Source of the DNA: Niveispirillum irakense DSM 11586
GTDB taxonomy: Bacteria > Pseudomonadota > Alphaproteobacteria > Azospirillales > Azospirillaceae
Reading direction: 5' to 3'
Assembly (NCBI RefSeq): GCF_000429645.1
Contig: NZ_KE386933.1
Location: 558,001-622,000 of the forward strand
Length of the DNA stretch: 64,000 nt
Shown: positions 1 to 64,000 of the stretch, piece by piece
Layout of the letters: each line of letters begins with the position of its first letter
How positions within the stretch are numbered: position 1 is the stretch's first letter
The notes under the pieces: generated by a model
Seen by the model: only the letters and a program-made list of their open reading frames with translations
The model's database searches: none
Told to the model about the DNA's origin: nothing
Made by a program: the position numbers and the translations under genes

Positions 1-608
1 AGGCTGGCCACCAGCACGATGGGCAGGCCCGCCAGGAAAAACTGGCCGAAGAAGACGGCTGTGATGACAAAGGTTTGCCCCAGATCGGGCTGGCTCATCA
101 GCAGCAGCACAATCATGGCATACAGCCCGATGCAAATCTGGATGCCGGGAAACTGCCCGCCCTGGCCGTTGCCGCTGCGATGCAGGGAGAACATCCAGGC
201 GGCCACCACGGCAAAAGCCGGCTTCAGAAACTCCGACGGCTGGACCGAGGACAGGCCCGGCACATGGATCCAGCGCGTGGCGCCCTTGATCTCTTCCCCG
301 ATGAACAGGGTCAGCACCACGCCGGCGACGGAGCCCAGGAACAGGCCAATGGCCAGTCGGCGGACACCCCGTGGTGTCATCAAGGACACGGCGAACATCA
401 GCCCCAATGCCGGGATCAGCATCATCAGGTGACGTTCGATAAAGTGGAATGTGGTCAACCCGATGCGGTTGGCCACGGCGGGGCTGGCCGCCTGGATCAG
501 CACGACGCCGATCACGGCGATCAGGATCACGGTGGCCAGGGTCCAGCGGTCAACCGTCCACCACCAGCGGCCCAGAATGGATTGGTCGGTCCGGGAAAAG
601 GAGATCAT
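1..608 (-). CDS. ftsW: FtsW, septal peptidoglycan glycosyltransferase (partial, 3' end outside window)
   Basis: SEDS-family polytopic membrane protein that polymerises lipid II at the division septum together with FtsI. I translated this region by hand from an ATG at 608; about 202 codons are visible and the gene runs off the left edge. Visible SEDS marks are a short cytoplasmic N-terminus, a first membrane helix, the block RWIHVPGLSSVQPSEFLKPA, and a later helix ending in MSQPDLGQTFV. The ATG overlaps the murD stop (ATGA), so the two are translationally coupled. The position after murD is the usual one in the dcw cluster. Identity is secure; the C-terminal part is not visible. Confidence 0.93.
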   Translation of the reverse strand, partial: MISFSRTDQSILGRWWWTVDRWTLATVILIAVIGVVLIQAASPAVANRIGLTTFHFIERHLMMLIPALGLMFAVSLMTPRGVRRLAIGLFLGSVAGVVLTLFIGEEIKGATRWIHVPGLSSVQPSEFLKPAFAVVAAWMFSLHRSGNGQGGQFPGIQICIGLYAMIVLLLMSQPDLGQTFVITAVFFGQFFLAGLPIVLVAS

Positions 609-2005
609 GCGCCGTGCCCTTCCGCTGCCGTCAGGCTGCGGACGGCAGCCACGAAGGCATCACCCCGCACCTCGAAATTCGGATATTGGTCAAAGCTGGC
701 GCAGGCGGGCGACAACAGCACGACAGGGGCCGTCGCCCCATCTGCCTTCGCGGCGGCAAACGCGGCTTCCACCGCCTTTTCCATCACGCCGCAGCGCGTA
801 TGCGGCACGCCCTTATCCGCCAGCCAGCCGGCGAACGCTTCCGTCGCATCGCCAATCAGGAAGGCGTGGCGGACATCACCGACCAGATCTTCCAGCCCGG
901 CCAGCCCGGTATCCTTGGCCTTGCCCCCCAAAATCCAATAGATCGGGCGGTAGCAGACCAATGCCTTGGCGGCGGCATCGGCGTTGGTGGCCTTGCTGTC
1001 ATTGATGAAGCGCACCCCGTCCAGCGTGGCCACCTGCTGCTGGCGATGGGCGAGACCCGGGAAGGTGCGCAGCCCGTCCAGGATATCGGCATGGGTCAGC
1101 CCACCGGCCCGGGCCAGGGCATAGGCGGCCAGCGCATTTTGCCAATTATGCTGACCGGGCAGGGTGGGCAGTGTCGTCAGGTCGGTGAAAGGGTGGGGGG
1201 CGCCTTCCGTGGCATCCACCAGCACGCCTTTTTCCACGCCGATGCCGCCGGGGGGTACGCCTTCAACCGACAGGCGGATGACACGTCCGTCAAAATCGCG
1301 CTCCAGTTCGTCGGCCATGCGGCGGCAGGGTTCATCATCGATGCTGATGATGGCGACCTGGGTGCGGCCATCGCCCTTCTGGAACATGCGCTTCTTGGCG
1401 GCGATATAGCCTTCCATCCCGCCATGCCGGTCCAGATGGTCGGGCGTGATGTTCAGCAGCACGGCGGCATCGAAGCCCAGCGAAGGGGTCAGTTCCAACT
1501 GGTAGCTGGACATTTCCAGCACATAGACACCGTCCTTGCCCAGCTTGTCGAAGCTGAGCGCCGGAATGCCGAAATTGCCGCCGATCTGGGTGGGCCGGCC
1601 CGTGCCGGCGAAGATATGCGCCGTCAGCGCCGTGGTGGTGGATTTGCCGTTGGTGCCGGTGATGCCGACATAGAAGGGTGCCGGCACGGCGCGGAACAGC
1701 AGTTCCACATCGCTGACCAGCGGGATGCCGGCGGCCTTGGCGCGGGCGGCAACATTATTGGGCTGGGGATAGGTGTGGGGGATGCCCGGCGACAGGACCA
1801 GGGCTTCCACACCTGTCAGGTCGGCGCTGTTCAGATCGGTCAGCGGGATGCCGGCATCGGTGGCGGCCTTGCGACCGGCGGCACCATCATCCCAGGCCAG
1901 CAGATCGGCCCCGGCATCCAGCAGGCTGCGCGCAGCGGTCAGGCCCGACCGCGCCAGACCCATCACCGCCACTTTACGCCCTTTGAGGATGCCGAGATCG
2001 ATCAT
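605..2005 (-). CDS. murD: UDP-N-acetylmuramoyl-L-alanine--D-glutamate ligase
   Basis: Cytoplasmic Mur ligase that adds D-glutamate to UDP-MurNAc-L-Ala using ATP. The protein has 466 residues, normal for MurD. An N-terminal Rossmann-like UDP-binding region (KVAVMGLARSGLTAARSLL) is followed by the ATP loop GITGTNGKSTTT, the central-domain segment NITPDHLDRHGGM and the C-terminal ligase domain (FINDSKATNADAAAKAL, LLSPACASFDQYPNFEVRG). It starts 7 bases after the mraY stop and overlaps ftsW by 4 bases, so it sits in a continuous operon. Confidence 0.97.
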   Translation of the reverse strand: MIDLGILKGRKVAVMGLARSGLTAARSLLDAGADLLAWDDGAAGRKAATDAGIPLTDLNSADLTGVEALVLSPGIPHTYPQPNNVAARAKAAGIPLVSDVELLFRAVPAPFYVGITGTNGKSTTTALTAHIFAGTGRPTQIGGNFGIPALSFDKLGKDGVYVLEMSSYQLELTPSLGFDAAVLLNITPDHLDRHGGMEGYIAAKKRMFQKGDGRTQVAIISIDDEPCRRMADELERDFDGRVIRLSVEGVPPGGIGVEKGVLVDATEGAPHPFTDLTTLPTLPGQHNWQNALAAYALARAGGLTHADILDGLRTFPGLAHRQQQVATLDGVRFINDSKATNADAAAKALVCYRPIYWILGGKAKDTGLAGLEDLVGDVRHAFLIGDATEAFAGWLADKGVPHTRCGVMEKAVEAAFAAAKADGATAPVVLLSPACASFDQYPNFEVRGDAFVAAVRSLTAAEGHGA

Positions 2006-2012
2006 GATGCCC

Positions 2013-3098
2013 TTAGCGCAGTTTCAGGGTGGACAGGCCGATCAGCGCCAGGATGACGGCGATGATCCAGAAGCGGATGACGACGGTCGGTTCCGACCAG
2101 CCCTTTTTCTCGAAATGATGGTGGATCGGGGCCATGCGGAAGACCCGCTTGCCGGTCAGCTTGAAGCTGGCCACCTGGATCATCACCGACAGGGTTTCCA
2201 GCACGAACAGGCCGCCAATGATGGCCAGCACCAGTTCATGCTTGGTGATGACGGAGATGGCACCCAGCGCGCCGCCCACCGACAGGGAGCCGGTATCACC
2301 CATGAACACCATGGCCGGCGGGGCGTTGAACCACAGGAAGCCCAGGCCAGCGCCCACCAGCGCGCCGCAGAACACGGCCAGTTCGCCCGTGCCCGGCACA
2401 TGATGGATGCCCAGATAGTTGGAGAAGATGGCATTGCCCGACAGGTACGCGATCAGCCCGAAGCAGGCCGCGGCAATCATGATCGGCACCGTGGCCAGCC
2501 CGTCCAGCCCATCCGTCAGGTTCACGGCATGGGAGGAGCCGATGATCACGACGATGGCGAACGGGATGTAGAACCAGCCCAGATTGATCAGCAGATCCTT
2601 GAAGAAGGGCAGGGCCAGCCCGGTCCCCATCTCCCACGGCGTTACCATCAGGTACCAGCCGGTGGCGACCATGGCGACCAGCAGGGTGGCGAACAGCTTC
2701 AGCTTGGACGACAGGCCCTTGGTGTTACGCTTGGTCAGCTTCAGGTAATCGTCACCAAACCCGACCAGACCAAAGCCCACCGTCACCAGCAGCACGATCC
2801 AGGTATAGATATTGGTCAGGTCCACCCAGAGCAGGGTGGAGACGATCACGGCGATCATGATCATCAGGCCGCCCATGGTGGGCGTGCCCTTCTTCTTCAG
2901 ATGGGTTTCCGGCCCGTCGGTGCGGATCGGCTGGCCTTCACCCTGTTTGGACTTCAGCCACCGGATGACACGGGGGCCGATGACGAAGCTGATGACCAGC
3001 GCGGTCATGATGGCCCCGCCGGTCCGAAACGTGATGTATCGGAACAGGTTGAAAAGCTGGAACTCATCCGCCAGGGGATAGAGCAGGTTATAAAGCAT
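2013..3098 (-). CDS. mraY: Phospho-N-acetylmuramoyl-pentapeptide transferase (MraY)
   Basis: Integral membrane enzyme that transfers phospho-MurNAc-pentapeptide from UDP to undecaprenyl phosphate, making lipid I. The protein has 361 residues with about ten hydrophobic segments. Family signatures are [10 protein letters not shown] near residue 70, the acidic motif GFGDDYLK near residue 115, [10 protein letters not shown], and the C-terminal cytoplasmic signature [12 protein letters not shown]. The start overlaps the end of murF by 11 bases, so the two are probably translated in a coupled way. Confidence 0.97.
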
Positions 3099-4575
3099 TG
3101 TGGTCTCTCGGTTCCCCGCCGTTCATTGCGGCAGTCGTCCCCTGCGGGTTGATTTTGTCATTTTTTGAGTCGAGGGCTTTCAAGGCGTCCACCACCAGCC
3201 CCATCCGGCTGCCGGCGGAACCCTTCACCATCACCACATCGCCCGGCCGGACAGCCGCTGCCAGCAGCGGCGCCAGGGCGGCACTGTCAGCGGCATGGGC
3301 GCCCTGCATGGCAGGTGGCACAGCATTGAACAGATGGCGCATATGGGGGCCGCAGCAGAATAAAAGGTCGCAGCCGGCGGCCACCAGGGCGGGTGCCACG
3401 CCGGCATGCAGGTCCGCTGACTGCTCGCCCAGTTCCCGCATATCGCCCAGGGCGGCGATGCGACGGCCCTTGGGCGCCACGGCGGCCTGCCCCAGCACAC
3501 CTGCCGCGGCCTTCACCGATACGGGGCTGGCATTATAGCTCTCGTCGATCAGGGTAATGTCGCCGCCGGGCAGCGCCACAGTGCTGCGCTGGCCCCGGCC
3601 CTTGATGGCGGCCAGCCCACCCAGCGCGGCAGCAGCCTGGGCGACATCGCCGCCCGCTGCCTTTACGGCCAGCAGCACGGCCAAGCTGTTGATGGCATGG
3701 TGGCGGCCCGGCAAGGTCAGCCGATACTCCACGATGTGCCCGGCAATGTCGGCCCGCACGCGGCTGCCAGCCGGCTCACCCACCAGATCCAGCAGGCGGC
3801 CATCGGCACTGGGATCGGCGCCAAATGTCAGGACATGCAGGCCCTGGGTGCGGGCAGCCGCCAGCAGCCGGCTGAAATGTGCATTATCACGCGGCAGGAT
3901 GGCGGTGCCGGACGGGTCCATGCCCTCAAAAATTTCGGCCTTGGCATCGGCGATGGCTTCGACGGAAGCGAAGAACTCCAGATGAACCGCCTCCACCGTG
4001 GTGATGATCGCCACGTCCGGGCGCACCATGCGCGACAGGGGGCCGATTTCCCCGGCATGGTTCATCCCCAGTTCGAACACGCCGAACCGGCTGTCCGCCG
4101 GGAAGCGGGACAGTGACAGGGGCACGCCCCAATGGTTGTTCAGGCTGCCGATGGTGGCAAAGGTCTTGCCCTGGCTTTCCAGCGCCACCTTCAACGCTTC
4201 CTTGGTGCCGGTCTTGCCGACGGAGCCGGTGACGGCGATGACTTTGCCGGTGGCGTTCAGCCGACCGACCCGGCCCAGATCCTCCAGCGCCGCCATGGTG
4301 TCATCCACCTTGACCAGCCGGCCATCCTGCTCCAGCCCGGCGGGGATATCGGCGACGACGGCACCGGCAGCACCCTTTTCCAGCGCCTGGGCAACGAAGG
4401 CGTGGCCATCGAAATTCGGCCCCTTCAACGGGATGAACAGGTCCCCCGGCGCCACGGTCCGGCTGTCAATGGAGACACCGGTGGCGGCCCAGTCAGGCTG
4501 GGTGGCGGCGACACCGGGCCGGCGGCCATTACAGGCCGCTGCCACATCATCCGCCGTCCACAGGATGTCCGTCAT
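3088..4575 (-). CDS. murF: UDP-N-acetylmuramoyl-tripeptide--D-alanyl-D-alanine ligase
   Basis: Mur ligase that adds D-Ala-D-Ala to complete the UDP-MurNAc-pentapeptide. The frame is open to an ATG at 4617, but I chose the ATG at 4575 ([17 protein letters not shown]): it has a G-rich ribosome-binding stretch just upstream and matches where family members begin, giving about 495 residues. Landmarks are [16 protein letters not shown] in the N-terminal UDP-binding domain, the ATP loop [29 protein letters not shown], and [16 protein letters not shown] in the C-terminal half. The gap after the murE stop is 69 bases, the largest within this operon. Confidence 0.95.
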
Positions 4576-4644
4576 CCGCCCGCCCCCACTACCAAGAACC
4601 TTCCGGGCCGGAGCCACCTACTGGCCTGCCCCAACTTCCAAAAA

Positions 4645-6114
4645 TTAAAGCGCGGCGACGGCGGCGCGGGCCACCGTCGCATCATCGAAGGGACGGATTT
4701 CCGTCCCCACGATCTGCCCCTGTTCATGCCCCTTGCCGGCCAGGACCAGCACGTCGCCCGGGCCCAGTTCCGCCACCGCCAGGGCGATGGCCCGGGCCCG
4801 GTCATCCACCTCGGTGGCGTCGGGGCAACCCGCCATCACCTCGGCCCGGATCACGGCCGCCACTTCCGTTCGCGGATTATCGTCGGTGACGATCACCCGG
4901 TCAGCCAGATCGGCGGCAATGCGGCCCATCATCGGGCGCTTGCCCTTGTCCCGGTCGCCGCCGCAGCCGAACACGACCGAAAGGCGTCCCTGCGTATGCG
5001 GGCGAACCGAGCGCAGGACTGTCTCCAGCCCATCCGGCGTATGGGCATAGTCCACATAGACCGCCGCGCCGTTCTTGAGGGTTGCGACCATCTCAAGCCG
5101 GCCGCGCACGCCGGCCAGATTGACAAGCGTTTCGGCGGCTTTTGCCGGATCGGCGCCGGTGCCGATGGCCAGCCCCAGCGCGCACAGCGCGTTCCAGACC
5201 TGGAAACGGCCAACCAGCGGCACTTCCAGCACCATTTTCCGACCGACCAGTTCCAGTTCCAGCCGCTGGCCATGGGGCAGGGGCGTGGCCTCCAGCACCC
5301 GCAATTCCCGGCCCTTGGTGCCGAAGCCGATCACCGTCTGTTTGCGTTGATGCGCTGTGGCGGCGATCTGCTCATATTCCGGGATGTCGGCATTGATGAC
5401 GGCAGTGGCACCCTTGGGCATCACGCGGTCGAACAAAGCCAGCTTGGCGGCCAGATAGGCCTCCATCGTGCCGTGATAATCCAGATGGTCGCGGGTCAGG
5501 TTGGTGAAGCCGGCAGCGGACACCATCACCCCGTCCAGGCGGAATTGGTCGAGCCCGTGGCTGGAAGCCTCCATCGCCAGATGGGTGATGCCGGCGTTGG
5601 CCACTTCGGCCAGCGTGGCATGCAGGGCCACCGGGTCCGGCGTTGTCAGGCTGGGCGTTTCGGGGAAGCCATCCGCCACCAGCCCGAGCGTGCCCATGGC
5701 ACCGGAGCGATGGCCCAGGGCTGTCCAGATCTGGCGGGTGAACTGGGCCGTGCTGGTCTTGCCATTGGTGCCGGTGACGGCAGCGATATGGGCCGGCTGG
5801 GCGCCATAGAAGGCGGCGGCCAGCAGGGCCAGCCGGCGGCGGGGATTGGCATCCTCAATCAGCACGACGGCGCCGGCATCCGCAGGCAGTTGCGTGCCCT
5901 TGGGCGCCAGAATGGCAGCAGCACCGGCGGCAATGGCCTGGGGAATGAAGGCACGCCCATCATGCACCGTGCCCGGCAACGCTGCGAACAGCGCCCCGGG
6001 CACGATCTTGCGGCTATCCGCCGTCAGCAGGGTGATCGGCGGGTCCCGTTCCAGCGCCAGTGCCGAGACGGCAATCTCCGTGCGCGATGCCATGATGTCG
6101 GAAAGCCTCTTCAT
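4645..6114 (-). CDS. murE: UDP-N-acetylmuramoyl-L-alanyl-D-glutamate--2,6-diaminopimelate ligase
   Basis: Adds meso-diaminopimelate to UDP-MurNAc-L-Ala-D-Glu. The protein has 489 residues. Visible landmarks are LTADSRKIVPGALFAALPG in the UDP-binding domain, the P-loop AVTGTNGKTSTAQFTRQI, MEASSHGLDQFRLDG, NLTRDHLDYHGTMEAYLAAK with the usual substrate and metal residues, and the C-terminal DDNPRTE motif, which marks a diaminopimelate rather than a lysine enzyme. The start codon overlaps the ftsI stop by one base (TGATG). Confidence 0.96.
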   Translation of the reverse strand: MKRLSDIMASRTEIAVSALALERDPPITLLTADSRKIVPGALFAALPGTVHDGRAFIPQAIAAGAAAILAPKGTQLPADAGAVVLIEDANPRRRLALLAAAFYGAQPAHIAAVTGTNGKTSTAQFTRQIWTALGHRSGAMGTLGLVADGFPETPSLTTPDPVALHATLAEVANAGITHLAMEASSHGLDQFRLDGVMVSAAGFTNLTRDHLDYHGTMEAYLAAKLALFDRVMPKGATAVINADIPEYEQIAATAHQRKQTVIGFGTKGRELRVLEATPLPHGQRLELELVGRKMVLEVPLVGRFQVWNALCALGLAIGTGADPAKAAETLVNLAGVRGRLEMVATLKNGAAVYVDYAHTPDGLETVLRSVRPHTQGRLSVVFGCGGDRDKGKRPMMGRIAADLADRVIVTDDNPRTEVAAVIRAEVMAGCPDATEVDDRARAIALAVAELGPGDVLVLAGKGHEQGQIVGTEIRPFDDATVARAAVAAL

Positions 6115-7928
6115 CAGTCGCCATCGCCTCCGGCCAGGGCGTTCATATGCGCAGCGGCAGGAATGGCTGCCATTGACGAGCCGGTGCCCCCCGGCGGGAC
6201 TGGCCGCACCGACAGGGCGTTAACAATCGAAGGTGACTGGTTGTCCTGCGGCTTCACGCCCAGCAGCGGTCCGATCTGCCCGACGATGGAGCCGATGGCC
6301 GGTGCCGCGACCCAGCCAGCGGTGGCAAAGCCGAAGGTCTTCTTGTTGCCCTTCGGCTCGTCCACCATGACATAGACGACATAACGCGGATCATTGATCG
6401 GGAAGGCCGCGACCATGGAGGAGACGCGGGCGTTGCCGGCATAGGACCGGCCCTTCACCTTGTCGGCTGTACCGGTCTTGCCGCCGACGACATAGCCGGG
6501 CGTATCGGCCTTGCTCGCGGTGCCTTCCGTGACCACCAGCCGCATCAGCTTACGCATCGCGTCGGATGTTTTCTCGGAAATGATGCGGGTGCCTTCAACC
6601 GTGGACGGGTCATCCACCTTCAGCAGTGTGGCCGGGTGCATGATGCCGCCATTGACCACACCGGACACGGCCGTGACCAGATGGGTGGGGCTGACGGACA
6701 TGCCATGGCCGAAGCTGATTGTCATCATGTTCACTTCACGCCAGGGATTGGGGATCATGGGCCAGCCCATTTCCGGCAATTCCAGCTTGGCCGGGCGCAT
6801 GAAGCCCAGCTTGGTCATGAAGTCCTTCTGCGCCGCGGGCCCCACCTCCATCGCCATCTTGACGGAGCCGATATTGGAGGAGTGCTTGAATACATCAGCC
6901 ACATCCATCCACTTATTTTCCGGGTGGAAGTCGCTGATTGTAAAGCGGCCGATGCGGATGGGCCGCGTGGCATCGAACATGTCGTTCATATGCACACGGC
7001 CGGATTCCAGCGCCATGGCTGTGTTAAAGATCTTGAAGGTGGACCCCATCTCATACACGCCCAGCGTGTTGCGATTAAAGCGGGGGTCGGTATCCTGCTC
7101 AGCCTGCGGTGGCGGCGGCGAGTGGGGGTCGAAATCGGGCACGCTGACCATGCCCAGGATTTCACCCGTATGGATGTCCATCACCATGCCGGCAGCCCCG
7201 ACGGCGCGGAATTCCTCCATCGTGGCGAACAGTTCCCGGCGCAGCACATGCTGCAGGCGCACATCAATGGACAGGCGCAGCGGATCGTCATTCTCCCGCA
7301 GGCGCGTGTCGAAGGCCTGTTCAATCCCCATCAGGCCATTATTGTCGATGCCGCTGAAACCCACGACATGGGCGGCCAGGGCACCCTGGGGATAGACGCG
7401 GCGATCTTCCATCTGGAAGGACAGGCCGGGGATGCCCAGGCGGAAGATTTCCTGCTGCTGGCGCGGCGACAGGTTGCGCTTGATCCAGACGAAGCGCTTG
7501 TCGGACGTCAGGTCAGCGATCAGCGTCTTGCGGTTAAGGTCCGGCAACTGCGTCAGCAGCAGGTCGGCGGCTTCCTCCGCATCCAGGATCAGCTTGGGAT
7601 CGGCAAACAGCGACGCGGTGTGCAGCGAGGTTGCCAGCAGCACGCCATTACGGTCCACGATGTCGGCGCGCGTGGTGGCGCTGTGCCGGGCGGCGGCCTT
7701 CATCCCGGCCCGTTCACTCCCGCCACCGGAATTGACGGTTGCCCCCACCAGCTTGGCGCCAACCGCACCGAAGCTCAGCGTGAATACAGCCATCAGCACC
7801 ACCAGCCGCGCCCGGCCCTGTTCCAGCGCGCTGCTGGCCGGGCTGTGGACCCGCACGCGCGGCTCCCGGTTCAGCCGGTCGGCACCGGCCAGATCAAACC
7901 CGGTCAGGCTGTAATGCGCGTCTGTCAT
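6114..7928 (-). CDS. ftsI: FtsI (PBP3), septal peptidoglycan transpeptidase
   Basis: Class B penicillin-binding protein that cross-links septal peptidoglycan with FtsW. The protein has 604 residues: a basic cytoplasmic N-terminus, one membrane anchor at about residues 41-63, a pedestal domain, and the transpeptidase domain. Catalytic motifs are all present: SxxK at Ser296-Lys299 (GSTFKIF), SxN at 350-352 (HSSNIG) and KTG at 484-486 (GGKTGTAD). A C-terminal low-complexity tail follows the catalytic domain. It overlaps ftsL by 4 bases and murE by 1 base. Confidence 0.97.
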   Translation of the reverse strand: MTDAHYSLTGFDLAGADRLNREPRVRVHSPASSALEQGRARLVVLMAVFTLSFGAVGAKLVGATVNSGGGSERAGMKAAARHSATTRADIVDRNGVLLATSLHTASLFADPKLILDAEEAADLLLTQLPDLNRKTLIADLTSDKRFVWIKRNLSPRQQQEIFRLGIPGLSFQMEDRRVYPQGALAAHVVGFSGIDNNGLMGIEQAFDTRLRENDDPLRLSIDVRLQHVLRRELFATMEEFRAVGAAGMVMDIHTGEILGMVSVPDFDPHSPPPPQAEQDTDPRFNRNTLGVYEMGSTFKIFNTAMALESGRVHMNDMFDATRPIRIGRFTISDFHPENKWMDVADVFKHSSNIGSVKMAMEVGPAAQKDFMTKLGFMRPAKLELPEMGWPMIPNPWREVNMMTISFGHGMSVSPTHLVTAVSGVVNGGIMHPATLLKVDDPSTVEGTRIISEKTSDAMRKLMRLVVTEGTASKADTPGYVVGGKTGTADKVKGRSYAGNARVSSMVAAFPINDPRYVVYVMVDEPKGNKKTFGFATAGWVAAPAIGSIVGQIGPLLGVKPQDNQSPSIVNALSVRPVPPGGTGSSMAAIPAAAHMNALAGGDGD

Positions 7929-8368
7929 TGGCGGGCCCCGTAATTCACCAGCACCACCGGCATGTCGCGGTGGCTGGTGGTGGTGGACGGAACAGCGGCG
8001 ATCTGTGCTTCAGGCGCCGGCATCGGAGCCTGATGGCGCGGCGCGCCCGGCTTGCGGCCGGGAATGGGGGTGAGCGGGGCGGCTTCGCCCGGCTGGCGAT
8101 CAGGAATGTCGGTCAGCATGGCGATCTGTTCGGCCTTGGTGTGGCCAAGCAGCAGATGCTGCGCGCTCATCTTCTCCAGGGCGGCGGGGTCGTTCAGATA
8201 GGCCCATTCCGCTTTAAGCACCTGGATATTGGCATGCTCCGCCCGGATTTCCCGGTTCAGGCGCGCCAGTTCACGCTCCTGTTCCTGCGCCTTGTAGCTG
8301 GTCTGGTACAGGATGCCGCTGGCGGCGCAGGTGACGCCAATCCAGATGATGGTGGACTTGCCGATCAT
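7925..8368 (-). CDS. ftsL: FtsL-like cell-division protein
   Basis: Small bitopic division protein of the FtsQLB complex, which activates FtsWI. The protein has 147 residues. A membrane segment at about residues 6-21 ([19 protein letters not shown]) is followed by a coiled coil (about 25-65, [20 protein letters not shown]) and the alphaproteobacterial block [19 protein letters not shown]. The C-terminal 50 residues are proline/alanine rich and poorly conserved. FtsL sequences diverge quickly, so the call rests on topology, the EWAYLNDP block and position between rsmH and ftsI. It has 4-base overlaps with both neighbours. Confidence 0.9.
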
Positions 8369-9330
8369 GCGGGTTCTCCCGTCGACCAGGCGGGGGCCTG
8401 GGTGCGGATGGCGGTGCGCAGCCGGGCGGACCGGGCGCGCGGGTTGGCGGCCTGCTCGGCGTCCGAGGCGGCGGTGCCGGACTTGGACAGCAGGCGGAAA
8501 GTGGGCGCGGGGCCGGCGGTGACCGGTCCCGGTACATGGCGCGACGGCGACGGCACATTGCCCGACCGCTGGCGCATGAATTCCTTCACCACACGGTCTT
8601 CCAGCGAATGGAAGGTGACGACGCAGAGCCGGCCGCCAGGAACCAGCAGCCTTTCGGCGGCTTCCAGCGCACGCTCCAGCTCGCCCAACTCGTCATTCAC
8701 ATGGATGCGCAGCCCCTGGAAGCTGCGGGTGGCCGGGTCGATCCCATCCTTGGACTTCGGTACGCAGCCCCGGATGACCTCTGCCAGCTCCAGCGTGCGG
8801 GTGAAGGGCTTTTCGGTGCGGCGGGCGACGATGGCGCGGGCGACGCGGCGCGACATCCGTTCCTCGCCATAGCGATAGAAAATGTCGGCCAGATCCGATT
8901 CTTCGGCACTGTTCACCACATCGGCGGCGGTGGGCCCGTCATCGCCCATGCGCATGTCCAGCGGGCCGTCGAAGCGGAAGCTGAAACCGCGTTCCGGCGT
9001 GTCGATCTGGGGGGAGGAGACGCCGATATCCAGCACGATGGCATCGACGCCCCGCACGCCCTGGGCTGTCAGCAGGCTTTCCATGTCGCCAAAGCAGCCG
9101 CGCAGCACGCGCAGCCGGCCACCATAGGCGGCTTCCAGCGGGCGGGCGCGTTCCAGGGCGGCCGGGTCGCGATCAATGCCCCAGACGGTGCAGGCGGCGC
9201 TGTCCAGCAGGGCGCGGCTATAGCCACCGGCGCCAAACGTGCCATCCACAAGGGTGGCGCCGTCGGTCACGGCCATGGCGTGAACCACTTCATGCAGCAG
9301 AACAGGGATATGAACCGGCCCTGTCATCAT
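8365..9330 (-). CDS. rsmH: 16S rRNA (cytosine(1402)-N(4))-methyltransferase RsmH
   Basis: SAM-dependent methyltransferase that modifies C1402 of 16S rRNA in the decoding centre; formerly mraW. The protein has 321 residues, normal length. Signatures are [13 protein letters not shown] at the N-terminus, the SAM-binding block [34 protein letters not shown], and [13 protein letters not shown] near residue 230. The start may be either of two adjacent ATGs (9330 or 9327). It overlaps the mraZ stop by 4 bases and the ftsL start by 4 bases. Confidence 0.97.
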
Positions 9331-9812
9331 GCCCCCTTCGCCAGGCTCTTGGCCTTGGCCAGGATGGTGGACAGGGAGATGTTGTTGGCGCGCGCGATTT
9401 CCCGCTTCGCCTTGTCATGCTGCTCGAACAGGACCGGATCCCACAGATGGAACGTGTTGCGTGTGCCGACGAAGGAGATGTTCTCCGTGATGCCGGCATA
9501 GGTGAGGAGATGTTCGGGCAGGATCACCCGGCCTTCCGGGTCGAGCGCCAGTTGAACCGACCGGCCGAACACGGCTGTGTCGATCAGGTCCCGGTCTTCG
9601 TCCGGCACATTCGGATTTTCCAGGGCTTCGGCCAGCTTTTCCAAGTAGGAGTAGGGGGCCGCTTCCAGCGCCTGGGCCTGCAGGGATGGGAAAATGACCA
9701 TGCCTACGGTGCCCGCCTGTCCTGCCGCCAAGGTCGCGCGAAAGGGTGCGGGGATGGATACCCGTCCTTTCTTGTCAACCTTGTTGACATATGTTGACAG
9801 GAACAAGCCCAT
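9327..9812 (-). CDS. mraZ: MraZ, transcriptional regulator of the division/cell-wall cluster
   Basis: AbrB-fold DNA-binding protein that usually represses its own dcw operon. I chose the ATG at 9812 ([20 protein letters not shown]), the conserved family start, with GGGGCG just upstream; the frame opens further to 9860. The resulting 161 residues are typical. Both SpoVT/AbrB-like repeats are visible: [15 protein letters not shown] near the N-terminus and [19 protein letters not shown] near residue 95, followed by the [13 protein letters not shown] segment. It is the first gene of the operon; candidate MraZ boxes lie 126-149 bases upstream. Confidence 0.96.
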
Positions 9813-9937
9813 CACGCCCCGCCCTGTGGCACCATCACCGGTGCCGCCCCGCCATCTCACCCGATCAAATCGCCTCCGAGCGGTCCTGGGGGAGGGCCGG
9901 CAGGGTGGGCAGCAATGATCTGTGAACCCCCTTCGTT

Positions 9938-9961
9938 TGGGTTTTTATGGGATATCATGGG
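9938..9961 (+). promoter_or_regulatory. Three TGGG repeats on a 10-bp period, candidate MraZ operator
   Basis: TGGG occurs at 9938, 9948 and 9958, with units TGGGTTTTTA, TGGGATATCA and a final TGGG. Escherichia coli MraZ recognises TGGGN direct repeats separated by five bases, which is the same 10-bp period. The array lies 126-149 bases upstream of the mraZ start and overlaps a possible mraZ promoter, which suits autorepression. The repeats read on the plus strand while mraZ is on the minus strand, so orientation is the weak point. Confidence 0.62.
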
Positions 9962-9978
9962 CCAGGATTGACGGTCAA
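9949..9978 (-). promoter_or_regulatory. Possible mraZ promoter (weak)
   Basis: On the minus strand, TTGACC (9978-9973) is followed after 18 bases by TATCCC (9954-9949). The -35 element is good for an alphaproteobacterial housekeeping promoter; the -10 matches only in its first three bases. It overlaps the TGGG array. No better candidate was seen closer to mraZ. Confidence 0.3.
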
Positions 9979-10217
9979 TGGCCGCGCAATAGAATCTCTA
10001 TATCCATTTGGTCTATCCACATCAGGTTGCCACTTCTGTGGATAAATTTGTTTCGTAATAAACGATCAGTCTCAACTTCAAGGTATTCAGGCGATTTCAT
10101 GCGAAAGAATGATTCTGTCCCGCCGGCATATTGGAAAAAAGCCGAATCGGTTGTCGTTTTTGATTTGTGTCTATCCGTTCGTGGTAGGCTTTTTTCTTGT
10201 CTTCGTCATGAGTGCAG

Positions 10218-10237
10218 AAAAGCCCGAATGGGCTTTT
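10218..10237. terminator. Short hairpin with flanking A/T runs, possible bidirectional terminator
   Basis: An 8-bp stem (AAAAGCCC / GGGCTTTT) with loop GAAT carries a T run on either strand. It lies about 210 bases downstream of the rnpB 3' end on the minus strand, so it could stop read-through from rnpB into the mraZ regulatory region. Confidence 0.4.
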
Positions 10238-10450
10238 AGCATCGAATAAGCATCAAAAATCGAAGTAATATCCTGACTCTGGCAAGAGTTATCTATATAT
10301 GGTGTCTTGTGATGGTTAATAGGCAATATATATGGTGGATTCGCGCTGATTTGCCGGCCAAAAAGCTTGGCAAATGCTGGGTCGTAGGACACGCCCCGCC
10401 TCAACCGCTCAAGCGGTGAAAATAGTTACATGTGGTTAACATAGTAAAAT

Positions 10451-10878
<428 letters not shown>

Positions 10879-10886
10879 CAGGCGTT

Positions 10887-11687
10887 CTAGGCGTCGCGCT
10901 TATCAAATGCAACAGTTCCGGTGGTTTCCTGGCGGATCAGCGCGCGCAGGGCAGCCACGCTTGGTTCATCCGCCCCGCGGCCCAGGCTGCCGGGGCACCA
11001 GTGACGTTGGAACGCGACCAGGGCCATTTCGGCCTTTTCATCCCATAAAATCCCAAATGGCCTTTTTCCGTCCCATGAAATCCCATGGGGGACGTCGCTG
11101 GCGGCTGTTTCATAACCCAGGTGTCCCAGAAGAAGCCGAACTTCGCCCAAATCAGCGGGTCGGTGATCATCCGGGCACGGCGCCGGCCAGATGCCGATGC
11201 CGGCGTCGGCCAGGGCTTTCCACTCAAACAGCTCGCCGGGATCCTGCTTCCGGCCGGGCGCCACATCGGAATGGCCCAGCACCCGTAGCGGCTGGATAGC
11301 ATGCCGTGAACAGATATCCTGCGCCAGTGCTGCCAGCGCCGTCATCTGGGCGCGGGGGAAAGGCCGATAGCCCCATTCATGCCCCGGATTGACGAGTTCG
11401 ATCCCGATCGACCGGCTGTTAATATCCGTTTCGCCCCGCCAATAGGCCCGGCCCGCATGCCAGGCCCGGCGATCCTCCGCGACCAGACGGTAGATGGTGC
11501 CGTCTTCGTCAATCATGTAATGCGCGCTGACCTCCGCCGCGGGGTCGCACAGCCGGTGCAGGGCGCCGGCCGCATCCGGCATTCCCGTATAATGCAGCAG
11601 CAGCATATCCGGCGCGCCGCCCAGGCGGGGCCCATGATTGGGGCTGGGATGGTCGATCAGGGGCGGCATGGCATTGATGTCGGACAT
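10887..11687 (-). CDS. N-acetylmuramoyl-L-alanine amidase, AmiD/AmpD type with peptidoglycan-binding tail
   Basis: Zinc amidase that cleaves the MurNAc-L-Ala bond of peptidoglycan or anhydro-muropeptides. The protein has 266 residues. The Amidase_2 fold covers about 15-175: the first zinc ligand region MLLHYTGMP, AHYMIDEDGTIYRLV, a conserved AWHAG, NSRSIGIELVNPGHE and the C-terminal zinc motif LGHSDVAPGRKQDPG. A PG-binding-like tail (about 180-255) contains DEKAEMALVAFQRHW. Between these blocks sits an apparent in-frame insert, VPHGISWDGKRPFGILW, encoded by a TGGG decamer array (11042-11085). No signal peptide is evident. The gene is followed by rnpB on the same strand. Confidence 0.9.
   Translation of the reverse strand: MSDINAMPPLIDHPSPNHGPRLGGAPDMLLLHYTGMPDAAGALHRLCDPAAEVSAHYMIDEDGTIYRLVAEDRRAWHAGRAYWRGETDINSRSIGIELVNPGHEWGYRPFPRAQMTALAALAQDICSRHAIQPLRVLGHSDVAPGRKQDPGELFEWKALADAGIGIWPAPCPDDHRPADLGEVRLLLGHLGYETAASDVPHGISWDGKRPFGILWDEKAEMALVAFQRHWCPGSLGRGADEPSVAALRALIRQETTGTVAFDKRDA
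11042..11085 (-). repeat. Decamer array TGGGATTTYA inside the amidase gene
   Basis: On the coding (minus) strand TGGG begins at 11085, 11075, 11055 and 11045, all in one 10-bp register, with the unit at 11065 degenerate. The units TGGGATTTCA and TGGGATTTTA closely match TGGGATATCA and TGGGTTTTTA upstream of mraZ. The array is read in frame as part of the amidase. Confidence 0.7.
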
Positions 11688-12000
11688 AGCCCTCTCAACC
11701 TGCGTGATGGCACCCGCATTGTCGATCCACTGTTTTCAGCCATCCGTCCCGCCATGGCGGCCTGGATTGATCAGTAGTCCTTATAGCGCTCGCGACATGG
11801 CCTGTCCGGTACGGATGGGGCAGGTCGCCTATGTGGCACCAAGTGGACCTTTGCGCCCATGTCATACTCCTGCATGATCCGCTAACCCTCATCATTCGTA
11901 TAGGGTGCTGGACGTGGATTTATCATCGACGCCGCTTAAATTTACATGCGCTTGAATGAGCCTTCGCAGTGAAAGCCCGGTATCTGCGAAGAGAGTTCAT
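11688..12000. other. Intergenic region between divergent amidase and chemoreceptor genes
   Basis: The 313 bases hold no gene I can support. The right half becomes AT-richer (around 11880-11960) and probably carries the promoter of the chemoreceptor gene, but no confident -35/-10 pair was identified. Confidence 0.5.
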
Positions 12001-13707
12001 ATGATTGCAGATAATGAAGAAGAGGAATTCAGCGTCATGACATATGCGATGCAGGCACAGGAAGCACAGGCACGGCGGCTTGCTTCCTTTAAAATTACCG
12101 AGGCCGACATTTCCATTATTCAGGACATGGGATCTGATTTTGCCCGTGACAGTCTGCCGGGCTTGCTGAAGCAGTGGCATTCCCGCTTCGCCGCCTGGCC
12201 GGAAATCCAGTCGGCCCTGGCCAGCCCCGATGTGCATGCAGTCCGGGTGGATCATTGGAAGCGGGCAGTATCTGGCCGGATCGATGCGGATTTTCTGGCC
12301 TCGGCCAACCGTCTGGCCAAGGCTTTCTTTGATAATAACGTCCCCGGATATGCCGTAGCCATCTGCCACAACACAGTGTTGAATGGCATTGCGGAGGCGC
12401 TGGGCCTTGATGATCCGGCGCGTACAGGGCTTTTCGGCAGGAGGGACGGGCGCAAACAGGCTTTGCGCCAGGCGTTGACCAAACTTGTCTGGCTGGACCT
12501 GGAACTGCTGCTGGAAACCTATGCCGAGGCGGAGCATGCCAGCCGGGCACAGGCCTTGAGCAAGATGGCCGAGACGGTGGAGCGGGAGGCCAGCATCGCC
12601 GTGGAACAGGTCGCATCCCGGACCAGCGGCATGGCGCGCGACGCGGAAGGCATGGCCGGTTCCGCCCAGCGTGTAGGGGCGAATGCCCAGGATGTGGCCG
12701 GTTCGGCGCGCGAGGCGTTGAATAATGCGCAGACGGTTGCCAGCGCCACGGAGCAACTGGTCGGTTCCATCCGGGAGATTGCCGGTCAGGTCGCCCATTC
12801 CAACAAGGTCACCCGGCAGGCGGTTCAGACCGGCGATCATGCCCATGCGACGATCCAGTCCCTGTCCGAAACGGTGGGGCGGATCGGCGAGGTGGCGCAG
12901 ATGATTTCCGATATTGCTGCCCAGACTAATCTTCTGGCCTTGAACGCAACGATTGAAGCGGCGCGCGCCGGGGAAGCAGGCAAAGGCTTTGCTGTTGTGG
13001 CGCAGGAGGTGAAGTCGCTGGCCAATCAGACGGCGCGGGCGACGGAGGATATTGCCGGTCAGATCACGGCGATCCAGACGGTCACCGAGTCAGCCGTGAA
13101 GGCCGTATCGGACATCGGGGCGGCGATTGATGAAATTGATCATGTTTCCAACGCCATCGCCGCCGCTATTGAGGAACAGTCTGCCGCGACGCAGGAGATT
13201 GGCCGGAATGTGGCTGCAACGTCCGCTGCCGTCAGGGATGTGAGCAATAATATCGCCACCGTCTCCGATGAAGCGCTCCGCACAGGTGAACAAGCGGCCC
13301 AGGTCAAGGCGGGTTCGGCAGATGTGGCGGGCAGCATCACGGATTTGCGGCGGGTGCTGGTCCGGGTCGTGCGCACCAGCACGGAGGAGGCCAACCGCCG
13401 CCGCAAACCCCGCTACACGGTGGACGAAATGTGCCTGCTCCAACTGGATGGGGCGGCGGCGCAAGAGGGGCGGCTGATTAATCTGTCCGAAGGTGGCGCC
13501 ATGATCCGGCTGGCACAGGGGAAAGCAATCGTGGGGGCTGATGGGCACCTGGCCTTGCCGCGCCTGCCGGCTTTTGCCACCCGCCTGCGTGTTCTGACGG
13601 TGGATCAGGAGACGGTGCATGTGAAATTCGATATTTCGGACAGTCAGGCTTCCTCCTTCCACCGCGCGTTCGATGAACTGACCCGCGGGCTGCCGGAAGC
13701 GGCGTAA
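12001..13707 (+). CDS. Soluble chemoreceptor with protoglobin-like sensor and C-terminal PilZ domain
   Basis: Cytoplasmic methyl-accepting chemotaxis protein with no membrane segment. An N-terminal globin-coupled-sensor-like domain (about residues 10-160, from [16 protein letters not shown] to [13 protein letters not shown]) leads to the MCP signalling helices with the hairpin tip [20 protein letters not shown] near 325. The C-terminal PilZ domain (about 460-560) has both c-di-GMP motifs, RRRKPR (RxxxR) and NLSEGG (NxSxxG). The usual proximal heme histidine of protoglobins is replaced: the aligned segment reads [15 protein letters not shown], with Phe where His is expected. The start is uncertain: ATG 12001 (AAGAGAG upstream) or ATG 12037 (AGAGGAA upstream). 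It would couple sensing to CheA and to c-di-GMP. Confidence 0.88.
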
Positions 13708-13887
13708 AGGGCAGGGGGGGACCTGCCTTCTCGCCCATGCCGGTATCCCTGTCCAGGATGTTTCGTATGATCAGGCCATCTTGTCGGATGGTCCGCAATG
13801 ATTGCCTGATTTTCCATAGGGTTTGGGTCCGGCTTCTTTTACCCTCATCTGGATCGGACAATTCTGTCTGTTGGAGGACGCGGGAAG

Positions 13888-14805
13888 ATGGAACGGCATC
13901 GGGCATTGGCATCGCTGATTGACCGGTACTGTGAGGGGGATGGGGTCCACAGCACGCCCCTTCCCCGTGTCGGCCTGATCCGCATGTCCAGCCCGACGGA
14001 GGAAATCCACACCCTTCATCAACCGGCCCTGTGCATCATTGCCCAGGGCAGCAAGCGGGTGATGGTGGGCGATCTGGTTCTCACCTATGACCGGGCCAAA
14101 TATCTGGTCGTGTCGGTCGATCTGCCGGTGATCGGGCAGGTGCTGGAAGCAAGCGCGGACGCGCCCTATCTCTGCTTCCGGCTTGACCTGGACCCCACTG
14201 TGCTGGCGGGGCTGTTGCTGGAACAGCCGGCTGCTGCCGTGCCAGCGGCGGCCACCATGGCGCCGGGTCCCGGCCTGTCGCTGGGGGTATGTGATCCCGA
14301 TATAATGGATGCGGTGATCCGGCTGCTGCGCCTGCTGGACCAGCCGGCCCATATTCCCGTTCTGGCGCCGCTGGTGGAGCGGGAGATCCTTTACCGTCTG
14401 CTGTGCGCGGATGGGGCGTCGCGGCTGCGCCAGATTGCCATGGGGGAAAGCCGGCTGGCGCAGGTGAACCGCGCCATCGACTGGATCAAACGCCATTACG
14501 ACCAGCCCTTCAGCGGCGATGCCGTGGCAGATGCAGCCGGGATGAGCGTTTCCGCCCTGCATGAGCATTTCAAGGCGGTCACCGCCATGAGCCCGTTGCA
14601 ATATCAAAAGCAATTGCGTCTGCAGGAGGCGCGGCGGCTGATCCTGGCCGCTGCGATGGATGCGGCCACCGCCGGCTTTCGCGTCGGGTATGAAAGCCCG
14701 TCCCAGTTCAGCCGGGAATATCGCCGCCTGTTCGGCGCCCCGCCCCTGCGCGATGTGGCGCGGCTGCGCGCGGCGCAAGGGGCGGGGCAGGGGATGGTCG
14801 TTTGA
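13888..14805 (+). CDS. AraC-family transcriptional regulator
   Basis: The 305-residue protein has an AraC_N cupin-like N-terminal domain (ALCIIAQGSKRVMVGDLVLTY, about 45-75) of the type found in AraC_N (PF06719) regulators. Two C-terminal helix-turn-helix motifs follow (about 205-300: SGDAVADAAGMSVSALHEHF and VGYESPSQFSREYRRLFGAP). The target is unknown. It converges on the GH84 gene and nothing next to it identifies an effector. The 180-base gap before it holds no gene. Confidence 0.9.
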   Translation: MERHRALASLIDRYCEGDGVHSTPLPRVGLIRMSSPTEEIHTLHQPALCIIAQGSKRVMVGDLVLTYDRAKYLVVSVDLPVIGQVLEASADAPYLCFRLDLDPTVLAGLLLEQPAAAVPAAATMAPGPGLSLGVCDPDIMDAVIRLLRLLDQPAHIPVLAPLVEREILYRLLCADGASRLRQIAMGESRLAQVNRAIDWIKRHYDQPFSGDAVADAAGMSVSALHEHFKAVTAMSPLQYQKQLRLQEARRLILAAAMDAATAGFRVGYESPSQFSREYRRLFGAPPLRDVARLRAAQGAGQGMVV

Positions 14806-14847
14806 CGGGGCGGCCCGCCCGCTTTGCCGCCCCCGACGCCCTTTCGG

Positions 14848-16797
14848 TTATTTGCGTGCCTTGGGCAGATAAATCAGGCGGGGGGCGTCCGTCACAAATG
14901 TATCGAGAACGCCGTCGGCAATTTTCACCGGCCCGCCAAAGCGGGTCGCGCCTTGGATCGATTGGATATTTGCCGCTGCAACCGCCAGCTTCTGCGCCTC
15001 ATGGAAGTAACGCGAAGCGGCATCGCTGCCCGCAAAGGCGGCTTCAAGCCCATCAACCGTCAGGCGCAGGGAGCGGCCCCACACGTGGGCGGCATCCAGC
15101 CAGGGGTCGGCTTCGGCGACAAAGCCGGGCACCGTGACCCCGGCGCGTATCCTGTCGGGCGCGGCGACCAGGGCATCGGCGGCGTCACCCAGGGCGGCCA
15201 GGGCCGGGCGGATGGTCGCCGGGTTGCCATCGGCCAGCGCATCGCGGGCATTATCAATCAAGCCCTTCAGCCGGGGGGCCTGGGGTTGCCAGGGAAGATG
15301 GCCGAAGGTCGGCGCGACATGCTGTGTGTCGAAGAAGGTCAGCAAGGCCTGGGTTACGATGGGGTCGTCACCGGCAAGGTCGCGGGCGGCCGCCCGCCAG
15401 GTCCGCTGCGCGTCATAGCCTTTGTCGTTCCAGGCGAAGGCCAGCAACCCCGCCACGGCTGGCCGGCTGGCGACTTCCTGGTTCATCGGGTTGGCGACAA
15501 TGCCGCTCAGCTCTCCCGACAGGCCGGCTTCCCGGCGGTCATAGGGGGCCAGCAGCAGACGCCCGGTGGTTTCGGCGAAATCATTGACGGGGTAATTGTC
15601 CCACAGCAGGGTCATGCGGCCGAAAGCCTTCGTCGCATTGCGGGCATCAGCAACGGAAATGAAGGACGGCACCACATCCGTGCCCGTCCATTGCACGACG
15701 ACGCGCGGATCGAGATGCTCCCGCAGGGCGGCCTTGTAGGGGGATTCCGTGGCGTTGAAATATTCCGTCGGCACGGTGATCAACGCGCCGTGGCCGGCTG
15801 CGGCAATATCCGCCTGCACGATGTTCAGCAGCTTGGCTTGGGCGATAGCGGCAGCCCGCTCCCCAGGGGCACCGAAGGTCGCCTGATCGGCGTCACAGTT
15901 CCATTTCGTATATTCGATATCGTCGAAGGCGATATAGAAACTGCGGACCCCCAGGTCCCGCAGGACGCCAAACTTGCGCCGGATGGCCTCCAGATCGGCC
16001 GCATCACTGTAGCAGATCGACGGACCGGGCGAGAGGGCGTAGACGAAATTCACATGTTCATGATTGGCGACCTGGATCACCTGACCCAGTTCGTTCAGCG
16101 TTTCCGTGGGATAAGGCTCGCGCCACTGATCGCGGGCAAACAGATCATCCTTGGGGCTGTAAATATAGGTGTTTGCCTTGTAGCGGGCCAGGAAGGCGAT
16201 ATGGGCCTTACGCTCCGCCATGGTCCAGGGCTTGCCGTAGAAGCCTTCCACCGTGCCCCGCACCGGCATTGCCGGATAATCCGCAATAGACAGGGATCCA
16301 ATCTGCCCGTGCCGGACGATCTGACGGAAGGTGTGTGCGGCATGATAAAGACCGTCACTATCCTTGCCGGCCAGGACGATCAGGCCGCCGCCCTCTGTGG
16401 CGCGACTGCCAAGCGCATAGGCTTCAGCGTGATCGGGTACGGTGATACCCACACGGTCCAGCGCGTCCCGTACCGTGGAGTTCTCCGCCGTGCCCAGCAC
16501 GATCTGGACCCGCTCCGACCGTTTGGACAGGGAGGTGGCGGTCTGAATGTCCGCCACGCCCGCCGCCGCCAGAACGGCCCGTACCTGTTGTTCCGTTGCC
16601 GGGTCCATACCCTTCGGCTGTACGATCACCACCGCTTTGCCGAGGGCGAAATCCGTGCCCGTCAATTCCACCGATGCAGGGGTGGGGAAGATTGCCGGGG
16701 CCGTGGCCGCCTTGGCGGGGGTTGATGCCACCAACAGCAAGCCCAAGGCCCCGCTGGCAATCAAGGTTCCGGGATTGACGGATCGGGTTTCCCGCAT
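14848..16797 (-). CDS. Exported GH84 beta-N-acetylglucosaminidase
   Basis: Predicted exported glycosidase removing beta-linked GlcNAc (GH84, hyaluronidase/O-GlcNAcase family). The 649 residues start with a signal peptide (about 1-31, TLIASGALGLLLVAST then AKA). A GH20b-like N-terminal domain (about 33-165) precedes the catalytic barrel, with the family signature RGTVEGFYGKPW at 180-191, SPKDD near 214-218 and the catalytic Asp pair Asp292-Asp293 in FYIAFDDIEY. The C-terminal about 150 residues are helical. Natural substrates are unclear; bacterial members act on glycans or on peptidoglycan-like GlcNAc. It is monocistronic. Confidence 0.9.
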   Translation of the reverse strand: MRETRSVNPGTLIASGALGLLLVASTPAKAATAPAIFPTPASVELTGTDFALGKAVVIVQPKGMDPATEQQVRAVLAAAGVADIQTATSLSKRSERVQIVLGTAENSTVRDALDRVGITVPDHAEAYALGSRATEGGGLIVLAGKDSDGLYHAAHTFRQIVRHGQIGSLSIADYPAMPVRGTVEGFYGKPWTMAERKAHIAFLARYKANTYIYSPKDDLFARDQWREPYPTETLNELGQVIQVANHEHVNFVYALSPGPSICYSDAADLEAIRRKFGVLRDLGVRSFYIAFDDIEYTKWNCDADQATFGAPGERAAAIAQAKLLNIVQADIAAAGHGALITVPTEYFNATESPYKAALREHLDPRVVVQWTGTDVVPSFISVADARNATKAFGRMTLLWDNYPVNDFAETTGRLLLAPYDRREAGLSGELSGIVANPMNQEVASRPAVAGLLAFAWNDKGYDAQRTWRAAARDLAGDDPIVTQALLTFFDTQHVAPTFGHLPWQPQAPRLKGLIDNARDALADGNPATIRPALAALGDAADALVAAPDRIRAGVTVPGFVAEADPWLDAAHVWGRSLRLTVDGLEAAFAGSDAASRYFHEAQKLAVAAANIQSIQGATRFGGPVKIADGVLDTFVTDAPRLIYLPKARK

Positions 16798-16848
16798 CGA
16801 TATGGCTCCACGGCTTTATTGGTATTTTCCTGGTATCATTCGTGGTCT

Positions 16849-16877
16849 GGTGGGTCCAGGGCCAATCTGGACCCACC
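16849..16877. terminator. Hairpin downstream of the SDR gene
   Basis: An 11-bp perfect stem (GGTGGGTCCAG / CTGGACCCACC) with a 7-base loop lies just past the stop of the minus-strand SDR gene and before the GH84 start. It has no clear T run, so it may be an imperfect terminator or simply a transcript-stabilising hairpin. Confidence 0.4.
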
Positions 16878-16903
16878 GGGTTTGATCCTCGTTGCGCGGT
16901 GGT

Positions 16904-17638
16904 TCAGTAGGGGCTGGCTGTGGGGCGGACAATCAACTCGCTTACATCCACATCGGCCGGCTGTTCGATAGCATAGGCGACGGCGCGGGCGATGGCATCC
17001 GGCGTCAGGGCGATCCGGCGGAAATCCACCATCGCGGCCTTGGCGCCGGGATCGGTGATGGTGCCGGCCAGTTCGCTTTCCACCACGCCAGGGCAGATGG
17101 TGGTAACGCGGACCTTGTCATTCTCCTGCCGCAGCCCTTCGGAAAGGGCCCAGACGGCATATTTGGTAGCGCAATAAACAGCGGCGGTCGGGTAGACTTG
17201 ATGCGCACCGATGGAGGCCAGATTGATGATCTGGCCCTTTTCACGGGCCTGCATGCCGGGCAGCACAGCGGCAATGCCATGCAGTACGCCCCGGATATTC
17301 ACATCAATCATCCGGTCCCACTCATCCACCTTCAGGGCGGCCAGCGGGGACAGGGGCATCAGCCCGGCATTATTGACCAGCACGTCGGCGGGCCCAAACT
17401 CAGTTTCAGCAAAACGGGCGAAGCGGTCGAAATCCGCGCGATCCGTGACATCCAGCGCCTGGAACCGCAGCTGCCCGCCGGCGGCGGTGATTTCTGCCGC
17501 CAGCGTGGCCAGCCGGTCGATGCGCCGTGCGCCCAGCACCACCTTGGCACCCTTCGCCGCCAGATGGCGGGCGATGGCCTCCCCGATGCCGCTGCTGGCG
17601 CCGGTAATCAGTACGGTCTTGCCTTCGATCTGGGACAT
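16904..17638 (-). CDS. Short-chain dehydrogenase/reductase
   Basis: Classical SDR of 244 residues, NAD(P)-dependent, cytoplasmic. I chose ATG 17638 (MSQIEGKTVLITGASSGIG) because it has GGAGG upstream and places the cofactor loop at the usual position; the frame opens further to 17737. Motifs present: TGASSGIG, NNAG (VLVNNAGLMPL), and the catalytic Tyr-x-x-x-Lys in VYCATKYAVWAL, with Ser in INLASIGAHQ. Arg in LGARRIDRL suggests NADPH preference. The substrate cannot be named. Confidence 0.92.
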   Translation of the reverse strand: MSQIEGKTVLITGASSGIGEAIARHLAAKGAKVVLGARRIDRLATLAAEITAAGGQLRFQALDVTDRADFDRFARFAETEFGPADVLVNNAGLMPLSPLAALKVDEWDRMIDVNIRGVLHGIAAVLPGMQAREKGQIINLASIGAHQVYPTAAVYCATKYAVWALSEGLRQENDKVRVTTICPGVVESELAGTITDPGAKAAMVDFRRIALTPDAIARAVAYAIEQPADVDVSELIVRPTASPY

Positions 17639-17775
17639 TGACCCATCCTCCAGTCCATGCCGGGCATTGGCCCTGGCTTCGGATAGGAAAATGGCGCCAA
17701 ATGAGGGGAGAGCGGTAGAACAGCACTCCAGCATCATTGCCTGATTTTCCGGGAAATGCTGGCCGTGTTGGCTGG

Positions 17776-17810
17776 AAAGAAAAAGGCCCGGATCGTCGCT
17801 GATCCGGGCC
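17776..17810 (-). terminator. Rho-independent terminator downstream of ETF-QO
   Basis: On the minus strand the stem GGCCCGGATC / GATCCGGGCC (10 bp, 6-base loop) is followed by TTTTTCTTT. This is a textbook terminator for the ETF-QO transcript. Confidence 0.85.
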
Positions 17811-17823
17811 CTTGCTTTATACC

Positions 17824-17857
17824 AACTTCCCGTGATCGTGACCGATCACGGGAAGTT
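17824..17857. repeat. Perfect 15-bp inverted repeat
   Basis: AACTTCCCGTGATCG and its exact complement are separated by TGAC. It lies between the ETF-QO stop and its terminator. On the plus strand it is followed by TTTTG. It may be a second, plus-directed terminator or an intergenic palindrome. Confidence 0.6.
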
Positions 17858-17933
17858 TTGTGGTCTCTCAGGCGCCGGGCTGGCGGTCGCCAGCCCCCCG
17901 TCAGCCAAGGGTCAAGCCCTCGGCTGACGGGCC

Positions 17934-19595
17934 TTACATGTTCGGATAGTTCGGGCCCCCGCCGCCTTCCGGCACGGTCCAGACGATATTCTGGGTCGGG
18001 TCCTTGATGTCGCAGGTTTTGCAATGGACGCAGTTCTGCGCGTTGATCACGAAGCGCGGATTGCTGCCATCATCATCGCGCATCACCTCGTACACCCCGG
18101 CGGGGCAATAACGCTGCGCCGGCTCATCATAGGTGGGCAGGTTATAGGCGATGGGGATGGTGGGGTCCTTCAGCTTCAGGTGCGCCGGCTGGTTTTCCTC
18201 GTGATTGGTGTTGGAGATGAACACCGAGGACAGCCGGTCGAAGCTGAATACCCCGTCGGGCTTGGGATATTTGATCTTCCGTGCGGCAGAGGCGGGCACC
18301 AGGCTTTCATGATCGGCCTTGGTATGGTGCAGCGTATAGGGCAGCAGCTTGCCCAGGCCCAGATCATGCAGCCACATCTGCAGGCCGCCATGCAGGTTGC
18401 CCAGCATCAGCCCGGCCTTCAGGCCCGGCTTGACGTTGCGCACCTTATAAAGGTCTTCGTGGACCCAGCTCTGCTTCCAGGCGGCTTCGTAATTATCCAG
18501 CTTGTCGCCGCCCTCAACGCCAGCCGTCAACCGCTCGAACGCGGCTTCAGCGGCCAGCATGCCGGTCTTCATGGCATTATGGGTGCCCTTGATCCGGGGC
18601 ACATTGACGAAGCCGGCAGAACAGCCGATCAGCGCGCCGCCGGGGAAGGTCAACGTCGGTACTGATTGCAGCCCGCCCTCATTGATGGCGCGCGCGCCAT
18701 AGGACAGGCGCTTGCCGCCTTCCAGATACTTCTTGATGAACGGGTGCTGCTTGAAGCGCTGGAATTCCTCAAACGGGGACAGATGCGGATTCTGGTAATC
18801 CAGGTTCACCACAAAGCCGATGGAAACCTGATTATCTTCCAGATGATACATCCAGGAACCGCCGGCGGTTTTGCTGTCCAGCGGCCAGCCCTGGGTGTGC
18901 ATCACCAGACCCTGCTGATGCAGTTCCGGGTCGATCTGCCACAGTTCCTTGATGCCGATGCCGTATTTCTGCACATCGCAATCGGCCCGCAGGTTGAACT
19001 TCTCCATCAGCAGCTTGGAGAGGTTGCCGCGCACCCCTTCGGCGAAGAAGGTGTATTTGCCGTGCAACTCCATGCCCGGCGTATAATTGTGCGTATGCTC
19101 ACCGTCCTTGCCGATGCCCATATCGCCGGTGGCCACACCCTTGACGGAGCCATCCTCGTTATACAGCACCTCGGCGGCGGCGAAGCCGGGATAGATCTCC
19201 ACGCCCAGCTCTTCGGCCTGACCTGCCAGCCAGCGGCACAGGTTGCCCAGGCTGATGGCGTAATTGCCGTCATTATGCATCAAGGGCGGCAGCAGGAAGT
19301 TGGGAACGCGGATGCCGCCCTTGTCGGACAGGATATAGAAGCGGTCGTCGGTGACGGGGGTGTTCAGCGGTGCCCCCTTCTCCTTCCAGTCGGGGATCAA
19401 CTCGTTCAGGGCCTTGGGGTCGATGACGTTACCCGACAGGATGTGGGCACCGACCTCCGACCCTTTCTCGATCACGCAGACGCTGATCTCCTGGCCCTTC
19501 TCGGCCGATAATTGCTTCAGTCGGATCGCGGCGGACAGGCCGGACGGCCCTGCGCCAACGATCACGACATCATATTCCATCGATTCGCGTTCCAT
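17934..19595 (-). CDS. Electron-transfer flavoprotein:ubiquinone oxidoreductase
   Basis: Membrane-associated flavoprotein that passes electrons from ETF, reduced by acyl-CoA dehydrogenases, to ubiquinone. I chose the ATG at 19595 (MERESMEYDVVIVGAGPSGL), the common alphaproteobacterial start, giving 553 residues. An FAD-binding GAGPSGLSAAIRLKQ is followed by ILSGNVIDPKALNELIPDW, GCSAGFVNVPRIKGTHNAM and a C-terminal 4Fe-4S domain with Cys ligands in RYCPAGVYEV and NCVHCKTCDIKDPTQNI. It is the likely electron outlet of the beta-oxidation cluster at 57966-63614. Confidence 0.96.
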   Translation of the reverse strand: MERESMEYDVVIVGAGPSGLSAAIRLKQLSAEKGQEISVCVIEKGSEVGAHILSGNVIDPKALNELIPDWKEKGAPLNTPVTDDRFYILSDKGGIRVPNFLLPPLMHNDGNYAISLGNLCRWLAGQAEELGVEIYPGFAAAEVLYNEDGSVKGVATGDMGIGKDGEHTHNYTPGMELHGKYTFFAEGVRGNLSKLLMEKFNLRADCDVQKYGIGIKELWQIDPELHQQGLVMHTQGWPLDSKTAGGSWMYHLEDNQVSIGFVVNLDYQNPHLSPFEEFQRFKQHPFIKKYLEGGKRLSYGARAINEGGLQSVPTLTFPGGALIGCSAGFVNVPRIKGTHNAMKTGMLAAEAAFERLTAGVEGGDKLDNYEAAWKQSWVHEDLYKVRNVKPGLKAGLMLGNLHGGLQMWLHDLGLGKLLPYTLHHTKADHESLVPASAARKIKYPKPDGVFSFDRLSSVFISNTNHEENQPAHLKLKDPTIPIAYNLPTYDEPAQRYCPAGVYEVMRDDDGSNPRFVINAQNCVHCKTCDIKDPTQNIVWTVPEGGGGPNYPNM

Positions 19596-19752
19596 TCCCC
19601 ATCCCACTGCAACTTGGTTCCGCTTATCCGTGGCGCCATCGCGGGGGACGTTGCCAGACGGGCCTTGGCGGAATGCCTGTTTTCCAGCCCTTCCCGAAGG
19701 GCCGCCATTTCGTCGCTGTTAACACAGCATAGGCCGGTGGTAGGGTCAAACC

Positions 19753-20664
19753 ATGAATGCCCTGGTCGATAGTGTCGCCGCCCTTCGGTTTTTGCTGGAT
19801 GCCGGCGTTGACGAAACCATTGCGGACAGTCCCACGGACTGGACGAGTGTTGCCACGCGGTCGCGGGCGCAGGCAGCCGTAGCGTCACCCGTTGCCGAGC
19901 ATGGCCGGGCGCTGCCGCCTGCCGGCCTGGAAGGTCGGGTCGCACAGCCCGCGACTCCGCGACAAAATGTACCGGTAGTGGGGTCGGCGCCGTTACAAGG
20001 TGGGGGGGAGCCGGGGCCGCTGGGTGCTGCGGAGGCGGGGGCATCGGCCCGCGCAGCCGCATCTGCGGCGCCGGATCTGGATGCGTTGAAGGCGGCACTG
20101 GCTGCGTTCGAGGGCTGTGCCCTGAAGAAGACGGCCACCAACCTTGTCTTCGGCATGGGCAGCCGTCAGGCCCGGATCATGCTGATCGGCGAGGCGCCGG
20201 GGGAAAATGAGGACCGCCAGGGTCTGCCTTTCGTGGGGCCGGCTGGCAAGCTGCTGGATTTGATGCTGGGTGCCATCGGGCTGGACCGCACCAGCGACGA
20301 TCCGGCAAAGGCGGTCTATATCACCAACATGTTGCCCTGGCGTCCGCCAGGCAATCGCAGCCCCACGGATGGGGAAATCGCAGCCTGTCTGCCTTTCATG
20401 GTCCGGCATATTGAGCTGATGGCGCCGGATTACCTGATTTTCGCCGGGGGTATCAGCGCCAAGGCCATGCTGGCCCGGACAGAGGGGATTACCCGTCTGC
20501 GGGGCCGCTGGTTTGACTATAGCGCGCCCGGCCTGAAGAAGCCGGTGCCGGCCATGCCCATGCTGCACCCAGCCTATCTGCTGCGCAATCCGGCCGCCAA
20601 GCGGGAGGCCTGGAAGGACCTGCTGGCCCTGCGGCTGCGCATGGATGGGGTAATCGACCGATAA
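19753..20664 (+). CDS. Uracil-DNA glycosylase, family 4-like
   Basis: Base-excision repair enzyme removing uracil from DNA. The 303 residues comprise a variable Ala/Pro-rich N-terminal region (about 1-105) and a catalytic domain. Motif A is [17 protein letters not shown], motif B is LHPAYLLR, and [17 protein letters not shown] lies between. Family 4 proteins normally ligate a 4Fe-4S cluster with four Cys; here only two align (FEGCALKKT and IAACLPF), while the first Cys and the Cys before RPP are Phe and Trp. It is therefore probably a cluster-less variant. Divergent from ETF-QO. Confidence 0.88.
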
Positions 20665-20718
20665 GTATTTTCCAGACAAGGAAGGCCGCAAAAGAAGCGG
20701 CCCCGGTGGGGAGGAGTG

Positions 20719-21330
20719 ATGAAACTCTATGATGATGCCATTGCCCCCACGCCCCGGCGTGTGCGCATGTTCCTGGCGGAAAAGGGGCTGGATATTCCCC
20801 GCGTGCCCGTGGTGATCGGTAAGGGGGAGCATCTCGCCCCCGATTATGCCGCCCGCGTCCCATCCTGCCGTGTCCCGGCCCTGGAATTGGATGATGGCAC
20901 CATCATTTGCGAGAGCGTGGCCATCTGCCGGTACATTGAAGCCCTTCATCCGGAGCCTAACCTGATGGGCCGCGACCCGCTGGAGCAGGCCCGGATCGAG
21001 ATGGTGCAGCGGCGGATGGAGTTCGAGCTGCTGCTGCCCTTCGCGCATGCTTTCCGCCATTCCCACCCGAAGATGGCGGCGCTGGAGGTTCAGGTGCCAG
21101 CCTTTGCCGACGTGCAGCGGGTGCAGGCGGAAAAACGGCTGACGGTGCTGGAGGCGGACCTCGCCCGGCAGGGCTTTGTTGCGGGCGACCGGTTCACCAT
21201 CGCCGACATCACCGCTTTCACCACCCTGGCCTTCTTTCCGCGTCTGGTCGGGATCACGATTGATGAGCGCTATCCATCGGTGCAGCGCTGGATGGGGGAG
21301 GTCGCTAGCCGGCCGAGTGCCGCCGCCTGA
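20719..21330 (+). CDS. Glutathione S-transferase family protein
   Basis: The protein has 203 residues with thioredoxin-fold N-terminal and helical C-terminal domains. I chose the ATG at 20719, with GGGGAGGA upstream (a GTG one codon earlier is also open). Glutathione-binding features are the cis-Pro segment CRVPALELDDG and ICESVAICRYIEALHP (Glu-Ser pair). The C-terminal capping motif is FTIADITAF. The substrate is unknown. It lies 54 bases after the glycosylase gene and may share its transcript. Confidence 0.9.
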   Translation: MKLYDDAIAPTPRRVRMFLAEKGLDIPRVPVVIGKGEHLAPDYAARVPSCRVPALELDDGTIICESVAICRYIEALHPEPNLMGRDPLEQARIEMVQRRMEFELLLPFAHAFRHSHPKMAALEVQVPAFADVQRVQAEKRLTVLEADLARQGFVAGDRFTIADITAFTTLAFFPRLVGITIDERYPSVQRWMGEVASRPSAAA

Positions 21331-21483
21331 CGGATCGGATTATCCCGAAAGAACAGGTGCCGAAAATAAGGCGCTAAAGCGGCCCTGCTGCAGGCAGAAT
21401 CTTAAAGTTTAGGCCCTAGACATTGATAACCTTCGCCTTTACGGTGGCGAAGATCAGCGGGTATTGGGGAAGGGGATCGCGTC

Positions 21484-22809
21484 ATGGCATCCGAAACGAC
21501 GACAGAACGGTCGATCGAACGCGACATCGTGACAATCTCCCCCATAGGTAAACGTAAAAGTTGGGTGGCGACCCAATTAATGCGCGCCCAGATCGCTGTG
21601 ATGCTGGGCTTGCTTGTTGCCGTTGGCCTGCCCACTGCCGCGCTGGCCAAATACGCTTCCATCATCATTGATGCCAAGTCGGGCGAGGTGCTGCACGAAG
21701 CGGGTGCGGATACGCGCAATTTCCCGGCCAGCCTGACCAAGATGATGACGCTGCATATGGTGTTTGATGCCCTGAAGGCCGGGAAGCTGAAGCTTGCCGA
21801 CCCGATGAAGGTGTCCGCCCATGCATCCGGCATGGCCCCCTCAAAGCTGGGCCTGCGGCCGGGGGATACCATCACGGTTGAACAATGCGTGCTGGCCCTG
21901 GTGACCAAATCCGCCAATGACTGCGCCGCCGTGATTGCGGAGACGATTGGCGGAACGGAAGTGAATTTCGCCCGCATGATGACGGATCGCGCCCGCCAGT
22001 TGGGCATGACCCGCACCACCTTCCGTAATGCTTCCGGCCTGCCCAATACCGGTCAGCTTTCCACTGCCCGCGACATGGCCCGGCTGGCGCAGAGCCTGAT
22101 CTATGATCACGCGCAATATTACGGGTATTTCAACACCAAGAGCTTCACCTACAAGGGCACCACCATCGGCAGCCATAACCGGCTGATGGCCCGCTATCCG
22201 GGGATGGATGGGTTGAAGACGGGGTATATCCGCGCTTCCGGCTTCAATCTCGCTTCTTCAGCCGTGCGTGATGGCCGCCGCTTGATTGGCGTGGTGTTTG
22301 GTGGCCAGACGGCTGCCTGGCGTGACAACCATATGGCTGACCTGCTGGATGAAGCCTTCAAGGGCAAGAAGTCCGCGCCGATGCTGGTCGCCAGTGCCGA
22401 CGCCAAGGCCAAAAGCCGCCCGGCCAAGTCGCGGAACGAGGAACGCAGCGTGGTGGCCGCCGTCGCCAGCGAAATCGTGAACAGTGCCGAGGAAATCGCG
22501 CTGCCCCGTACCGCTGTTGCCGCCCCGGTCGCCGCCAGCCTGCCGAAGGTTAATGCCAATGGCCGCTGGGCCATTCAGGTCGGTGCCTTCAATGACAAGC
22601 AGGCCAGTCAGCGCGCTGTCAGCCAGGCTACCCAGCGCGCAGGCACCCTGTTGGATAGTGCGACGCCGCAGGTGATGGAGGTCTCCACCGCGAAGGGCAA
22701 GCTGTATCGCGCCCGCCTGACCGGCATGGACGAAAAGACGGCCCGGCGTGCCTGTGCCCAACTGTCCAAGGGTGGCCATAGCTGCCTGACGGTGCCGCCC
22801 GCCGCCTGA
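21484..22809 (+). CDS. D-alanyl-D-alanine carboxypeptidase (PBP5/DacF type) with SPOR domain
   Basis: Periplasmic enzyme trimming the terminal D-Ala of peptidoglycan pentapeptides. The 441 residues begin with a long cytoplasmic leader and a signal/anchor helix (about 33-55, ending AALA). All serine-peptidase motifs are present: SLTK (Ser83-Lys86), SAN (143-145) and KTG (245-247). A C-terminal SPOR domain (about 365-440, WAIQVGAFNDKQASQRAV) should bind denuded septal glycan and direct the enzyme to the division site. A later start at Met33 is possible and would give a classical signal peptide. Confidence 0.94.
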   Translation: MASETTTERSIERDIVTISPIGKRKSWVATQLMRAQIAVMLGLLVAVGLPTAALAKYASIIIDAKSGEVLHEAGADTRNFPASLTKMMTLHMVFDALKAGKLKLADPMKVSAHASGMAPSKLGLRPGDTITVEQCVLALVTKSANDCAAVIAETIGGTEVNFARMMTDRARQLGMTRTTFRNASGLPNTGQLSTARDMARLAQSLIYDHAQYYGYFNTKSFTYKGTTIGSHNRLMARYPGMDGLKTGYIRASGFNLASSAVRDGRRLIGVVFGGQTAAWRDNHMADLLDEAFKGKKSAPMLVASADAKAKSRPAKSRNEERSVVAAVASEIVNSAEEIALPRTAVAAPVAASLPKVNANGRWAIQVGAFNDKQASQRAVSQATQRAGTLLDSATPQVMEVSTAKGKLYRARLTGMDEKTARRACAQLSKGGHSCLTVPPAA

Positions 22810-22864
22810 CAGGGCTGCGACGCATCCGCCCTTGCGCAGCCGATCCTTATTAACGCACATTTCC

Positions 22865-22892
22865 CCGGGGCGCCGCCAATGCGGCGCCCCGG
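22865..22892 (+). terminator. GC-rich hairpin after the carboxypeptidase gene
   Basis: A 12-bp perfect stem (CCGGGGCGCCGC / GCGGCGCCCCGG) with loop CAAT lies 55 bases past the stop codon and before the CPBP pair. It lacks a T run, so termination would have to rely on the stem or on Rho. Confidence 0.45.
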
Positions 22893-22911
22893 TTGCGTGA
22901 GAGGGGAGGGG

Positions 22912-23853
22912 ATGGAGAAGGGCGAGCCCTATCGCCGGATGCTGCGGCGCCATGATGGCGCGGTTCCCGTCCATCTGGTCGGTGAGCGCATGGGCCTCTC
23001 GGTCTGGCACTATGGGGCCGGCGTCGCTCTTGTGGCCTCTATTGCTTATATCGGCACCTGGCTGGTCAATTTCCTGCCACCCCCTCTGGCAGCGCTTACC
23101 GGCAGCGGGCCGGATGCCCCGATGGTCCGCCATATCGCCAGTCTGGTCTGGGCCGGTGGTCTGACATTGTGTCTGGGGTGGCTGCTGACCCGCCAGGGGC
23201 GTGACCTGATGAGTCTGGTTGCCCCTGGCCGCCCCCTGGATGCCCGGCTTTTCCTGCGTTCCGTCGCGGTCTATGCTGCCGCCTTCCTGCCCATTGTGAT
23301 GATGGGGGTACAGCAGGGCCATGTCAGTACCGGGACGGTGGGGCTGGCCCTGCTGTGGCTGCCGGTCATGGGCACCTTGATCCTGTTCCAATCCTTTGTG
23401 GAAGAGATCATCTATCGCGGCTATCTCACCCAGGCTTTCCAGGTTCTGTCGGGCAGCGCGGTTCTGGCAGCCATACCGGTGGCGATCCTGTTCGTGCTGC
23501 TGCATGAAGGGGGGAACTGGGAGGGGGGATGGGGCCGTAAACTGTCTTTGCTGCTGATCTCGCTGGGCCTTTCCTACATCACCTGCCGGCTGGGCCGGCT
23601 GGAGGCGGCCATCGGGGTGCGCTTTGCCCATAATTCCCTGATTTACCTGCTGATGGCGCAACCGGCGGGCTTTGCAGCCGAGGGGGCTTTAATGGAGGGG
23701 ATGGCAAATGGCGCCGGGCCGCTGGATGTGGAAGCCCTGCTGTCCATCCTGCTGCTGCAAGGCGCGTTGTTCGCCAGCTATTGGTTTTTAGGGTTGCAAA
23801 GCGGCTTCATCGAACATGGCTGGCGCGGCGCGCCCGATAAGGAGGAATGGTGA
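22912..23853 (+). CDS. CPBP-family intramembrane metalloprotease (first of a tandem pair)
   Basis: Polytopic CPBP (Rce1-like, Abi) protein of about 313 residues, starting at ATG 22912 (MEKGEPYRRM) after a purine-rich stretch; the frame opens to 22879. All three family motifs are present: EExxxR (VEEIIYRGYL), FxxxH (FVLLHEGGN) and the C-terminal His/Asn motif (RFAHNSLIYL). About eight hydrophobic segments are seen. Such proteases cleave peptides within the membrane or modify secreted peptides, but no substrate gene is visible nearby. The second copy starts within its stop codon region. Confidence 0.88.
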   Translation: MEKGEPYRRMLRRHDGAVPVHLVGERMGLSVWHYGAGVALVASIAYIGTWLVNFLPPPLAALTGSGPDAPMVRHIASLVWAGGLTLCLGWLLTRQGRDLMSLVAPGRPLDARLFLRSVAVYAAAFLPIVMMGVQQGHVSTGTVGLALLWLPVMGTLILFQSFVEEIIYRGYLTQAFQVLSGSAVLAAIPVAILFVLLHEGGNWEGGWGRKLSLLLISLGLSYITCRLGRLEAAIGVRFAHNSLIYLLMAQPAGFAAEGALMEGMANGAGPLDVEALLSILLLQGALFASYWFLGLQSGFIEHGWRGAPDKEEW

Positions 23854-24770
23854 CCGTGGATTTCGTCCCGGCACGGGAACCGGTACCGGTCCATCTTTAT
23901 GGTATGTGGGCGGGGCGTCGCCGCCGGTCCTATCTTGCGGCATTGGCGCTGTTCATCGGCTGTCTGATCGTTCTGGGGCTGGTTCTCTTCATCCTTGTCC
24001 CGCCCCTTTTGCCGTTGATCCCGAAGGATCTTTACGGGTTCCTTCCCTTGCTGGCGATCATCGCCCTGTTAGGGCCGGTGCTCCTCGTTGCGCGTGTGGT
24101 CCATAAACAAAGCCCGATGGACCTGATTGCGCCCGGTCGCCGGCTGGATATCGGCATGGCCTTTCGCTCCGCGCTGGTCTTCGCCGTCCCGCTGCTGGGG
24201 CAGGTGGTCTGGAGCCTCTGGACAGGGGAACTGGTACCGGCATCGGCGGGTATGGGTACTTTCCTGCTCTGGATGCCCTTTGTGATTATTGGCTTCGTCC
24301 TGCAGGCCTCCACCGAGGAAATCATTTTCCGGGGCTATCTGGCCCAGGGGCTGCGCGTGGTCTGCCGCAATACCCCCGCCATGGTGCTGATCAGCAGTGT
24401 CCTGTTCACCCTGGCGCATGAAGGGGGGGATCAACAGGCCGTCTGGGCGGCGCGGGCGCAAATCTTCGTCACGGCGCTGTTCCTCTCCTGGCTCACCGTC
24501 CGGCTGGGCCGGCTGGAAGCGGCCATGGGTGTTCACATCATCAATAATATCCTGTTCATCTGGTTCATCGGTGCCGAACAGATCACCTTGCCCGGCCTGT
24601 TCCAGTCGCTGGACCCCGATCCGCCGGATTTTGCCGGTTGGACGGATATCCTGACTTTTGTCGGGATCCATGCGGTCAGTATCGGCTTTTACTGGCTGGT
24701 GGGCCTGCGCACCGGCTTTGTTGAGCGGGGATGGGCTGGCCGCCCCTCAGCGCGGGCGCAGCAGGCTTGA
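23847..24770 (+). CDS. CPBP-family intramembrane metalloprotease (second of a tandem pair)
   Basis: Paralogue of the preceding gene: shared segments include EEIIFRGYLAQGLRV, LAHEGGDQ, TVRLGRLEAAMGVHIINNILF and a C-terminal membrane helix ending FYWLVGLRTGFVERGW. It has 307 residues with all three CPBP motifs. It overlaps the first gene by 7 bases. The ribosome-binding AAGGAGG is immediately before ATG 23847, so GTG at 23850 or 23856 may be the true start. The 3' end overlaps the convergent EamA gene by 24 bases. Confidence 0.88.
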   Translation: MVTVDFVPAREPVPVHLYGMWAGRRRRSYLAALALFIGCLIVLGLVLFILVPPLLPLIPKDLYGFLPLLAIIALLGPVLLVARVVHKQSPMDLIAPGRRLDIGMAFRSALVFAVPLLGQVVWSLWTGELVPASAGMGTFLLWMPFVIIGFVLQASTEEIIFRGYLAQGLRVVCRNTPAMVLISSVLFTLAHEGGDQQAVWAARAQIFVTALFLSWLTVRLGRLEAAMGVHIINNILFIWFIGAEQITLPGLFQSLDPDPPDFAGWTDILTFVGIHAVSIGFYWLVGLRTGFVERGWAGRPSARAQQA

Positions 24771-25625
24771 CCCCAGGGCTGCCGTGCAGACCATGGCAAT
24801 GGCGGTCCAGGTGACAAGACCCAGCCGCTCCCCCAACCCCACCACGCCGACCAGGGCGGCGATGGCCGGCTCCAGCGCCAGCAAAATGCCGAATACCGCC
24901 GTCGGCACCCGGCGCAAGGCGACATATTCCAGCATATAAGGCAGCAGGGTGGAGAACAGGGCCACCCCCAGCACCAGCAGCATGCCATGGGCATCGGCCA
25001 GGAACGGCCCTGCTGCCATCAGCCCGACGGGGGCGGTGAACAGGGCGGCGGCTGTCAAGGCCAGGGCCAGGCCGGTCATGCCGGGGATCAACTGCCCCGC
25101 CTTTTGCGATGTCAGGATATAGGCCGCCCATCCGGCCCCCGCCGTGGCGGCGAAGAACAGGCCCAGCGGGTCCAGATGCGTGGCGCCGCCCAAGGGTGTC
25201 AGCAGCAAGACCCCGCCCAGTGCCAGCAAGGGCCACAGGAAATCCAGCCAGCGCCGCCCGCCCAGCATGGCGACCGTCAGCGGACCGATAAATTCCACCG
25301 CCACCGCCACGCCCAGCGGCAGGCGGGTGATGGACAGGTAGAAGGTAGCATTCATCAATGCCAGGGCGGCACCCAAGCCCAGGGCCGCGCGCCATTGCGC
25401 CCCGGTCAGCCCGCGCAGGCGGGGCCGGGCGATCACCAGCAAAGCCGCCGCACTGATGGCATTGCGCAGGAAGGCCAGACCCAGAATGTCATGGCCCACG
25501 GCAACGTGCTTGGCGATGCCGCCGCCAATCGGCGGCAGCATGATGGCCAGCAGCACCAGCAGGAAGGGGGCGATGCGGGTCCAGCGCCCTTCAACCGTGG
25601 TGGAAGGGGCCGCCGGGGCGATCAC
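24747..25625 (-). CDS. EamA-family exporter, RhtA-like
   Basis: Inner-membrane drug/metabolite transporter with ten predicted helices in two EamA repeats. The 292 residues show LAFLRNAISAAALLVIARPR, TFYLSITRLPLGVAVAVEF and, in the second half, RVPTAVFGILLALEPAIAAL followed by GLGERLGLVTWTAIAMV. This pattern resembles RhtA-type threonine/homoserine exporters; the substrate is an inference. The start overlaps the tenA stop by 4 bases, so both are on one transcript. Confidence 0.87.
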   Translation of the reverse strand: MIAPAAPSTTVEGRWTRIAPFLLVLLAIMLPPIGGGIAKHVAVGHDILGLAFLRNAISAAALLVIARPRLRGLTGAQWRAALGLGAALALMNATFYLSITRLPLGVAVAVEFIGPLTVAMLGGRRWLDFLWPLLALGGVLLLTPLGGATHLDPLGLFFAATAGAGWAAYILTSQKAGQLIPGMTGLALALTAAALFTAPVGLMAAGPFLADAHGMLLVLGVALFSTLLPYMLEYVALRRVPTAVFGILLALEPAIAALVGVVGLGERLGLVTWTAIAMVCTAALGSSLLRPR

Positions 25626-26332
25626 GGCAGCAGGCCCATTCCCATATCCCAGAAGCCTGCTTCCAGCCGGCTGGCGGCATCGAAGCAGCGCGTCAGGTCG
25701 GCAAAGCGGGCATCGGCACCGCGCTTGACACCCAGCCGGTCCAGCAGGGCCACCTGTGCCGCCGCGACCTTGCGATATTCTGGATCGGCATACATGGCGA
25801 TCCAGTCGGCATAGGGATTACCATCCAGCACCGTGGCCGGGTCGGCCATCAGATGGGCGGCGATTTCCGCATAGCCGACGATGCAGGGGGCCAGGGCGAC
25901 ATGCAGGTCCAACAGGTCACCGGCGACACCGCGTTCCAGCACGTATCGGGTATAGGCCAGCGTGGCCTGGGCCTCCGGCATGGCCTGCATGGCCGCCTCG
26001 TCAATGCCCCAGCCGGAGCAATATTTGATGTGGAGCCCCATTTCCAGATCCAGCAGCGCCGACATGGACGATGCTGCTGCCCGCATGTCGGCCAGATCAT
26101 CGGCCTTGAAGGCGGCCAGCGCATAGGCGCGGGCGAAATGGATCAGGAACAGGTAATCCTGCACCAGATAATGGCGGAAACTGGCGGCGGGCAGGGTGCC
26201 GTCCCCCATGCCGCGCACAAAATCATGCCGGATATAACGATCCCATGACGGGCGCGCGGCGGTCCGCAGCCGGTCGAACAGCCCGCCGGGCGTCGCCAGA
26301 TCGGGCAAGGCGGGGCGGGCCGTCATGGTCAT
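25622..26332 (-). CDS. tenA: TenA-family aminopyrimidine aminohydrolase (thiaminase II)
   Basis: Salvage enzyme that hydrolyses aminopyrimidine breakdown products of thiamine to hydroxymethylpyrimidine. The 236-residue all-helical protein has the family landmarks FRHYLVQDYLFLIHFARAYA near the N-terminus, the catalytic Cys in LHVALAPCIVGYAEI near 155, and the C-terminal Glu in DAASRLEAGFWDM. It lies 24 bases after the ferredoxin gene and overlaps the exporter gene. No other thiamine gene is visible and no TPP riboswitch was recognised upstream. Confidence 0.92.
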   Translation of the reverse strand: MTMTARPALPDLATPGGLFDRLRTAARPSWDRYIRHDFVRGMGDGTLPAASFRHYLVQDYLFLIHFARAYALAAFKADDLADMRAAASSMSALLDLEMGLHIKYCSGWGIDEAAMQAMPEAQATLAYTRYVLERGVAGDLLDLHVALAPCIVGYAEIAAHLMADPATVLDGNPYADWIAMYADPEYRKVAAAQVALLDRLGVKRGADARFADLTRCFDAASRLEAGFWDMGMGLLP

Positions 26333-26356
26333 GGGATCGTCCCTTCCGGGTTGGGG

Positions 26357-26671
26357 TCAGCGGCTGCCGGGCAGCTTGACCGTCAGACCGTCCAGTTCCT
26401 CGCTCATGCGGATCTGGCAGCCCAGGCGAGAGGTCTTGGTCAGGCCGAAGGCCAGATCCAGCATATCCTCTTCATCTTCGTCGGCGTCGGGCAGCAGGTC
26501 GTACCATTCCGGCGTGATGACGACATGGCAGGTGGAGCAGGCCAGCGAACCTTCGCAGGCACCTTCCAGGTCGATATCATGGCGGCGGGCGATCTCCAGG
26601 ATCGACAGGCCAAGCGGGGCATCCACCTCACGGCGGGTGCCATCGGTCTCAATGAACACCATCTTCGGCAT
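26357..26671 (-). CDS. fdx: 2Fe-2S ferredoxin, Isc type
   Basis: Small adrenodoxin-like ferredoxin (104 residues) that supplies electrons to Fe-S cluster assembly. The four cluster ligands are Cys39, Cys45, Cys48 and Cys85 ([14 protein letters not shown] and SRLGCQIRM). An acidic stretch, [12 protein letters not shown], lies where partner docking occurs. It is 147 bases downstream of the HscB-like gene; in canonical isc operons hscA would occupy that position. Confidence 0.93.
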
Positions 26672-26818
26672 CGCGCCAGAACTCCTAACAACCTTATTGT
26701 TGCTGGCCTTGGGGGAGGGGCCAGCCTTATCGTGTCCGTCTTGTTACGAATCCGGCGCGGTCAAGTCCAGCGCCGTTTTGGCGCGGGTGACCGGAGCAGG
26801 ATGAAGGGGTGGGTGCGG

Positions 26819-27406
26819 TCAGCGCCGTCCTTCGGCGGCGGTCAATGCCAGGGCCATCTCCTCCACCCGGCGCAGCCTTGTGGCCGCCAGGGAGAGATCG
26901 CGCAGGCGGAAGGCATCCAGCAGCAGGCGCAATTCCGCCTGCATATCGGTTTTCACCTCCGTGACCAGCCGCGCCAGGGACGGGCCGTCCGTCACCACTG
27001 CCAGCCGCAATTCCCACGCCCCGCCATTGCGGGGCTTTGCCGGGGCCGCATCGGCCAGGGTCAGCAGGGCGCGGGCGCGGGCGGCGGGATCGCGCAAGCT
27101 GGCAATGGCATGGGTCAGGGCATCGCGCTGGCGGGCGGCGATGGCCTGGGCTTCTTCCCCCCGCGCGGCGAAACGCGATGGGTCCAGGATGCGGGCAAAG
27201 CCGGCCGCCTGCCGGTCCAGCGTTGCAGTTTCGATCTCAAAGCTGGGCAACAGGCCCAGGCGTGTGAAGGGGTCGACATCGCCTGGGGGCTGGATGGCGC
27301 CGCACTGGTGACAGAACAGGGCACGGGCCGCCACGCCGGCACCGCAATGCCAGCAGGGAAGAGGATCGGGCTGGCCTTCACCCGGCGTGATCATATCCAT
27401 ATCCAT
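26819..27406 (-). CDS. HscB-like protein with zinc-ribbon N-terminus and degenerate J-domain
   Basis: The 195-residue protein has an N-terminal zinc ribbon (Cys18-Cys21 and Cys32-Cys35), then a DnaJ-like region starting VDPFTRLGLLPSFEIE and an HscB C-terminal helical domain (about 110-190). HscB normally delivers IscU to the Hsp70 HscA and stimulates it through a His-Pro-Asp motif. Here the aligned residues are Asp75-Pro76-Ser77 (RILDPSRFAARG), so the key His and Asp are lost. No hscA lies beside it. It starts 4 bases after the desulfurase stop. Its function is probably altered or relaxed. Confidence 0.82.
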   Translation of the reverse strand: MDMDMITPGEGQPDPLPCWHCGAGVAARALFCHQCGAIQPPGDVDPFTRLGLLPSFEIETATLDRQAAGFARILDPSRFAARGEEAQAIAARQRDALTHAIASLRDPAARARALLTLADAAPAKPRNGGAWELRLAVVTDGPSLARLVTEVKTDMQAELRLLLDAFRLRDLSLAATRLRRVEEMALALTAAEGRR

Positions 27407-27410
27407 TCCT

Positions 27411-28523
27411 TCAGGCCGCCGGGCGGGTGCGGGCGGCGATACGGTCCCAACAGGCGATAAAACGGTCTATATCGGCCTCTGTGCTGTCCCAGCCCAGGCT
27501 GACCCGGATGGCCGCCCCGGCCAGCGCCTCCTCCAGCCCCATGGCGCGCAGGACATGGGAGGATTTGACCTTGCCGGAGGAACAGGCTGACCCGGCCGAT
27601 ACGGCGATGCCCGCCAGATCAAACGCCATCAACTGGCTGTTGGCCGGCACACCGGGCAGGGCGATGCAGCTTGTATTGGCCACACGCGGGGCGCCTGCCC
27701 CGATGATCTGTGCCGTCGGCGCCAGGGCAAGCACCGCCGTTTCCAGCCGGTCGCGCAGCAGGGATAGGGCGGCATAATCGGCAAGCCCGGCCAGCGATGC
27801 GGCGCAGGCTGCGCCAAAACCGGCGATACCGGCCACATTCTCCGTTCCCGCCCGCATCCGCCGTTCCTGCCCGCCACCGCGCAGCAGCGGCGCCAGGGGG
27901 ATGCCGGCGACGGCCAGCAGGGCGCCCACCCCATGCGGCCCGCCGATCTTGTGGGCGGACAGGCTCAACAGGTCGCAGCCCCAGGCCGCCATATCGATGG
28001 GGATGCGCCCGGCGGCCTGCACCGCATCACTATGCAGCCAGCCACCATGGGCATGGACGATTGCGGCCAGGGACGCCATGTCCTGGATCACGCCGGTTTC
28101 ATTATTGACCGCCTGGATGGAAACCAGCGCGGGCTGGCTGTCAGCAGCCAGCAGGGCGGCCAGGGCGGCGCTGTCGATCAGCCCGTCGCCATCCACAGGC
28201 ACGGCCACCGCATCGGCGCGCACTTCCAGCACCGAGGCATGTTCGGTGGCACCAACCAGCAGACGGCGCTTGTCTCCGGCCAGGGCAAGCGCCTGATTGT
28301 TGGCTTCTGTGCCGCCACCGGTGAAGGTGACCTGCGCCGGGCTGGCACCGGCAAGGGCTGCCACCTGTTCGCGCGCATCCTCCACCAGCCGCCGGGCGCG
28401 GCGACCGAATCCATGAACGGAGGAGGGGTTGCCAATATGATCCAGGGCCCCGATCAGGGCTGCACGCGCCTCTGGCCGCAGGGGCGCGGTCGCATTCCAG
28501 TCCAGGTAAACCATGTCTGCCAT
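27411..28523 (-). CDS. Cysteine desulfurase, NifS/IscS family
   Basis: PLP enzyme that takes sulfur from cysteine for Fe-S cluster assembly or thiolation. The 370 residues begin with YLDWNATAPLRPEARAAL. PLP-lysine is Lys192 (SAHKIGGPHGVG), the TGGGTEANNQAL and HSDAVQAAG blocks are present, and the sulfur-carrying Cys314 is in the SACSSGKVKSSHVLRAMG loop, which is NifS/IscS-like. It is the first gene of a minus-strand unit with HscB-like, ferredoxin, tenA and exporter genes, driven by a good promoter at 28761-28789. Confidence 0.92.
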   Translation of the reverse strand: MADMVYLDWNATAPLRPEARAALIGALDHIGNPSSVHGFGRRARRLVEDAREQVAALAGASPAQVTFTGGGTEANNQALALAGDKRRLLVGATEHASVLEVRADAVAVPVDGDGLIDSAALAALLAADSQPALVSIQAVNNETGVIQDMASLAAIVHAHGGWLHSDAVQAAGRIPIDMAAWGCDLLSLSAHKIGGPHGVGALLAVAGIPLAPLLRGGGQERRMRAGTENVAGIAGFGAACAASLAGLADYAALSLLRDRLETAVLALAPTAQIIGAGAPRVANTSCIALPGVPANSQLMAFDLAGIAVSAGSACSSGKVKSSHVLRAMGLEEALAGAAIRVSLGWDSTEADIDRFIACWDRIAARTRPAA

Positions 28524-28650
28524 CGGGTCACCGCCAGTTCAGCAGGCCGCCAGGGGCCGGATTGCCGCCGAATTGCCTATGAAAACGGCAGTTGAACAGC
28601 TTCTCGCAGATAGATGCGAAGAGGCTTGAATAGCAACAGGGCCGCTGTGG

Positions 28651-28845
28651 TATAGTCCGTGCCCGCTCCGTTGCCTTGATCGGCATCGGCGCGTTTCCCC
28701 CGGACGCCGGGGTACGGCCATCCCGGTCGTGCAACGGCGGGCCTTGTCATCACAGGCTGTCCTATAGAATGACCCGGCTGGTCGGTCAAGAACGCCTCCC
28801 TTGCATTCTCCCGCCTCCGGGCACGGGTTCGCGCCCGTGTTTTTT
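28651..28845 (+). ncRNA. Candidate small RNA or structured leader
   Basis: On the plus strand, a TATAGT -10 element (28651-28656; -35-like TTGAAT at 28626 with a long 19-base spacer) precedes an interrupted stem. GCCCG-CT-CCGTTGC (28661-28674) pairs with GCAACGG-CGGGC (28731-28742), enclosing a CCCCGG/CCGGGG hairpin (28698-28712). A terminator follows: CACGGG / CCCGTG and then T6 (28822-28845). The product would be about 185 bases, ending before the hydrolase start at 28902. It does not match a family I know. It may instead be an attenuator for the hydrolase, or the stem may belong to the opposite leader. Confidence 0.35.
28761..28789 (-). promoter_or_regulatory. Promoter of the cysteine desulfurase operon
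   Basis: On the minus strand, TTGACC (28789-28784) and TATAGG (28766-28761) are separated by exactly 17 bases. The start point near 28754 gives a leader of about 230 bases before the desulfurase ATG. A long stem-loop (28742-28661) follows within about a dozen bases of the start point. Confidence 0.65.
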
Positions 28846-28901
28846 CTGTCGGCTGCCCCGCCTGCCGTCTGCTTGCACGCCTGATCGGGACCGGTGAACC
28901 A

Positions 28902-29564
28902 ATGCCTGATGTGATCATGAACGGCCCGGCGGGCCGTCTCGAAGGACGCTACTCGCACAGCAAAGTGCCCAACGCCCCCGTGGCGTTGCTGCTTCATCCC
29001 CACCCGCAGCATGGCGGGACGATGAATAATCGCATCGTCTATACGCTGTTCCATGCCTTCACCAAGCGCGGCTTCTCTGCCCTGCGCTTCAATTTCCGTG
29101 GTGTGGGCCGCAGCCAGGGCACCTATGACCGGGGTGAGGGGGAACTGTCCGATGCGGCGAGCGCGCTGGACTGGCTGCAGACCTACAACCCCAATGCCAG
29201 TTCCTGCTGGATTGGCGGTTTCAGCTTCGGCGCCTGGATCGGCATGCAGTTGCTGATGCGCCGGCCGGAACTGGATGGCTTCCTGTCCATCGCCCCGCCG
29301 GCCAACATGTTCGATTTCAGCTTCCTGGCCCCGTGCCCGGCATCGGGCCTGATCGTGCATGGCGACCGGGATGAGCTGGTGCCCGAAGCCTCTGTTACCC
29401 GTCTGGTGAACAAGCTGTCGGCGCAGAAGGACATCAAGATCGATTATCGCCGTATGGAAGGCGCCAACCATTTCTTCAACGACCGTGCCGATGATCTGGG
29501 CCGGATCGTGGATGATTATCTGGATATGGCACTTGCCAAGCCGCTGGGTGCGGCGGCCGGCTGA
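28902..29564 (+). CDS. Alpha/beta hydrolase (COG2945 type)
   Basis: Cytoplasmic alpha/beta-fold hydrolase of 220 residues. The nucleophile elbow is GGFSFGAWIG (Ser near 108), the acid is in VHGDRDELVP and the histidine in GANHFFNDRADD. The N-terminal HPHPQHGGTMNNRIVYTL and RFNFRGVGRSQGTYD blocks are typical of this small conserved family, whose substrate is not established. It is divergent from the desulfurase operon; its own promoter is unclear because a T6 hairpin stands between it and the only -10 element seen. Confidence 0.9.
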   Translation: MPDVIMNGPAGRLEGRYSHSKVPNAPVALLLHPHPQHGGTMNNRIVYTLFHAFTKRGFSALRFNFRGVGRSQGTYDRGEGELSDAASALDWLQTYNPNASSCWIGGFSFGAWIGMQLLMRRPELDGFLSIAPPANMFDFSFLAPCPASGLIVHGDRDELVPEASVTRLVNKLSAQKDIKIDYRRMEGANHFFNDRADDLGRIVDDYLDMALAKPLGAAAG

Positions 29565-29641
29565 TCGGCATTGCGCCTTGGTCCCGTCGTGCTGGCTTTG
29601 GCCGGGATGACGGGATGGGGCGGCGATGAAGCCGGAAAACA

Positions 29642-29681
29642 AAAAACCCGCCGCCCAATGCCGGGCTGGCGGGTTTTTTGT
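29642..29681. terminator. Bidirectional terminator between the hydrolase and the first tRNA-Thr
   Basis: AAAAAACCCGCC and GGCGGGTTTTTT form a strong stem with T runs on both strands. It can end the plus-strand hydrolase transcript and the minus-strand tRNA transcript. Confidence 0.88.
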
Positions 29682-29689
29682 TGGGGAAA

Positions 29690-29765
<76 letters not shown>

Positions 29766-29901
29766 ATCGACATTTCATCCCGCCCCGACCCTGTGGCCGT
29801 TGCGGTGGGCGGCTATGTGCCATTCCAGCGCGGCTGGTGCAAGCGTTTATTCGCATGTCCAGCCATGACCCGGAAAGGCCGATGCCGTAAGTCCTTGAAA
29901 A

Positions 29902-29940
29902 CAAAACCCGCCGTCCGTTGCCAGACTGGCGGGTTTTTGT
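29902..29940. terminator. Terminator downstream of tRNA-Thr copy 2
   Basis: AAAACCCGCC (29903-29912) pairs with GGCGGGTTTT (29928-29937). On the minus strand this hairpin lies just after tRNA copy 2; the A/T runs make it potentially bidirectional. It closely resembles the terminator at 29642-29681, as expected for a duplicated unit. Confidence 0.85.
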
Positions 29941-29950
29941 TTTTCTGAAA

Positions 29951-30026
<76 letters not shown>

Positions 30027-30200
30027 ACTGTCATTTCATCCCGTCGCGGCCAAGGCGCCGCTGCGGTGGGCGGCTATGTGCCACTCCACGCCCCGCAGCG
30101 CAAGCACAAAAAACGCATTCGGCGATTTTTTCGCCCACCCCTTGACGGCACCGGGGTAAATCCCCTGGAATTCCGCCCGTTTTGAGGGGAGCGACCAGAG

Positions 30201-30362
30201 ATGAGCAAGAACCCGTCCCGCAAGGATGATCGCAAGGACCGTCTGGCCCAGGCGCTGCGCGATAATCTGCGCAAGCGCAAGGAGCAGAATCGTGCCCGCG
30301 ACACAGCAGATGAGGCCGATGCCCCCAATGATGCCGGGCAGGTAGAAAGCCCCACCGCTTGA
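30201..30362 (+). CDS. Small highly charged protein (53 residues)
   Basis: A 53-residue frame from ATG 30201 with GAGGGGAGCGA about a dozen bases upstream; stop TGA at 30360. The N-terminal two thirds are basic and helical (KDDRKDRLAQALRDNLRKRK) and the C-terminal third is acidic. No cysteine, signal peptide or known domain is seen. Similar short basic proteins near housekeeping genes occur in alphaproteobacteria; I cannot assign a function. The good start site and periodic codon use support it as a gene. Confidence 0.7.
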   Translation: MSKNPSRKDDRKDRLAQALRDNLRKRKEQNRARDTADEADAPNDAGQVESPTA

Positions 30363-30438
30363 GCCTTGTCCGGCGCTGGGCTACAAACTCTTGCGGCCCC
30401 GTGGATGGTAAGGGGCCTTTTGCCATTGGGGGACCATT

Positions 30439-30993
30439 ATGCCGATCATGCCTGATAGCTGGATACGGGAACAGGCAACCAAGAACGGGATGATCGAGCC
30501 CTTCATCGAAGGGCAGCGCCGCGAGGGTGTGATCTCCTTCGGTCTGTCCTCCTACGGCTATGACGCCCGGGTGGCCGACGAATTCAAGATCTTCACCAAT
30601 GTCGATAATGCGGTCGTCGATCCGAAGAAGTTCGACGAGACCAGCTTTGTTGACCGCAAGACCGATGTCTGTGTCATCCCACCCAACAGCTTCGCGCTGG
30701 CCCGCACGGTGGAATATTTCCGCATTCCCCGCGATGTGCTGGTGGTGTGCCTGGGCAAATCCACCTATGCCCGCTGTGGCCTGATCGTGAATGTCACGCC
30801 GCTGGAGCCGGAATGGGAAGGCCATGTGACGCTGGAAATTTCCAACACCACGCCGCTGCCGGCCAAGGTCTACGCGAATGAGGGGCTGTGCCAGTTCCTG
30901 TTCTTCCAGGGGGCAAGCCCGTGCGAGGTCTCCTATGCCGACCGCGCCGGGAAGTACATGAAGCAGCGCGGCGTGACGCTGGCGCGCCTCTGA
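30439..30993 (+). CDS. dcd: dCTP deaminase
   Basis: Homotrimeric enzyme that deaminates dCTP to dUTP for thymidylate synthesis. The 184 residues match the family length. Key segments are [19 protein letters not shown] at the N-terminus, SYGYDARV, the nucleotide-binding [19 protein letters not shown] and the catalytic-Glu segment [19 protein letters not shown]. The downstream murA starts 85 bases later and could be co-transcribed. Confidence 0.97.
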
Positions 30994-31078
30994 TCTGCCG
31001 TAGCGGCGCCATGTTCGGCGCCGATAAACCGGTCCCAAGCCCGATCCTTTCATCCCGTACTCGTGAAGAACCTCCCCC

Positions 31079-32374
31079 ATGGACAAGCTCGTCATCCGCG
31101 GTGGCAACCCTCTCCGGGGCCAGATTCCTGTCAGCGGCGCCAAGAATGCCGCCCTGCCTTTGCAGGCCGCCTGCCTTCTCACCGATGAGAAGCTGACGTT
31201 GACGAACCTGCCGCTGCTGGCCGACATCACCACCATGAACCGGCTGCTGGCCCAGCATGGGGTGGAGGTGCATATCAATGGCCGCGATGCCTTCGGGTCC
31301 AGTGGCCGGTCGGTCGAGCTGTTTGCCAACGATATTTTCAACACCACCGCCCCCTATGATCTGGTGCGCAAGATGCGCGCGTCGGTGCTGGTGCTGGGGC
31401 CGCTGCTGGCCCGTTTCGGCCAGGCGAAGGTCAGCCTGCCCGGCGGCTGCGCCATCGGTACGCGGCCCGTCGATCTGCATATCAAGGGCCTGCAGGCCAT
31501 GGGCGCGCAGATTGATATCGAAGGCGGCTATATCCTGGCCAAGGCGCCGGAAGGCGGGCTGGTGGGGGCGGAATTTGTCTTCCCGCAAGTATCCGTCGGC
31601 GCGACCGAGAACCTGATGATGGCCGCCACCCTGGCCAAGGGTGAAACCGTGCTGGTCAATGCCGCCCGCGAACCGGAAATCGGCGATCTGGCCCGCTGCC
31701 TCATTGCCATGGGGGCGGAGATCGAGGGCGTGGGCAGCGACCGGCTTGTCATCAAGGGCAAGGACCGGCTGCATGGCGCCACCTATGCCGTGCTGCCCGA
31801 CCGGATCGAGGCCGGCACCTTCGCCATGGCCGCCGCCATCACGGGTGGTGAGCTGGAATTGCTGGGCGCCAAGCTGGCGGACCTGAAGGCCGTGGGCAAG
31901 ACGCTGGCGGCTGCCAATGTGAAGCTGGTGGAAACCGCCGGCGGCGTGCTGGTTTCCGCCACGGCGGGCGAACTGCTCGGCGTGGATGTGATGACGGAAC
32001 CGTTCCCCGGTTTCCCCACCGATCTTCAGGCCCAGATGATGGCACTGATGTGCGTGGCCAAGGGCGCTTCCATGATCACGGAGACGATTTTTGAGAATCG
32101 TTTCATGCATGTGCCGGAACTGACCCGCATGGGTGCGAATATCACTGTCCATGGCTCGTCCGCCCTGGTCCGTGGCGTGCCGCGCCTGACCGGGGCGCCA
32201 GTGATGGCGACCGATCTGCGCGCTTCGGTCTCCCTGGTCCTGGCTGGGCTGGCGGCGCAGGGGGAAACAGTGGTCAACCGCATCTATCACCTCGATCGCG
32301 GGTATGAGCGGATTGAGGAGAAGCTGGCCGCCTGCGGCGCGTCCATGGAGCGGGTGCGGGAAGAGGCGGCCTGA
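31079..32374 (+). CDS. murA: UDP-N-acetylglucosamine 1-carboxyvinyltransferase
   Basis: First committed step of peptidoglycan synthesis: transfers enolpyruvate from PEP to UDP-GlcNAc. The 431 residues show [11 protein letters not shown] near 20 with the conserved Lys-Asn, and the catalytic Cys124 in [15 protein letters not shown]. Cys at this position means normal fosfomycin sensitivity is expected. [15 protein letters not shown] and [17 protein letters not shown] near the C-terminus are also conserved. It is followed by a DUF2948 gene, as in many alphaproteobacteria. Confidence 0.98.
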
Positions 32375-32406
32375 TCGCGGTCAGCGCCTGCAGGATGGGG
32401 GGCATC

Positions 32407-32850
32407 ATGGCGGATGGGTTGCGGCTTCGGGCTGGCGATGCGGAAGATCTGGGCGTGATATCTGCGGTGCTGCAGGATGCCATCCTGCCCATCGGGGAAA
32501 TGGCCTATCTGCCGGATGAGGCCTGCTTCGTCCTGGTAGCCAACCGGTTCCGCTGGGAAGGGGAGGGGAAGGCGCCCGCCGGCCCCACCCCTGACGAGCC
32601 GGTGGCGGGGGAGCGGGTGCATAGCGCCGTGCGCTTCCACAAGGTGGCCCATGTCGCCTGCCGGGGCCTGGACCTGAAGCGGCGGGACCAGTTCCTGTCG
32701 CTATTGTCGCTGGAAGCGATGGACGGGGCCATCCTGCTGCATATGGCGGCTGGGGCCGATATCCGCCTGACCGTCAGTGAAATTGACTGTGTGCTGGAAG
32801 ATATCGGCCTGCCCTGGCCCGCCGGCAGCCGACCGGCCCATCCGGACTGA
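32407..32850 (+). CDS. DUF2948 family protein
   Basis: Conserved alphaproteobacterial protein of unknown function, 147 residues from ATG 32407 (MADGLRLRAGDAEDLGVISA); an ATG at 32395 is also possible. Recognisable blocks are AVLQDAILPIGEMAYLPDE, FVLVANRFRWE, HSAVRFHKVAHVACRGLD, and a C-terminal LTVSEIDCVLEDIGLPWPA. It has no signal peptide or membrane segment. It lies 32 bases after murA and is probably co-transcribed, which is its usual neighbourhood. Confidence 0.88.
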   Translation: MADGLRLRAGDAEDLGVISAVLQDAILPIGEMAYLPDEACFVLVANRFRWEGEGKAPAGPTPDEPVAGERVHSAVRFHKVAHVACRGLDLKRRDQFLSLLSLEAMDGAILLHMAAGADIRLTVSEIDCVLEDIGLPWPAGSRPAHPD

Positions 32851-32863
32851 CCCACCCGCCAAA

Positions 32864-33604
32864 TCACGCCGGGCGATAGATGCCGAAACGGCGGATGCGC
32901 AGATGGCTTTGCGTCGTCCGCAGGGCGAAATGGCCGCTGGTATAGGGTTCCGGATCGGTGAAATCGAACAGCTTCTTGCCGTCGCGGTAATAACGAACGG
33001 TCGGGCCATCAGCGACCAGGGTGATTTCCTGCCAGACATTGGGCGTCAGCATGTCGGCCGGGTCCTGGAGGTCATGGCCCGGCAAAAGCGGCCGGTTGCC
33101 AGCCTGCCCGGTATAGCGGCGGAAGCGGGTGGTCTTGTTCCAGTTACCGCCCTGCCCGACATAATAGAGCTTCAGCGTGTCGTAATCCTCGAACTTGCCG
33201 GTGCGCGGGTTGGTGAGCGCGTTACCATCGGGCGCGCCGGGATCGGTCGCCATCCAGAAGGCGTTCAGGTCGCTGACCCGGTCATTCGGCCCGCCTTCCG
33301 ACACGGCCAGCGCCTGATAGCGAATCAGGATCGGCCCTTCCAGCCGCTGGCGGAACCAGACGGAGGTACCGGCGGGCACGTCAATATCCAGGATGCCGCC
33401 CTGCGCTGTCACCTTGCCCGGCTGGTGCATTTCCACATGCCACTTGGCCAGCCCCTGGGTGAAATCATCACCATACAGCGGGGCGCCGGCAGCAGGGCCC
33501 TGCGCCCCGGCCAGGGCGGGCGGCACGGTGGCGAGCGCAAGCCCGGCCCCGGCGGCGCCCAGGATGATGCGGCGGCTGGGATGATCGGCGGTCTGGCGGG
33601 TCAA
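32864..33604 (-). CDS. Tat-exported jelly-roll protein, DUF6250/DUF1961-like
   Basis: Predicted periplasmic protein of 246 residues starting at TTG 33604, chosen because it has AGGAAA-type purines upstream and begins just before a twin-arginine signal (HPSRRIILGAAGAGLALATV then AxA); the frame continues open to 33814 without a better start. The mature part resembles concanavalin-like DUF6250/DUF1961 proteins: GGPNDRVSDLNAFWMATDP, YVGQGGNWNKTTRFRRYTG, EITLVADGPTVRYYRDGKK and a C-terminal GHFALRTTQSHLRIRRFGI. Relatives occur near polysaccharide-degradation genes; enzyme activity is unproven. Confidence 0.78.
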   Translation of the reverse strand: MTRQTADHPSRRIILGAAGAGLALATVPPALAGAQGPAAGAPLYGDDFTQGLAKWHVEMHQPGKVTAQGGILDIDVPAGTSVWFRQRLEGPILIRYQALAVSEGGPNDRVSDLNAFWMATDPGAPDGNALTNPRTGKFEDYDTLKLYYVGQGGNWNKTTRFRRYTGQAGNRPLLPGHDLQDPADMLTPNVWQEITLVADGPTVRYYRDGKKLFDFTDPEPYTSGHFALRTTQSHLRIRRFGIYRPA

Positions 33605-33839
33605 ATCGCTTTTCCTTTCTCCGGCAGGCGCACAAAGCGCTTCTGGTCGTGTAACGGCAGGCAATCTACCGTCCGAAGGTGGGCGGGGGCGACCCAAAAC
33701 CACATGATCGTATGTGGAAATATCCGGAAAACGGCCATGCGGCGGATAAAACCCCTCCTTCGCCATTGATCCCGGCATCGCGGGGTGCGTTGATGGAGGC
33801 AATGAGCCCTTCATTGGGGAATCGGGAAGGAACGCCGCG

Positions 33840-34499
33840 ATGATCGACCTTTATTCCGCCGCCACGCCCAATGGCTACAAGGTGTCCTGCACGCTGGAGG
33901 AGGTGGGGCTGCCCTACACGCTCCACGCGGTCGATCTTTCGAAGGGGGAGCAGAAGGAACCCTGGTTCCTGGCGATGAACCCCAATGGCCGTATCCCCGT
34001 GATCGTGGACCGAGCTGAGGATTTCACGGTCTTCGAGTCGGGCGCCATCATGGTCTATCTGGCGGAGAAGACCGGCCGTCTGATGCCGACCGACGCCAAG
34101 GGCCGGTCGCGCGTGCTGCAATGGGTGATGTTCCAGATGGGCGGTGTGGGCCCCATGATGGGGCAGGCCAATGTCTTCTACCGCTATTTCCCGGAGAAGA
34201 TCGAACCCGCCATCCAGCGCTATCAGAAAGAAACCCACCGGCTGTTAGGCGTGTTGGACAGCCGCCTGAAGGAGCATGAATTCCTGGCCGGCGATTTTTC
34301 CATCGCCGATATCGCGAACTGGTGCTGGGCCCGCACGCATGACTGGTCGGGTGTGGCGATTGATGATCTGCCCCACCTGAAGCGCTGGATTGACCAGCTT
34401 GCCGCTCGCCCGGCCATGGCCGCCGGCCTGGAACAGCCGCCCCGCTTCACCAGCGCGGAAAAGCTGGTGCAGTCGGCCCAGACCATGGTGGTGCGGTAA
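33840..34499 (+). CDS. Glutathione S-transferase, YfcG/Ure2p-like
   Basis: The 219 residues show a thioredoxin-fold N-terminus ([20 protein letters not shown]), [16 protein letters not shown] with cis-Pro, [16 protein letters not shown] with the Glu-Ser glutathione contacts, and the helical-domain segment [19 protein letters not shown] typical of nu-class YfcG-like enzymes, which reduce disulfides. GGAAGGAA precedes the start. Monocistronic. Its 3' side borders the accessory patch 34500-35310. Confidence 0.93.
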
Positions 34500-34637
34500 T
34501 AAACTATTCGTAGCGGTGAGGTGCTAGATCGTAAAATCATAAAAATGAAGCCGCGGGCGCATTAAAAATAAGCTGGACCATAGTGAGGAAGTTCCCGGCC
34601 AGCCGTGTCTGGTTGCAAATCTGTGGAGCGGTAAGGC

Positions 34638-34875
34638 TCAGTGGGATTGGGGGCCCTTGAGCATCGCGGCCTGCTGGTGGCGAACGGAGGTGCTGTCGAT
34701 TATGGCGCGCGGGTCATAGCGCTTGGGTGGGTCGCGCCACGGCGCACCGGTGCGTAGCACCTAGAAGAGGCCGTTCAACACACGGTTGTCATCAACGCGA
34801 GGCACATCTCGCGGTTTGTTCGGTCGAATCGGCTCGATCACACGCCATTCGAAGTCGGTCAGATTAATTGGCTCA
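34638..34875 (-). pseudogene. Decayed IS5-family (IS427-like) transposase fragment
   Basis: Minus-strand translation gives EPINLTDFEWRVIEPIRPNK, then RVDDNRVLNGLF, a stop where a Trp codon is expected (TAG for TGG), VLRTGAPWRDPPKRYDPRA, and directly IIDSTSVRHQQAAMLKGPQ followed by a stop. This matches the N-terminus of IS5/IS427-type DDE transposases, but the segment between the RY(G/D)P block and the catalytic IDSTSVR block is deleted. No intact terminal repeats were found. The rest of 34500-34953 holds no gene. Confidence 0.85.
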
Positions 34876-34953
34876 TGCCGATGCTGAATCAGCAAACGAT
34901 CGAAATGGAAAGGGCATATAGTCGAGTCTCGTTTGCGATGTTAAGGTTTCAAC

Positions 34954-35268
34954 ATGCTATACTACCCGAAAATACAGCTCTCGCGCTTGCGCGAGATTGG
35001 TTGGAGGCTTTGGGACCCGATAGGCTTGGCAGATGAGAACGGGTCTTGTGGCGAAGGATGCGCCGACGAATATGACGGTTATCTGCTGCACGTCGTCAGC
35101 ATGCTCTATCGCGGTAGCTCGAAAGACGAAGCGACAACCTACCTTGTCGGAATCGTATCCGACCATATGGGGTTATCTGTCGTAGATTCCGATGCAGCCG
35201 CCGCAACGGCGCGGGCAATCGCGGATTACCTAACCTCACTGTCGGATGGCCCAAAGACCGTTCACTGA
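34954..35268 (+). CDS. Orphan hypothetical protein (104 residues)
   Basis: I do not recognise a named domain. The protein is soluble with no signal peptide. It contains SRLREIGWRLWDPIGLAD and ADEYDGYLLHVVSMLYRG followed by a helix ending IADYLTSL; small proteins with this REIGW-WDPIGL / DEYD-YLL pattern recur in accessory DNA of proteobacteria. AAGG lies eight bases before ATG 34954. Base composition is less GC-rich than its neighbours and an IS fossil lies immediately upstream, so transfer is likely. An immunity-type role is conceivable but unsupported here. Confidence 0.65.
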   Translation: MLYYPKIQLSRLREIGWRLWDPIGLADENGSCGEGCADEYDGYLLHVVSMLYRGSSKDEATTYLVGIVSDHMGLSVVDSDAAAATARAIADYLTSLSDGPKTVH

Positions 35269-35316
35269 TTGCGTTTATGAGTTCACAGCCTAGACCTCCC
35301 GCCGCTTGTGTGCCGG

Positions 35317-36309
35317 TTATAACCCTTCCGGCTTGAAGGGGCGGGCCATCAGGCCGTCGATCATGGCTTCCAGATCGGCGCCATGGTTCAGCAGGGCATC
35401 CACCGCCTGACAGAGCGGCATGTCCACGCCCTTGGCGGCCGCCAGCTTGGTCACGGCGCGGGCGGTATAGACCCCTTCGGCAACAGAGCGGCGCTCGCCC
35501 AGCACCTCTTCCAGCCGCCTTCCCTGGCCCAAGGCGGCACCCAGTGACATGTTGCGTGATTGCAGCGACGAACAGGTCAGCGTCAGGTCGCCCAGACCGG
35601 ACAGGCCCATCAGGGTTTCAGGCCGCGCGCCCAGCGTCACCCCCAGCCGGGCAATCTCCGCCAAGCCCCTGGTGATCAGGGCGGCGCGGGCATTGTCGCC
35701 CAGTGCGCGGCCATGCACGATGCCACAGGCAATCGCCAGCACATTCTTGACCGCCCCGCCCACCTGGGCGCCGATCAAATCGTCGGAGAGGTAGGGGCGG
35801 AACGTGCGGCCGCCCAGGGCAGCCAGGAGTTGCCGCCCAAGGTCCGCATCCTCAATCGCCAGCGTCACCGCCGTTGGCAGGCCCTTGGCCACTTCGGCGG
35901 CGAAGGTGGGGCCGGACAGCACGGCCAGCGGCTGGTTCCCGAGTTCCGCCTTGGCCGCCTCGCTCATCAGGTCGCCGGTGTCGATCTCGATTCCCTTGGC
36001 GCAGATCACCACAGGCACCGTGGGCGACAATAGCGGCTTCAGGCTGCGGCAGGCGGCGCGCAGATGCTGTGCGGGCGTGACCAGCAGCACGGCATCCACG
36101 GCTGCCGCTTCAGCCAGATCGGCGGTGGCGCGGATGGCCGGGTCCAGCGGGATACCGGGCAGGAACAGGCTGTTCTCACCATGTTGGGTGATGCTGTCCA
36201 CCACTTCCGGTTCCCGCGCCTGCAACACCACCTGCCGGCCGGCGCGCGCCGCTGCCATTGCCAGGGCTGTGCCCCAGGCCCCGGCCCCGATCACACCGAT
36301 ACGCTGCAT
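35317..36309 (-). CDS. gpsA: Glycerol-3-phosphate dehydrogenase (NAD(P)+)
   Basis: Makes sn-glycerol-3-phosphate for phospholipid synthesis by reducing dihydroxyacetone phosphate. I chose ATG 36309 (MQRIGVIGAGAWGTALAMAA) with GGGGGAAA upstream; the frame opens to 36354. The 330 residues include the Rossmann GxGxxG, the catalytic-Lys segment GGAVKNVLAIACGIVHGRAL, and SGLGDLTLTCSS. It is on the same strand as tsaD upstream, with a secreted-protein gene interposed; tsaD and gpsA are neighbours in many alphaproteobacteria. Confidence 0.97.
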   Translation of the reverse strand: MQRIGVIGAGAWGTALAMAAARAGRQVVLQAREPEVVDSITQHGENSLFLPGIPLDPAIRATADLAEAAAVDAVLLVTPAQHLRAACRSLKPLLSPTVPVVICAKGIEIDTGDLMSEAAKAELGNQPLAVLSGPTFAAEVAKGLPTAVTLAIEDADLGRQLLAALGGRTFRPYLSDDLIGAQVGGAVKNVLAIACGIVHGRALGDNARAALITRGLAEIARLGVTLGARPETLMGLSGLGDLTLTCSSLQSRNMSLGAALGQGRRLEEVLGERRSVAEGVYTARAVTKLAAAKGVDMPLCQAVDALLNHGADLEAMIDGLMARPFKPEGL

Positions 36310-36390
36310 GGCATTTCCCCCTGGTTGCTCTGCCGGCCTTAATCCGGGTTTCATGCCCCAAGGCTTAGCGCGGTCCGGTCCGGAAATAAA

Positions 36391-36451
36391 GATAAGCCCG
36401 GTCAGGCATGAAGGGGCAGGGGTTCCGCCTTCATGCCCGGCCGGGCTTATC
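36391..36451. repeat. Long interrupted palindrome downstream of the secreted-protein gene
   Basis: GATAAGCCCGG (36391-36401) and GGCATGAAGG (36405-36414) pair with CCTTCATGCC (36428-36437) and CCGGGCTTATC (36441-36451), leaving 3-base internal loops and a 13-base apical loop. This gives a 21-bp two-part stem without a T run. It lies between gpsA and the 36566 gene. It could be a terminator or a mobile intergenic repeat. Confidence 0.65.
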
Positions 36452-36565
36452 CATCGTCACTGAGCCGTCGGCGCTATAACGGGCGGGGCTGGACTGTCCG
36501 GGGGAGAACGGTCCGGTGGGGTACGAGCCCCGCCCGTCATGGCGCTGGATCAGTGTCGATTCTGC

Positions 36566-37105
36566 TTAGTTGGTGGCGGCGGGCTGCGACGACTGGATCG
36601 TGCAGTCCGAACCATAGGTCTGGCACTCGGTCAAAGCGGCCTGGCGGGCTTCTTCCTCATTTTCGCGGACCACCCAGCCGAAAGCGCCATCCGTGGACAT
36701 GGCCAGGGCCTTGGCCCCTTCGGCCTTCTCGTAATCGGCCAGGACTTCGCCCTTCAGGTCGATAGCATCCGTGTTGGTGTTGGCGATCTGGCGCAGTTCA
36801 CCGCCGGCATTGGCTGCGGTCACCTGACCATCGACAGAGAAGATGCGGCACTGTTCATTGGTCACTTCGGCGCAGCGGCTCAGTGCATTGGCGCGGGCGG
36901 TGGCGCCGTCAGCGGCAGAGCTGTAGCCGATGGAGCCATCGTCAGCCAGGGCGAAGGCCTTGGGGCCGTCCAGCTTCATATACAGCGCGTAGCTGTCCTT
37001 GCCGACCGGGCTCAGATTTTCCAGCGGGTCGGACTGGGCCATGGCGGCGGCCGGGGTGGCGACGAGGAAAGCGGCGATCAGGGCGGCCTTGGTGTTCTTG
37101 TGCAT
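36566..37105 (-). CDS. Secreted protein with two DUF4189-like repeats
   Basis: The 179-residue protein has a clear Sec signal peptide (about 1-23, AALIAAFLVATPAAAMAQ). The mature part has two related units: about 48-97 (GPKAFALADDGSIGYSS, then ALSRCAEVTNEQCRIFSVDG) and about 128-175 (GAKALAMSTDGAFGWVV, then ALTECQTYGSDCTIQSS). Each has a Gly-rich strand followed by a helix and a Cys pair that could form a disulfide. This resembles DUF4189-type modules of unknown function. It is probably periplasmic. Confidence 0.8.
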   Translation of the reverse strand: MHKNTKAALIAAFLVATPAAAMAQSDPLENLSPVGKDSYALYMKLDGPKAFALADDGSIGYSSAADGATARANALSRCAEVTNEQCRIFSVDGQVTAANAGGELRQIANTNTDAIDLKGEVLADYEKAEGAKALAMSTDGAFGWVVRENEEEARQAALTECQTYGSDCTIQSSQPAATN

Positions 37106-37527
37106 GGTTCATCTCCTAGCCAGGTTGGGCCGGGCAATGCGCCCTTAAAGGCGGCGGCTCCGGCATCGTCCGGGTGGGGTGCGATGATTGAGTTGTTTCA
37201 ATCAACGCTTGCGTCCAGCCCAGCATCGCACAAACAACGGCCTTCAAAGGGGGTTGTTCCCAAAGGTCACCGACAAAATCGGGAGAAAATAGCGACCGTA
37301 AGCGATTCCAACCTATTGCTAAATGTCCGCCTAATTCATCCTGAAATCTCGCCCACTTTTTGCCCTCATCTTTGTCCTATGACGCAATATCTCCATATTC
37401 GGTGGTCATGACTGGCTATAGCGAATTCGTTGTGACCGAAATTTGTCACAGAGTCCCCAGGCACTGAATAGAAAGGCCCGGCCATCAGGGATGACCGGGC
37501 CATAAAAACAGGCATCAGATACCGTGA
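37106..37527. other. Intergenic region upstream of the secreted-protein gene
   Basis: The 422 bases hold no gene I can support. AT-richer DNA at 37260-37450 probably carries the promoter of the minus-strand secreted-protein gene. An inverted pair TGTGAC (37431-37436) / GTCACA (37445-37450) resembles a regulator site but has non-standard CRP/FNR spacing. A hairpin next to tsaD at 37475-37501 is listed separately. Confidence 0.5.
37470..37501 (-). terminator. Terminator downstream of tsaD
   Basis: On the minus strand GGCCCGG and CCGGGCC close a stem extended by CAT/ATG in the loop, followed by TTTCTATTC. It lies 27 bases past the tsaD stop. Confidence 0.6.
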
Positions 37528-38592
37528 TCAGGCCTTGGCACCGGCCTTGGCAGCACCGGGGTCGAGCGGCCAGCGGGGGCGGGGGGCGAAGTCCAGACTG
37601 TCGGTCAGGCCCAGGCGCAGCCGTTCCAGCCCGGCCCAGGCGATCATGGCGCCATTATCGGTGCACAGGTTCAAGGGCGGGGCGACAAAATCAAACTTTC
37701 GCTTGGCGCAGAGCTTGGTCAGCCGGGCCCGCAAAATCTGGTTTGCCGCCACGCCGCCGGCCACCACCAGCGTGTTGCCGTCTGGCCATTGGTCGCGGAA
37801 CAGTCTCATCGCCCGATCACACCGGTCGATCAGGCTGTCGCCCACGGCCTGGTGGAAGGCAGCGGCCAGATCGGCCATGTCGGCATCGCTCCCCGTCTCC
37901 CCCAGCATTTCCACGTGGCGGCGCACGGCGGTCTTCAGGCCGGAGAAGCTGAAATCGCAATCCGGGCGGCCCCTCATCGGCACCGGCAGGCTGAATCGGG
38001 TGGGGTCGGTGGCGCGGTTGGCGGCCTTTTCCATCATCGGCCCACCGGGATAGCCCAGCCCCATCAGCTTGGCCGCCTTGTCGAAGGCTTCCCCCACGGC
38101 ATCGTCGATGGTGGTGCCCAGGCGGCGATAGCGGCCAACCCCTTCCACGGCCAGCAACTGGCAATGCCCGCCAGAAACCAGCAGCAGCAGGAAGGGGAAG
38201 GGCACGCCATGGGTCAGCCGCGCGGTCAGCGCATGGCCTTCCAGATGGTTGACGGCGGCGAAGGGCAGGTTGCGCACGGCGCAGATCGCCTTTGCCGTCA
38301 TGACCCCGACCATGACACCCCCGATCAGGCCCGGCCCGGCAGTGGCGGCCACGCCATCAATATCGTCCAGGGTCAGGCCCGCATCGTCCAGCGACTGGCG
38401 AACCAGCCGGTCCAGATGCTGAAGATGGGCACGGGCGGCGATTTCCGGCACCACGCCGCCATAGGGGCGATGCTCGTCAAGCTGGCTTAGAACCACGTTG
38501 GACAGCACGGTACCGGGCGCGGAATCGCCATCGGCGGCCACGATGGCGGCAGCGGTTTCGTCGCAGCTTGTCTCAATTCCAAGTATGATCAT
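37528..38592 (-). CDS. tsaD: tRNA threonylcarbamoyladenosine synthase subunit TsaD
   Basis: Transfers the threonylcarbamoyl group to A37 of ANN-decoding tRNAs with TsaB and TsaE. The 354 residues begin with [16 protein letters not shown]. The metal-binding HxxxH is in [15 protein letters not shown], followed by [15 protein letters not shown], the ATP segments [22 protein letters not shown] and [17 protein letters not shown], and [18 protein letters not shown] near the C-terminus. Divergent from hemC with 81 bases between the two start codons. Confidence 0.97.
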
Positions 38593-38673
38593 GGTGGCCC
38601 CAAGCTAGTCGTCAGGGGCTGTCACGGCAAGGGAGGCTTCCCTCCGAAGCCATTCAAGGATATTGAGGCGGGT

Positions 38674-39633
38674 ATGAATACTGCCCTCATCCGCATCGGC
38701 ACGCGCGGCAGCCCGCTGGCGCTGGCGCAGGCCCACGAAACCCGCGACCGTCTGGCCGCCCTGTTCCCCGAACTCGCCGAGCCCGGCGCGGTGGAGATTG
38801 TCACCTTCAAAACAGAAGGGGACCGTATCCAGGACCGCACCCTGATGGCTGCCGGCGGCAAAGGTCTCTTCACCAAAGAGATTGAGGATGCGCTGCTGGA
38901 TGGCCGGGTCGATCTGGCCGTCCATTCCATGAAGGATGTGCCGACCTGGCTGCCCGATGGGTTGAGCATCAGCGCCCTGCTGCCGCGTGAGGATCACCGC
39001 GACGGCTGGATCAGCTTTAAGGCGGCCACGCTGGATGATCTGCCGGCCGGCAGTGTGGTGGGCACCGCCAGCCTGCGCCGTCAGGCCCTGGTGCTGATGC
39101 GCCGGCCCGACCTGCGCGTGGTGCCCTTCCGCGGCAATGTGCAGACCCGTCTGCGCAAGCTGGAGGAAGGGCAGGTGGACGCCACCCTGCTGGCCATGGC
39201 CGGCATGCGGCGCCTGGGGCTGGCCGACCGGGTCACCAGTGTGATCGAGCCGGATGTGATGCTGCCCGCCGTGGCCCAGGGGGCCATCGGGATCGAGACG
39301 CGGATCAATGATGACCGCGTGAACCGATATGTCATGGCGCTGAACTGCCCGGCGACGGCGGCCCGCGTGGCGGCGGAACGGGGTGTTCTGGCGACGCTGG
39401 ACGGGTCCTGCCGCACGCCTATCGCGGCCCTGGCGCTGATATCCGGGGCGGCCTTGTCCGTGCAGGCGCTGGTCATCCGCCCCAATGGACAGCAATGGTT
39501 CGTCACCGCCCGTACGGGGGCTATCAGCGATGCTGCCGCCATGGGCATTGATGCCGGCAATGAACTGAAATCCATGCTGCCTTCGGACTTCTTCAAAGGG
39601 GCCGAGGCGATGGCGCAAGAGCCCGTGGTGTGA
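38674..39633 (+). CDS. hemC: Hydroxymethylbilane synthase (porphobilinogen deaminase)
   Basis: Polymerises four porphobilinogen molecules into hydroxymethylbilane in tetrapyrrole synthesis. The 319 residues include RIGTRGSPLALAQAHE, AVHSMKDVPTWLPDGL, GTASLRRQALVLMRRPDLRV and FRGNVQTRLRKLEEGQVDAT. The dipyrromethane cofactor Cys is in TLDGSCRTPIAALAL. First gene of a coupled operon: its stop overlaps the GTG start of hemD. Confidence 0.98.
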   Translation: MNTALIRIGTRGSPLALAQAHETRDRLAALFPELAEPGAVEIVTFKTEGDRIQDRTLMAAGGKGLFTKEIEDALLDGRVDLAVHSMKDVPTWLPDGLSISALLPREDHRDGWISFKAATLDDLPAGSVVGTASLRRQALVLMRRPDLRVVPFRGNVQTRLRKLEEGQVDATLLAMAGMRRLGLADRVTSVIEPDVMLPAVAQGAIGIETRINDDRVNRYVMALNCPATAARVAAERGVLATLDGSCRTPIAALALISGAALSVQALVIRPNGQQWFVTARTGAISDAAAMGIDAGNELKSMLPSDFFKGAEAMAQEPVV

Positions 39634-40343
39634 CGGGCATCCTTGTTACCCGGCCGGAACCGGCGGCCAGCGAAACCACGGCCTTTCTGGCGGCGCGCGG
39701 ATACAGCGTTCATTCATGCCCCCTGCTGGAGGTGGAGGGGGTATTAACCCCGCCGCCCGATCTGGCGGGCGTGGCGGCGCTTGTCCTCACCTCCCCCAAC
39801 GGGGTGCGGGCGCTGGAGGGCCTGATCGGGCAGCGCGATTTGCCGGTTTACGCGGTGGGGGATCGCACGGCCGATATGGCCTTGGCGGCGGGTTTCGCCT
39901 CCGTGCGCAGTGCCGGTGGCGATATTCATGATCTGGCCCGCCTGATCCTGACGGAACCGCCGGCCAGTGAAGGCCGTTTGCTGCACATCTGTGGGGCGGA
40001 TGTGGCGGGCGATCTGGCGTCGCTGCTCCGCCCCGGCAACCTGCAGGTGGAACGGCATGTCGCCTATCGCGCCGTCCCCGTCCGGCACCTGGATGCCGGT
40101 ACGGTGGCGGCCTTGGCGGCTGGTGACATAACCCATGTGCTGCTTTTTTCCGCCCGTACCGCGCGCGCCTTTGTTACCTTGGCGTGTCAGGCCGAAATGG
40201 TGGAAGCGGTGCATGGCCTGACCGCGCTGTGTATCAGCAACGCCGTTGCCGAGGCCGCATCCGGCCTTTCCTGGCGACGGGTAGAAATTGCGGCATCGCC
40301 CGATGCCGACAGTCTGTTGGCCCTGCTGCCCCCGGCACCCTGA
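39630..40343 (+). CDS. hemD: Uroporphyrinogen-III synthase
   Basis: Closes hydroxymethylbilane to uroporphyrinogen III with ring-D inversion. The 237 residues start at GTG 39630, which overlaps the hemC stop (GTGA). HemD proteins diverge strongly; visible marks are ILVTRPEPAASETTAFLAA, the LVLTSPNGVRAL segment, VYAVGDRTADMALAAGF, VERHVAYRAVPV and LLFSARTARAFV. Position between hemC and the Mic60 gene supports the call. Confidence 0.94.
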   Translation: MTGILVTRPEPAASETTAFLAARGYSVHSCPLLEVEGVLTPPPDLAGVAALVLTSPNGVRALEGLIGQRDLPVYAVGDRTADMALAAGFASVRSAGGDIHDLARLILTEPPASEGRLLHICGADVAGDLASLLRPGNLQVERHVAYRAVPVRHLDAGTVAALAAGDITHVLLFSARTARAFVTLACQAEMVEAVHGLTALCISNAVAEAASGLSWRRVEIAASPDADSLLALLPPAP

Positions 40344-40384
40344 ACACGGGCTCCGGGTTCCCAACAGCAGGACAAGGAGGATCA

Positions 40385-41956
40385 ATGGCGGATGAAATGA
40401 ACCGGGATGGTGGTGCGTCTGGCTCACCGGCTGAAAGCGCGCGCGCGCTGGCGACGGATACCATCATCGATCGGTTCGGCGGCGTCCGGCCGATGGCCGG
40501 CAAGCTGGGATTGCAGGTGGACGAGGTGCAGGGATGGCGCAAGCGTGGATTTATTCCCCAGCGCCATGCCGGTGATCTTGCCACTGCCGCCGCCGCCCAC
40601 GGCATCGCCCTGACTTCTGTGGAAATCGACGCTGCCGTCCTGCGCGATGCCGACCTGTCTGAACAGGAACGGCGCGGTCTGGCGGAAATGGAAAAGGAAT
40701 TGGCGGCCAAGCTGGAAAAGCCCGCCGACAAGGCCCAGGCCGCCCCGCCACCGCTTCCGCCGCCCCCGCCTGCTGCCGCAAGCGTCAAGCCAGCCGCCAG
40801 CACGACCGGTTCCGCCTCGACCAAGCCGGCCAGCCTGGCGCCGCCGCCGCGCAGCGGTGGCAAGGGGCTGGCCGGTACGGCCTTCATCCTCTCGCTGGCG
40901 GCATTGGGTGTGGCCGGTTATGGCCAATGGCAGATGATGCGGTCTGTGGCGCCCGCGCAGGAAGCACCGGCCCCGGTCGTGGATATAGAGCCCCTGCAAA
41001 CCGAACTGGCCGCACAGAAAGCCGCGAATGCCAGCAACCGGGATGCGCTGGTCGCCCTGACGGCCCGGTTGGCCGCGCTGGAGGCACAGCCCACGCCCCC
41101 ATCCCCCGCCCCGGAGATGGGGGAGGCGGCCCCAGCCATGCCGGCACCAGCCGCCCCGGATTCAGGCCCGGCTTTGCCCGACCTGGAGCCACTGCTGCAA
41201 GCCCAGCGCGATCTCGCGGCACGCCTGGACCGGCTGGAACAGGCCCCCGGCCAGGAGCCCGCGGATCTGGCCCCGGTAACCGAGCGGATCGCCGCGCTGG
41301 AGCAACAGGCAGGCGGCCTTTCCTCCCTTGCGGAAGGGCAGGTGGGGCTGCGGGAACAGATTCTGGCCCTGACGGAACGGGTCCAGGCGCTGGAGAGCCG
41401 GCGTCAGCAGGCGTCCGCCGGGGAAGGGCTGGTGGTGGCCATCGGCCGGCTGCATTCAGCCCTGGTTTCCGGCCGCCCGTATGAGCGGGAATTGCGGGCG
41501 GTGAAGGTCCTGGCTGCCGATCAGCCCGCGCTGCAGGCCGAACTGGCGCCGCTGGAGGCCTCGGCAGGCACAGGACTGACGGGCGATGTCGCCCTGCATC
41601 AGCAATTCCGGGATCTGGCGCCGGAAATTCTCCGGGCTGACCGTACCCGTAGCGACGCAAGCTGGACGGATCAGGCCTTGGGCCGCCTGTCCAGCATCAT
41701 CACGGTACGCCGTGCCGATGGCGATGTGGCGGGGGACGGGGCCGATGCCCTGCTGGCCCGCGCCGAAGCCGCCCTGGCCAAGGGCGATATCGCCCAGGCC
41801 GTGGCCGAGGTGGGGCAGATGCAGGGGCCGGCGGCAACAGTTGCGGCCCCCTGGCTGGCCCAGGCGCAGGCCCGTGTCGCCGCTGATCAGGCCGCTTCCC
41901 GTCTGTCGGAACTGACCCTGTCCCGCCTGAGCGGTGGGGAGGAGCAGCCGCAATGA
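40385..41956 (+). CDS. Mic60/mitofilin-like inner-membrane protein with N-terminal HTH-like module
   Basis: I chose ATG 40385 (MADEMNRDGGASG), with AAGGAGG upstream; the open frame extends left inside hemD without a start site. Of 523 residues, about 20-80 form a small helix-turn-helix-like module (IIDRFGGVRPMAGKLGLQVD, then VQGWRKRGFIPQRHAGDLA). A Pro/Ala-rich stretch follows, then one membrane helix (about 160-180, AGTAFILSLAALGVAGYGQW), a long coiled-coil periplasmic region and a helical C-terminus resembling mitofilin. Bacterial Mic60 shapes intracytoplasmic membranes and sits between hemD and hemY in alphaproteobacteria, as here. Its stop overlaps the HemY start. Confidence 0.87.
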   Translation: MADEMNRDGGASGSPAESARALATDTIIDRFGGVRPMAGKLGLQVDEVQGWRKRGFIPQRHAGDLATAAAAHGIALTSVEIDAAVLRDADLSEQERRGLAEMEKELAAKLEKPADKAQAAPPPLPPPPPAAASVKPAASTTGSASTKPASLAPPPRSGGKGLAGTAFILSLAALGVAGYGQWQMMRSVAPAQEAPAPVVDIEPLQTELAAQKAANASNRDALVALTARLAALEAQPTPPSPAPEMGEAAPAMPAPAAPDSGPALPDLEPLLQAQRDLAARLDRLEQAPGQEPADLAPVTERIAALEQQAGGLSSLAEGQVGLREQILALTERVQALESRRQQASAGEGLVVAIGRLHSALVSGRPYERELRAVKVLAADQPALQAELAPLEASAGTGLTGDVALHQQFRDLAPEILRADRTRSDASWTDQALGRLSSIITVRRADGDVAGDGADALLARAEAALAKGDIAQAVAEVGQMQGPAATVAAPWLAQAQARVAADQAASRLSELTLSRLSGGEEQPQ

Positions 41957-43269
41957 AGAAGTCGATCCTTTTCTTCATCAAGCTGGGCATCCTGGTTGCT
42001 GCCGCCGTCTGGCTGGCGCAGCAGCCGGGCCGGATGACGGTGGAATGGCTGGGCTATGTCATCGACCTGCCGGTGGCGCTGGCTTTCGCCATCATGCTGT
42101 TGATCATGGGCGTGGTGGCGCTGCTATACCGGTTCTGGCGGGCCGTGCGCGGTGGACCGCAGGCGATGGGCAGGCGCCGCGATGCCCGCAAGCGGGAACA
42201 GGGCTATCGGGCCTTGACCCAGGGCATGGTGGCGGTGGCGGCTGGCGACGCGGAAGCGGCGAAGCGCCATGCCGCGAAGGCCGAATCCCTGCTGGATGAG
42301 CCGCCGCTGACCCTGCTTCTCTCGGCCCAGGCGGCCCAGTTGCAGGGCGATGATGGTGCGGCCACCACCTATTTCAAGGCCATGCTGAACCGCAAGGAAA
42401 CGGAACTGCTGGGCCTGCGCGGCCTGCTTAATCAGGCGATGCGCCGGGGTGACCGCGCGGCGGCGCTGGACTATGCCCGCCGCGCCCAGGCGCTGCACCC
42501 CAAGGCGCAATGGCCTGCCGCTGCCCTGGCCGAACTGGAAGCCGCCAGCGGCAACTGGCTGGAAGCGGACAGCGCCCTGGCCAGGGCCCAGAAGACCAAG
42601 GCCTTGGACAAGGACACCGCCCGCCATCGCCGGGCGGCCCTGCTGATCGAGGAAAGCCGGAGTGCCGCCGCGGCCGGCCGGCCGGAAGCAGCGCTTCAGG
42701 CCGCCCAATCGGCCTTCGATCTCGACCCCGCGCGGGTGCCGGCGGCGGCCCAGTTGGCCCGTCTGCGGGCGGCATCCGGCCAGCATGGCAAGGCGACAAA
42801 AGTGCTGGAACAGGCATGGCGGCTCGCCCCGCATCCCGATCTGGCCGCCGCCTGGGGCGAAACCGCGCCCAAGCAGCAGCCGTTGGATCTGGTGAAACGG
42901 TACGAGGCGCTGCTGGCCTTATCGCCGACCTCTGCCGATGCCCATCGCGGGTTGGCGGCGGCGGCCATCAAGGCGCGGCTGTGGGGTGTGGCCCGTAACC
43001 ATCTGGATCAGGCCGTTGCAACCGATCCCACTGCCGCGACGTACCGGCTGCTGGCGGAACTGGCGCGGGCCGAACATGGGGAGGGACCGCAGGTCAGCGC
43101 GTGGCTGGCGCGTGTGGCGAGCGCCGATCCCGATCCCACCTGGATTTGCGGTAATTGCGGCGTCGCGCATGAGCAGTGGCATGCCGTCTGCTCTGCCTGT
43201 GGCAGCTTTGACAGCATCGCCTGGCGCAAGCCGGGTGCTGCCTTGCCGCCAGCGGCTTCCAGCCTGTAA
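41953..43269 (+). CDS. HemY-type TPR membrane protein
   Basis: Inner-membrane tetratricopeptide protein of the heme-operon HemY family; its biochemical role in heme metabolism is unresolved. The 438 residues start with two membrane helices (about 5-22 and 38-62). HemY_N follows (MTVEWLGYVIDLPVALAFAI), then TPR helices to about 390. A C-terminal zinc knuckle, WICGNCGVAHEQWHAVCSAC, has two CxxC pairs and resembles the rubredoxin-like tail of LapB/YciM. The start overlaps the Mic60 stop (ATGA). Confidence 0.9.
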   Translation: MKKSILFFIKLGILVAAAVWLAQQPGRMTVEWLGYVIDLPVALAFAIMLLIMGVVALLYRFWRAVRGGPQAMGRRRDARKREQGYRALTQGMVAVAAGDAEAAKRHAAKAESLLDEPPLTLLLSAQAAQLQGDDGAATTYFKAMLNRKETELLGLRGLLNQAMRRGDRAAALDYARRAQALHPKAQWPAAALAELEAASGNWLEADSALARAQKTKALDKDTARHRRAALLIEESRSAAAAGRPEAALQAAQSAFDLDPARVPAAAQLARLRAASGQHGKATKVLEQAWRLAPHPDLAAAWGETAPKQQPLDLVKRYEALLALSPTSADAHRGLAAAAIKARLWGVARNHLDQAVATDPTAATYRLLAELARAEHGEGPQVSAWLARVASADPDPTWICGNCGVAHEQWHAVCSACGSFDSIAWRKPGAALPPAASSL

Positions 43270-43382
43270 AACGCCTGGGTAGCGCCCCGTCCTGCCCCCG
43301 TGCGGCGGGTCAGGGCGGGTGAGGGTGCCGGTGGGTACAGAGGGGGCCAGGCCCTGTCGGTGCCTTCCATCAAGGGGTCGCC

Positions 43383-44381
43383 ATGCTGTTGCCTTTTTCC
43401 GGCGGGGTGGATGCCCTGTTGCTGTTGATCATCGCCATGATCCTGGATGCCTGCATCGGGGATGCGCGATGGCTGGCCCGTTTGCTTCCGGCACCGGCCA
43501 CACTCTTCGCCACCATCACCGCACGGCTGGACCGGCGGTTGAACCGGATCGACCGCACCGATTCCACCCGGCGGCTGCGTGGGGCCCTGACGGCGCTGGG
43601 CCTGGTGGCGCTTGCTATTCTGTTGGGCTTGGCCCTGTCCTTTGTTGCGCGGTCTGTGCGGTTCGGGGCCGTGCTGGAACTGCTGGTGCTGTTCCGTGCC
43701 GTCACGCTGCGCTTGCCCTGGGCCGTGATGGGGCGCACGCTGGGTGCGCTGGAGGCCGGCAATCTGGAAGCGGCGCGCGATGCCGTGGCCCCTTTGACCG
43801 ACCGCCAATGCTGGAGCCTGGATCACCATGGTGTTGTGCGCGCGGCGGTGGAGGGCATGGCCCTGCGCTTTGCCTGTGGGATGGTGGCCCCGGCTTTCTG
43901 GTACGCGCTGTTTGGCCTTGCCGGTCTGCTGGGCTGGGCGGCCATTGATGGGGTGGCCCGCATCATTGGCCATGATGTGCCACGCTTCCGCTATTTCGGT
44001 GCCGTCGCCCGGCAGTTACAGCGCATCGCCGGCTTTCCCGCCATGTTGCTGGCGGTCCTGGCGCTTTTGCTGGCCGCCAGCTTTGTTCCCCATGGCAAGG
44101 CGCTGGCCGGGGTGCGGGGGGTGAAGGCGGCGCGGCGCCACCCCTGGGGAACGATGGCGCTGCCTGTGGCAGCGGTCGCGGGTATCCTTGACCTCGCCCT
44201 TGGCGGTCCCCGCCGGGAAGGGGAGATGGTGGTCAAGGAACCGTGGATCGGCGATGGCCGGGCCCGGGCCCTGGCGCGCGACCTGCGCGTCGCCATGGCC
44301 CTTTACATCGTCGCGGCACTTATCATGGCGTGCCTTGTGATGGGCGCCGGTGTTGCGGTGCATTACCAATTATGGACTTAG
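43383..44381 (+). CDS. CobD/CbiB family membrane protein (adenosylcobinamide-phosphate synthase-like)
   Basis: The 332-residue polytopic protein resembles CbiB/CobD, which attaches aminopropanol phosphate to adenosylcobyrinate. Visible family features are LLLIIAMILDACIGDARWLA, RLDRRLNRIDRTDS, and DHHGVVRAAVEGMALRFACG followed by GMVAPAFWYALFGLAGLLGW and GWAAIDGVARIIGHD. No other cobalamin gene lies nearby, so this may be a stand-alone paralogue with another role. It lies 113 bases after HemY and ends next to a REP-like element. Confidence 0.75.
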   Translation: MLLPFSGGVDALLLLIIAMILDACIGDARWLARLLPAPATLFATITARLDRRLNRIDRTDSTRRLRGALTALGLVALAILLGLALSFVARSVRFGAVLELLVLFRAVTLRLPWAVMGRTLGALEAGNLEAARDAVAPLTDRQCWSLDHHGVVRAAVEGMALRFACGMVAPAFWYALFGLAGLLGWAAIDGVARIIGHDVPRFRYFGAVARQLQRIAGFPAMLLAVLALLLAASFVPHGKALAGVRGVKAARRHPWGTMALPVAAVAGILDLALGGPRREGEMVVKEPWIGDGRARALARDLRVAMALYIVAALIMACLVMGAGVAVHYQLWT

Positions 44382-44480
44382 AGCAGATCGCGGAAAAGCG
44401 GAATCGCTTTGGAGCGTGAATCTGCTCGCTGAACAAGGGCTTAGAGCCGTGTGCGTTTCCGATTAAACGCACACGGCTCT
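44382..44480. repeat. REP-like element with two hairpins
   Basis: The first half is closed by GAGCAGAT / ATCTGCTC and contains an inner AAAGCGGAATCGCTTT palindrome. The second is a perfect 16-bp stem (44443-44458 with 44465-44480, AGAGCCGTGTGCGTTT and its complement) with loop CCGATT. It fills the gap between the convergent CbiB-like and gamma-glutamyltransferase genes. Similar hairpin repeats are scattered in intergenic DNA of rhizobia and azospirilla. Confidence 0.75.
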
Positions 44481-44513
44481 AGCGGCCGCGATGGGACATT
44501 TTACCAGCGGCCT

Positions 44514-46304
44514 TTAATCCCCCAGCGCCACCCCGTCACGCCTGGGATCGGCACCGCCCTGCCAGCCATCGGGTGACCAGCGGATGGCATGCAGGCCGCT
44601 ATTGATTGTCTCCCGCTTCACCTGATGGCCCATGGCGGTCAGGGCGCTGGCCAACGCATCGGCGGCCGGCACGGCCTCTACTTGGGTGGCGCCGTTCCGG
44701 TTCAACAGGATGGGCAGGTTGATCGCCTGCTGCGGGTCCAGGTTCCAATCCAGCATGGCGACCAGGGCCTGGGCCACATACCCGATAATGGCGCTGCCGC
44801 CGGGAGAGCCGACAGCCACCACCGGACGGCCTTCGGCATCAAACACCACCATGGGTGACATGGAGGAGCGGGGGCGCCGGCCCGGTCCCGGCGCATTGGC
44901 GACCGTCGCCCCATCCTGGACGGGGATGAAGGAAAAATCGGTCAATTCATTGTTCAGCACCATGCCGCCTGCGATCAGGCCCGACCCGAAGGCGAATTCC
45001 ACCGAACTGGTCATGGAAACCATGCGCCCCGCATCATCCACAATGGAGAGATGGGTGGTGGAAGGCATGTCCGGCCCCGTGCCCTGCCCATAATGCAAGG
45101 CGCCATGCCGGGTTGGGGGCGTGCCAGGGGCCACCTTGCCCGCGCTGGCCTGCGCGGGGTTGATGCTGGCGCCACGGTCAGCGATATAGCGCCTGTCCAG
45201 CAGGCCGCTGGTCGGAACGCTGACATGATCGGGGTCGCCGATCCAGGCCTCTCTATCCGCATGGGCGCGTCGGCTGGCCTCCATCAACAGGTGCCAGGCC
45301 TCCGGACTGTCCTTGCCCAGGTCCGCCATGTCGTGGGAGGACAGCATGCCCAAAATCTGCAAAACGGCGACGCCCCCGGCTGAGGGCGGCCCCATGCCAC
45401 AGACGCGCCAGACGCGATAGGCGATGCAAACCCCCTCCCGCTCCACCGCGCGATAGGCGGCGAAATCCGCCATGGTGATGACCGGCGGGCCGTCCGGTCC
45501 GGCGGCAGCCGCCACACGGTCGGTGATGGCCTTGGCAATAGGGCCGCGATAGAAGGCTTCAGGACCCGCCTGGGCCAGCAGGCGCAGAGTGATGGCCTGT
45601 TCCTTCATGGGCAATACCTGGCCCAAAGAGGGCGGGCCGGCGCCGTCATTATAGTAGGTGCGGACCAGATCAGGATTATCGGCCAGGAACTTGCGCCATT
45701 CCGTCAGCACCTCCACCATGCGGGGCTGTGCTGGAACACCAGCCTCCGCCAGCCGGATCGCCGGTGCGAACAGGTCCGCCCAGGGCAATTTGCCATGCGC
45801 GGCATGGGCCTGCGCCATCATGGCGACCAGACCTGGCACCCCAACAGCGCGCCCCTTCTTCAAAGCATCGAAAAATTTCAGCGGTTGACCATCCGCCCCC
45901 AGGAAAAGGGTCGGCGTTACGCCCGCACCCGCCATTTCCCGGCCGTCATAGGTGGTGATGTGCCCGCCCGGCTCGGCCAGCACCATAAAGCTGCCGCCAC
46001 CCAGGCCGGAAGATTGTGGCTCTACCAGCCCCAGGACAAGCTGTGTCGCGATGGCGGCATCCACTGCCGTGCCGCCGCGGCGCAACATTTCCCGCCCGGC
46101 TTCGACAGCCAGCGGATTGGCGGCAACCACCATATGGTGCTGTGCGGTGACAAGTGCCTTGGCCGCATGGGCCGACCCCGGCTCCGGGGCCTGCTGGGCC
46201 CAGCCGATGGAGGATGAAAACAGGAAGAAGGCGGCCATACCCGCCAGCAGACCCTGTTTCAAGCGGCAATACCTGGAGGGGGATGGCGCAAGGTTCGTCA
46301 GCAT
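44514..46304 (-). CDS. ggt: Gamma-glutamyltransferase
   Basis: Periplasmic Ntn-hydrolase that cleaves gamma-glutamyl bonds such as glutathione. The 596-residue precursor has a signal peptide (about 14-37, ending IGWAQQ). HMVVAANPLAVEAGREMLRRG and DAAIATQLVLGLVEPQSSGL give the large subunit; MAGAGVTP is near the Arg contacts. Autoprocessing is expected before the Thr of STTHLSIVDDAGRMVSMT, the new N-terminal nucleophile. GGSAIIGYVAQALVAMLDW lies in the small subunit. Monocistronic. Confidence 0.95.
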   Translation of the reverse strand: MLTNLAPSPSRYCRLKQGLLAGMAAFFLFSSSIGWAQQAPEPGSAHAAKALVTAQHHMVVAANPLAVEAGREMLRRGGTAVDAAIATQLVLGLVEPQSSGLGGGSFMVLAEPGGHITTYDGREMAGAGVTPTLFLGADGQPLKFFDALKKGRAVGVPGLVAMMAQAHAAHGKLPWADLFAPAIRLAEAGVPAQPRMVEVLTEWRKFLADNPDLVRTYYNDGAGPPSLGQVLPMKEQAITLRLLAQAGPEAFYRGPIAKAITDRVAAAAGPDGPPVITMADFAAYRAVEREGVCIAYRVWRVCGMGPPSAGGVAVLQILGMLSSHDMADLGKDSPEAWHLLMEASRRAHADREAWIGDPDHVSVPTSGLLDRRYIADRGASINPAQASAGKVAPGTPPTRHGALHYGQGTGPDMPSTTHLSIVDDAGRMVSMTSSVEFAFGSGLIAGGMVLNNELTDFSFIPVQDGATVANAPGPGRRPRSSMSPMVVFDAEGRPVVAVGSPGGSAIIGYVAQALVAMLDWNLDPQQAINLPILLNRNGATQVEAVPAADALASALTAMGHQVKRETINSGLHAIRWSPDGWQGGADPRRDGVALGD

Positions 46305-46569
46305 GGGCGGCCCGGTGCGGGGGAGGGGAATGGTTGACCCCTATCGTGACCCCGCGCGGCGCTGCGATGCAACAAAGGAACGGCAGGGAGTGGCATTTTT
46401 CCACTTCCCGAATCCGGCACGGAGACCAAACGCGCCGGCAGAGCAATGGTTACGACCGTATGAAAGTCGCAACGAATATGGGGGGCGCCGCCCGCCGGGG
46501 CAGCTCCCCCCATATCAACTTCAAGCACCTGTGACGCAGAGCCTCAGGTCAAAAAGTAAGACAAGGTTA

Positions 46570-47187
46570 TTAGAGAACTTCAACCTTGTTGGCCTGCGGA
46601 CCCTTCTGGCCCATGCTGGTGTGCAGGCGGACGCGCTGCTCAGGCGTGAGCGCGCGGACACCGGAGCGTTCCAGCGCGGTGATGTGGACGAAAACGTCCT
46701 TCCCACCACCATCGGGGGTCACAAAACCGAAGCCCTTGTCGGCGGAGAAGAACTTCACCACGCCTTCAATGGTTTCCGTCGGGCCGTTGTCGAACGAACG
46801 CACAGCGCGCGGAGCGCGCGGGGCATCGCCGTAACGGTCGCCACCGAAGCGGTCGCCGCCGAAACGGTCCCCACCGCCGAAGCGATCACCGCCGCCGAAG
46901 CCACCGGGGCTGCGGCGCGGAGCCTGGGCCGTCGAGGTGTCGACGCTCTGGATGGAAGCGACCTGCGGACCCTTCTGGCCCTGGGACAGATCGCAAACGA
47001 TCGTCGTGCCATCGGCCAGGCTGTCATGGCCGACAGCCTGCACGACCGAGGCATGCAGGAAGGCATCGGGCGACCCATCGGAGAGGGTCACGAAGCCGAA
47101 GCCCTTCGTGGGGTTATACCATTTGACGGTGGCGTTGACGCCCCGGCGGGTGATCTGCGGGCTCTGCGGAGAACGGCGCTCGTACAT
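46570..47187 (-). CDS. Protein with two cold-shock domains
   Basis: Single-strand nucleic-acid-binding protein of 205 residues, from ATG 47187 (MYERRSPQSPQITRRG); the frame opens further upstream but without family support. CSD1 (about 16-78) has NATVKWYNPTKGFGFVTLSD; CSD2 (about 137-204) has GVVKFFSADKGFGFVTPDGG and DVFVHITALERSGV. The linker contains repeated GGGDRFGG / GGDRFGG units. RNP1-like KGFGFV occurs in both domains. Such double-CSD proteins are common in alphaproteobacteria and act as RNA chaperones in cold or stationary phase. Confidence 0.93.
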   Translation of the reverse strand: MYERRSPQSPQITRRGVNATVKWYNPTKGFGFVTLSDGSPDAFLHASVVQAVGHDSLADGTTIVCDLSQGQKGPQVASIQSVDTSTAQAPRRSPGGFGGGDRFGGGDRFGGDRFGGDRYGDAPRAPRAVRSFDNGPTETIEGVVKFFSADKGFGFVTPDGGGKDVFVHITALERSGVRALTPEQRVRLHTSMGQKGPQANKVEVL

Positions 47188-47632
47188 GTGGTCTCGAACT
47201 CGACTGTCGAAAGTGTCAGGAACTTCACCGGTGGTCCGGCTGCAAGGACAGTACCCGTACCGGCAGCGAACGGGAACCAAAATCCCGTTTATACCGGCTG
47301 CCGAGCAGCCACCCCGAATTGAACACTACACCGTCTAACCATCAGATGCACTATCAAAGCCGCATCTTGCCACGGAAGGATGACAGGTCTCAGCGCCCCG
47401 TCACGCGGCTCACGCATGGCAGGATAAACATGTTTCCTGACATTCAGACCAACAGCTTACGAACAGGCACTAGGAATTGTGTGTACCGTTGCAACATGGG
47501 ACTATTACGTGAAAATCCTGACTAAATCGTTAACCGTTGCCCATTCGCCACAGCAAGACTGTTTCGCGCGGCGCTCATAAGGGTTAAGCTCCCGTCCAAC
47601 CTGGAAACAGCGGTGATTTTCCCGGAACCCGC
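47188..47632. other. Divergent intergenic region of the cold-shock and methyltransferase genes
   Basis: The 445 bases hold no supported gene. The half next to the cold-shock gene can fold (GGCTGC/GCAGCC near 47300 and GGGA/TCCC pairs) and would form a long 5' leader, a common trait of cold-shock transcripts. No -35/-10 pair was clear enough to place. An ATG-initiated frame at 47319-47525 lacks a ribosome-binding site and family features. Confidence 0.5.
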
Positions 47633-48604
47633 ATGGCTGCGCCCCCCGCCTCGGACGATATGGCAGATACGGCTCTCACTCTTAAGGACCGCTTCCTCGC
47701 CTGGTGGGAGGGCTATGACCTGTCCCATCGTCGTCGGTCTGCCGGCGTGGATGGCGGGCTGAGTGGCCATAGTGACAGCCATGAGGGCGGACAGGCTGGT
47801 GCCGCCGGCCGGCATACGAACCGGCGGGGAAAACCGCTCTGGAGCCCGACCCGAATCCAGGTTGTGGAGAAGATCTGGGGTGAGGGATTCTCGAGCCCTG
47901 GAGGGGAGGAGTTCATCCCCACCATTGTAAAGCCCCTTGGCCTGAACCCGGCGATGAGCGTGCTGGATATTGGCGCCGGCCTGGGTGGGGCCAGCCGGGT
48001 GATGGCGCAACAATATGGAACCTGGGTCACGGGCGTAGAGCCGAACCCGGTGCTGGCGGAAGCCGGCATGATGCGGTCGCAGAAAGCGGGCCTTGCCCGT
48101 CAGGCGCCGGTCCAGACCTGCGACATGGAGAATTTCTCCTGGACCAAGCGGGTTGATGCCGTCTTCTCCAAAGAAGCTTTTTATACGGTTCGCAACAAGG
48201 ATGGGATGATCGACGCCATCGAGGCGGCGTTGAAGCCGCGCGGGCAATTGCTCTTTACGGATTATGTGATCGAGCGGGATCAGGTCCGGGGCCGGGATTA
48301 TGATGGCTGGCTGGCGGCGGAGCCGGTGGAGCCCTGTCCCTGGACGGTGGAGCAATATGTGAGCGCGCTGGCCCAGCGGAATATCGAGCTGCGCATCGCA
48401 GAGGATAATTCCGACACCCAGCGCAGCCTGATCCTGAACGCGATCCAGAATCTGGTCCGCCACCTGGAAACCGTGTCGATGGAGCGGGAGACGAAACTGG
48501 CGGTGGTGGAGGAGGTGGAAATGTGGGCCCGCCGCGTCGCCGCCTTGTCATCGGGCCTGCGCTACTATCGATTCTATGCGATGAAACCCCCTGAACTGGC
48601 CTGA
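47633..48604 (+). CDS. Class I SAM-dependent methyltransferase
   Basis: The 323-residue cytoplasmic protein has a Rossmann methyltransferase fold: motif I VLDIGAGLGGASRVMAQQYG near 108, VTGVEPNPVLAEAG, FSKEAFYTVRNKDGMIDAI and a PRGQLLFTDYVIE strand. The overall pattern resembles phosphoethanolamine or sterol-type N/C-methyltransferases (Methyltransf_11). The substrate is unknown. The N-terminal 75 residues are low-complexity with a WSPTRIQVVEKIWGEGF lead into the fold. Divergent from the cold-shock gene. Confidence 0.87.
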   Translation: MAAPPASDDMADTALTLKDRFLAWWEGYDLSHRRRSAGVDGGLSGHSDSHEGGQAGAAGRHTNRRGKPLWSPTRIQVVEKIWGEGFSSPGGEEFIPTIVKPLGLNPAMSVLDIGAGLGGASRVMAQQYGTWVTGVEPNPVLAEAGMMRSQKAGLARQAPVQTCDMENFSWTKRVDAVFSKEAFYTVRNKDGMIDAIEAALKPRGQLLFTDYVIERDQVRGRDYDGWLAAEPVEPCPWTVEQYVSALAQRNIELRIAEDNSDTQRSLILNAIQNLVRHLETVSMERETKLAVVEEVEMWARRVAALSSGLRYYRFYAMKPPELA

Positions 48605-48681
48605 ATCCAGGCCTGAGCGGACAGCAGACGGCCCCAGAGCCGGTGCAGACGGGGTTTGCGGCAATGCAGGGGGCGGGTTGG

Positions 48682-48710
48682 TTGACAGAACAGGGCGTAG
48701 CGACTATGTT
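48682..48710 (+). promoter_or_regulatory. Promoter of rpmJ
   Basis: TTGACA (48682-48687) and TATGTT (48705-48710) are separated by exactly 17 bases, about 37 bases upstream of the rpmJ start. This is one of the best housekeeping promoters in the window. Confidence 0.75.
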
Positions 48711-48753
48711 CCGCGCCTCGCAAAGAATGCAGCCAGCGCCGAGCACCTAAATC

Positions 48754-48879
48754 ATGAAGATCGTCAATTCGCTGAAGTCGATGAAGACCCGCCACAAGGC
48801 TTGCCGCGTCATCCGCCGCAAGGGCCGCGTCTACGTCATCAACAAGCTGAACCCGCGTTTCAAGGCTCGCCAGGGCTGA
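48754..48879 (+). CDS. rpmJ: 50S ribosomal protein L36
   Basis: 41-residue ribosomal protein, too short for a usual length cut-off. From ATG 48754 it reads [20 protein letters not shown] and then [21 protein letters not shown], the typical sequence of the longer L36 form in alphaproteobacteria. Only one Cys is present, so it is the zinc-free (C-) type. It has its own promoter and terminator and stands alone between a methyltransferase and parE. Confidence 0.97.
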
Positions 48880-48926
48880 TCAACCGGGTCGGGTTGGCCG
48901 GGATGTGTAAACATCCCGGTATGCTG

Positions 48927-48953
48927 AAACCGCGCCTCTTGGCGCGGTTTTCG
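48927..48953 (+). terminator. Terminator of rpmJ
   Basis: AAACCGCGCC and GGCGCGGTTT form a 10-bp stem with loop TCTT, followed by TCGCATTTCT. It lies 47 bases past the rpmJ stop. Confidence 0.82.
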
Positions 48954-49095
48954 CATTTCTGGGCTTCGCGTTCCGTGGCGGCTGTCAGGATTAGTCGGGC
49001 CGAAAGGCGATTGCTGAGCCCAGATGACTTCTACTGGCCATCTTTCACCGTCAACTCACCTTTTCAGGGGGACGGTGAAAGAGCAGGCTTTGGGA

Positions 49096-51087
49096 TCAGA
49101 CGTCCAGATCCTGGGCGAATTTCGCATTCTCGGTGATGAATTTGAACCGCAGTTCCGGCTTCCGGCCCATCAGGCTTTCCACCAGCCCCTTGGTCGCTTC
49201 CGCATCATCCTTCTGATCCGGGTCGCGCAGGTCCGGTACCACCACCCGCAGCAGCATGCGCTTCTGCGGGTCCATTGTGGTTTCCTTCAATTGGGCCGGG
49301 GGCATTTCACCCAGGCCCTTGAAGCGGCTGATCTCGATCTTGCCCTTCACATTCTTGAAGGTGGTGCGCATCAACTGGTCCTTATGCGCGTCGTCGCGCG
49401 CATATTGCACCTTGCCGCCGCCGGCGATGCGGTAGAGCGGGGGCAGGGCCAGATAGAGGTGTCCCTGCTGGATCAGGCCCGGCATCTCCCGATAGAAGAA
49501 GGTCATCAGCAGCGAGGCGATGTGCGCGCCGTCCACGTCGGCGTCGGTCATGATGATGACGCGCTCGTACCGCAGCTTGTCGACGCTGAAATCCTTGCCG
49601 GTGCCGCAGCCCAGCGCCTGGGCCAGATCGGCCAGTTCCTGATTGCCCCGCAGCTTGTCCACGCTGGCCGAGGCCACGTTCAGGATCTTACCGCGCAGGG
49701 GCAGAATGGCCTGGGTGTCGCGGCGGCGCGCCTGCTTGGCTGAACCGCCGGCCGAATCACCCTCGACGATGAAAATCTCGGTATCTTCCGCACTCTGGCG
49801 CGAACAATCGGCCAGCTTGCCGGGCAGGCGCAGGCGGCGGGTGGGCGTCTTGCGCGCCATCTCCTTCTGCGCCTTCTTGCGCGCCCGCTCATCCGCCTTT
49901 TCGATCAGCCGTTCGATCAGGGCCTTGGCCGCATCGGGGGACCCGGAAAGCCAATGGTCAAAATGGTCCTTGATGGCGGCATCGGTCAGCTTCTGCGCCT
50001 CCGCATTCACCAGCCGTTCCTTGGTCTGGCCCTGGAAATGCGGATCGCGGATGAAGACGGAGAGCAGCACCATGGCCCCTTCCATCACATCATCGGCAGT
50101 GATGGTGCCGGCGCGCTTATTGCCCAGCAGGTCGCCATAGCCCTTGATGGCGCGGGTCAGCGCCCCGCGCAGGCCCAACTCATGCGTGCCGCCCAGCGGC
50201 GTGGGGATGGTGTTGCAATAGGTGTGGCTGAAACCTTCGTCATCTTCCGGCCAAGCCACCGCCCATTCCACCCGCCCGGCATCACCGGGGAAATCCGCCT
50301 GCCCGGCGAACGGGTTGGGCGTCACGGTGGCGCGGCTTTTCAGGCTGCCGGTCAGATAATCCAGCAGGCCATTGGGGAAATGCAGCACCTCTGCCGCCGG
50401 CACCTCGCTGCCCGGCGGCAGCAGGGCCGGATCACAGCTCCAGCGGATTTCCACGCCACGGTAGAGATAGGCCTTGGAGCGGCAGAGCCGGTAAAGCCGT
50501 TCCGGCTTGAACTGGGCATCAGCGCCAAAAATCTCCGCATCCGGGTGGAAGCTGACCGTGGTGCCGCGCCGGTTCTGCACCGCCCCGCCACTGGCCAGCG
50601 GCCCCAGCGGCAAGCCGCGGGAAAAGCTCTGCACCCAAAGCTGACGGTCGCGCGCCACCTCCACATGCAGCCGGTCGGAGAGCGCGTTGACGACGGCAGA
50701 GCCGACGCCATGCAGACCGCCAGAGGTGGCATAGACCTTGCCGGAGAATTTGCCGCCGGAATGCAGGGTGGTGAAAATCACCTCCAGCGCGGATTTGCCG
50801 GGATACTTGGGATGTTCATCGGTGGGGATGCCGCGCCCATTGTCGCGCACCGTCACCGTGCCATCGGCGGCAAGGTCCAGTTCGATGCGGTTGGCGTGTC
50901 CCGCCACCGCCTCGTCCATGGCGTTGTCCAGCACCTCCGCCACCAGATGGTGCAGGGCGCGTTCATCGGTGCCGCCAATATACATGCCGGGGCGGCGGCG
51001 CACGGGTTCCAGCCCCTCCAGAACTTCGATGTCCTGGGCGGAATAGCTGTCCTGCTTGACGGCGGTATTCTGAAACAGATCGCTCAT
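49096..51087 (-). CDS. parE: DNA topoisomerase IV subunit B
   Basis: ATPase subunit of topoisomerase IV, which unlinks daughter chromosomes with ParC. The 663 residues have the GHKL ATPase motifs EVLDNAMDEAVAGHANRIEL and DNGRGIPTDEHPKYPGKSALE and GGLHGVGSAVVNALSDRL, then a transducer domain. The TOPRIM region has EIFIVEGDSAGGSAKQARRR and IIMTDADVDGAHIASLLMTF. QTKERLVNAEAQ is typical of ParE. C-terminal sequence RFKGLGEMPPAQLKETTMDP closes the family pattern. Monocistronic here; parC is not in the window. Confidence 0.96.
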   Translation of the reverse strand: MSDLFQNTAVKQDSYSAQDIEVLEGLEPVRRRPGMYIGGTDERALHHLVAEVLDNAMDEAVAGHANRIELDLAADGTVTVRDNGRGIPTDEHPKYPGKSALEVIFTTLHSGGKFSGKVYATSGGLHGVGSAVVNALSDRLHVEVARDRQLWVQSFSRGLPLGPLASGGAVQNRRGTTVSFHPDAEIFGADAQFKPERLYRLCRSKAYLYRGVEIRWSCDPALLPPGSEVPAAEVLHFPNGLLDYLTGSLKSRATVTPNPFAGQADFPGDAGRVEWAVAWPEDDEGFSHTYCNTIPTPLGGTHELGLRGALTRAIKGYGDLLGNKRAGTITADDVMEGAMVLLSVFIRDPHFQGQTKERLVNAEAQKLTDAAIKDHFDHWLSGSPDAAKALIERLIEKADERARKKAQKEMARKTPTRRLRLPGKLADCSRQSAEDTEIFIVEGDSAGGSAKQARRRDTQAILPLRGKILNVASASVDKLRGNQELADLAQALGCGTGKDFSVDKLRYERVIIMTDADVDGAHIASLLMTFFYREMPGLIQQGHLYLALPPLYRIAGGGKVQYARDDAHKDQLMRTTFKNVKGKIEISRFKGLGEMPPAQLKETTMDPQKRMLLRVVVPDLRDPDQKDDAEATKGLVESLMGRKPELRFKFITENAKFAQDLDV

Positions 51088-51187
51088 GCCCCATTATAGG
51101 GAGGGGGAACGCCAAGGTTCAAGGAGATGCAGTATCTCCGAACGATATATGCCACCATATTTTGTAGTTTGCCCTGGGAGGGCAGTG

Positions 51188-51589
51188 ATGTCTGAGAAAA
51201 CACCTGATTTTGAACGCGACGCCCCCACCTCACGAACCTTCGCGATGCCCAAGGATTTGAATGGCAATGGCGACGTGTTCGGCGGCTGGGTCATGTCGCA
51301 GATGGACCTTGCCGGCGCTGCCCCCGCCAACCGCCTTGCCCGTGGCCCCGTCGCCACGGTGGGCGTGGAGGCGATGAAGTTCCACCGCCCCGTCAGCGTG
51401 GGCGATGAGGTTAACTGCTACACGGAAGTCGAACGTATCGGCCGCACCTCCATCCGCGTACGGATTGATGTCTGGGTGCGCAAGATCGACGGTACGGCCT
51501 ATAAGGTGACGGAAGGCGTCTTCACCTATGTCGCCATCGACAAGGATGGCCGCCCCCGTCCCGTGGTGCCGCAAGCCCAGACGGTGTGA
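51188..51589 (+). CDS. Acyl-CoA thioesterase, YciA-like hotdog fold
   Basis: Cytoplasmic hotdog-fold thioesterase that hydrolyses short to long acyl-CoAs. I chose ATG 51188 (MSEKTPDFERDAPTSRTFAM), with GGGAGGG upstream; the frame opens to 51086. The 133 residues include NGNGDVFGGWVMSQMDLAGA with the catalytic Asp region, AMKFHRPVSVGDEVNCYTEV, and GRTSIRVRIDVWV, the typical YciA order. Its stop is followed by a strong bidirectional terminator. Confidence 0.93.
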   Translation: MSEKTPDFERDAPTSRTFAMPKDLNGNGDVFGGWVMSQMDLAGAAPANRLARGPVATVGVEAMKFHRPVSVGDEVNCYTEVERIGRTSIRVRIDVWVRKIDGTAYKVTEGVFTYVAIDKDGRPRPVVPQAQTV

Positions 51590-51636
51590 TGGACAGGGCC
51601 GGAACGGCCCCCCTCTTCCAGCGGGCTTCATGAATG

Positions 51637-51672
51637 AAAAAGGCCGGGGGTGTTGCCGCCCCCGGCCTTTTC
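51637..51672. terminator. Bidirectional terminator between thioesterase and aspC
   Basis: AAAAAGGCCGGGGG pairs with CCCCCGGCCTTTT across a short loop, with T runs on both strands, between convergent genes. Confidence 0.88.
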
Positions 51673-51694
51673 CGTCAAAGACCCGAGGGTCTGC

Positions 51695-52897
<1,203 letters not shown>

Positions 52898-53072
52898 TTA
52901 TTTTCCCCTGGTTGGGACGGTTTATGACCGGGCACGGACCTTAAAGCCCCCTGTCATTGCGCTTCAAGCACGCGATTGGGATGGGACGGGCGCGTTTTGG
53001 GCAAGGGTGGTTAAACCTACCCCTGTCACCACCCCGTGACAAAGGGGGGCGCTTTACGATATTTCCCAAAGC

Positions 53073-53738
53073 ATGCTGACGGATATTGCCAATTCCCTGG
53101 GGATTTCAGTCGTCGATCTGGTCACCCTGACGGCGATCATGCTGGTGGTCATCACCTTGATGGCCACCTTCGCCCTGTCCATCCGGCCGCGCAAATACAA
53201 GAAGCTGTCCAGCCGGCAATATAATGCAGAGCTGTTCAAGCGCCGCATGGAGCTGGATGAGCTCTCCTATCCGCTGCTGAACGACATCACCATCGGCGGC
53301 ACCAAATCCGGCGTCACACGCATCGACCATGTCATGCGCCTGCCGACCAGCATCCTGCTGATCATGTCGGGCCCCGCCGATGCCGTGGGCACGCCCCGCT
53401 GCAATCCGAATATGGGGCGGTGGCGCTATCTGCGGGCCGATCATTCGGTCGGGAGTATCGTGAACCCCGTGGTCCAGCTTCACCCGCTGATCAGCGCCAT
53501 CCGGTCGCGATTCCCGCTGGTGCGGGTGCGGGTGCTGTGTGTTTTTCCCAACACGGTCAGTTTTGAAGGCCGCCCCCCGCGCAGTTGTGCCACGCCGGAT
53601 GATCTGGTTCGCCAGATCAGGGAGATGGCGGCGGAGGATGGTGCAAGCAATCAGGCAATGGATGCGGCGTGGGAGAGTATTTCCCAGGCTTTGAAACAGA
53701 GCGCTGCCGAACAGGGCGGTAAAGCCAAGCGCCGATAG
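53073..53738 (+). CDS. Membrane-anchored degenerate NERD-domain protein
   Basis: The 221-residue protein has an N-terminal membrane helix (about 14-34, VDLVTLTAIMLVVITLMATF), then a basic stretch, and a soluble domain resembling the NERD nuclease-related fold: YPLLNDITIGGTKSGVTRID, HVMRLPTSILLIMSGP, a Trp-Arg strand and NPVVQLHPLISAIRSRFPLV. In NERD nucleases the strand after IDH ends in a catalytic Glu-x-Lys; here it reads LLIMSGPADAVG, so catalysis is probably lost. The basic C-terminal tail ends KAKRR. It is not clearly linked to uvrB, 82 bases downstream. Confidence 0.68.
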   Translation: MLTDIANSLGISVVDLVTLTAIMLVVITLMATFALSIRPRKYKKLSSRQYNAELFKRRMELDELSYPLLNDITIGGTKSGVTRIDHVMRLPTSILLIMSGPADAVGTPRCNPNMGRWRYLRADHSVGSIVNPVVQLHPLISAIRSRFPLVRVRVLCVFPNTVSFEGRPPRSCATPDDLVRQIREMAAEDGASNQAMDAAWESISQALKQSAAEQGGKAKRR

Positions 53739-53760
53739 GGGTGGCCTGCGCAATTATCGT

Positions 53761-53775
53761 GAACAAAACCGGATC
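53761..53775 (+). promoter_or_regulatory. LexA-box-like sequence upstream of uvrB
   Basis: GAAC-N7-GATC, one base away from the alphaproteobacterial LexA box GAAC-N7-GAAC, lies 45-59 bases upstream of the uvrB start. uvr genes are commonly SOS-regulated. The mismatch makes the assignment tentative. Confidence 0.35.
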
Positions 53776-53819
53776 ATCCCCCCTTCCACAAGCGGGTCGG
53801 GCGGCATAGATTACCGGCC

Positions 53820-56066
53820 ATGAGCCAGAACCCGACCGAAGCTGCCGCCATGCCCGTCCCTCAGAACCCGTCCTGGCGGGTTATGCTGGAGGAACGTCCC
53901 TATCTGGAACCGCTGACCATCGTTTCAGAGTATACGCCTGCCGGCGACCAGCCGCGCGCCATCGGGGAACTGGTGCAGGGGCTGGAAAACGGTGATCGGG
54001 ATCAGGTGCTGCTGGGCGTTACCGGGTCGGGCAAGACCTTCACCATGGCCCATGTCATCCAGAATTTGCAGAAGCCGACCCTGATCCTGGCGCCGAACAA
54101 GACGCTGGCGGCCCAGCTTTATGGGGAGATGAAGAGCTTTTTCCCCAATAACGCCGTGGAATATTTCGTCAGCTATTACGACTATTACCAGCCGGAAGCC
54201 TACGTCCCGCGCACCGATACCTATATTGAGAAGGAAAGCTCGATCAACGAGCAGATCGACCGCATGCGCCACGCCGCCACCCGCGCGCTGCTGGAGCGGC
54301 GGGATTGCATCATCGTCGCCTCGGTTTCCTGCATCTATGGTATCGGCTCGGTCGAAACCTACACGGAAATGACCGTACCGTTGCAGGTAGGGCAGCGGCT
54401 TGACCGACAGCAATTCCTGCAAAGGCTGGTGGAACTGCAATATCGCCGCACCGATCTTGGTTTCGGTCGCGGAACGTTCCGGGTGCGGGGCGATACGGTG
54501 GAACTGTTCCCCGCCCACTTGGAGGATCGCGCCTGGCGGCTGTCGCTGTTTGGCGATGAATTAGAGGCGATCCACGAAATTGACCCGCTGACGGGTGAAA
54601 AGCTCATCTCCATGAAAGAGGTGCGCATTTTCGCCAACAGCCACTATGTCACGCCCAAGCCGACGCTGTTCCAGGCAGTGGAACAGATCAAGCGCGACCT
54701 GAAGGTTCGGCTTGAGGAATTCATGGCGCAGGGCAAGCTGCTGGAGGCGCAGCGCCTGGAACAGCGGACTACTTTCGATATCGAAATGATGGTGGCTACC
54801 GGCTCCTGCGCCGGGATCGAGAATTATTCCCGCTACCTGTCGGGCCGTAATCCGGGGGAGCCGCCGCCGACCCTGTTTGAATATCTGCCCCAGGATGCGC
54901 TGCTGATCGTGGATGAGAGCCACGTCATGGTGCCGCAGATCGGCGGCATGTATCGCGGCGACTTTGTGCGTAAATCCACCCTGTCGGATTTTGGTTTCCG
55001 CCTGCCATCCTGCGCCGATAACCGCCCGCTGAAATTTGAGGAATGGGAGGCGATGCGGCCGCAGACGGTCTTCGTTTCCGCTACCCCCGGCGATTGGGAA
55101 CTGGAGCGCACGGGCGGTGTGTTCGTGGAACAGGTGGTGCGCCCGACCGGTCTGGTCGATCCGGAAGTCATCATCCGCCCGACCGAAACCCAGGTCGATG
55201 ATGTGATGGCGGAGGTGCGGGAGGTGGTCGCCAAGGGCCTGCGCGTCCTGGTCACCACCCTCACCAAGAAGATGGCGGAGGCGCTGACGGAATATATGAT
55301 GGAGGCGGGCATCAAGGTTCGCTACATCCATTCCGATGTCGAAACGTTGGAGCGTATCGAGATCATCCGGGATTTGCGCCTGGGCGTGTTTGATGTGTTG
55401 ATCGGCATCAACCTGCTGCGTGAGGGTCTGGACATTCCCGAATGTGGTCTTGTCGCCATCCTGGATGCCGACAAGGAAGGTTATCTGCGCTCCCGTACCA
55501 GCCTGATCCAGACCATCGGGCGCGCGGCGCGTAACGTGGAAGGCCGGGCCATCCTGTATGCTGACCGGGAAACCGGCAGCATGAAGGCCGCCCTGGAAGA
55601 GACGGCGCGCCGCCGGGCCAAGCAGTTGGAATATAATGCCGAACATGGCATCACGCCGGAATCGGTGAAGAAGAACATCGCCGACATCCTGGGCAGCGTC
55701 TATGAGCGCGGCGACCGGGTGGAGGTGGATGCCGGCGCTGCCGAGGGCATGGCCCTGGCCGGCAAGGACATCAAGACCATCATCGCCGAGCTGGAAAAGA
55801 AGATGCGCGCAGCGGCGGCGGACCTGGAATTCGAGGAAGCCGGCCGCATCCGCGACGAAATCCGCCGGCTGGAGGCAATCGATCTGGGGCTGGCCCCCGG
55901 CTCCACCCCCATCCGCGCCTCCGCCCAGGGCGAACGCCCCCGCAGCCCGGCCAAGCCAGAAAAGAAGGCGGGTGGCCGCACCAAAGGGGCAGCCAAGACC
56001 AAGGATGGCGGGTTGGAAGTGGGTGGAATCGAGTTTGGCGGCAAGAACACCAAGCGGCGGCGGTGA
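53820..56066 (+). CDS. uvrB: Excinuclease ABC subunit B
   Basis: Damage-recognition helicase-like subunit of nucleotide excision repair. The 748 residues include Walker [18 protein letters not shown], the beta-hairpin segment [37 protein letters not shown], the DESH box [20 protein letters not shown], the helicase motif VI region [20 protein letters not shown] and the C-terminal UvrC-binding UVR motif (about 650-685, [20 protein letters not shown]). A Lys/Gly-rich tail of about 50 residues extends beyond the family core. Confidence 0.97.
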
Positions 56067-56120
56067 TGTTTTTAAATATTCCTGTATTCCGGGTTGCTGG
56101 CGCCAGGAAACAAACCCAGT

Positions 56121-56435
56121 TCAAGTATGACGGCTGGGCGCGACGCTGAGGCTGAGGCCCATGGCCTTGACCAGTGCCATCAGGGTGCGGAGTTCCAGTC
56201 GCTCTCCTGTGCCGGACAGGGTACGATAAAGGCTGGTGCGGGCGATGCCGGCGCGTGATGCCACATCCGCAAGTCCTTGGGCGCGGGCAATGTCATTCAG
56301 CGCCGCTGCAACCAGGGCAGTATCGCCTTCTTCCAGCGCGACGCGGAGATGAGTGGCGATGGCTTCAGGGCTGTCAAGATGAGCGGCCCCATCCCAGTCA
56401 GACAGGGTGGCATCTGCAGCGGTGACCTTGGTCAT
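56121..56435 (-). CDS. Antitoxin of a RelE/HigB-type toxin-antitoxin pair (COG3636-like)
   Basis: 104-residue helix-turn-helix protein. The central region HLRVALEEGDTALVAAALND is followed by ARAQGLADVASRAGIARTSL and then YRTLSGTGERLELRTLMALV, the pattern of COG3636 addiction-module antidotes. It starts within the toxin stop (4-base overlap). Toxin-first order is normal for this type. The antitoxin should neutralise the toxin and repress the shared promoter. Confidence 0.88.
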   Translation of the reverse strand: MTKVTAADATLSDWDGAAHLDSPEAIATHLRVALEEGDTALVAAALNDIARAQGLADVASRAGIARTSLYRTLSGTGERLELRTLMALVKAMGLSLSVAPSRHT

Positions 56436-56749
56436 GGTCTGTCCTTTCGATTCTGCGCCAGTGTGGCCGCCAGAGCGATGGCCGTTTCAATGTCCGCGCT
56501 TTGCGTTCGCTTGTCACCGCCGGCCAGCAGGATGGTGATGGCGCCATTGTCATGGCGGGTGAAATAGACCCGATAGCCAGGGCCATAGTCGATCCGTAGT
56601 TCCGAGATGCCGCCGCGCAGGGCCTTCGCGTCACCGGCATTGCCGCCTGCAAGGCGGCGAATGCGCATGACGATGCGGGACTGCGCCTCCTGGTCTCGCA
56701 GGTTGCGGAACCACTTAGCATAAAGTTCAGTTTGCTTGATCGTCGTCAC
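56432..56749 (-). CDS. RelE/ParE-superfamily toxin (PF05973, COG3657-like)
   Basis: Small basic protein resembling Gp49/HigB-type toxins, expected to be an mRNA interferase. I chose GTG 56749, giving VTTIKQTELYAKWFRNLRDQ as start, which matches family N-termini and about 105 residues; TTG codons at 56752 and 56803 are alternatives. Family blocks: ARIVMRIRRLAGGN-like (SRIVMRIRRLAGGNAGDAKA), GGISELRIDYGPGYRVYFTR and ITILLAGGDKRTQSADIETA. It precedes the antitoxin on the same strand. Confidence 0.86.
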   Translation of the reverse strand: MTTIKQTELYAKWFRNLRDQEAQSRIVMRIRRLAGGNAGDAKALRGGISELRIDYGPGYRVYFTRHDNGAITILLAGGDKRTQSADIETAIALAATLAQNRKDRP

Positions 56750-56768
56750 AAGGGTGTTTGTAGTCTCA

Positions 56769-56800
56769 CGGCGACAATTGATCAAGGAAATCTGTCGCCG
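56769..56800. promoter_or_regulatory. Inverted repeat upstream of the toxin-antitoxin operon, candidate operator
   Basis: CGGCGACA (56769-56776) and TGTCGCCG (56793-56800) are separated by 16 bases, about 20-50 bases upstream of the toxin start. The spacing puts equivalent bases 24 bp apart. Autoregulation by antitoxin binding to such palindromes is typical. Confidence 0.5.
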
Positions 56801-56925
56801 CAAAGCGACGGTACGGCGTCTTTCGCGTTTGTGAATCAGATCGCTATATCAGGTCACATGGACAACCAATTTTGATACCCTTCTGCACCCGCCGGCAACG
56901 GCATATAAGGAACAGGAGAGCGGCA

Positions 56926-57357
56926 ATGGCCCAGTTGAAGCGCACGGCGAAAGCGGTTTGGCATGGTACCGGCAAGGATGGCGATGGCACGCTCTCTACG
57001 CAGAGCGCCACGCTGAACAATGTGCCCTATTCCTTCGTCGCCCGGTTTGGTGATGGCAAGGGCACCAACCCGGAAGAGTTGATTGCCGCCGCCCATGCCG
57101 GCTGTTTTTCCATGCAACTGGCTTTCATGCTGACGGCGAACAATACGCCGGCCACGGAGATCCGCACCGGCGCGGTACTGATCATGGAAAGCGATGGGCC
57201 GGGCTGGAAGATTGCGGCCGTGGAACTGACGCTGGAAGCTGCGGTTCCCGGCATCACGCCGGATAAATTCGCCAGCATCGCGGCTGATGCAAAGGCCAAC
57301 TGCCCCGTTTCGAAGGTTTTGAATGCGGAAGTGCGGCTTAAAGCCAATCTGGTCTGA
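56926..57357 (+). CDS. OsmC-family peroxiredoxin
   Basis: Thiol peroxidase that reduces organic hydroperoxides. I chose ATG 56926 (MAQLKRTAKAVWHGTGKDGD), with AACAGGAGAG upstream, giving 143 residues. The two redox cysteines are in AAHAGCFSMQLAFML and KANCPVSKVLNAE, and NPEELIAAAHAGCF is the OsmC signature. It is divergent from the toxin-antitoxin operon. Confidence 0.94.
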   Translation: MAQLKRTAKAVWHGTGKDGDGTLSTQSATLNNVPYSFVARFGDGKGTNPEELIAAAHAGCFSMQLAFMLTANNTPATEIRTGAVLIMESDGPGWKIAAVELTLEAAVPGITPDKFASIAADAKANCPVSKVLNAEVRLKANLV

Positions 57358-57506
57358 TGCTTTTAGAGGGGTGGGTGCCTTTCGCAGCCACCCCATTCTT
57401 TATTCGCAATACCTCCCCCGTTTCCACCCCTGTTGCCGTCTGTGGATCAGTCCACTTATGGTAGAGAAGGCCTGAAATCATGGCCTTCAACGGCAAGGGT
57501 ATAATC

Positions 57507-57875
57507 ATGCTGAAACAGTTCATGGGGGCTGTTCTGGTCTTGGCGTCGCTGGTAACCGGCGGCACGGCCTGGGCGGAGGGGAAGCAGAATTTCACATTGA
57601 AGAACCGCACCGGTTATACGGTTGCGGAGGTCTATGTTTCCCCCGCCAAGTCGGATGACTGGGAAGAGGATGTGATGGGTGGCGATGTGCTGGATAATGG
57701 TGAGAATGTCCATATCCAGTTCAGCCGCGCCGCGAAGAGCTGCATGTGGGACTTGAAGGTCGTCTATGATGATGAGGTGGAGGCCGAATGGGCGGGCTTC
57801 GATCTCTGCAAGGTCTCAACCATTTCCATTTTCTATGACCGCAAGAAGGATGAAACCTGGGCGGAATATGAATAA
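57507..57875 (+). CDS. Small secreted protein, unknown function
   Basis: 122 residues from ATG 57507 (MLKQFMGAVLVLASLVTGGT), with AAGGG upstream; the frame opens to 57480. The signal peptide ends near GTAWAEG. The mature domain is beta-rich and acidic: NFTLKNRTGYTVAEVYVSPA, DWEEDVMGGDVLDNGENVHI and a C-terminal FDLCKVSTISIFYD. Two Cys (CMWDLKV and DLCKVS) could form a disulfide. Related small periplasmic proteins with this N-R-T-G-Y strand and W-x-x-D-x-x-G pattern occur in proteobacteria; I know of no established role. Confidence 0.78.
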   Translation: MLKQFMGAVLVLASLVTGGTAWAEGKQNFTLKNRTGYTVAEVYVSPAKSDDWEEDVMGGDVLDNGENVHIQFSRAAKSCMWDLKVVYDDEVEAEWAGFDLCKVSTISIFYDRKKDETWAEYE

Positions 57876-57912
57876 TCCGTACTCTCTATTCAGAGACACG
57901 GACTAAAAAAGA

Positions 57913-57945
57913 AAAGGGCCGCCGGTATGAAAGCCGGCGGCCCTT
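57913..57945. terminator. Bidirectional terminator
   Basis: AAAAGGGCCGCCGG and CCGGCGGCCCTTATTTT form a stem with A/T runs on both sides, between the convergent small secreted protein and acyl-CoA dehydrogenase genes. Confidence 0.88.
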
Positions 57946-57965
57946 ATTTTAAGAATACAGCCCGA

Positions 57966-59762
57966 TCAGAACTGATCGACCGGCATTTCCATCATGCTCT
58001 TGCCGCCAGCCATCAGGCTTTTGAAGCGGAAATCCACCTCCGGCAGCATCTTGTCCATGAAGAAGCGGGCGGTCTTGATCTTGGCGTCGTAGAAGCCTTC
58101 CTTGCCGTCCGCGTTTCCGGCGGCCAGCTTTTCTTGCGCCACCTTCACCATCTTCAGCCACATCCAGCCCAGGCTGACCAGGCCGAAGATACGCAGATAG
58201 TCGGTCGATGCCGCACCGGCTTCATCCGGCCGCACCATGCCCTTCTGGGCGGTGATGGCGGTTGCCTGCTGCAACTTGCCGAACGCCTTGGCCAGCGGCA
58301 CGACGAATTCCAGCAGGGCCGCGTCTTCCTGGCTCTGTTCCAGTTCGGCCTGCATCGGGTGGAAGAAGCGGCGCAGCAGGCGGCCCATATTCTGCGGCAT
58401 CTTGCGGCCCACCAGATCCAGGGCCTGGATGCCGTTGGTGCCTTCATAGATCATGGCGATGCGGGCATCGCGCACGAACTGTTCCATGCCCCATTCGCGG
58501 ATATAGCCGTGACCGCCATACATCTGCTGGCTGTTGGTGGCGACCTCATAACCCATATCGGTGAAGTACGCCTTCACCACCGGGGTCAGCAGGGCCACGA
58601 AATCTTCCGCTTCCTGACGGACGGTTGGGTCCGGGTGCTTTTCATACAGGTCGATCATCATGCCGACCCAGTAACCCAGCGCGCGCGCGCCTTCGGAGAA
58701 AGCCTTGCCCTGCATCAGGTTCTTGCGCACATCGGGATGCACGATGATCGGGTCGGCGGCCTTTTCCGGTGCCTTGGTGCCGGACAGCGAGCGGCCCTGG
58801 ATGCGGTCCTTGGCATAGACAACGGCGTTCTGATAGGCGACGGCACCGATGCCCAGACCCTGCATGCCCACGCCCAGGCGGGCAGTGTTCATCATGGTGA
58901 ACATGGCGCGCATGCCCTTGTGCGGCTCGCCCACCAGCCAACCCTTGGCATCGTCGAAATTCATCACGCAGGTGGCGTTGGCCATGATGCCCATCTTGTG
59001 CTCGATGGAACCGCACATCACGCCATTGCGCACGCCGGGTTCGTTATCCTCATTCGGCAGGAATTTCGGCACCAGGAACAAGGAGATACCCTTAATGCCC
59101 GGCGGGCCGTCCGGCAGCTTGGCCAGCACCAGATGGATGATATTGTTGGTCAGGTCATGTTCCCCGGCGGAGATGAAAATCTTCGTGCCGGTGATGTTGT
59201 AGCTGCCATCCTCATTGGGGGTGGCGCGAGTCTTCAACAGGCCCAGATCGGTGCCACAATGCGGTTCCGTCAGGCACATGGTGCCGGACCATTCACCGCT
59301 GACCATCTTGGGCAGGTACCGTTCCTTCAACTCATCATTGGCGTGGGCTTTGATGGCGTTCATCGCCCCCTGGGTCAGGCCCGGATACATGGCAAAGGCC
59401 ATATTGGCGGAGCAGAGAAGCTCCTCCAGCACCACGCCCACGGTGTGGGGCAGGCCCTGGCCACCATAGGCGGGGTCGAAGGCCATGCCCTGCCAGCCGC
59501 CTTCGACATATTTGTCATAGGCTGCCTTGAAGCCCTTGGGCGTGCGGACGACGCCATTCTCGTAATGGCAGCCTTCCTCGTGGCCGGACAGGTTGATCGG
59601 CTGCAGCTCGTTCTCGCACAGCTTGGCGGCTTCCTCGATCACCGACTGGATCAGGTCGGGGGTCGCATCCTCATAGCCCGGCAGATTTGCCAGGGATTGC
59701 GCGTTCAGCACGTCGTTGAGGACGAAATTGATGTCTTCCAGCGGGGCCTTGTAGACGGGCAT
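57966..59762 (-). CDS. Acyl-CoA dehydrogenase (long, DmdC/FadE-like type)
   Basis: FAD enzyme introducing the alpha-beta double bond in acyl-CoAs, passing electrons to ETF. The 598 residues are longer than classical 380-residue enzymes and carry an extra C-terminal domain. Marks are WQGMAFDPAYGGQGLPHTVG, MCLTEPHCGTDLGLLKTRA, TGTKIFISAGEHDL, MYGGHGYIREWGMEQFVRDA and the catalytic-Glu segment RIAMIYEGTNGIQALDLVGR. It lies downstream of the dehydrogenase/hydratase and thiolase genes on the same strand, completing a beta-oxidation set. Confidence 0.94.
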   Translation of the reverse strand: MPVYKAPLEDINFVLNDVLNAQSLANLPGYEDATPDLIQSVIEEAAKLCENELQPINLSGHEEGCHYENGVVRTPKGFKAAYDKYVEGGWQGMAFDPAYGGQGLPHTVGVVLEELLCSANMAFAMYPGLTQGAMNAIKAHANDELKERYLPKMVSGEWSGTMCLTEPHCGTDLGLLKTRATPNEDGSYNITGTKIFISAGEHDLTNNIIHLVLAKLPDGPPGIKGISLFLVPKFLPNEDNEPGVRNGVMCGSIEHKMGIMANATCVMNFDDAKGWLVGEPHKGMRAMFTMMNTARLGVGMQGLGIGAVAYQNAVVYAKDRIQGRSLSGTKAPEKAADPIIVHPDVRKNLMQGKAFSEGARALGYWVGMMIDLYEKHPDPTVRQEAEDFVALLTPVVKAYFTDMGYEVATNSQQMYGGHGYIREWGMEQFVRDARIAMIYEGTNGIQALDLVGRKMPQNMGRLLRRFFHPMQAELEQSQEDAALLEFVVPLAKAFGKLQQATAITAQKGMVRPDEAGAASTDYLRIFGLVSLGWMWLKMVKVAQEKLAAGNADGKEGFYDAKIKTARFFMDKMLPEVDFRFKSLMAGGKSMMEMPVDQF

Positions 59763-60106
59763 CTGAATTCTCCGTGTGAACCGCTACCGCGGCAGACCCG
59801 CACCCCCTGACACGCCCGGCACCGATGTTGGGATTCTCGGCTTCAGACGGGAAAGAAGATGGGGCACCTCGGGGCGTCGATAGGGTGGACGGAAGGGGGG
59901 AATTATGAAGGTACTAACTTCACCCAATTCTGCCTTCCCCGCGAAAGCGGGGAACCAGGGGCCGCAGGCACCGAACCTTGATCCCTTGACCCTTGACCCC
60001 CGCTTTCGCGGGGGAGGCAATGAAGCGATCGTGTCTACGTCAGTGCTCTAAGGACGAACCGTTTGGTGATGGCGGGGCCAGCTTGCGCCGGCCCCACCCC
60101 TCACCC
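59763..60106. repeat. Intergenic region with an inverted pair of short palindromes
   Basis: The 344 bases between the acyl-CoA dehydrogenase and hydratase/dehydrogenase genes hold no gene. TTCCCCGCGAAAGCGGGGAA (59935-59954) and CCCCCGCTTTCGCGGGGG (59997-60014) share a CCCCGC-GCGGGG core in opposite orientation, 42 bases apart. This is the style of short interspersed palindromes in alphaproteobacteria. A small direct repeat (CCCTTGA twice) lies between them. Confidence 0.7.
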
Positions 60107-62449
60107 TCAATTCCGCAGCGGCTTGCCGGTTTCCAGCATATGCTCGATGCGGTTGATGGTGCCCGTCGTCTTGGTCAATTCCAGGAAGGCTTCCCGTTCC
60201 ATGTCCAGCAACTGGTCCTCGTTCATCACAACCGTGATGTCCGTGTTGCCGCCGGACAGGATATGGCCGACCTTCTTGGAGACCACCACGTCATAGGGCG
60301 TGGCCTTGCCCTGCTGCGCGAAGCCATCCACTGCCAGATCGAAGGCCGCCTTGGCCGTAGGGCCGGGCAGGCGGATTTCCGGGGCGGTCGGGGGCGTGTA
60401 ATCCGCCGCCATTTCCAGCGCCTTCGCCTTGGCATCGGCCAGCAGCCGATCCTTGTTGAAGGTGATGCCGTCGGTCGGCTTCAGGATCAGCATATCCTTG
60501 GCCTCAAAGGCGGACTTGGCCACCTTGGCGGTGCTGATCGCCTCAAACGCCGCGGACAAGGCCGGCATCGGCCCGCCCGGACGCTTCTTGTTGGCCAGAT
60601 GGCGCACCACCATTTCCTTGCAGCCGCCCCAGCCGGGCACGACACCGACGCCCACTTCCACCAGACCGGTATAGGTTTCGGCATGGGCCTGCACGGCGGA
60701 GCTGTGCAGCAGGATTTCGCACCCGCCACCCAGTGCCATGCCCGACGGGGCCGAGACGGTGGGGAAGGGGGCGTATTTCAGCGCCTTGTAGGTCTGCTGG
60801 CCTTCCGCAATCATCGCCTCAATCTGCGGATAGAGGCCGATATTGATGGCGAACAGGGCCAGGCCCAGATTGGCACCGACGGAGAAGTTCGGTGCCTCAT
60901 TATGCACGACCAGCGCCTTGTACGGGCCGGACTTGCCGTCGCCGATAATGCCGATGGCCTTGCGGATCAGGTTCATGATGTCCTGGTCCAGCGCGTTCAT
61001 CTTGCTGGTGAATTCCAGGCACAGCACGCCGTCGCCAATATCCCACAGGCTGGCGGAACCATTCTTGGCCACCGGCTTGGAGCCACGCTTGATATCGGTC
61101 AGCAACAGCACGCCGTCCGGGCGCTTCACCTCGGCATACTCGCCGCTGGTGGTCAGGAACAGCAGCTTGGCGCCATCCACCTTGTAAAAGGGCCGGCCAG
61201 CGGCGACTTCCACCATGTGGGGAACCTTTTTGCCTTCCGCCTTCAGCTTCTCGGCAAACCAGCCGGTGCCCAGCTGGTCGATCATCTCGAACGGGCCAGC
61301 CTTCCAGTTATAGCCCAGCCGCATCGCCTCATCGACAGCGGTGATCTGCTCGGCAATCTGCGGCACCAGATCGGCAGCGTAGGAGAGCGCCTGCGACAGT
61401 ACCCGCCAGGCATAGGCCCCGCCCTGGTCCGCCGTTTCCACCAGGGCCTTCAGCCCCTTGGCGGAGGCCGACGCCAGCGATGCCTTTTCCGACGCGCGAT
61501 ACACGCCCGTCGTCAGGTCGATGGCTTCCTTGGTGCGGCGACCGTCGGCAGCCTTGGTCTGGCGATAGAAGCCGCCCTTGCCCTTGCGCCCGGTATAGCC
61601 TTCGCTGATCATCTTGGTGATCATCGGGCTGTCACGGTGGATGCGGCGGTAATCATCATCCGCCGGCAGGGTGGCTAGCAGCGACTTGGAAATCAGCGGC
61701 ATCAGGTCCAGGCCGACCAGATCAATCAGGCCGAAGGTGCCGGTCTTGGGGATGCCCATGGGGCGACCGGTGATGGCGTCCGCCTCTTCCACCGTCAACC
61801 CGCCATCCATCGCCTCATTCACGGCAACGGCCATGAAATAGGTGCCGATACGGTTGGCGATGAAGCCCGGCGTGTCCTTGCACTCTACCACGCCCTTGCC
61901 CAGCACCTTGTCGCAGAAGACGCTAACCGTCTCAAAGGCATCCTGACGGGTCTTCGGACCCTTCACCACTTCCAGCAGGCGCATGTAACGCGGCGGGTTG
62001 AAGAAGTGGGTGATACAGAAATCAGCGGCAAACCGTTCGGTCTGGCCCTGCAACAGGATGTTCAGCGGAATGGTGGAGGTGTTGGAAGAGACGATGGAAC
62101 CGTCTTTCCGCACCTTTTCCAGCTTGGCATAAAGGTCGTGCTTGATGGCCGGGTTTTCCAGCACGGCCTCGACGATCCAATCCACATCGGCCAGCTTTTC
62201 CAGGTCATCCTCGATATTGCCGGGGGTGACGAGGCTGGCCGCCTTCCTGTGCATGAAGGGGGCAGGGTCGGTCTTCTGCATCTTCTCGATGGCGCCCTTG
62301 GCGATCACCGAGCGGTCGCCGCCATTATCCTTCACGGATTGCGGCACGATATCCAGCAGATAGACCGGGATGCCGGCATTGGCGATATGGGCGGCGATGC
62401 CGCTGCCCATCACGCCCGCGCCGATGACGGCGGCTTTCTTGATTGTCAT
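60107..62449 (-). CDS. 3-hydroxyacyl-CoA dehydrogenase/enoyl-CoA hydratase fusion
   Basis: Bifunctional beta-oxidation enzyme that hydrates enoyl-CoA and oxidises 3-hydroxyacyl-CoA with NAD+. ATG 62449 (MTIKKAAVIGAGVMGSGIAA), preceded by GAGGAG, gives 780 residues; the frame opens further upstream inside the thiolase region. The dehydrogenase half comes first (FCITHFFNPPRYMRLLEVVK, KDTPGFIANRIGTYFM), then the crotonase half (about 470-720: NEAPNFSVGANLGLALFAIN, SGMALGGGCEILLHSSAVQA, EVGVGVVPGWGGCKEM). This is the reverse of the FadB/FadJ order. It starts 25 bases after the thiolase stop. Confidence 0.95.
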   Translation of the reverse strand: MTIKKAAVIGAGVMGSGIAAHIANAGIPVYLLDIVPQSVKDNGGDRSVIAKGAIEKMQKTDPAPFMHRKAASLVTPGNIEDDLEKLADVDWIVEAVLENPAIKHDLYAKLEKVRKDGSIVSSNTSTIPLNILLQGQTERFAADFCITHFFNPPRYMRLLEVVKGPKTRQDAFETVSVFCDKVLGKGVVECKDTPGFIANRIGTYFMAVAVNEAMDGGLTVEEADAITGRPMGIPKTGTFGLIDLVGLDLMPLISKSLLATLPADDDYRRIHRDSPMITKMISEGYTGRKGKGGFYRQTKAADGRRTKEAIDLTTGVYRASEKASLASASAKGLKALVETADQGGAYAWRVLSQALSYAADLVPQIAEQITAVDEAMRLGYNWKAGPFEMIDQLGTGWFAEKLKAEGKKVPHMVEVAAGRPFYKVDGAKLLFLTTSGEYAEVKRPDGVLLLTDIKRGSKPVAKNGSASLWDIGDGVLCLEFTSKMNALDQDIMNLIRKAIGIIGDGKSGPYKALVVHNEAPNFSVGANLGLALFAINIGLYPQIEAMIAEGQQTYKALKYAPFPTVSAPSGMALGGGCEILLHSSAVQAHAETYTGLVEVGVGVVPGWGGCKEMVVRHLANKKRPGGPMPALSAAFEAISTAKVAKSAFEAKDMLILKPTDGITFNKDRLLADAKAKALEMAADYTPPTAPEIRLPGPTAKAAFDLAVDGFAQQGKATPYDVVVSKKVGHILSGGNTDITVVMNEDQLLDMEREAFLELTKTTGTINRIEHMLETGKPLRN

Positions 62450-62474
62450 GGTTGCTCCTCCCGTCCGGCCCGGA

Positions 62475-63614
62475 TCAGACCGCTTCCAGAACGGTGGCGA
62501 TGCCCTGGCCGCCGCCGATACACTGGGTGGACAGCGCCAGCGACTTGCCTTCGCGCACCAGCAGGCTGGCGGCCTTGCCGGTGATGCGGGCACCGGTGGC
62601 GCCCAGCGGGTGGCCCATGGCGATGCCGCCGCCATCAATATTCACCTTGGCCGGGTCAAAGCCCAGTTCCTGGCAAACGGTCATGGCCTGCACGGCGAAG
62701 GCCTCGTTGCTTTCGATGATGTCCAGATCGGAGACCTTCAGGCCGGCGCGGGCCAGGGCCTTGGTGGTTGCCGGCACCGGGCCATAGCCCATGATGGTCG
62801 GGTCACAGCCGGCAACGGCGATGGAGCGGATCTTGGCCAGCACCTTCAGCCCATGGGCCTTGGCGAAATCTTCCGAGCAGATCAGCGTGGCCGAAGCACC
62901 ATCGGTGAGCGGGGAGGAAGTGCCGGCGGTGACGGTGCCGGCGGCGTCAAAGGCCGGCTTCAGGGTGGAGAGCGCTTCCACCGAGCTGTCACCACGGATA
63001 CAGCCATCCTGGCTGATCACCTTGCCCGACGGGGTGGTGATGGGGACGATTTCTGCCTCAAAACGGCCTTCGGCCTGGGCCTTGGCGGCCTTGCGGTGGC
63101 TTTCCACGGCAAAGGCTTCCTGCTGGGCGCGGGTGAAGCCAAACTTCTTGGCCAGATTCTCCGCCGTGATGCCCATGGACATGTAGGCGCCGGGGTTGGC
63201 GGCGTGCAGGGCCGGGTTGGGCATCGGGTTGAAGCCCATCATCGGCACGCGGGTCATGCTTTCCACACCGGCGGCGATGAAGCAGTCACCAGCGCCGAGC
63301 GCGATGGCGCCAGCGGCCTGATGGATGGCCTGCATGGAGGAGCCGCAGAAACGGTTGACCGTGGCGCCGGCGACCGAGGCCGGCAGGCCCGCGATCATGG
63401 CGATCAGTTTGGCGACGTTGAAGCCCTGCTCCCCTTCCGGGAAGGCGCAGCCGACGATCAGATCTTCCACGGCGGCGCCGTCAACACCCGTGCGTTCCAG
63501 CAGGGCCTTAACGACGGTCGCGGCCAGATCATCCGGGCGCACCTTCGTCAGCTCGCCCTTGTTGGCCAGATGGAAAGGCGACCGGGCATAACCGGCAATC
63601 ACGACATTCTTCAT
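62475..63614 (-). CDS. Acetyl-CoA C-acyltransferase (thiolase)
   Basis: Thiolytic enzyme that cleaves 3-ketoacyl-CoA to acetyl-CoA and a shortened acyl-CoA. ATG 63614 (MKNVVIAGYARSPFHLANKG) gives 379 residues; the frame opens to 63725. The nucleophilic Cys is in TVNRFCGSSMQAIHQAAGAI, the His in GGGIAMGHPLGATGARI, and the second Cys in STQCIGGGQGIATV. It is the first structural gene of the beta-oxidation unit, 128 bases downstream of a MerR-type regulator. Confidence 0.96.
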   Translation of the reverse strand: MKNVVIAGYARSPFHLANKGELTKVRPDDLAATVVKALLERTGVDGAAVEDLIVGCAFPEGEQGFNVAKLIAMIAGLPASVAGATVNRFCGSSMQAIHQAAGAIALGAGDCFIAAGVESMTRVPMMGFNPMPNPALHAANPGAYMSMGITAENLAKKFGFTRAQQEAFAVESHRKAAKAQAEGRFEAEIVPITTPSGKVISQDGCIRGDSSVEALSTLKPAFDAAGTVTAGTSSPLTDGASATLICSEDFAKAHGLKVLAKIRSIAVAGCDPTIMGYGPVPATTKALARAGLKVSDLDIIESNEAFAVQAMTVCQELGFDPAKVNIDGGGIAMGHPLGATGARITGKAASLLVREGKSLALSTQCIGGGQGIATVLEAV

Positions 63615-63742
63615 AATCTTCCGCGCTCCTCGCCTGGTGTGGCTTCGGCCCCGGTTCTGTCCCGGTGTGCCGGCTGGTGGGTTTTGACCAATCTTAAACC
63701 GGCGGGGATGCCGCCGGGTCTTCATTCCGCCCCGGCAATCAT

Positions 63743-64000
63743 TCAGTCGGGACGGATACGCCCTTGGCGTTGAGATGCGACACGATCATGCCGTCAATCT
63801 CATGCAGTTCTTTCAGCGTCTGCTGCACGTCGCGCAGTTGCTGTTCCAGATGGCGGATACGGTTGCGAGCCCCCTTTAACAGGAAGCTCATCTGCTCTAC
63901 CTGCGCTTCGTCCGTCTCATACAGATCCAGGAAATCCTTGATCTCGCCGATGGAGAAGCCCAGCCGCTTGCCGCGGCAGATCAGTTTCAGCCGCGCCCGG
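63743..64000 (-). CDS. MerR-family transcriptional regulator (partial, 5' end outside window)
   Basis: The C-terminal 85 codons of a gene entering from the right edge; the stop is TGA at 63745-63743. The visible part starts ARLKLICRGKRLGFSIGEIK, then DFLDLYETDEAQVEQMSFLL and a dimerisation coiled coil. This is the end of the MerR winged-helix domain and its helix. It resembles LiuR-type regulators of acyl-CoA catabolism, and its place just upstream of a beta-oxidation cluster fits. The DNA-binding N-terminus is not visible. Confidence 0.85.

Follow-up and report, generated by a model that had tools for sequence, protein, structure and literature searches.

Decamer arrays at the mraZ promoter and within a neighbouring amidase gene as putative main and auxiliary MraZ operators in an alphaproteobacterial family

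The window analysed here, a whole stretch of 64,000 nucleotides from the genome of Niveispirillum irakense DSM 11586, carries on its minus strand the gene of an N-acetylmuramoyl-L-alanine amidase of the Amidase_2 type (10887-11687; Pfam PF01510, E 2.4e-41), rnpB, encoding the class A RNase P RNA (10448-10876; Rfam RF00010, 311 bits), mraZ (9327-9860) and rsmH (8365-9330). MraZ is a regulator conserved very widely among bacteria. The mraZ gene was identified through two stretches of Pfam PF02381 (E 1.5e-16) and was the single match in the genome; its start codon is probably an internal ATG near 9812. The encoded protein matches the solved entries 9sx6, 9sz7, 9qlg, 9r4j, 9qlr, 1n0e, 1n0f and 1n0g. 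The plus-strand product of 11956-13707 in the window combines protoglobin, chemotaxis signalling and PilZ domains; it may be a receptor that senses oxygen and has a domain of the c-di-GMP-binding type.

Two arrays of TGGG words were found in this region. Read along the amidase coding strand, TGGG recurs at offsets 0, 10, 30 and 40, giving two TGGG-N6-TGGG pairs in the C-terminal tail of the protein (residues about 201-216). Pair 1 (TGGGATTTCATGGG, 11072-11085, minus strand) lies in the amidase reading frame and codes for HGISWD, its assignment being supported by the register kept in relatives and by the codon test described below; pair 2 (TGGGATTTTATGGG, 11042-11055, minus strand), 30 nt from pair 1, codes for FGILWD. 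The other array (TGGGTTTTTATGGGATATCATGGG, 9938-9961), the putative main mraZ operator, lies on the plus strand, opposite to mraZ, and consists of three TGGG boxes with a 10-nt period. The two arrays are inverted with respect to each other and stand 1,080 bp apart with rnpB in between, the promoter boxes reading against mraZ and the amidase boxes reading with it. A sequence-only reading of the same DNA had described an array at 11042-11085 and a matching one upstream of mraZ, about 1.1 kb off and in opposite orientation, and both were located as described. TGGG-N6-TGGG occurs seven times in the 64-kb window, four of them within the two arrays. When up to one mismatch was allowed, TGGGATTTYATGGG had 7 sites in the 5.45-Mb genome, 4 of which fell in the two arrays, and its reversed control had 0 sites over the same 5.45 Mb; TGGGWNNNYATGGG had 9 sites in the genome (4 in the two arrays), as against 2 for its control pattern. 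The decamer array in the amidase gene is not a product of chance.

The array at 9938-9961 coincides with a putative promoter of mraZ. On the minus strand we read a candidate -10 element, TATCCC after TG-A, at 9949-9954, inside the main operator, and a candidate -35 element, TTGACC, at 9973-9978, 18 nt from the -10. This promoter was absent from the output of a generic promoter scan, which demands a T at the sixth position of the -10. An equivalent of the promoter-type array was present at all 58 mraZ loci of the family, and the spacer between its boxes read TGNTA[TC] on the mraZ strand at 53 of them, 47 of these having TTGAC at 17 or 18 nt ahead of the TAT. The same arrangement extends through the class, for which 100 genomes were taken from the 133 in which mraZ had a match: an array upstream of mraZ on the opposite strand was found at 90 of the 100 loci outside the family, with the TGNTA[TC] spacer in 62 of the 90 and TTGAC at 17 or 18 nt in 56 of the 62. 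It is thus likely, from the co-occurrence of these motifs, that the MraZ boxes interlock with the probable -35 (TTGAC) and extended -10 (TGnTAT) elements of the mraZ promoter in alphaproteobacteria, and since the promoter array covers the likely promoter core, bound MraZ should exclude RNA polymerase. In two loci of one family (L257 and L256; genomes G056 and G177) the usual promoter array is missing, and pairs on the mraZ strand, four in L257 and one in L256, lie ~570-690 nt upstream.

MraZ of Escherichia coli represses its own operon through MraZ boxes, as set out in an excerpt of PMC8475190, and in the E. coli array that we read these are likewise direct TGGG repeats with a 10-nt period upstream of mraZ. 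The boxes of Burkholderia cenocepacia, given in an excerpt of PMC7761207 as four 7-nt repeats with 3-nt spacers upstream of mraZ, have the same 10-nt period; MraZ of this species binds a fragment with the four repeats, and the excerpt states, by reference to work in Mollicutes, that MraZ is an octameric toroid. The amidase array of the window has the direct TGGG (GTG-type) repeats and the 10-nt period of the MraZ box, and a cognate mraZ is present and linked to it. The arrangement nevertheless differs from the known ones in two respects. The E. coli boxes are read with mraZ and lie close to its start codon, whereas the alphaproteobacterial TGGG words are on the opposite strand, over the likely promoter core; and while E. 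coli, Mollicutes and B. cenocepacia have a single array at the mraZ promoter, the family of the window adds pairs in flanking coding and RNA genes. The array at the promoter is the one at 9938-9961, and as the amidase array lies 1.1 kb upstream of mraZ in coding sequence, we term it auxiliary and not a promoter operator. The amidase array is very probably an MraZ site. A Rhodobacter site for NtrX, which in the excerpted text of PMC7240162 is also a regulator site upstream of an alphaproteobacterial mraZ, has a different proposed motif, GCA-n9-TGC, and NtrX was rejected as a candidate on this mismatch with the TGGG decamers.

The array had also been proposed to encode an insert in the amidase tail, and alignment bore this out. 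The segment that runs from LGY to FQRH is 36 residues long in the amidase of the window, and among the 27 of 32 aligned amidases that were compared it measured 26-43 residues in the 14 loci with pairs versus 13-21 residues in the 13 loci without. This loop is short in amidases of other genera; a longer loop, rich in GISWD, GKTWD or GTAWD, is found in the window's own genus and in three close genera. TGGG-N6-TGGG codes for the long loop in 14 of 14 loci, with one to three pairs in each and with the starts of neighbouring pairs 15, 24, 30 or 39 nt apart, and no such pair was present in that segment of the 13 amidases without the insert. None of the 27 loci had the same peptide without the TGGG period. 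In the AlphaFold2 model of the window's amidase, residues 200-209, part of the loop that carries the array, have a pLDDT below 50.

The codons of this loop were then compared with its amino acids. The residues encoded between the TGGG words vary (IS, IL, KT, TA, TP and TV) and the synonymous positions are constant; the second pair codes in relatives for GKTW, GISW or GTAW, yet TGGG-N6-TGGG is retained. The glycine of the G-x-x-W motif is encoded by GGG in 30 of 30 cases, and the form xxT-GGG was observed in 29 of 30, compared with 3.30 expected from the codon usage of the same loci, the 30 motifs coming from related genomes and hence not being 30 independent trials. Judged by these codons, the pattern is the reverse of what selection at the protein level would leave behind, and the array is kept by selection at the DNA level inside a coding sequence. 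In the MAG of a Rhodospirillales bacterium outside the family set (L035), one pair spans the amidase stop codon and another comes after it. The amidase match of G006 (L091 and L123) contains one in-frame TGA near its 3' end.

Related genomes were searched for further arrays. mraZ was found in 58 of the 59 family genomes searched, and its loci in these 58 made up the family set, which overlaps with a second set of 58 loci found via the amidase. Off-promoter pairs were counted on both strands from -2000 to -300 and from +100 to +1500, positions being relative to where the mraZ match begins and not to a proven start codon; consensus pairs were those with spacers flanked as W....A, and counts at other spacings and with scrambled tetramers were taken as controls. 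Consensus N6 pairs gave 154 matches in 52 of the 58 genomes and in 13 of 13 genera, against 0-14 for each of the other spacings between N2 and N16, and the count of 14 at N16 is that expected for boxes two periods apart. With any spacer, N6 gave 224 matches in 57 of 58 genomes and the other spacings at most 30 matches in at most 22 genomes. The control TGGC-N6-TGGC was also frequent, with 28 matches in 23 of the 58 amidase-found loci (mraZ strand, -2000 to -250). Counts are given by genus as well because the family genomes are related and not independent, genus g12 alone accounting for 22 of 58. No consensus match was found in six family genomes, namely G002, G006 and four of genus g6. In G002 and G006 the mraZ locus stops at a contig end, and the amidase array is on another contig (L119, L123); in g6, four of the five genomes were without a consensus auxiliary pair, with one (G060) interrupted by a contig end.

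The concentration of these sites around mraZ was measured with TGGGANNNCATGGG in 30 of 39 genomes; those left out were two without a site, five of genus g8, G012, with incomplete rows, and G066, which has 3 sites and in which no mraZ was found. Of the 144 sites in these 30 family genomes, 83 lay within 2.5 kb of mraZ, 29 of them at the promoter and 54 of them auxiliary, and the remaining 61 lay farther off, in 176 Mb, giving an auxiliary density near mraZ ~940 times that of the background when promoter sites are excluded. Across the class, a consensus off-promoter pair was present at only 8 of the 100 mraZ loci outside the family, and given this rarity the auxiliary sites are mainly a trait of this family.

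The arrays thus clustered near mraZ in 13 of 13 genera, at distances that differ by genus. In genera g1, g3, g10 and g13 the pairs lie in the amidase gene, and in g2, g4, g5, g7, most of g8, g9, g11 and g12 they lie upstream of mraZ, no more than about 600 bp away. A further pair at +850 to +970, in rsmH where annotated, was found in 28 of 58 genomes from 8 genera. The rsmH of the window has only a near-match, TGGGCGATGACGGG. Several relatives carry a box pair in a constant position of this gene, at LDMRM-G-x-[DH]-G, and the full pair was present in 13 of the 31 loci with those glycines versus 1.48 expected; as Met-Gly always yields the first TGGG, the peptide itself dictates part of the RsmH pair, and only the codon test counts. 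The near-match in the window's rnpB (AGGGACGGCATGGG, 10606-10619, minus strand) may only mirror the RNA sequence and was not counted. In L120, L124, L129 and L130, however, an rnpB pair (offset about 150-175) makes up the 3' side of a predicted variable hairpin that can still form a stem. Our first view of these pairs as conserved RNA sequence was dropped on the variation of the hairpin among relatives; as its sequence differs in four relatives folded alongside, the rnpB pairs of these loci are probably boxes.

Spacing and orientation were also compared. In genus g12 one same-orientation pair and the central promoter pair are separated by 284-286 bp, about 27 helical turns, in every one of the 22 genomes (L133, L136 and L137 among them), and in the same genus the central promoter pair is 87 to 108 bp from MraZ residue 1, a 21-bp range. 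Between genera the distances from auxiliary to main operator differ and share no obvious helical phase. Judged against the orientation of the promoter array, and with any spacer, 140 off-promoter matches were inverted (plus strand) versus 84 direct (minus strand). A second copy of the operator lies within looping range of the first and is conserved in relatives.

The extra pairs near mraZ at shifting places in relatives suggest that MraZ may act by DNA looping. Taken as a whole, the account that we favour, and which we hold to be probable, is that the amidase array is an auxiliary operator of the dcw (division and cell wall) autorepressor MraZ and is bridged to the promoter operator by looping. 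MraZ would bind both the promoter array and the amidase array, and on the promoter boxes it would block RNA polymerase. As MraZ probably forms a ring in which several subunits bind DNA, a single ring could hold two sites; some of its subunits would occupy the promoter boxes and others would capture the flanking pair, forming a loop that would measure about 1.1 kb in the window and between about 0.27 and 1.8 kb in its relatives. Such bridging would account for the free position of the pairs, for their need of the vicinity of mraZ, and for coding sequences yielding to the motif. Against the account stand the variation of the distances across genera without a shared helical phase, the absence of consensus auxiliary pairs from most g6 genomes, and their rarity in the rest of the class. 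Looping would raise the local concentration of MraZ and sharpen autorepression, as the lac auxiliary operators do for LacI. In the lac operon the auxiliary operators are O2, inside lacZ, and O3, and looping is brought about by LacI. The likeness between the two systems lies in weaker, distant operator copies, one of them in coding sequence, and in a multivalent repressor, the latter being drawn for MraZ here by analogy with the octamer reported elsewhere (PMC7761207, in excerpt). LacI, however, is a tetramer that reads palindromes and MraZ a ring that reads direct repeats and, unlike in lac, the amidase operator accompanies an extra peptide loop and the placement varies by genus.

Auxiliary boxes could also bind MraZ without looping, and serve as a local reservoir near the promoter or as a buffer of free MraZ. 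This explanation tolerates the wide variation of positions and distances across genera, and it is in keeping with the report, in an excerpt of PMC8475190, that an mraZ mutant of Mycoplasma genitalium was complemented only in cis. A pure reservoir, however, has no need for the lean towards inverted orientation, nor for the constant 284-286 bp in g12, where the distance of the main array from mraZ residue 1 is the one that varies, and we regard it as unlikely. Alternatively, the amidase array might act on its immediate surroundings as an operator or a roadblock, at which MraZ would halt read-through from the amidase gene into rnpB and mraZ or would tune rnpB. Its position agrees with this, 166-209 nt upstream of the 5' end of rnpB, with the amidase stop adjoining rnpB; elsewhere, however, the pairs lie downstream of rnpB, in rnpB or in rsmH, so that the common partner is mraZ and not rnpB, and a roadblock seems improbable here.

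Three other explanations were tried and set aside. The sequence-only reading had offered the amidase array as a captured MraZ operator, as a looping partner of the mraZ operator, or as a small mobile decamer element capable of in-frame entry into genes. The operator reading has become strong on comparative grounds and the looping partner is retained by inference; the mobile element is now barely credible. Its near-identical units at two places are what such an element would leave, but it was rejected on the genome-wide counts, which showed no dispersed near-identical copies. The sites are concentrated at mraZ, the spacer letters differ freely across sites and genera, the spacing from pair to pair varies (15, 24, 30 and 39 nt), and positions and spacers change with the genus instead of repeating one copied unit. 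That the peptide repeat GxxWD is itself selected for amidase function, with the DNA period as a by-product, would explain why 14 loci encode such similar motifs (GISWD, GKTWD, GTAWD). It is nevertheless very improbable, and was rejected on codon usage, which fixes synonymous positions while amino acids vary (29 of 30, against 3.3), and on the pairs at and after the stop codon of L035; the pairs in rnpB and intergenic DNA, and the low confidence with which the loop is predicted, also speak against it. A G-quadruplex has been proposed at the mraZ promoter of Staphylococcus aureus (PMC11796246, in excerpt), and the amidase array does contain four GGG tracts, but the loops of such a structure would be 7, 17 and 7 nt and it would not require exactly N6, whereas pairs at N5 or N7 are rarely seen. 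The G-quadruplex was rejected on this exact spacing, and we consider it extremely unlikely.

Returning to auxiliary operators bridged by MraZ, the account could be widened to the family, a step that we take tentatively and at slightly less than even odds. The MraZ ring would be a loop organiser, joining the promoter boxes to pairs in the amidase gene, rnpB, rsmH or intergenic DNA in at least one loop spanning rnpB and the beginning of the dcw cluster, and selection for operators would have written the amidase loop, fixed RsmH codons and rewritten a helix of the RNase P RNA. Among the titles listed by full-text literature searches none dealt with auxiliary MraZ operators or with MraZ looping, and the novelty of the proposal is judged from those searches. 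The DNA-binding site, and not the function of the protein, appears to dictate the peptide insertion in the amidase, which bears on how inserts and codon choice beside regulator genes are to be read. If the account is true, the lineage-specific auxiliary operators would give the MraZ ring a purpose, the bridging of two DNA sites, and would provide a natural system in which to test it.
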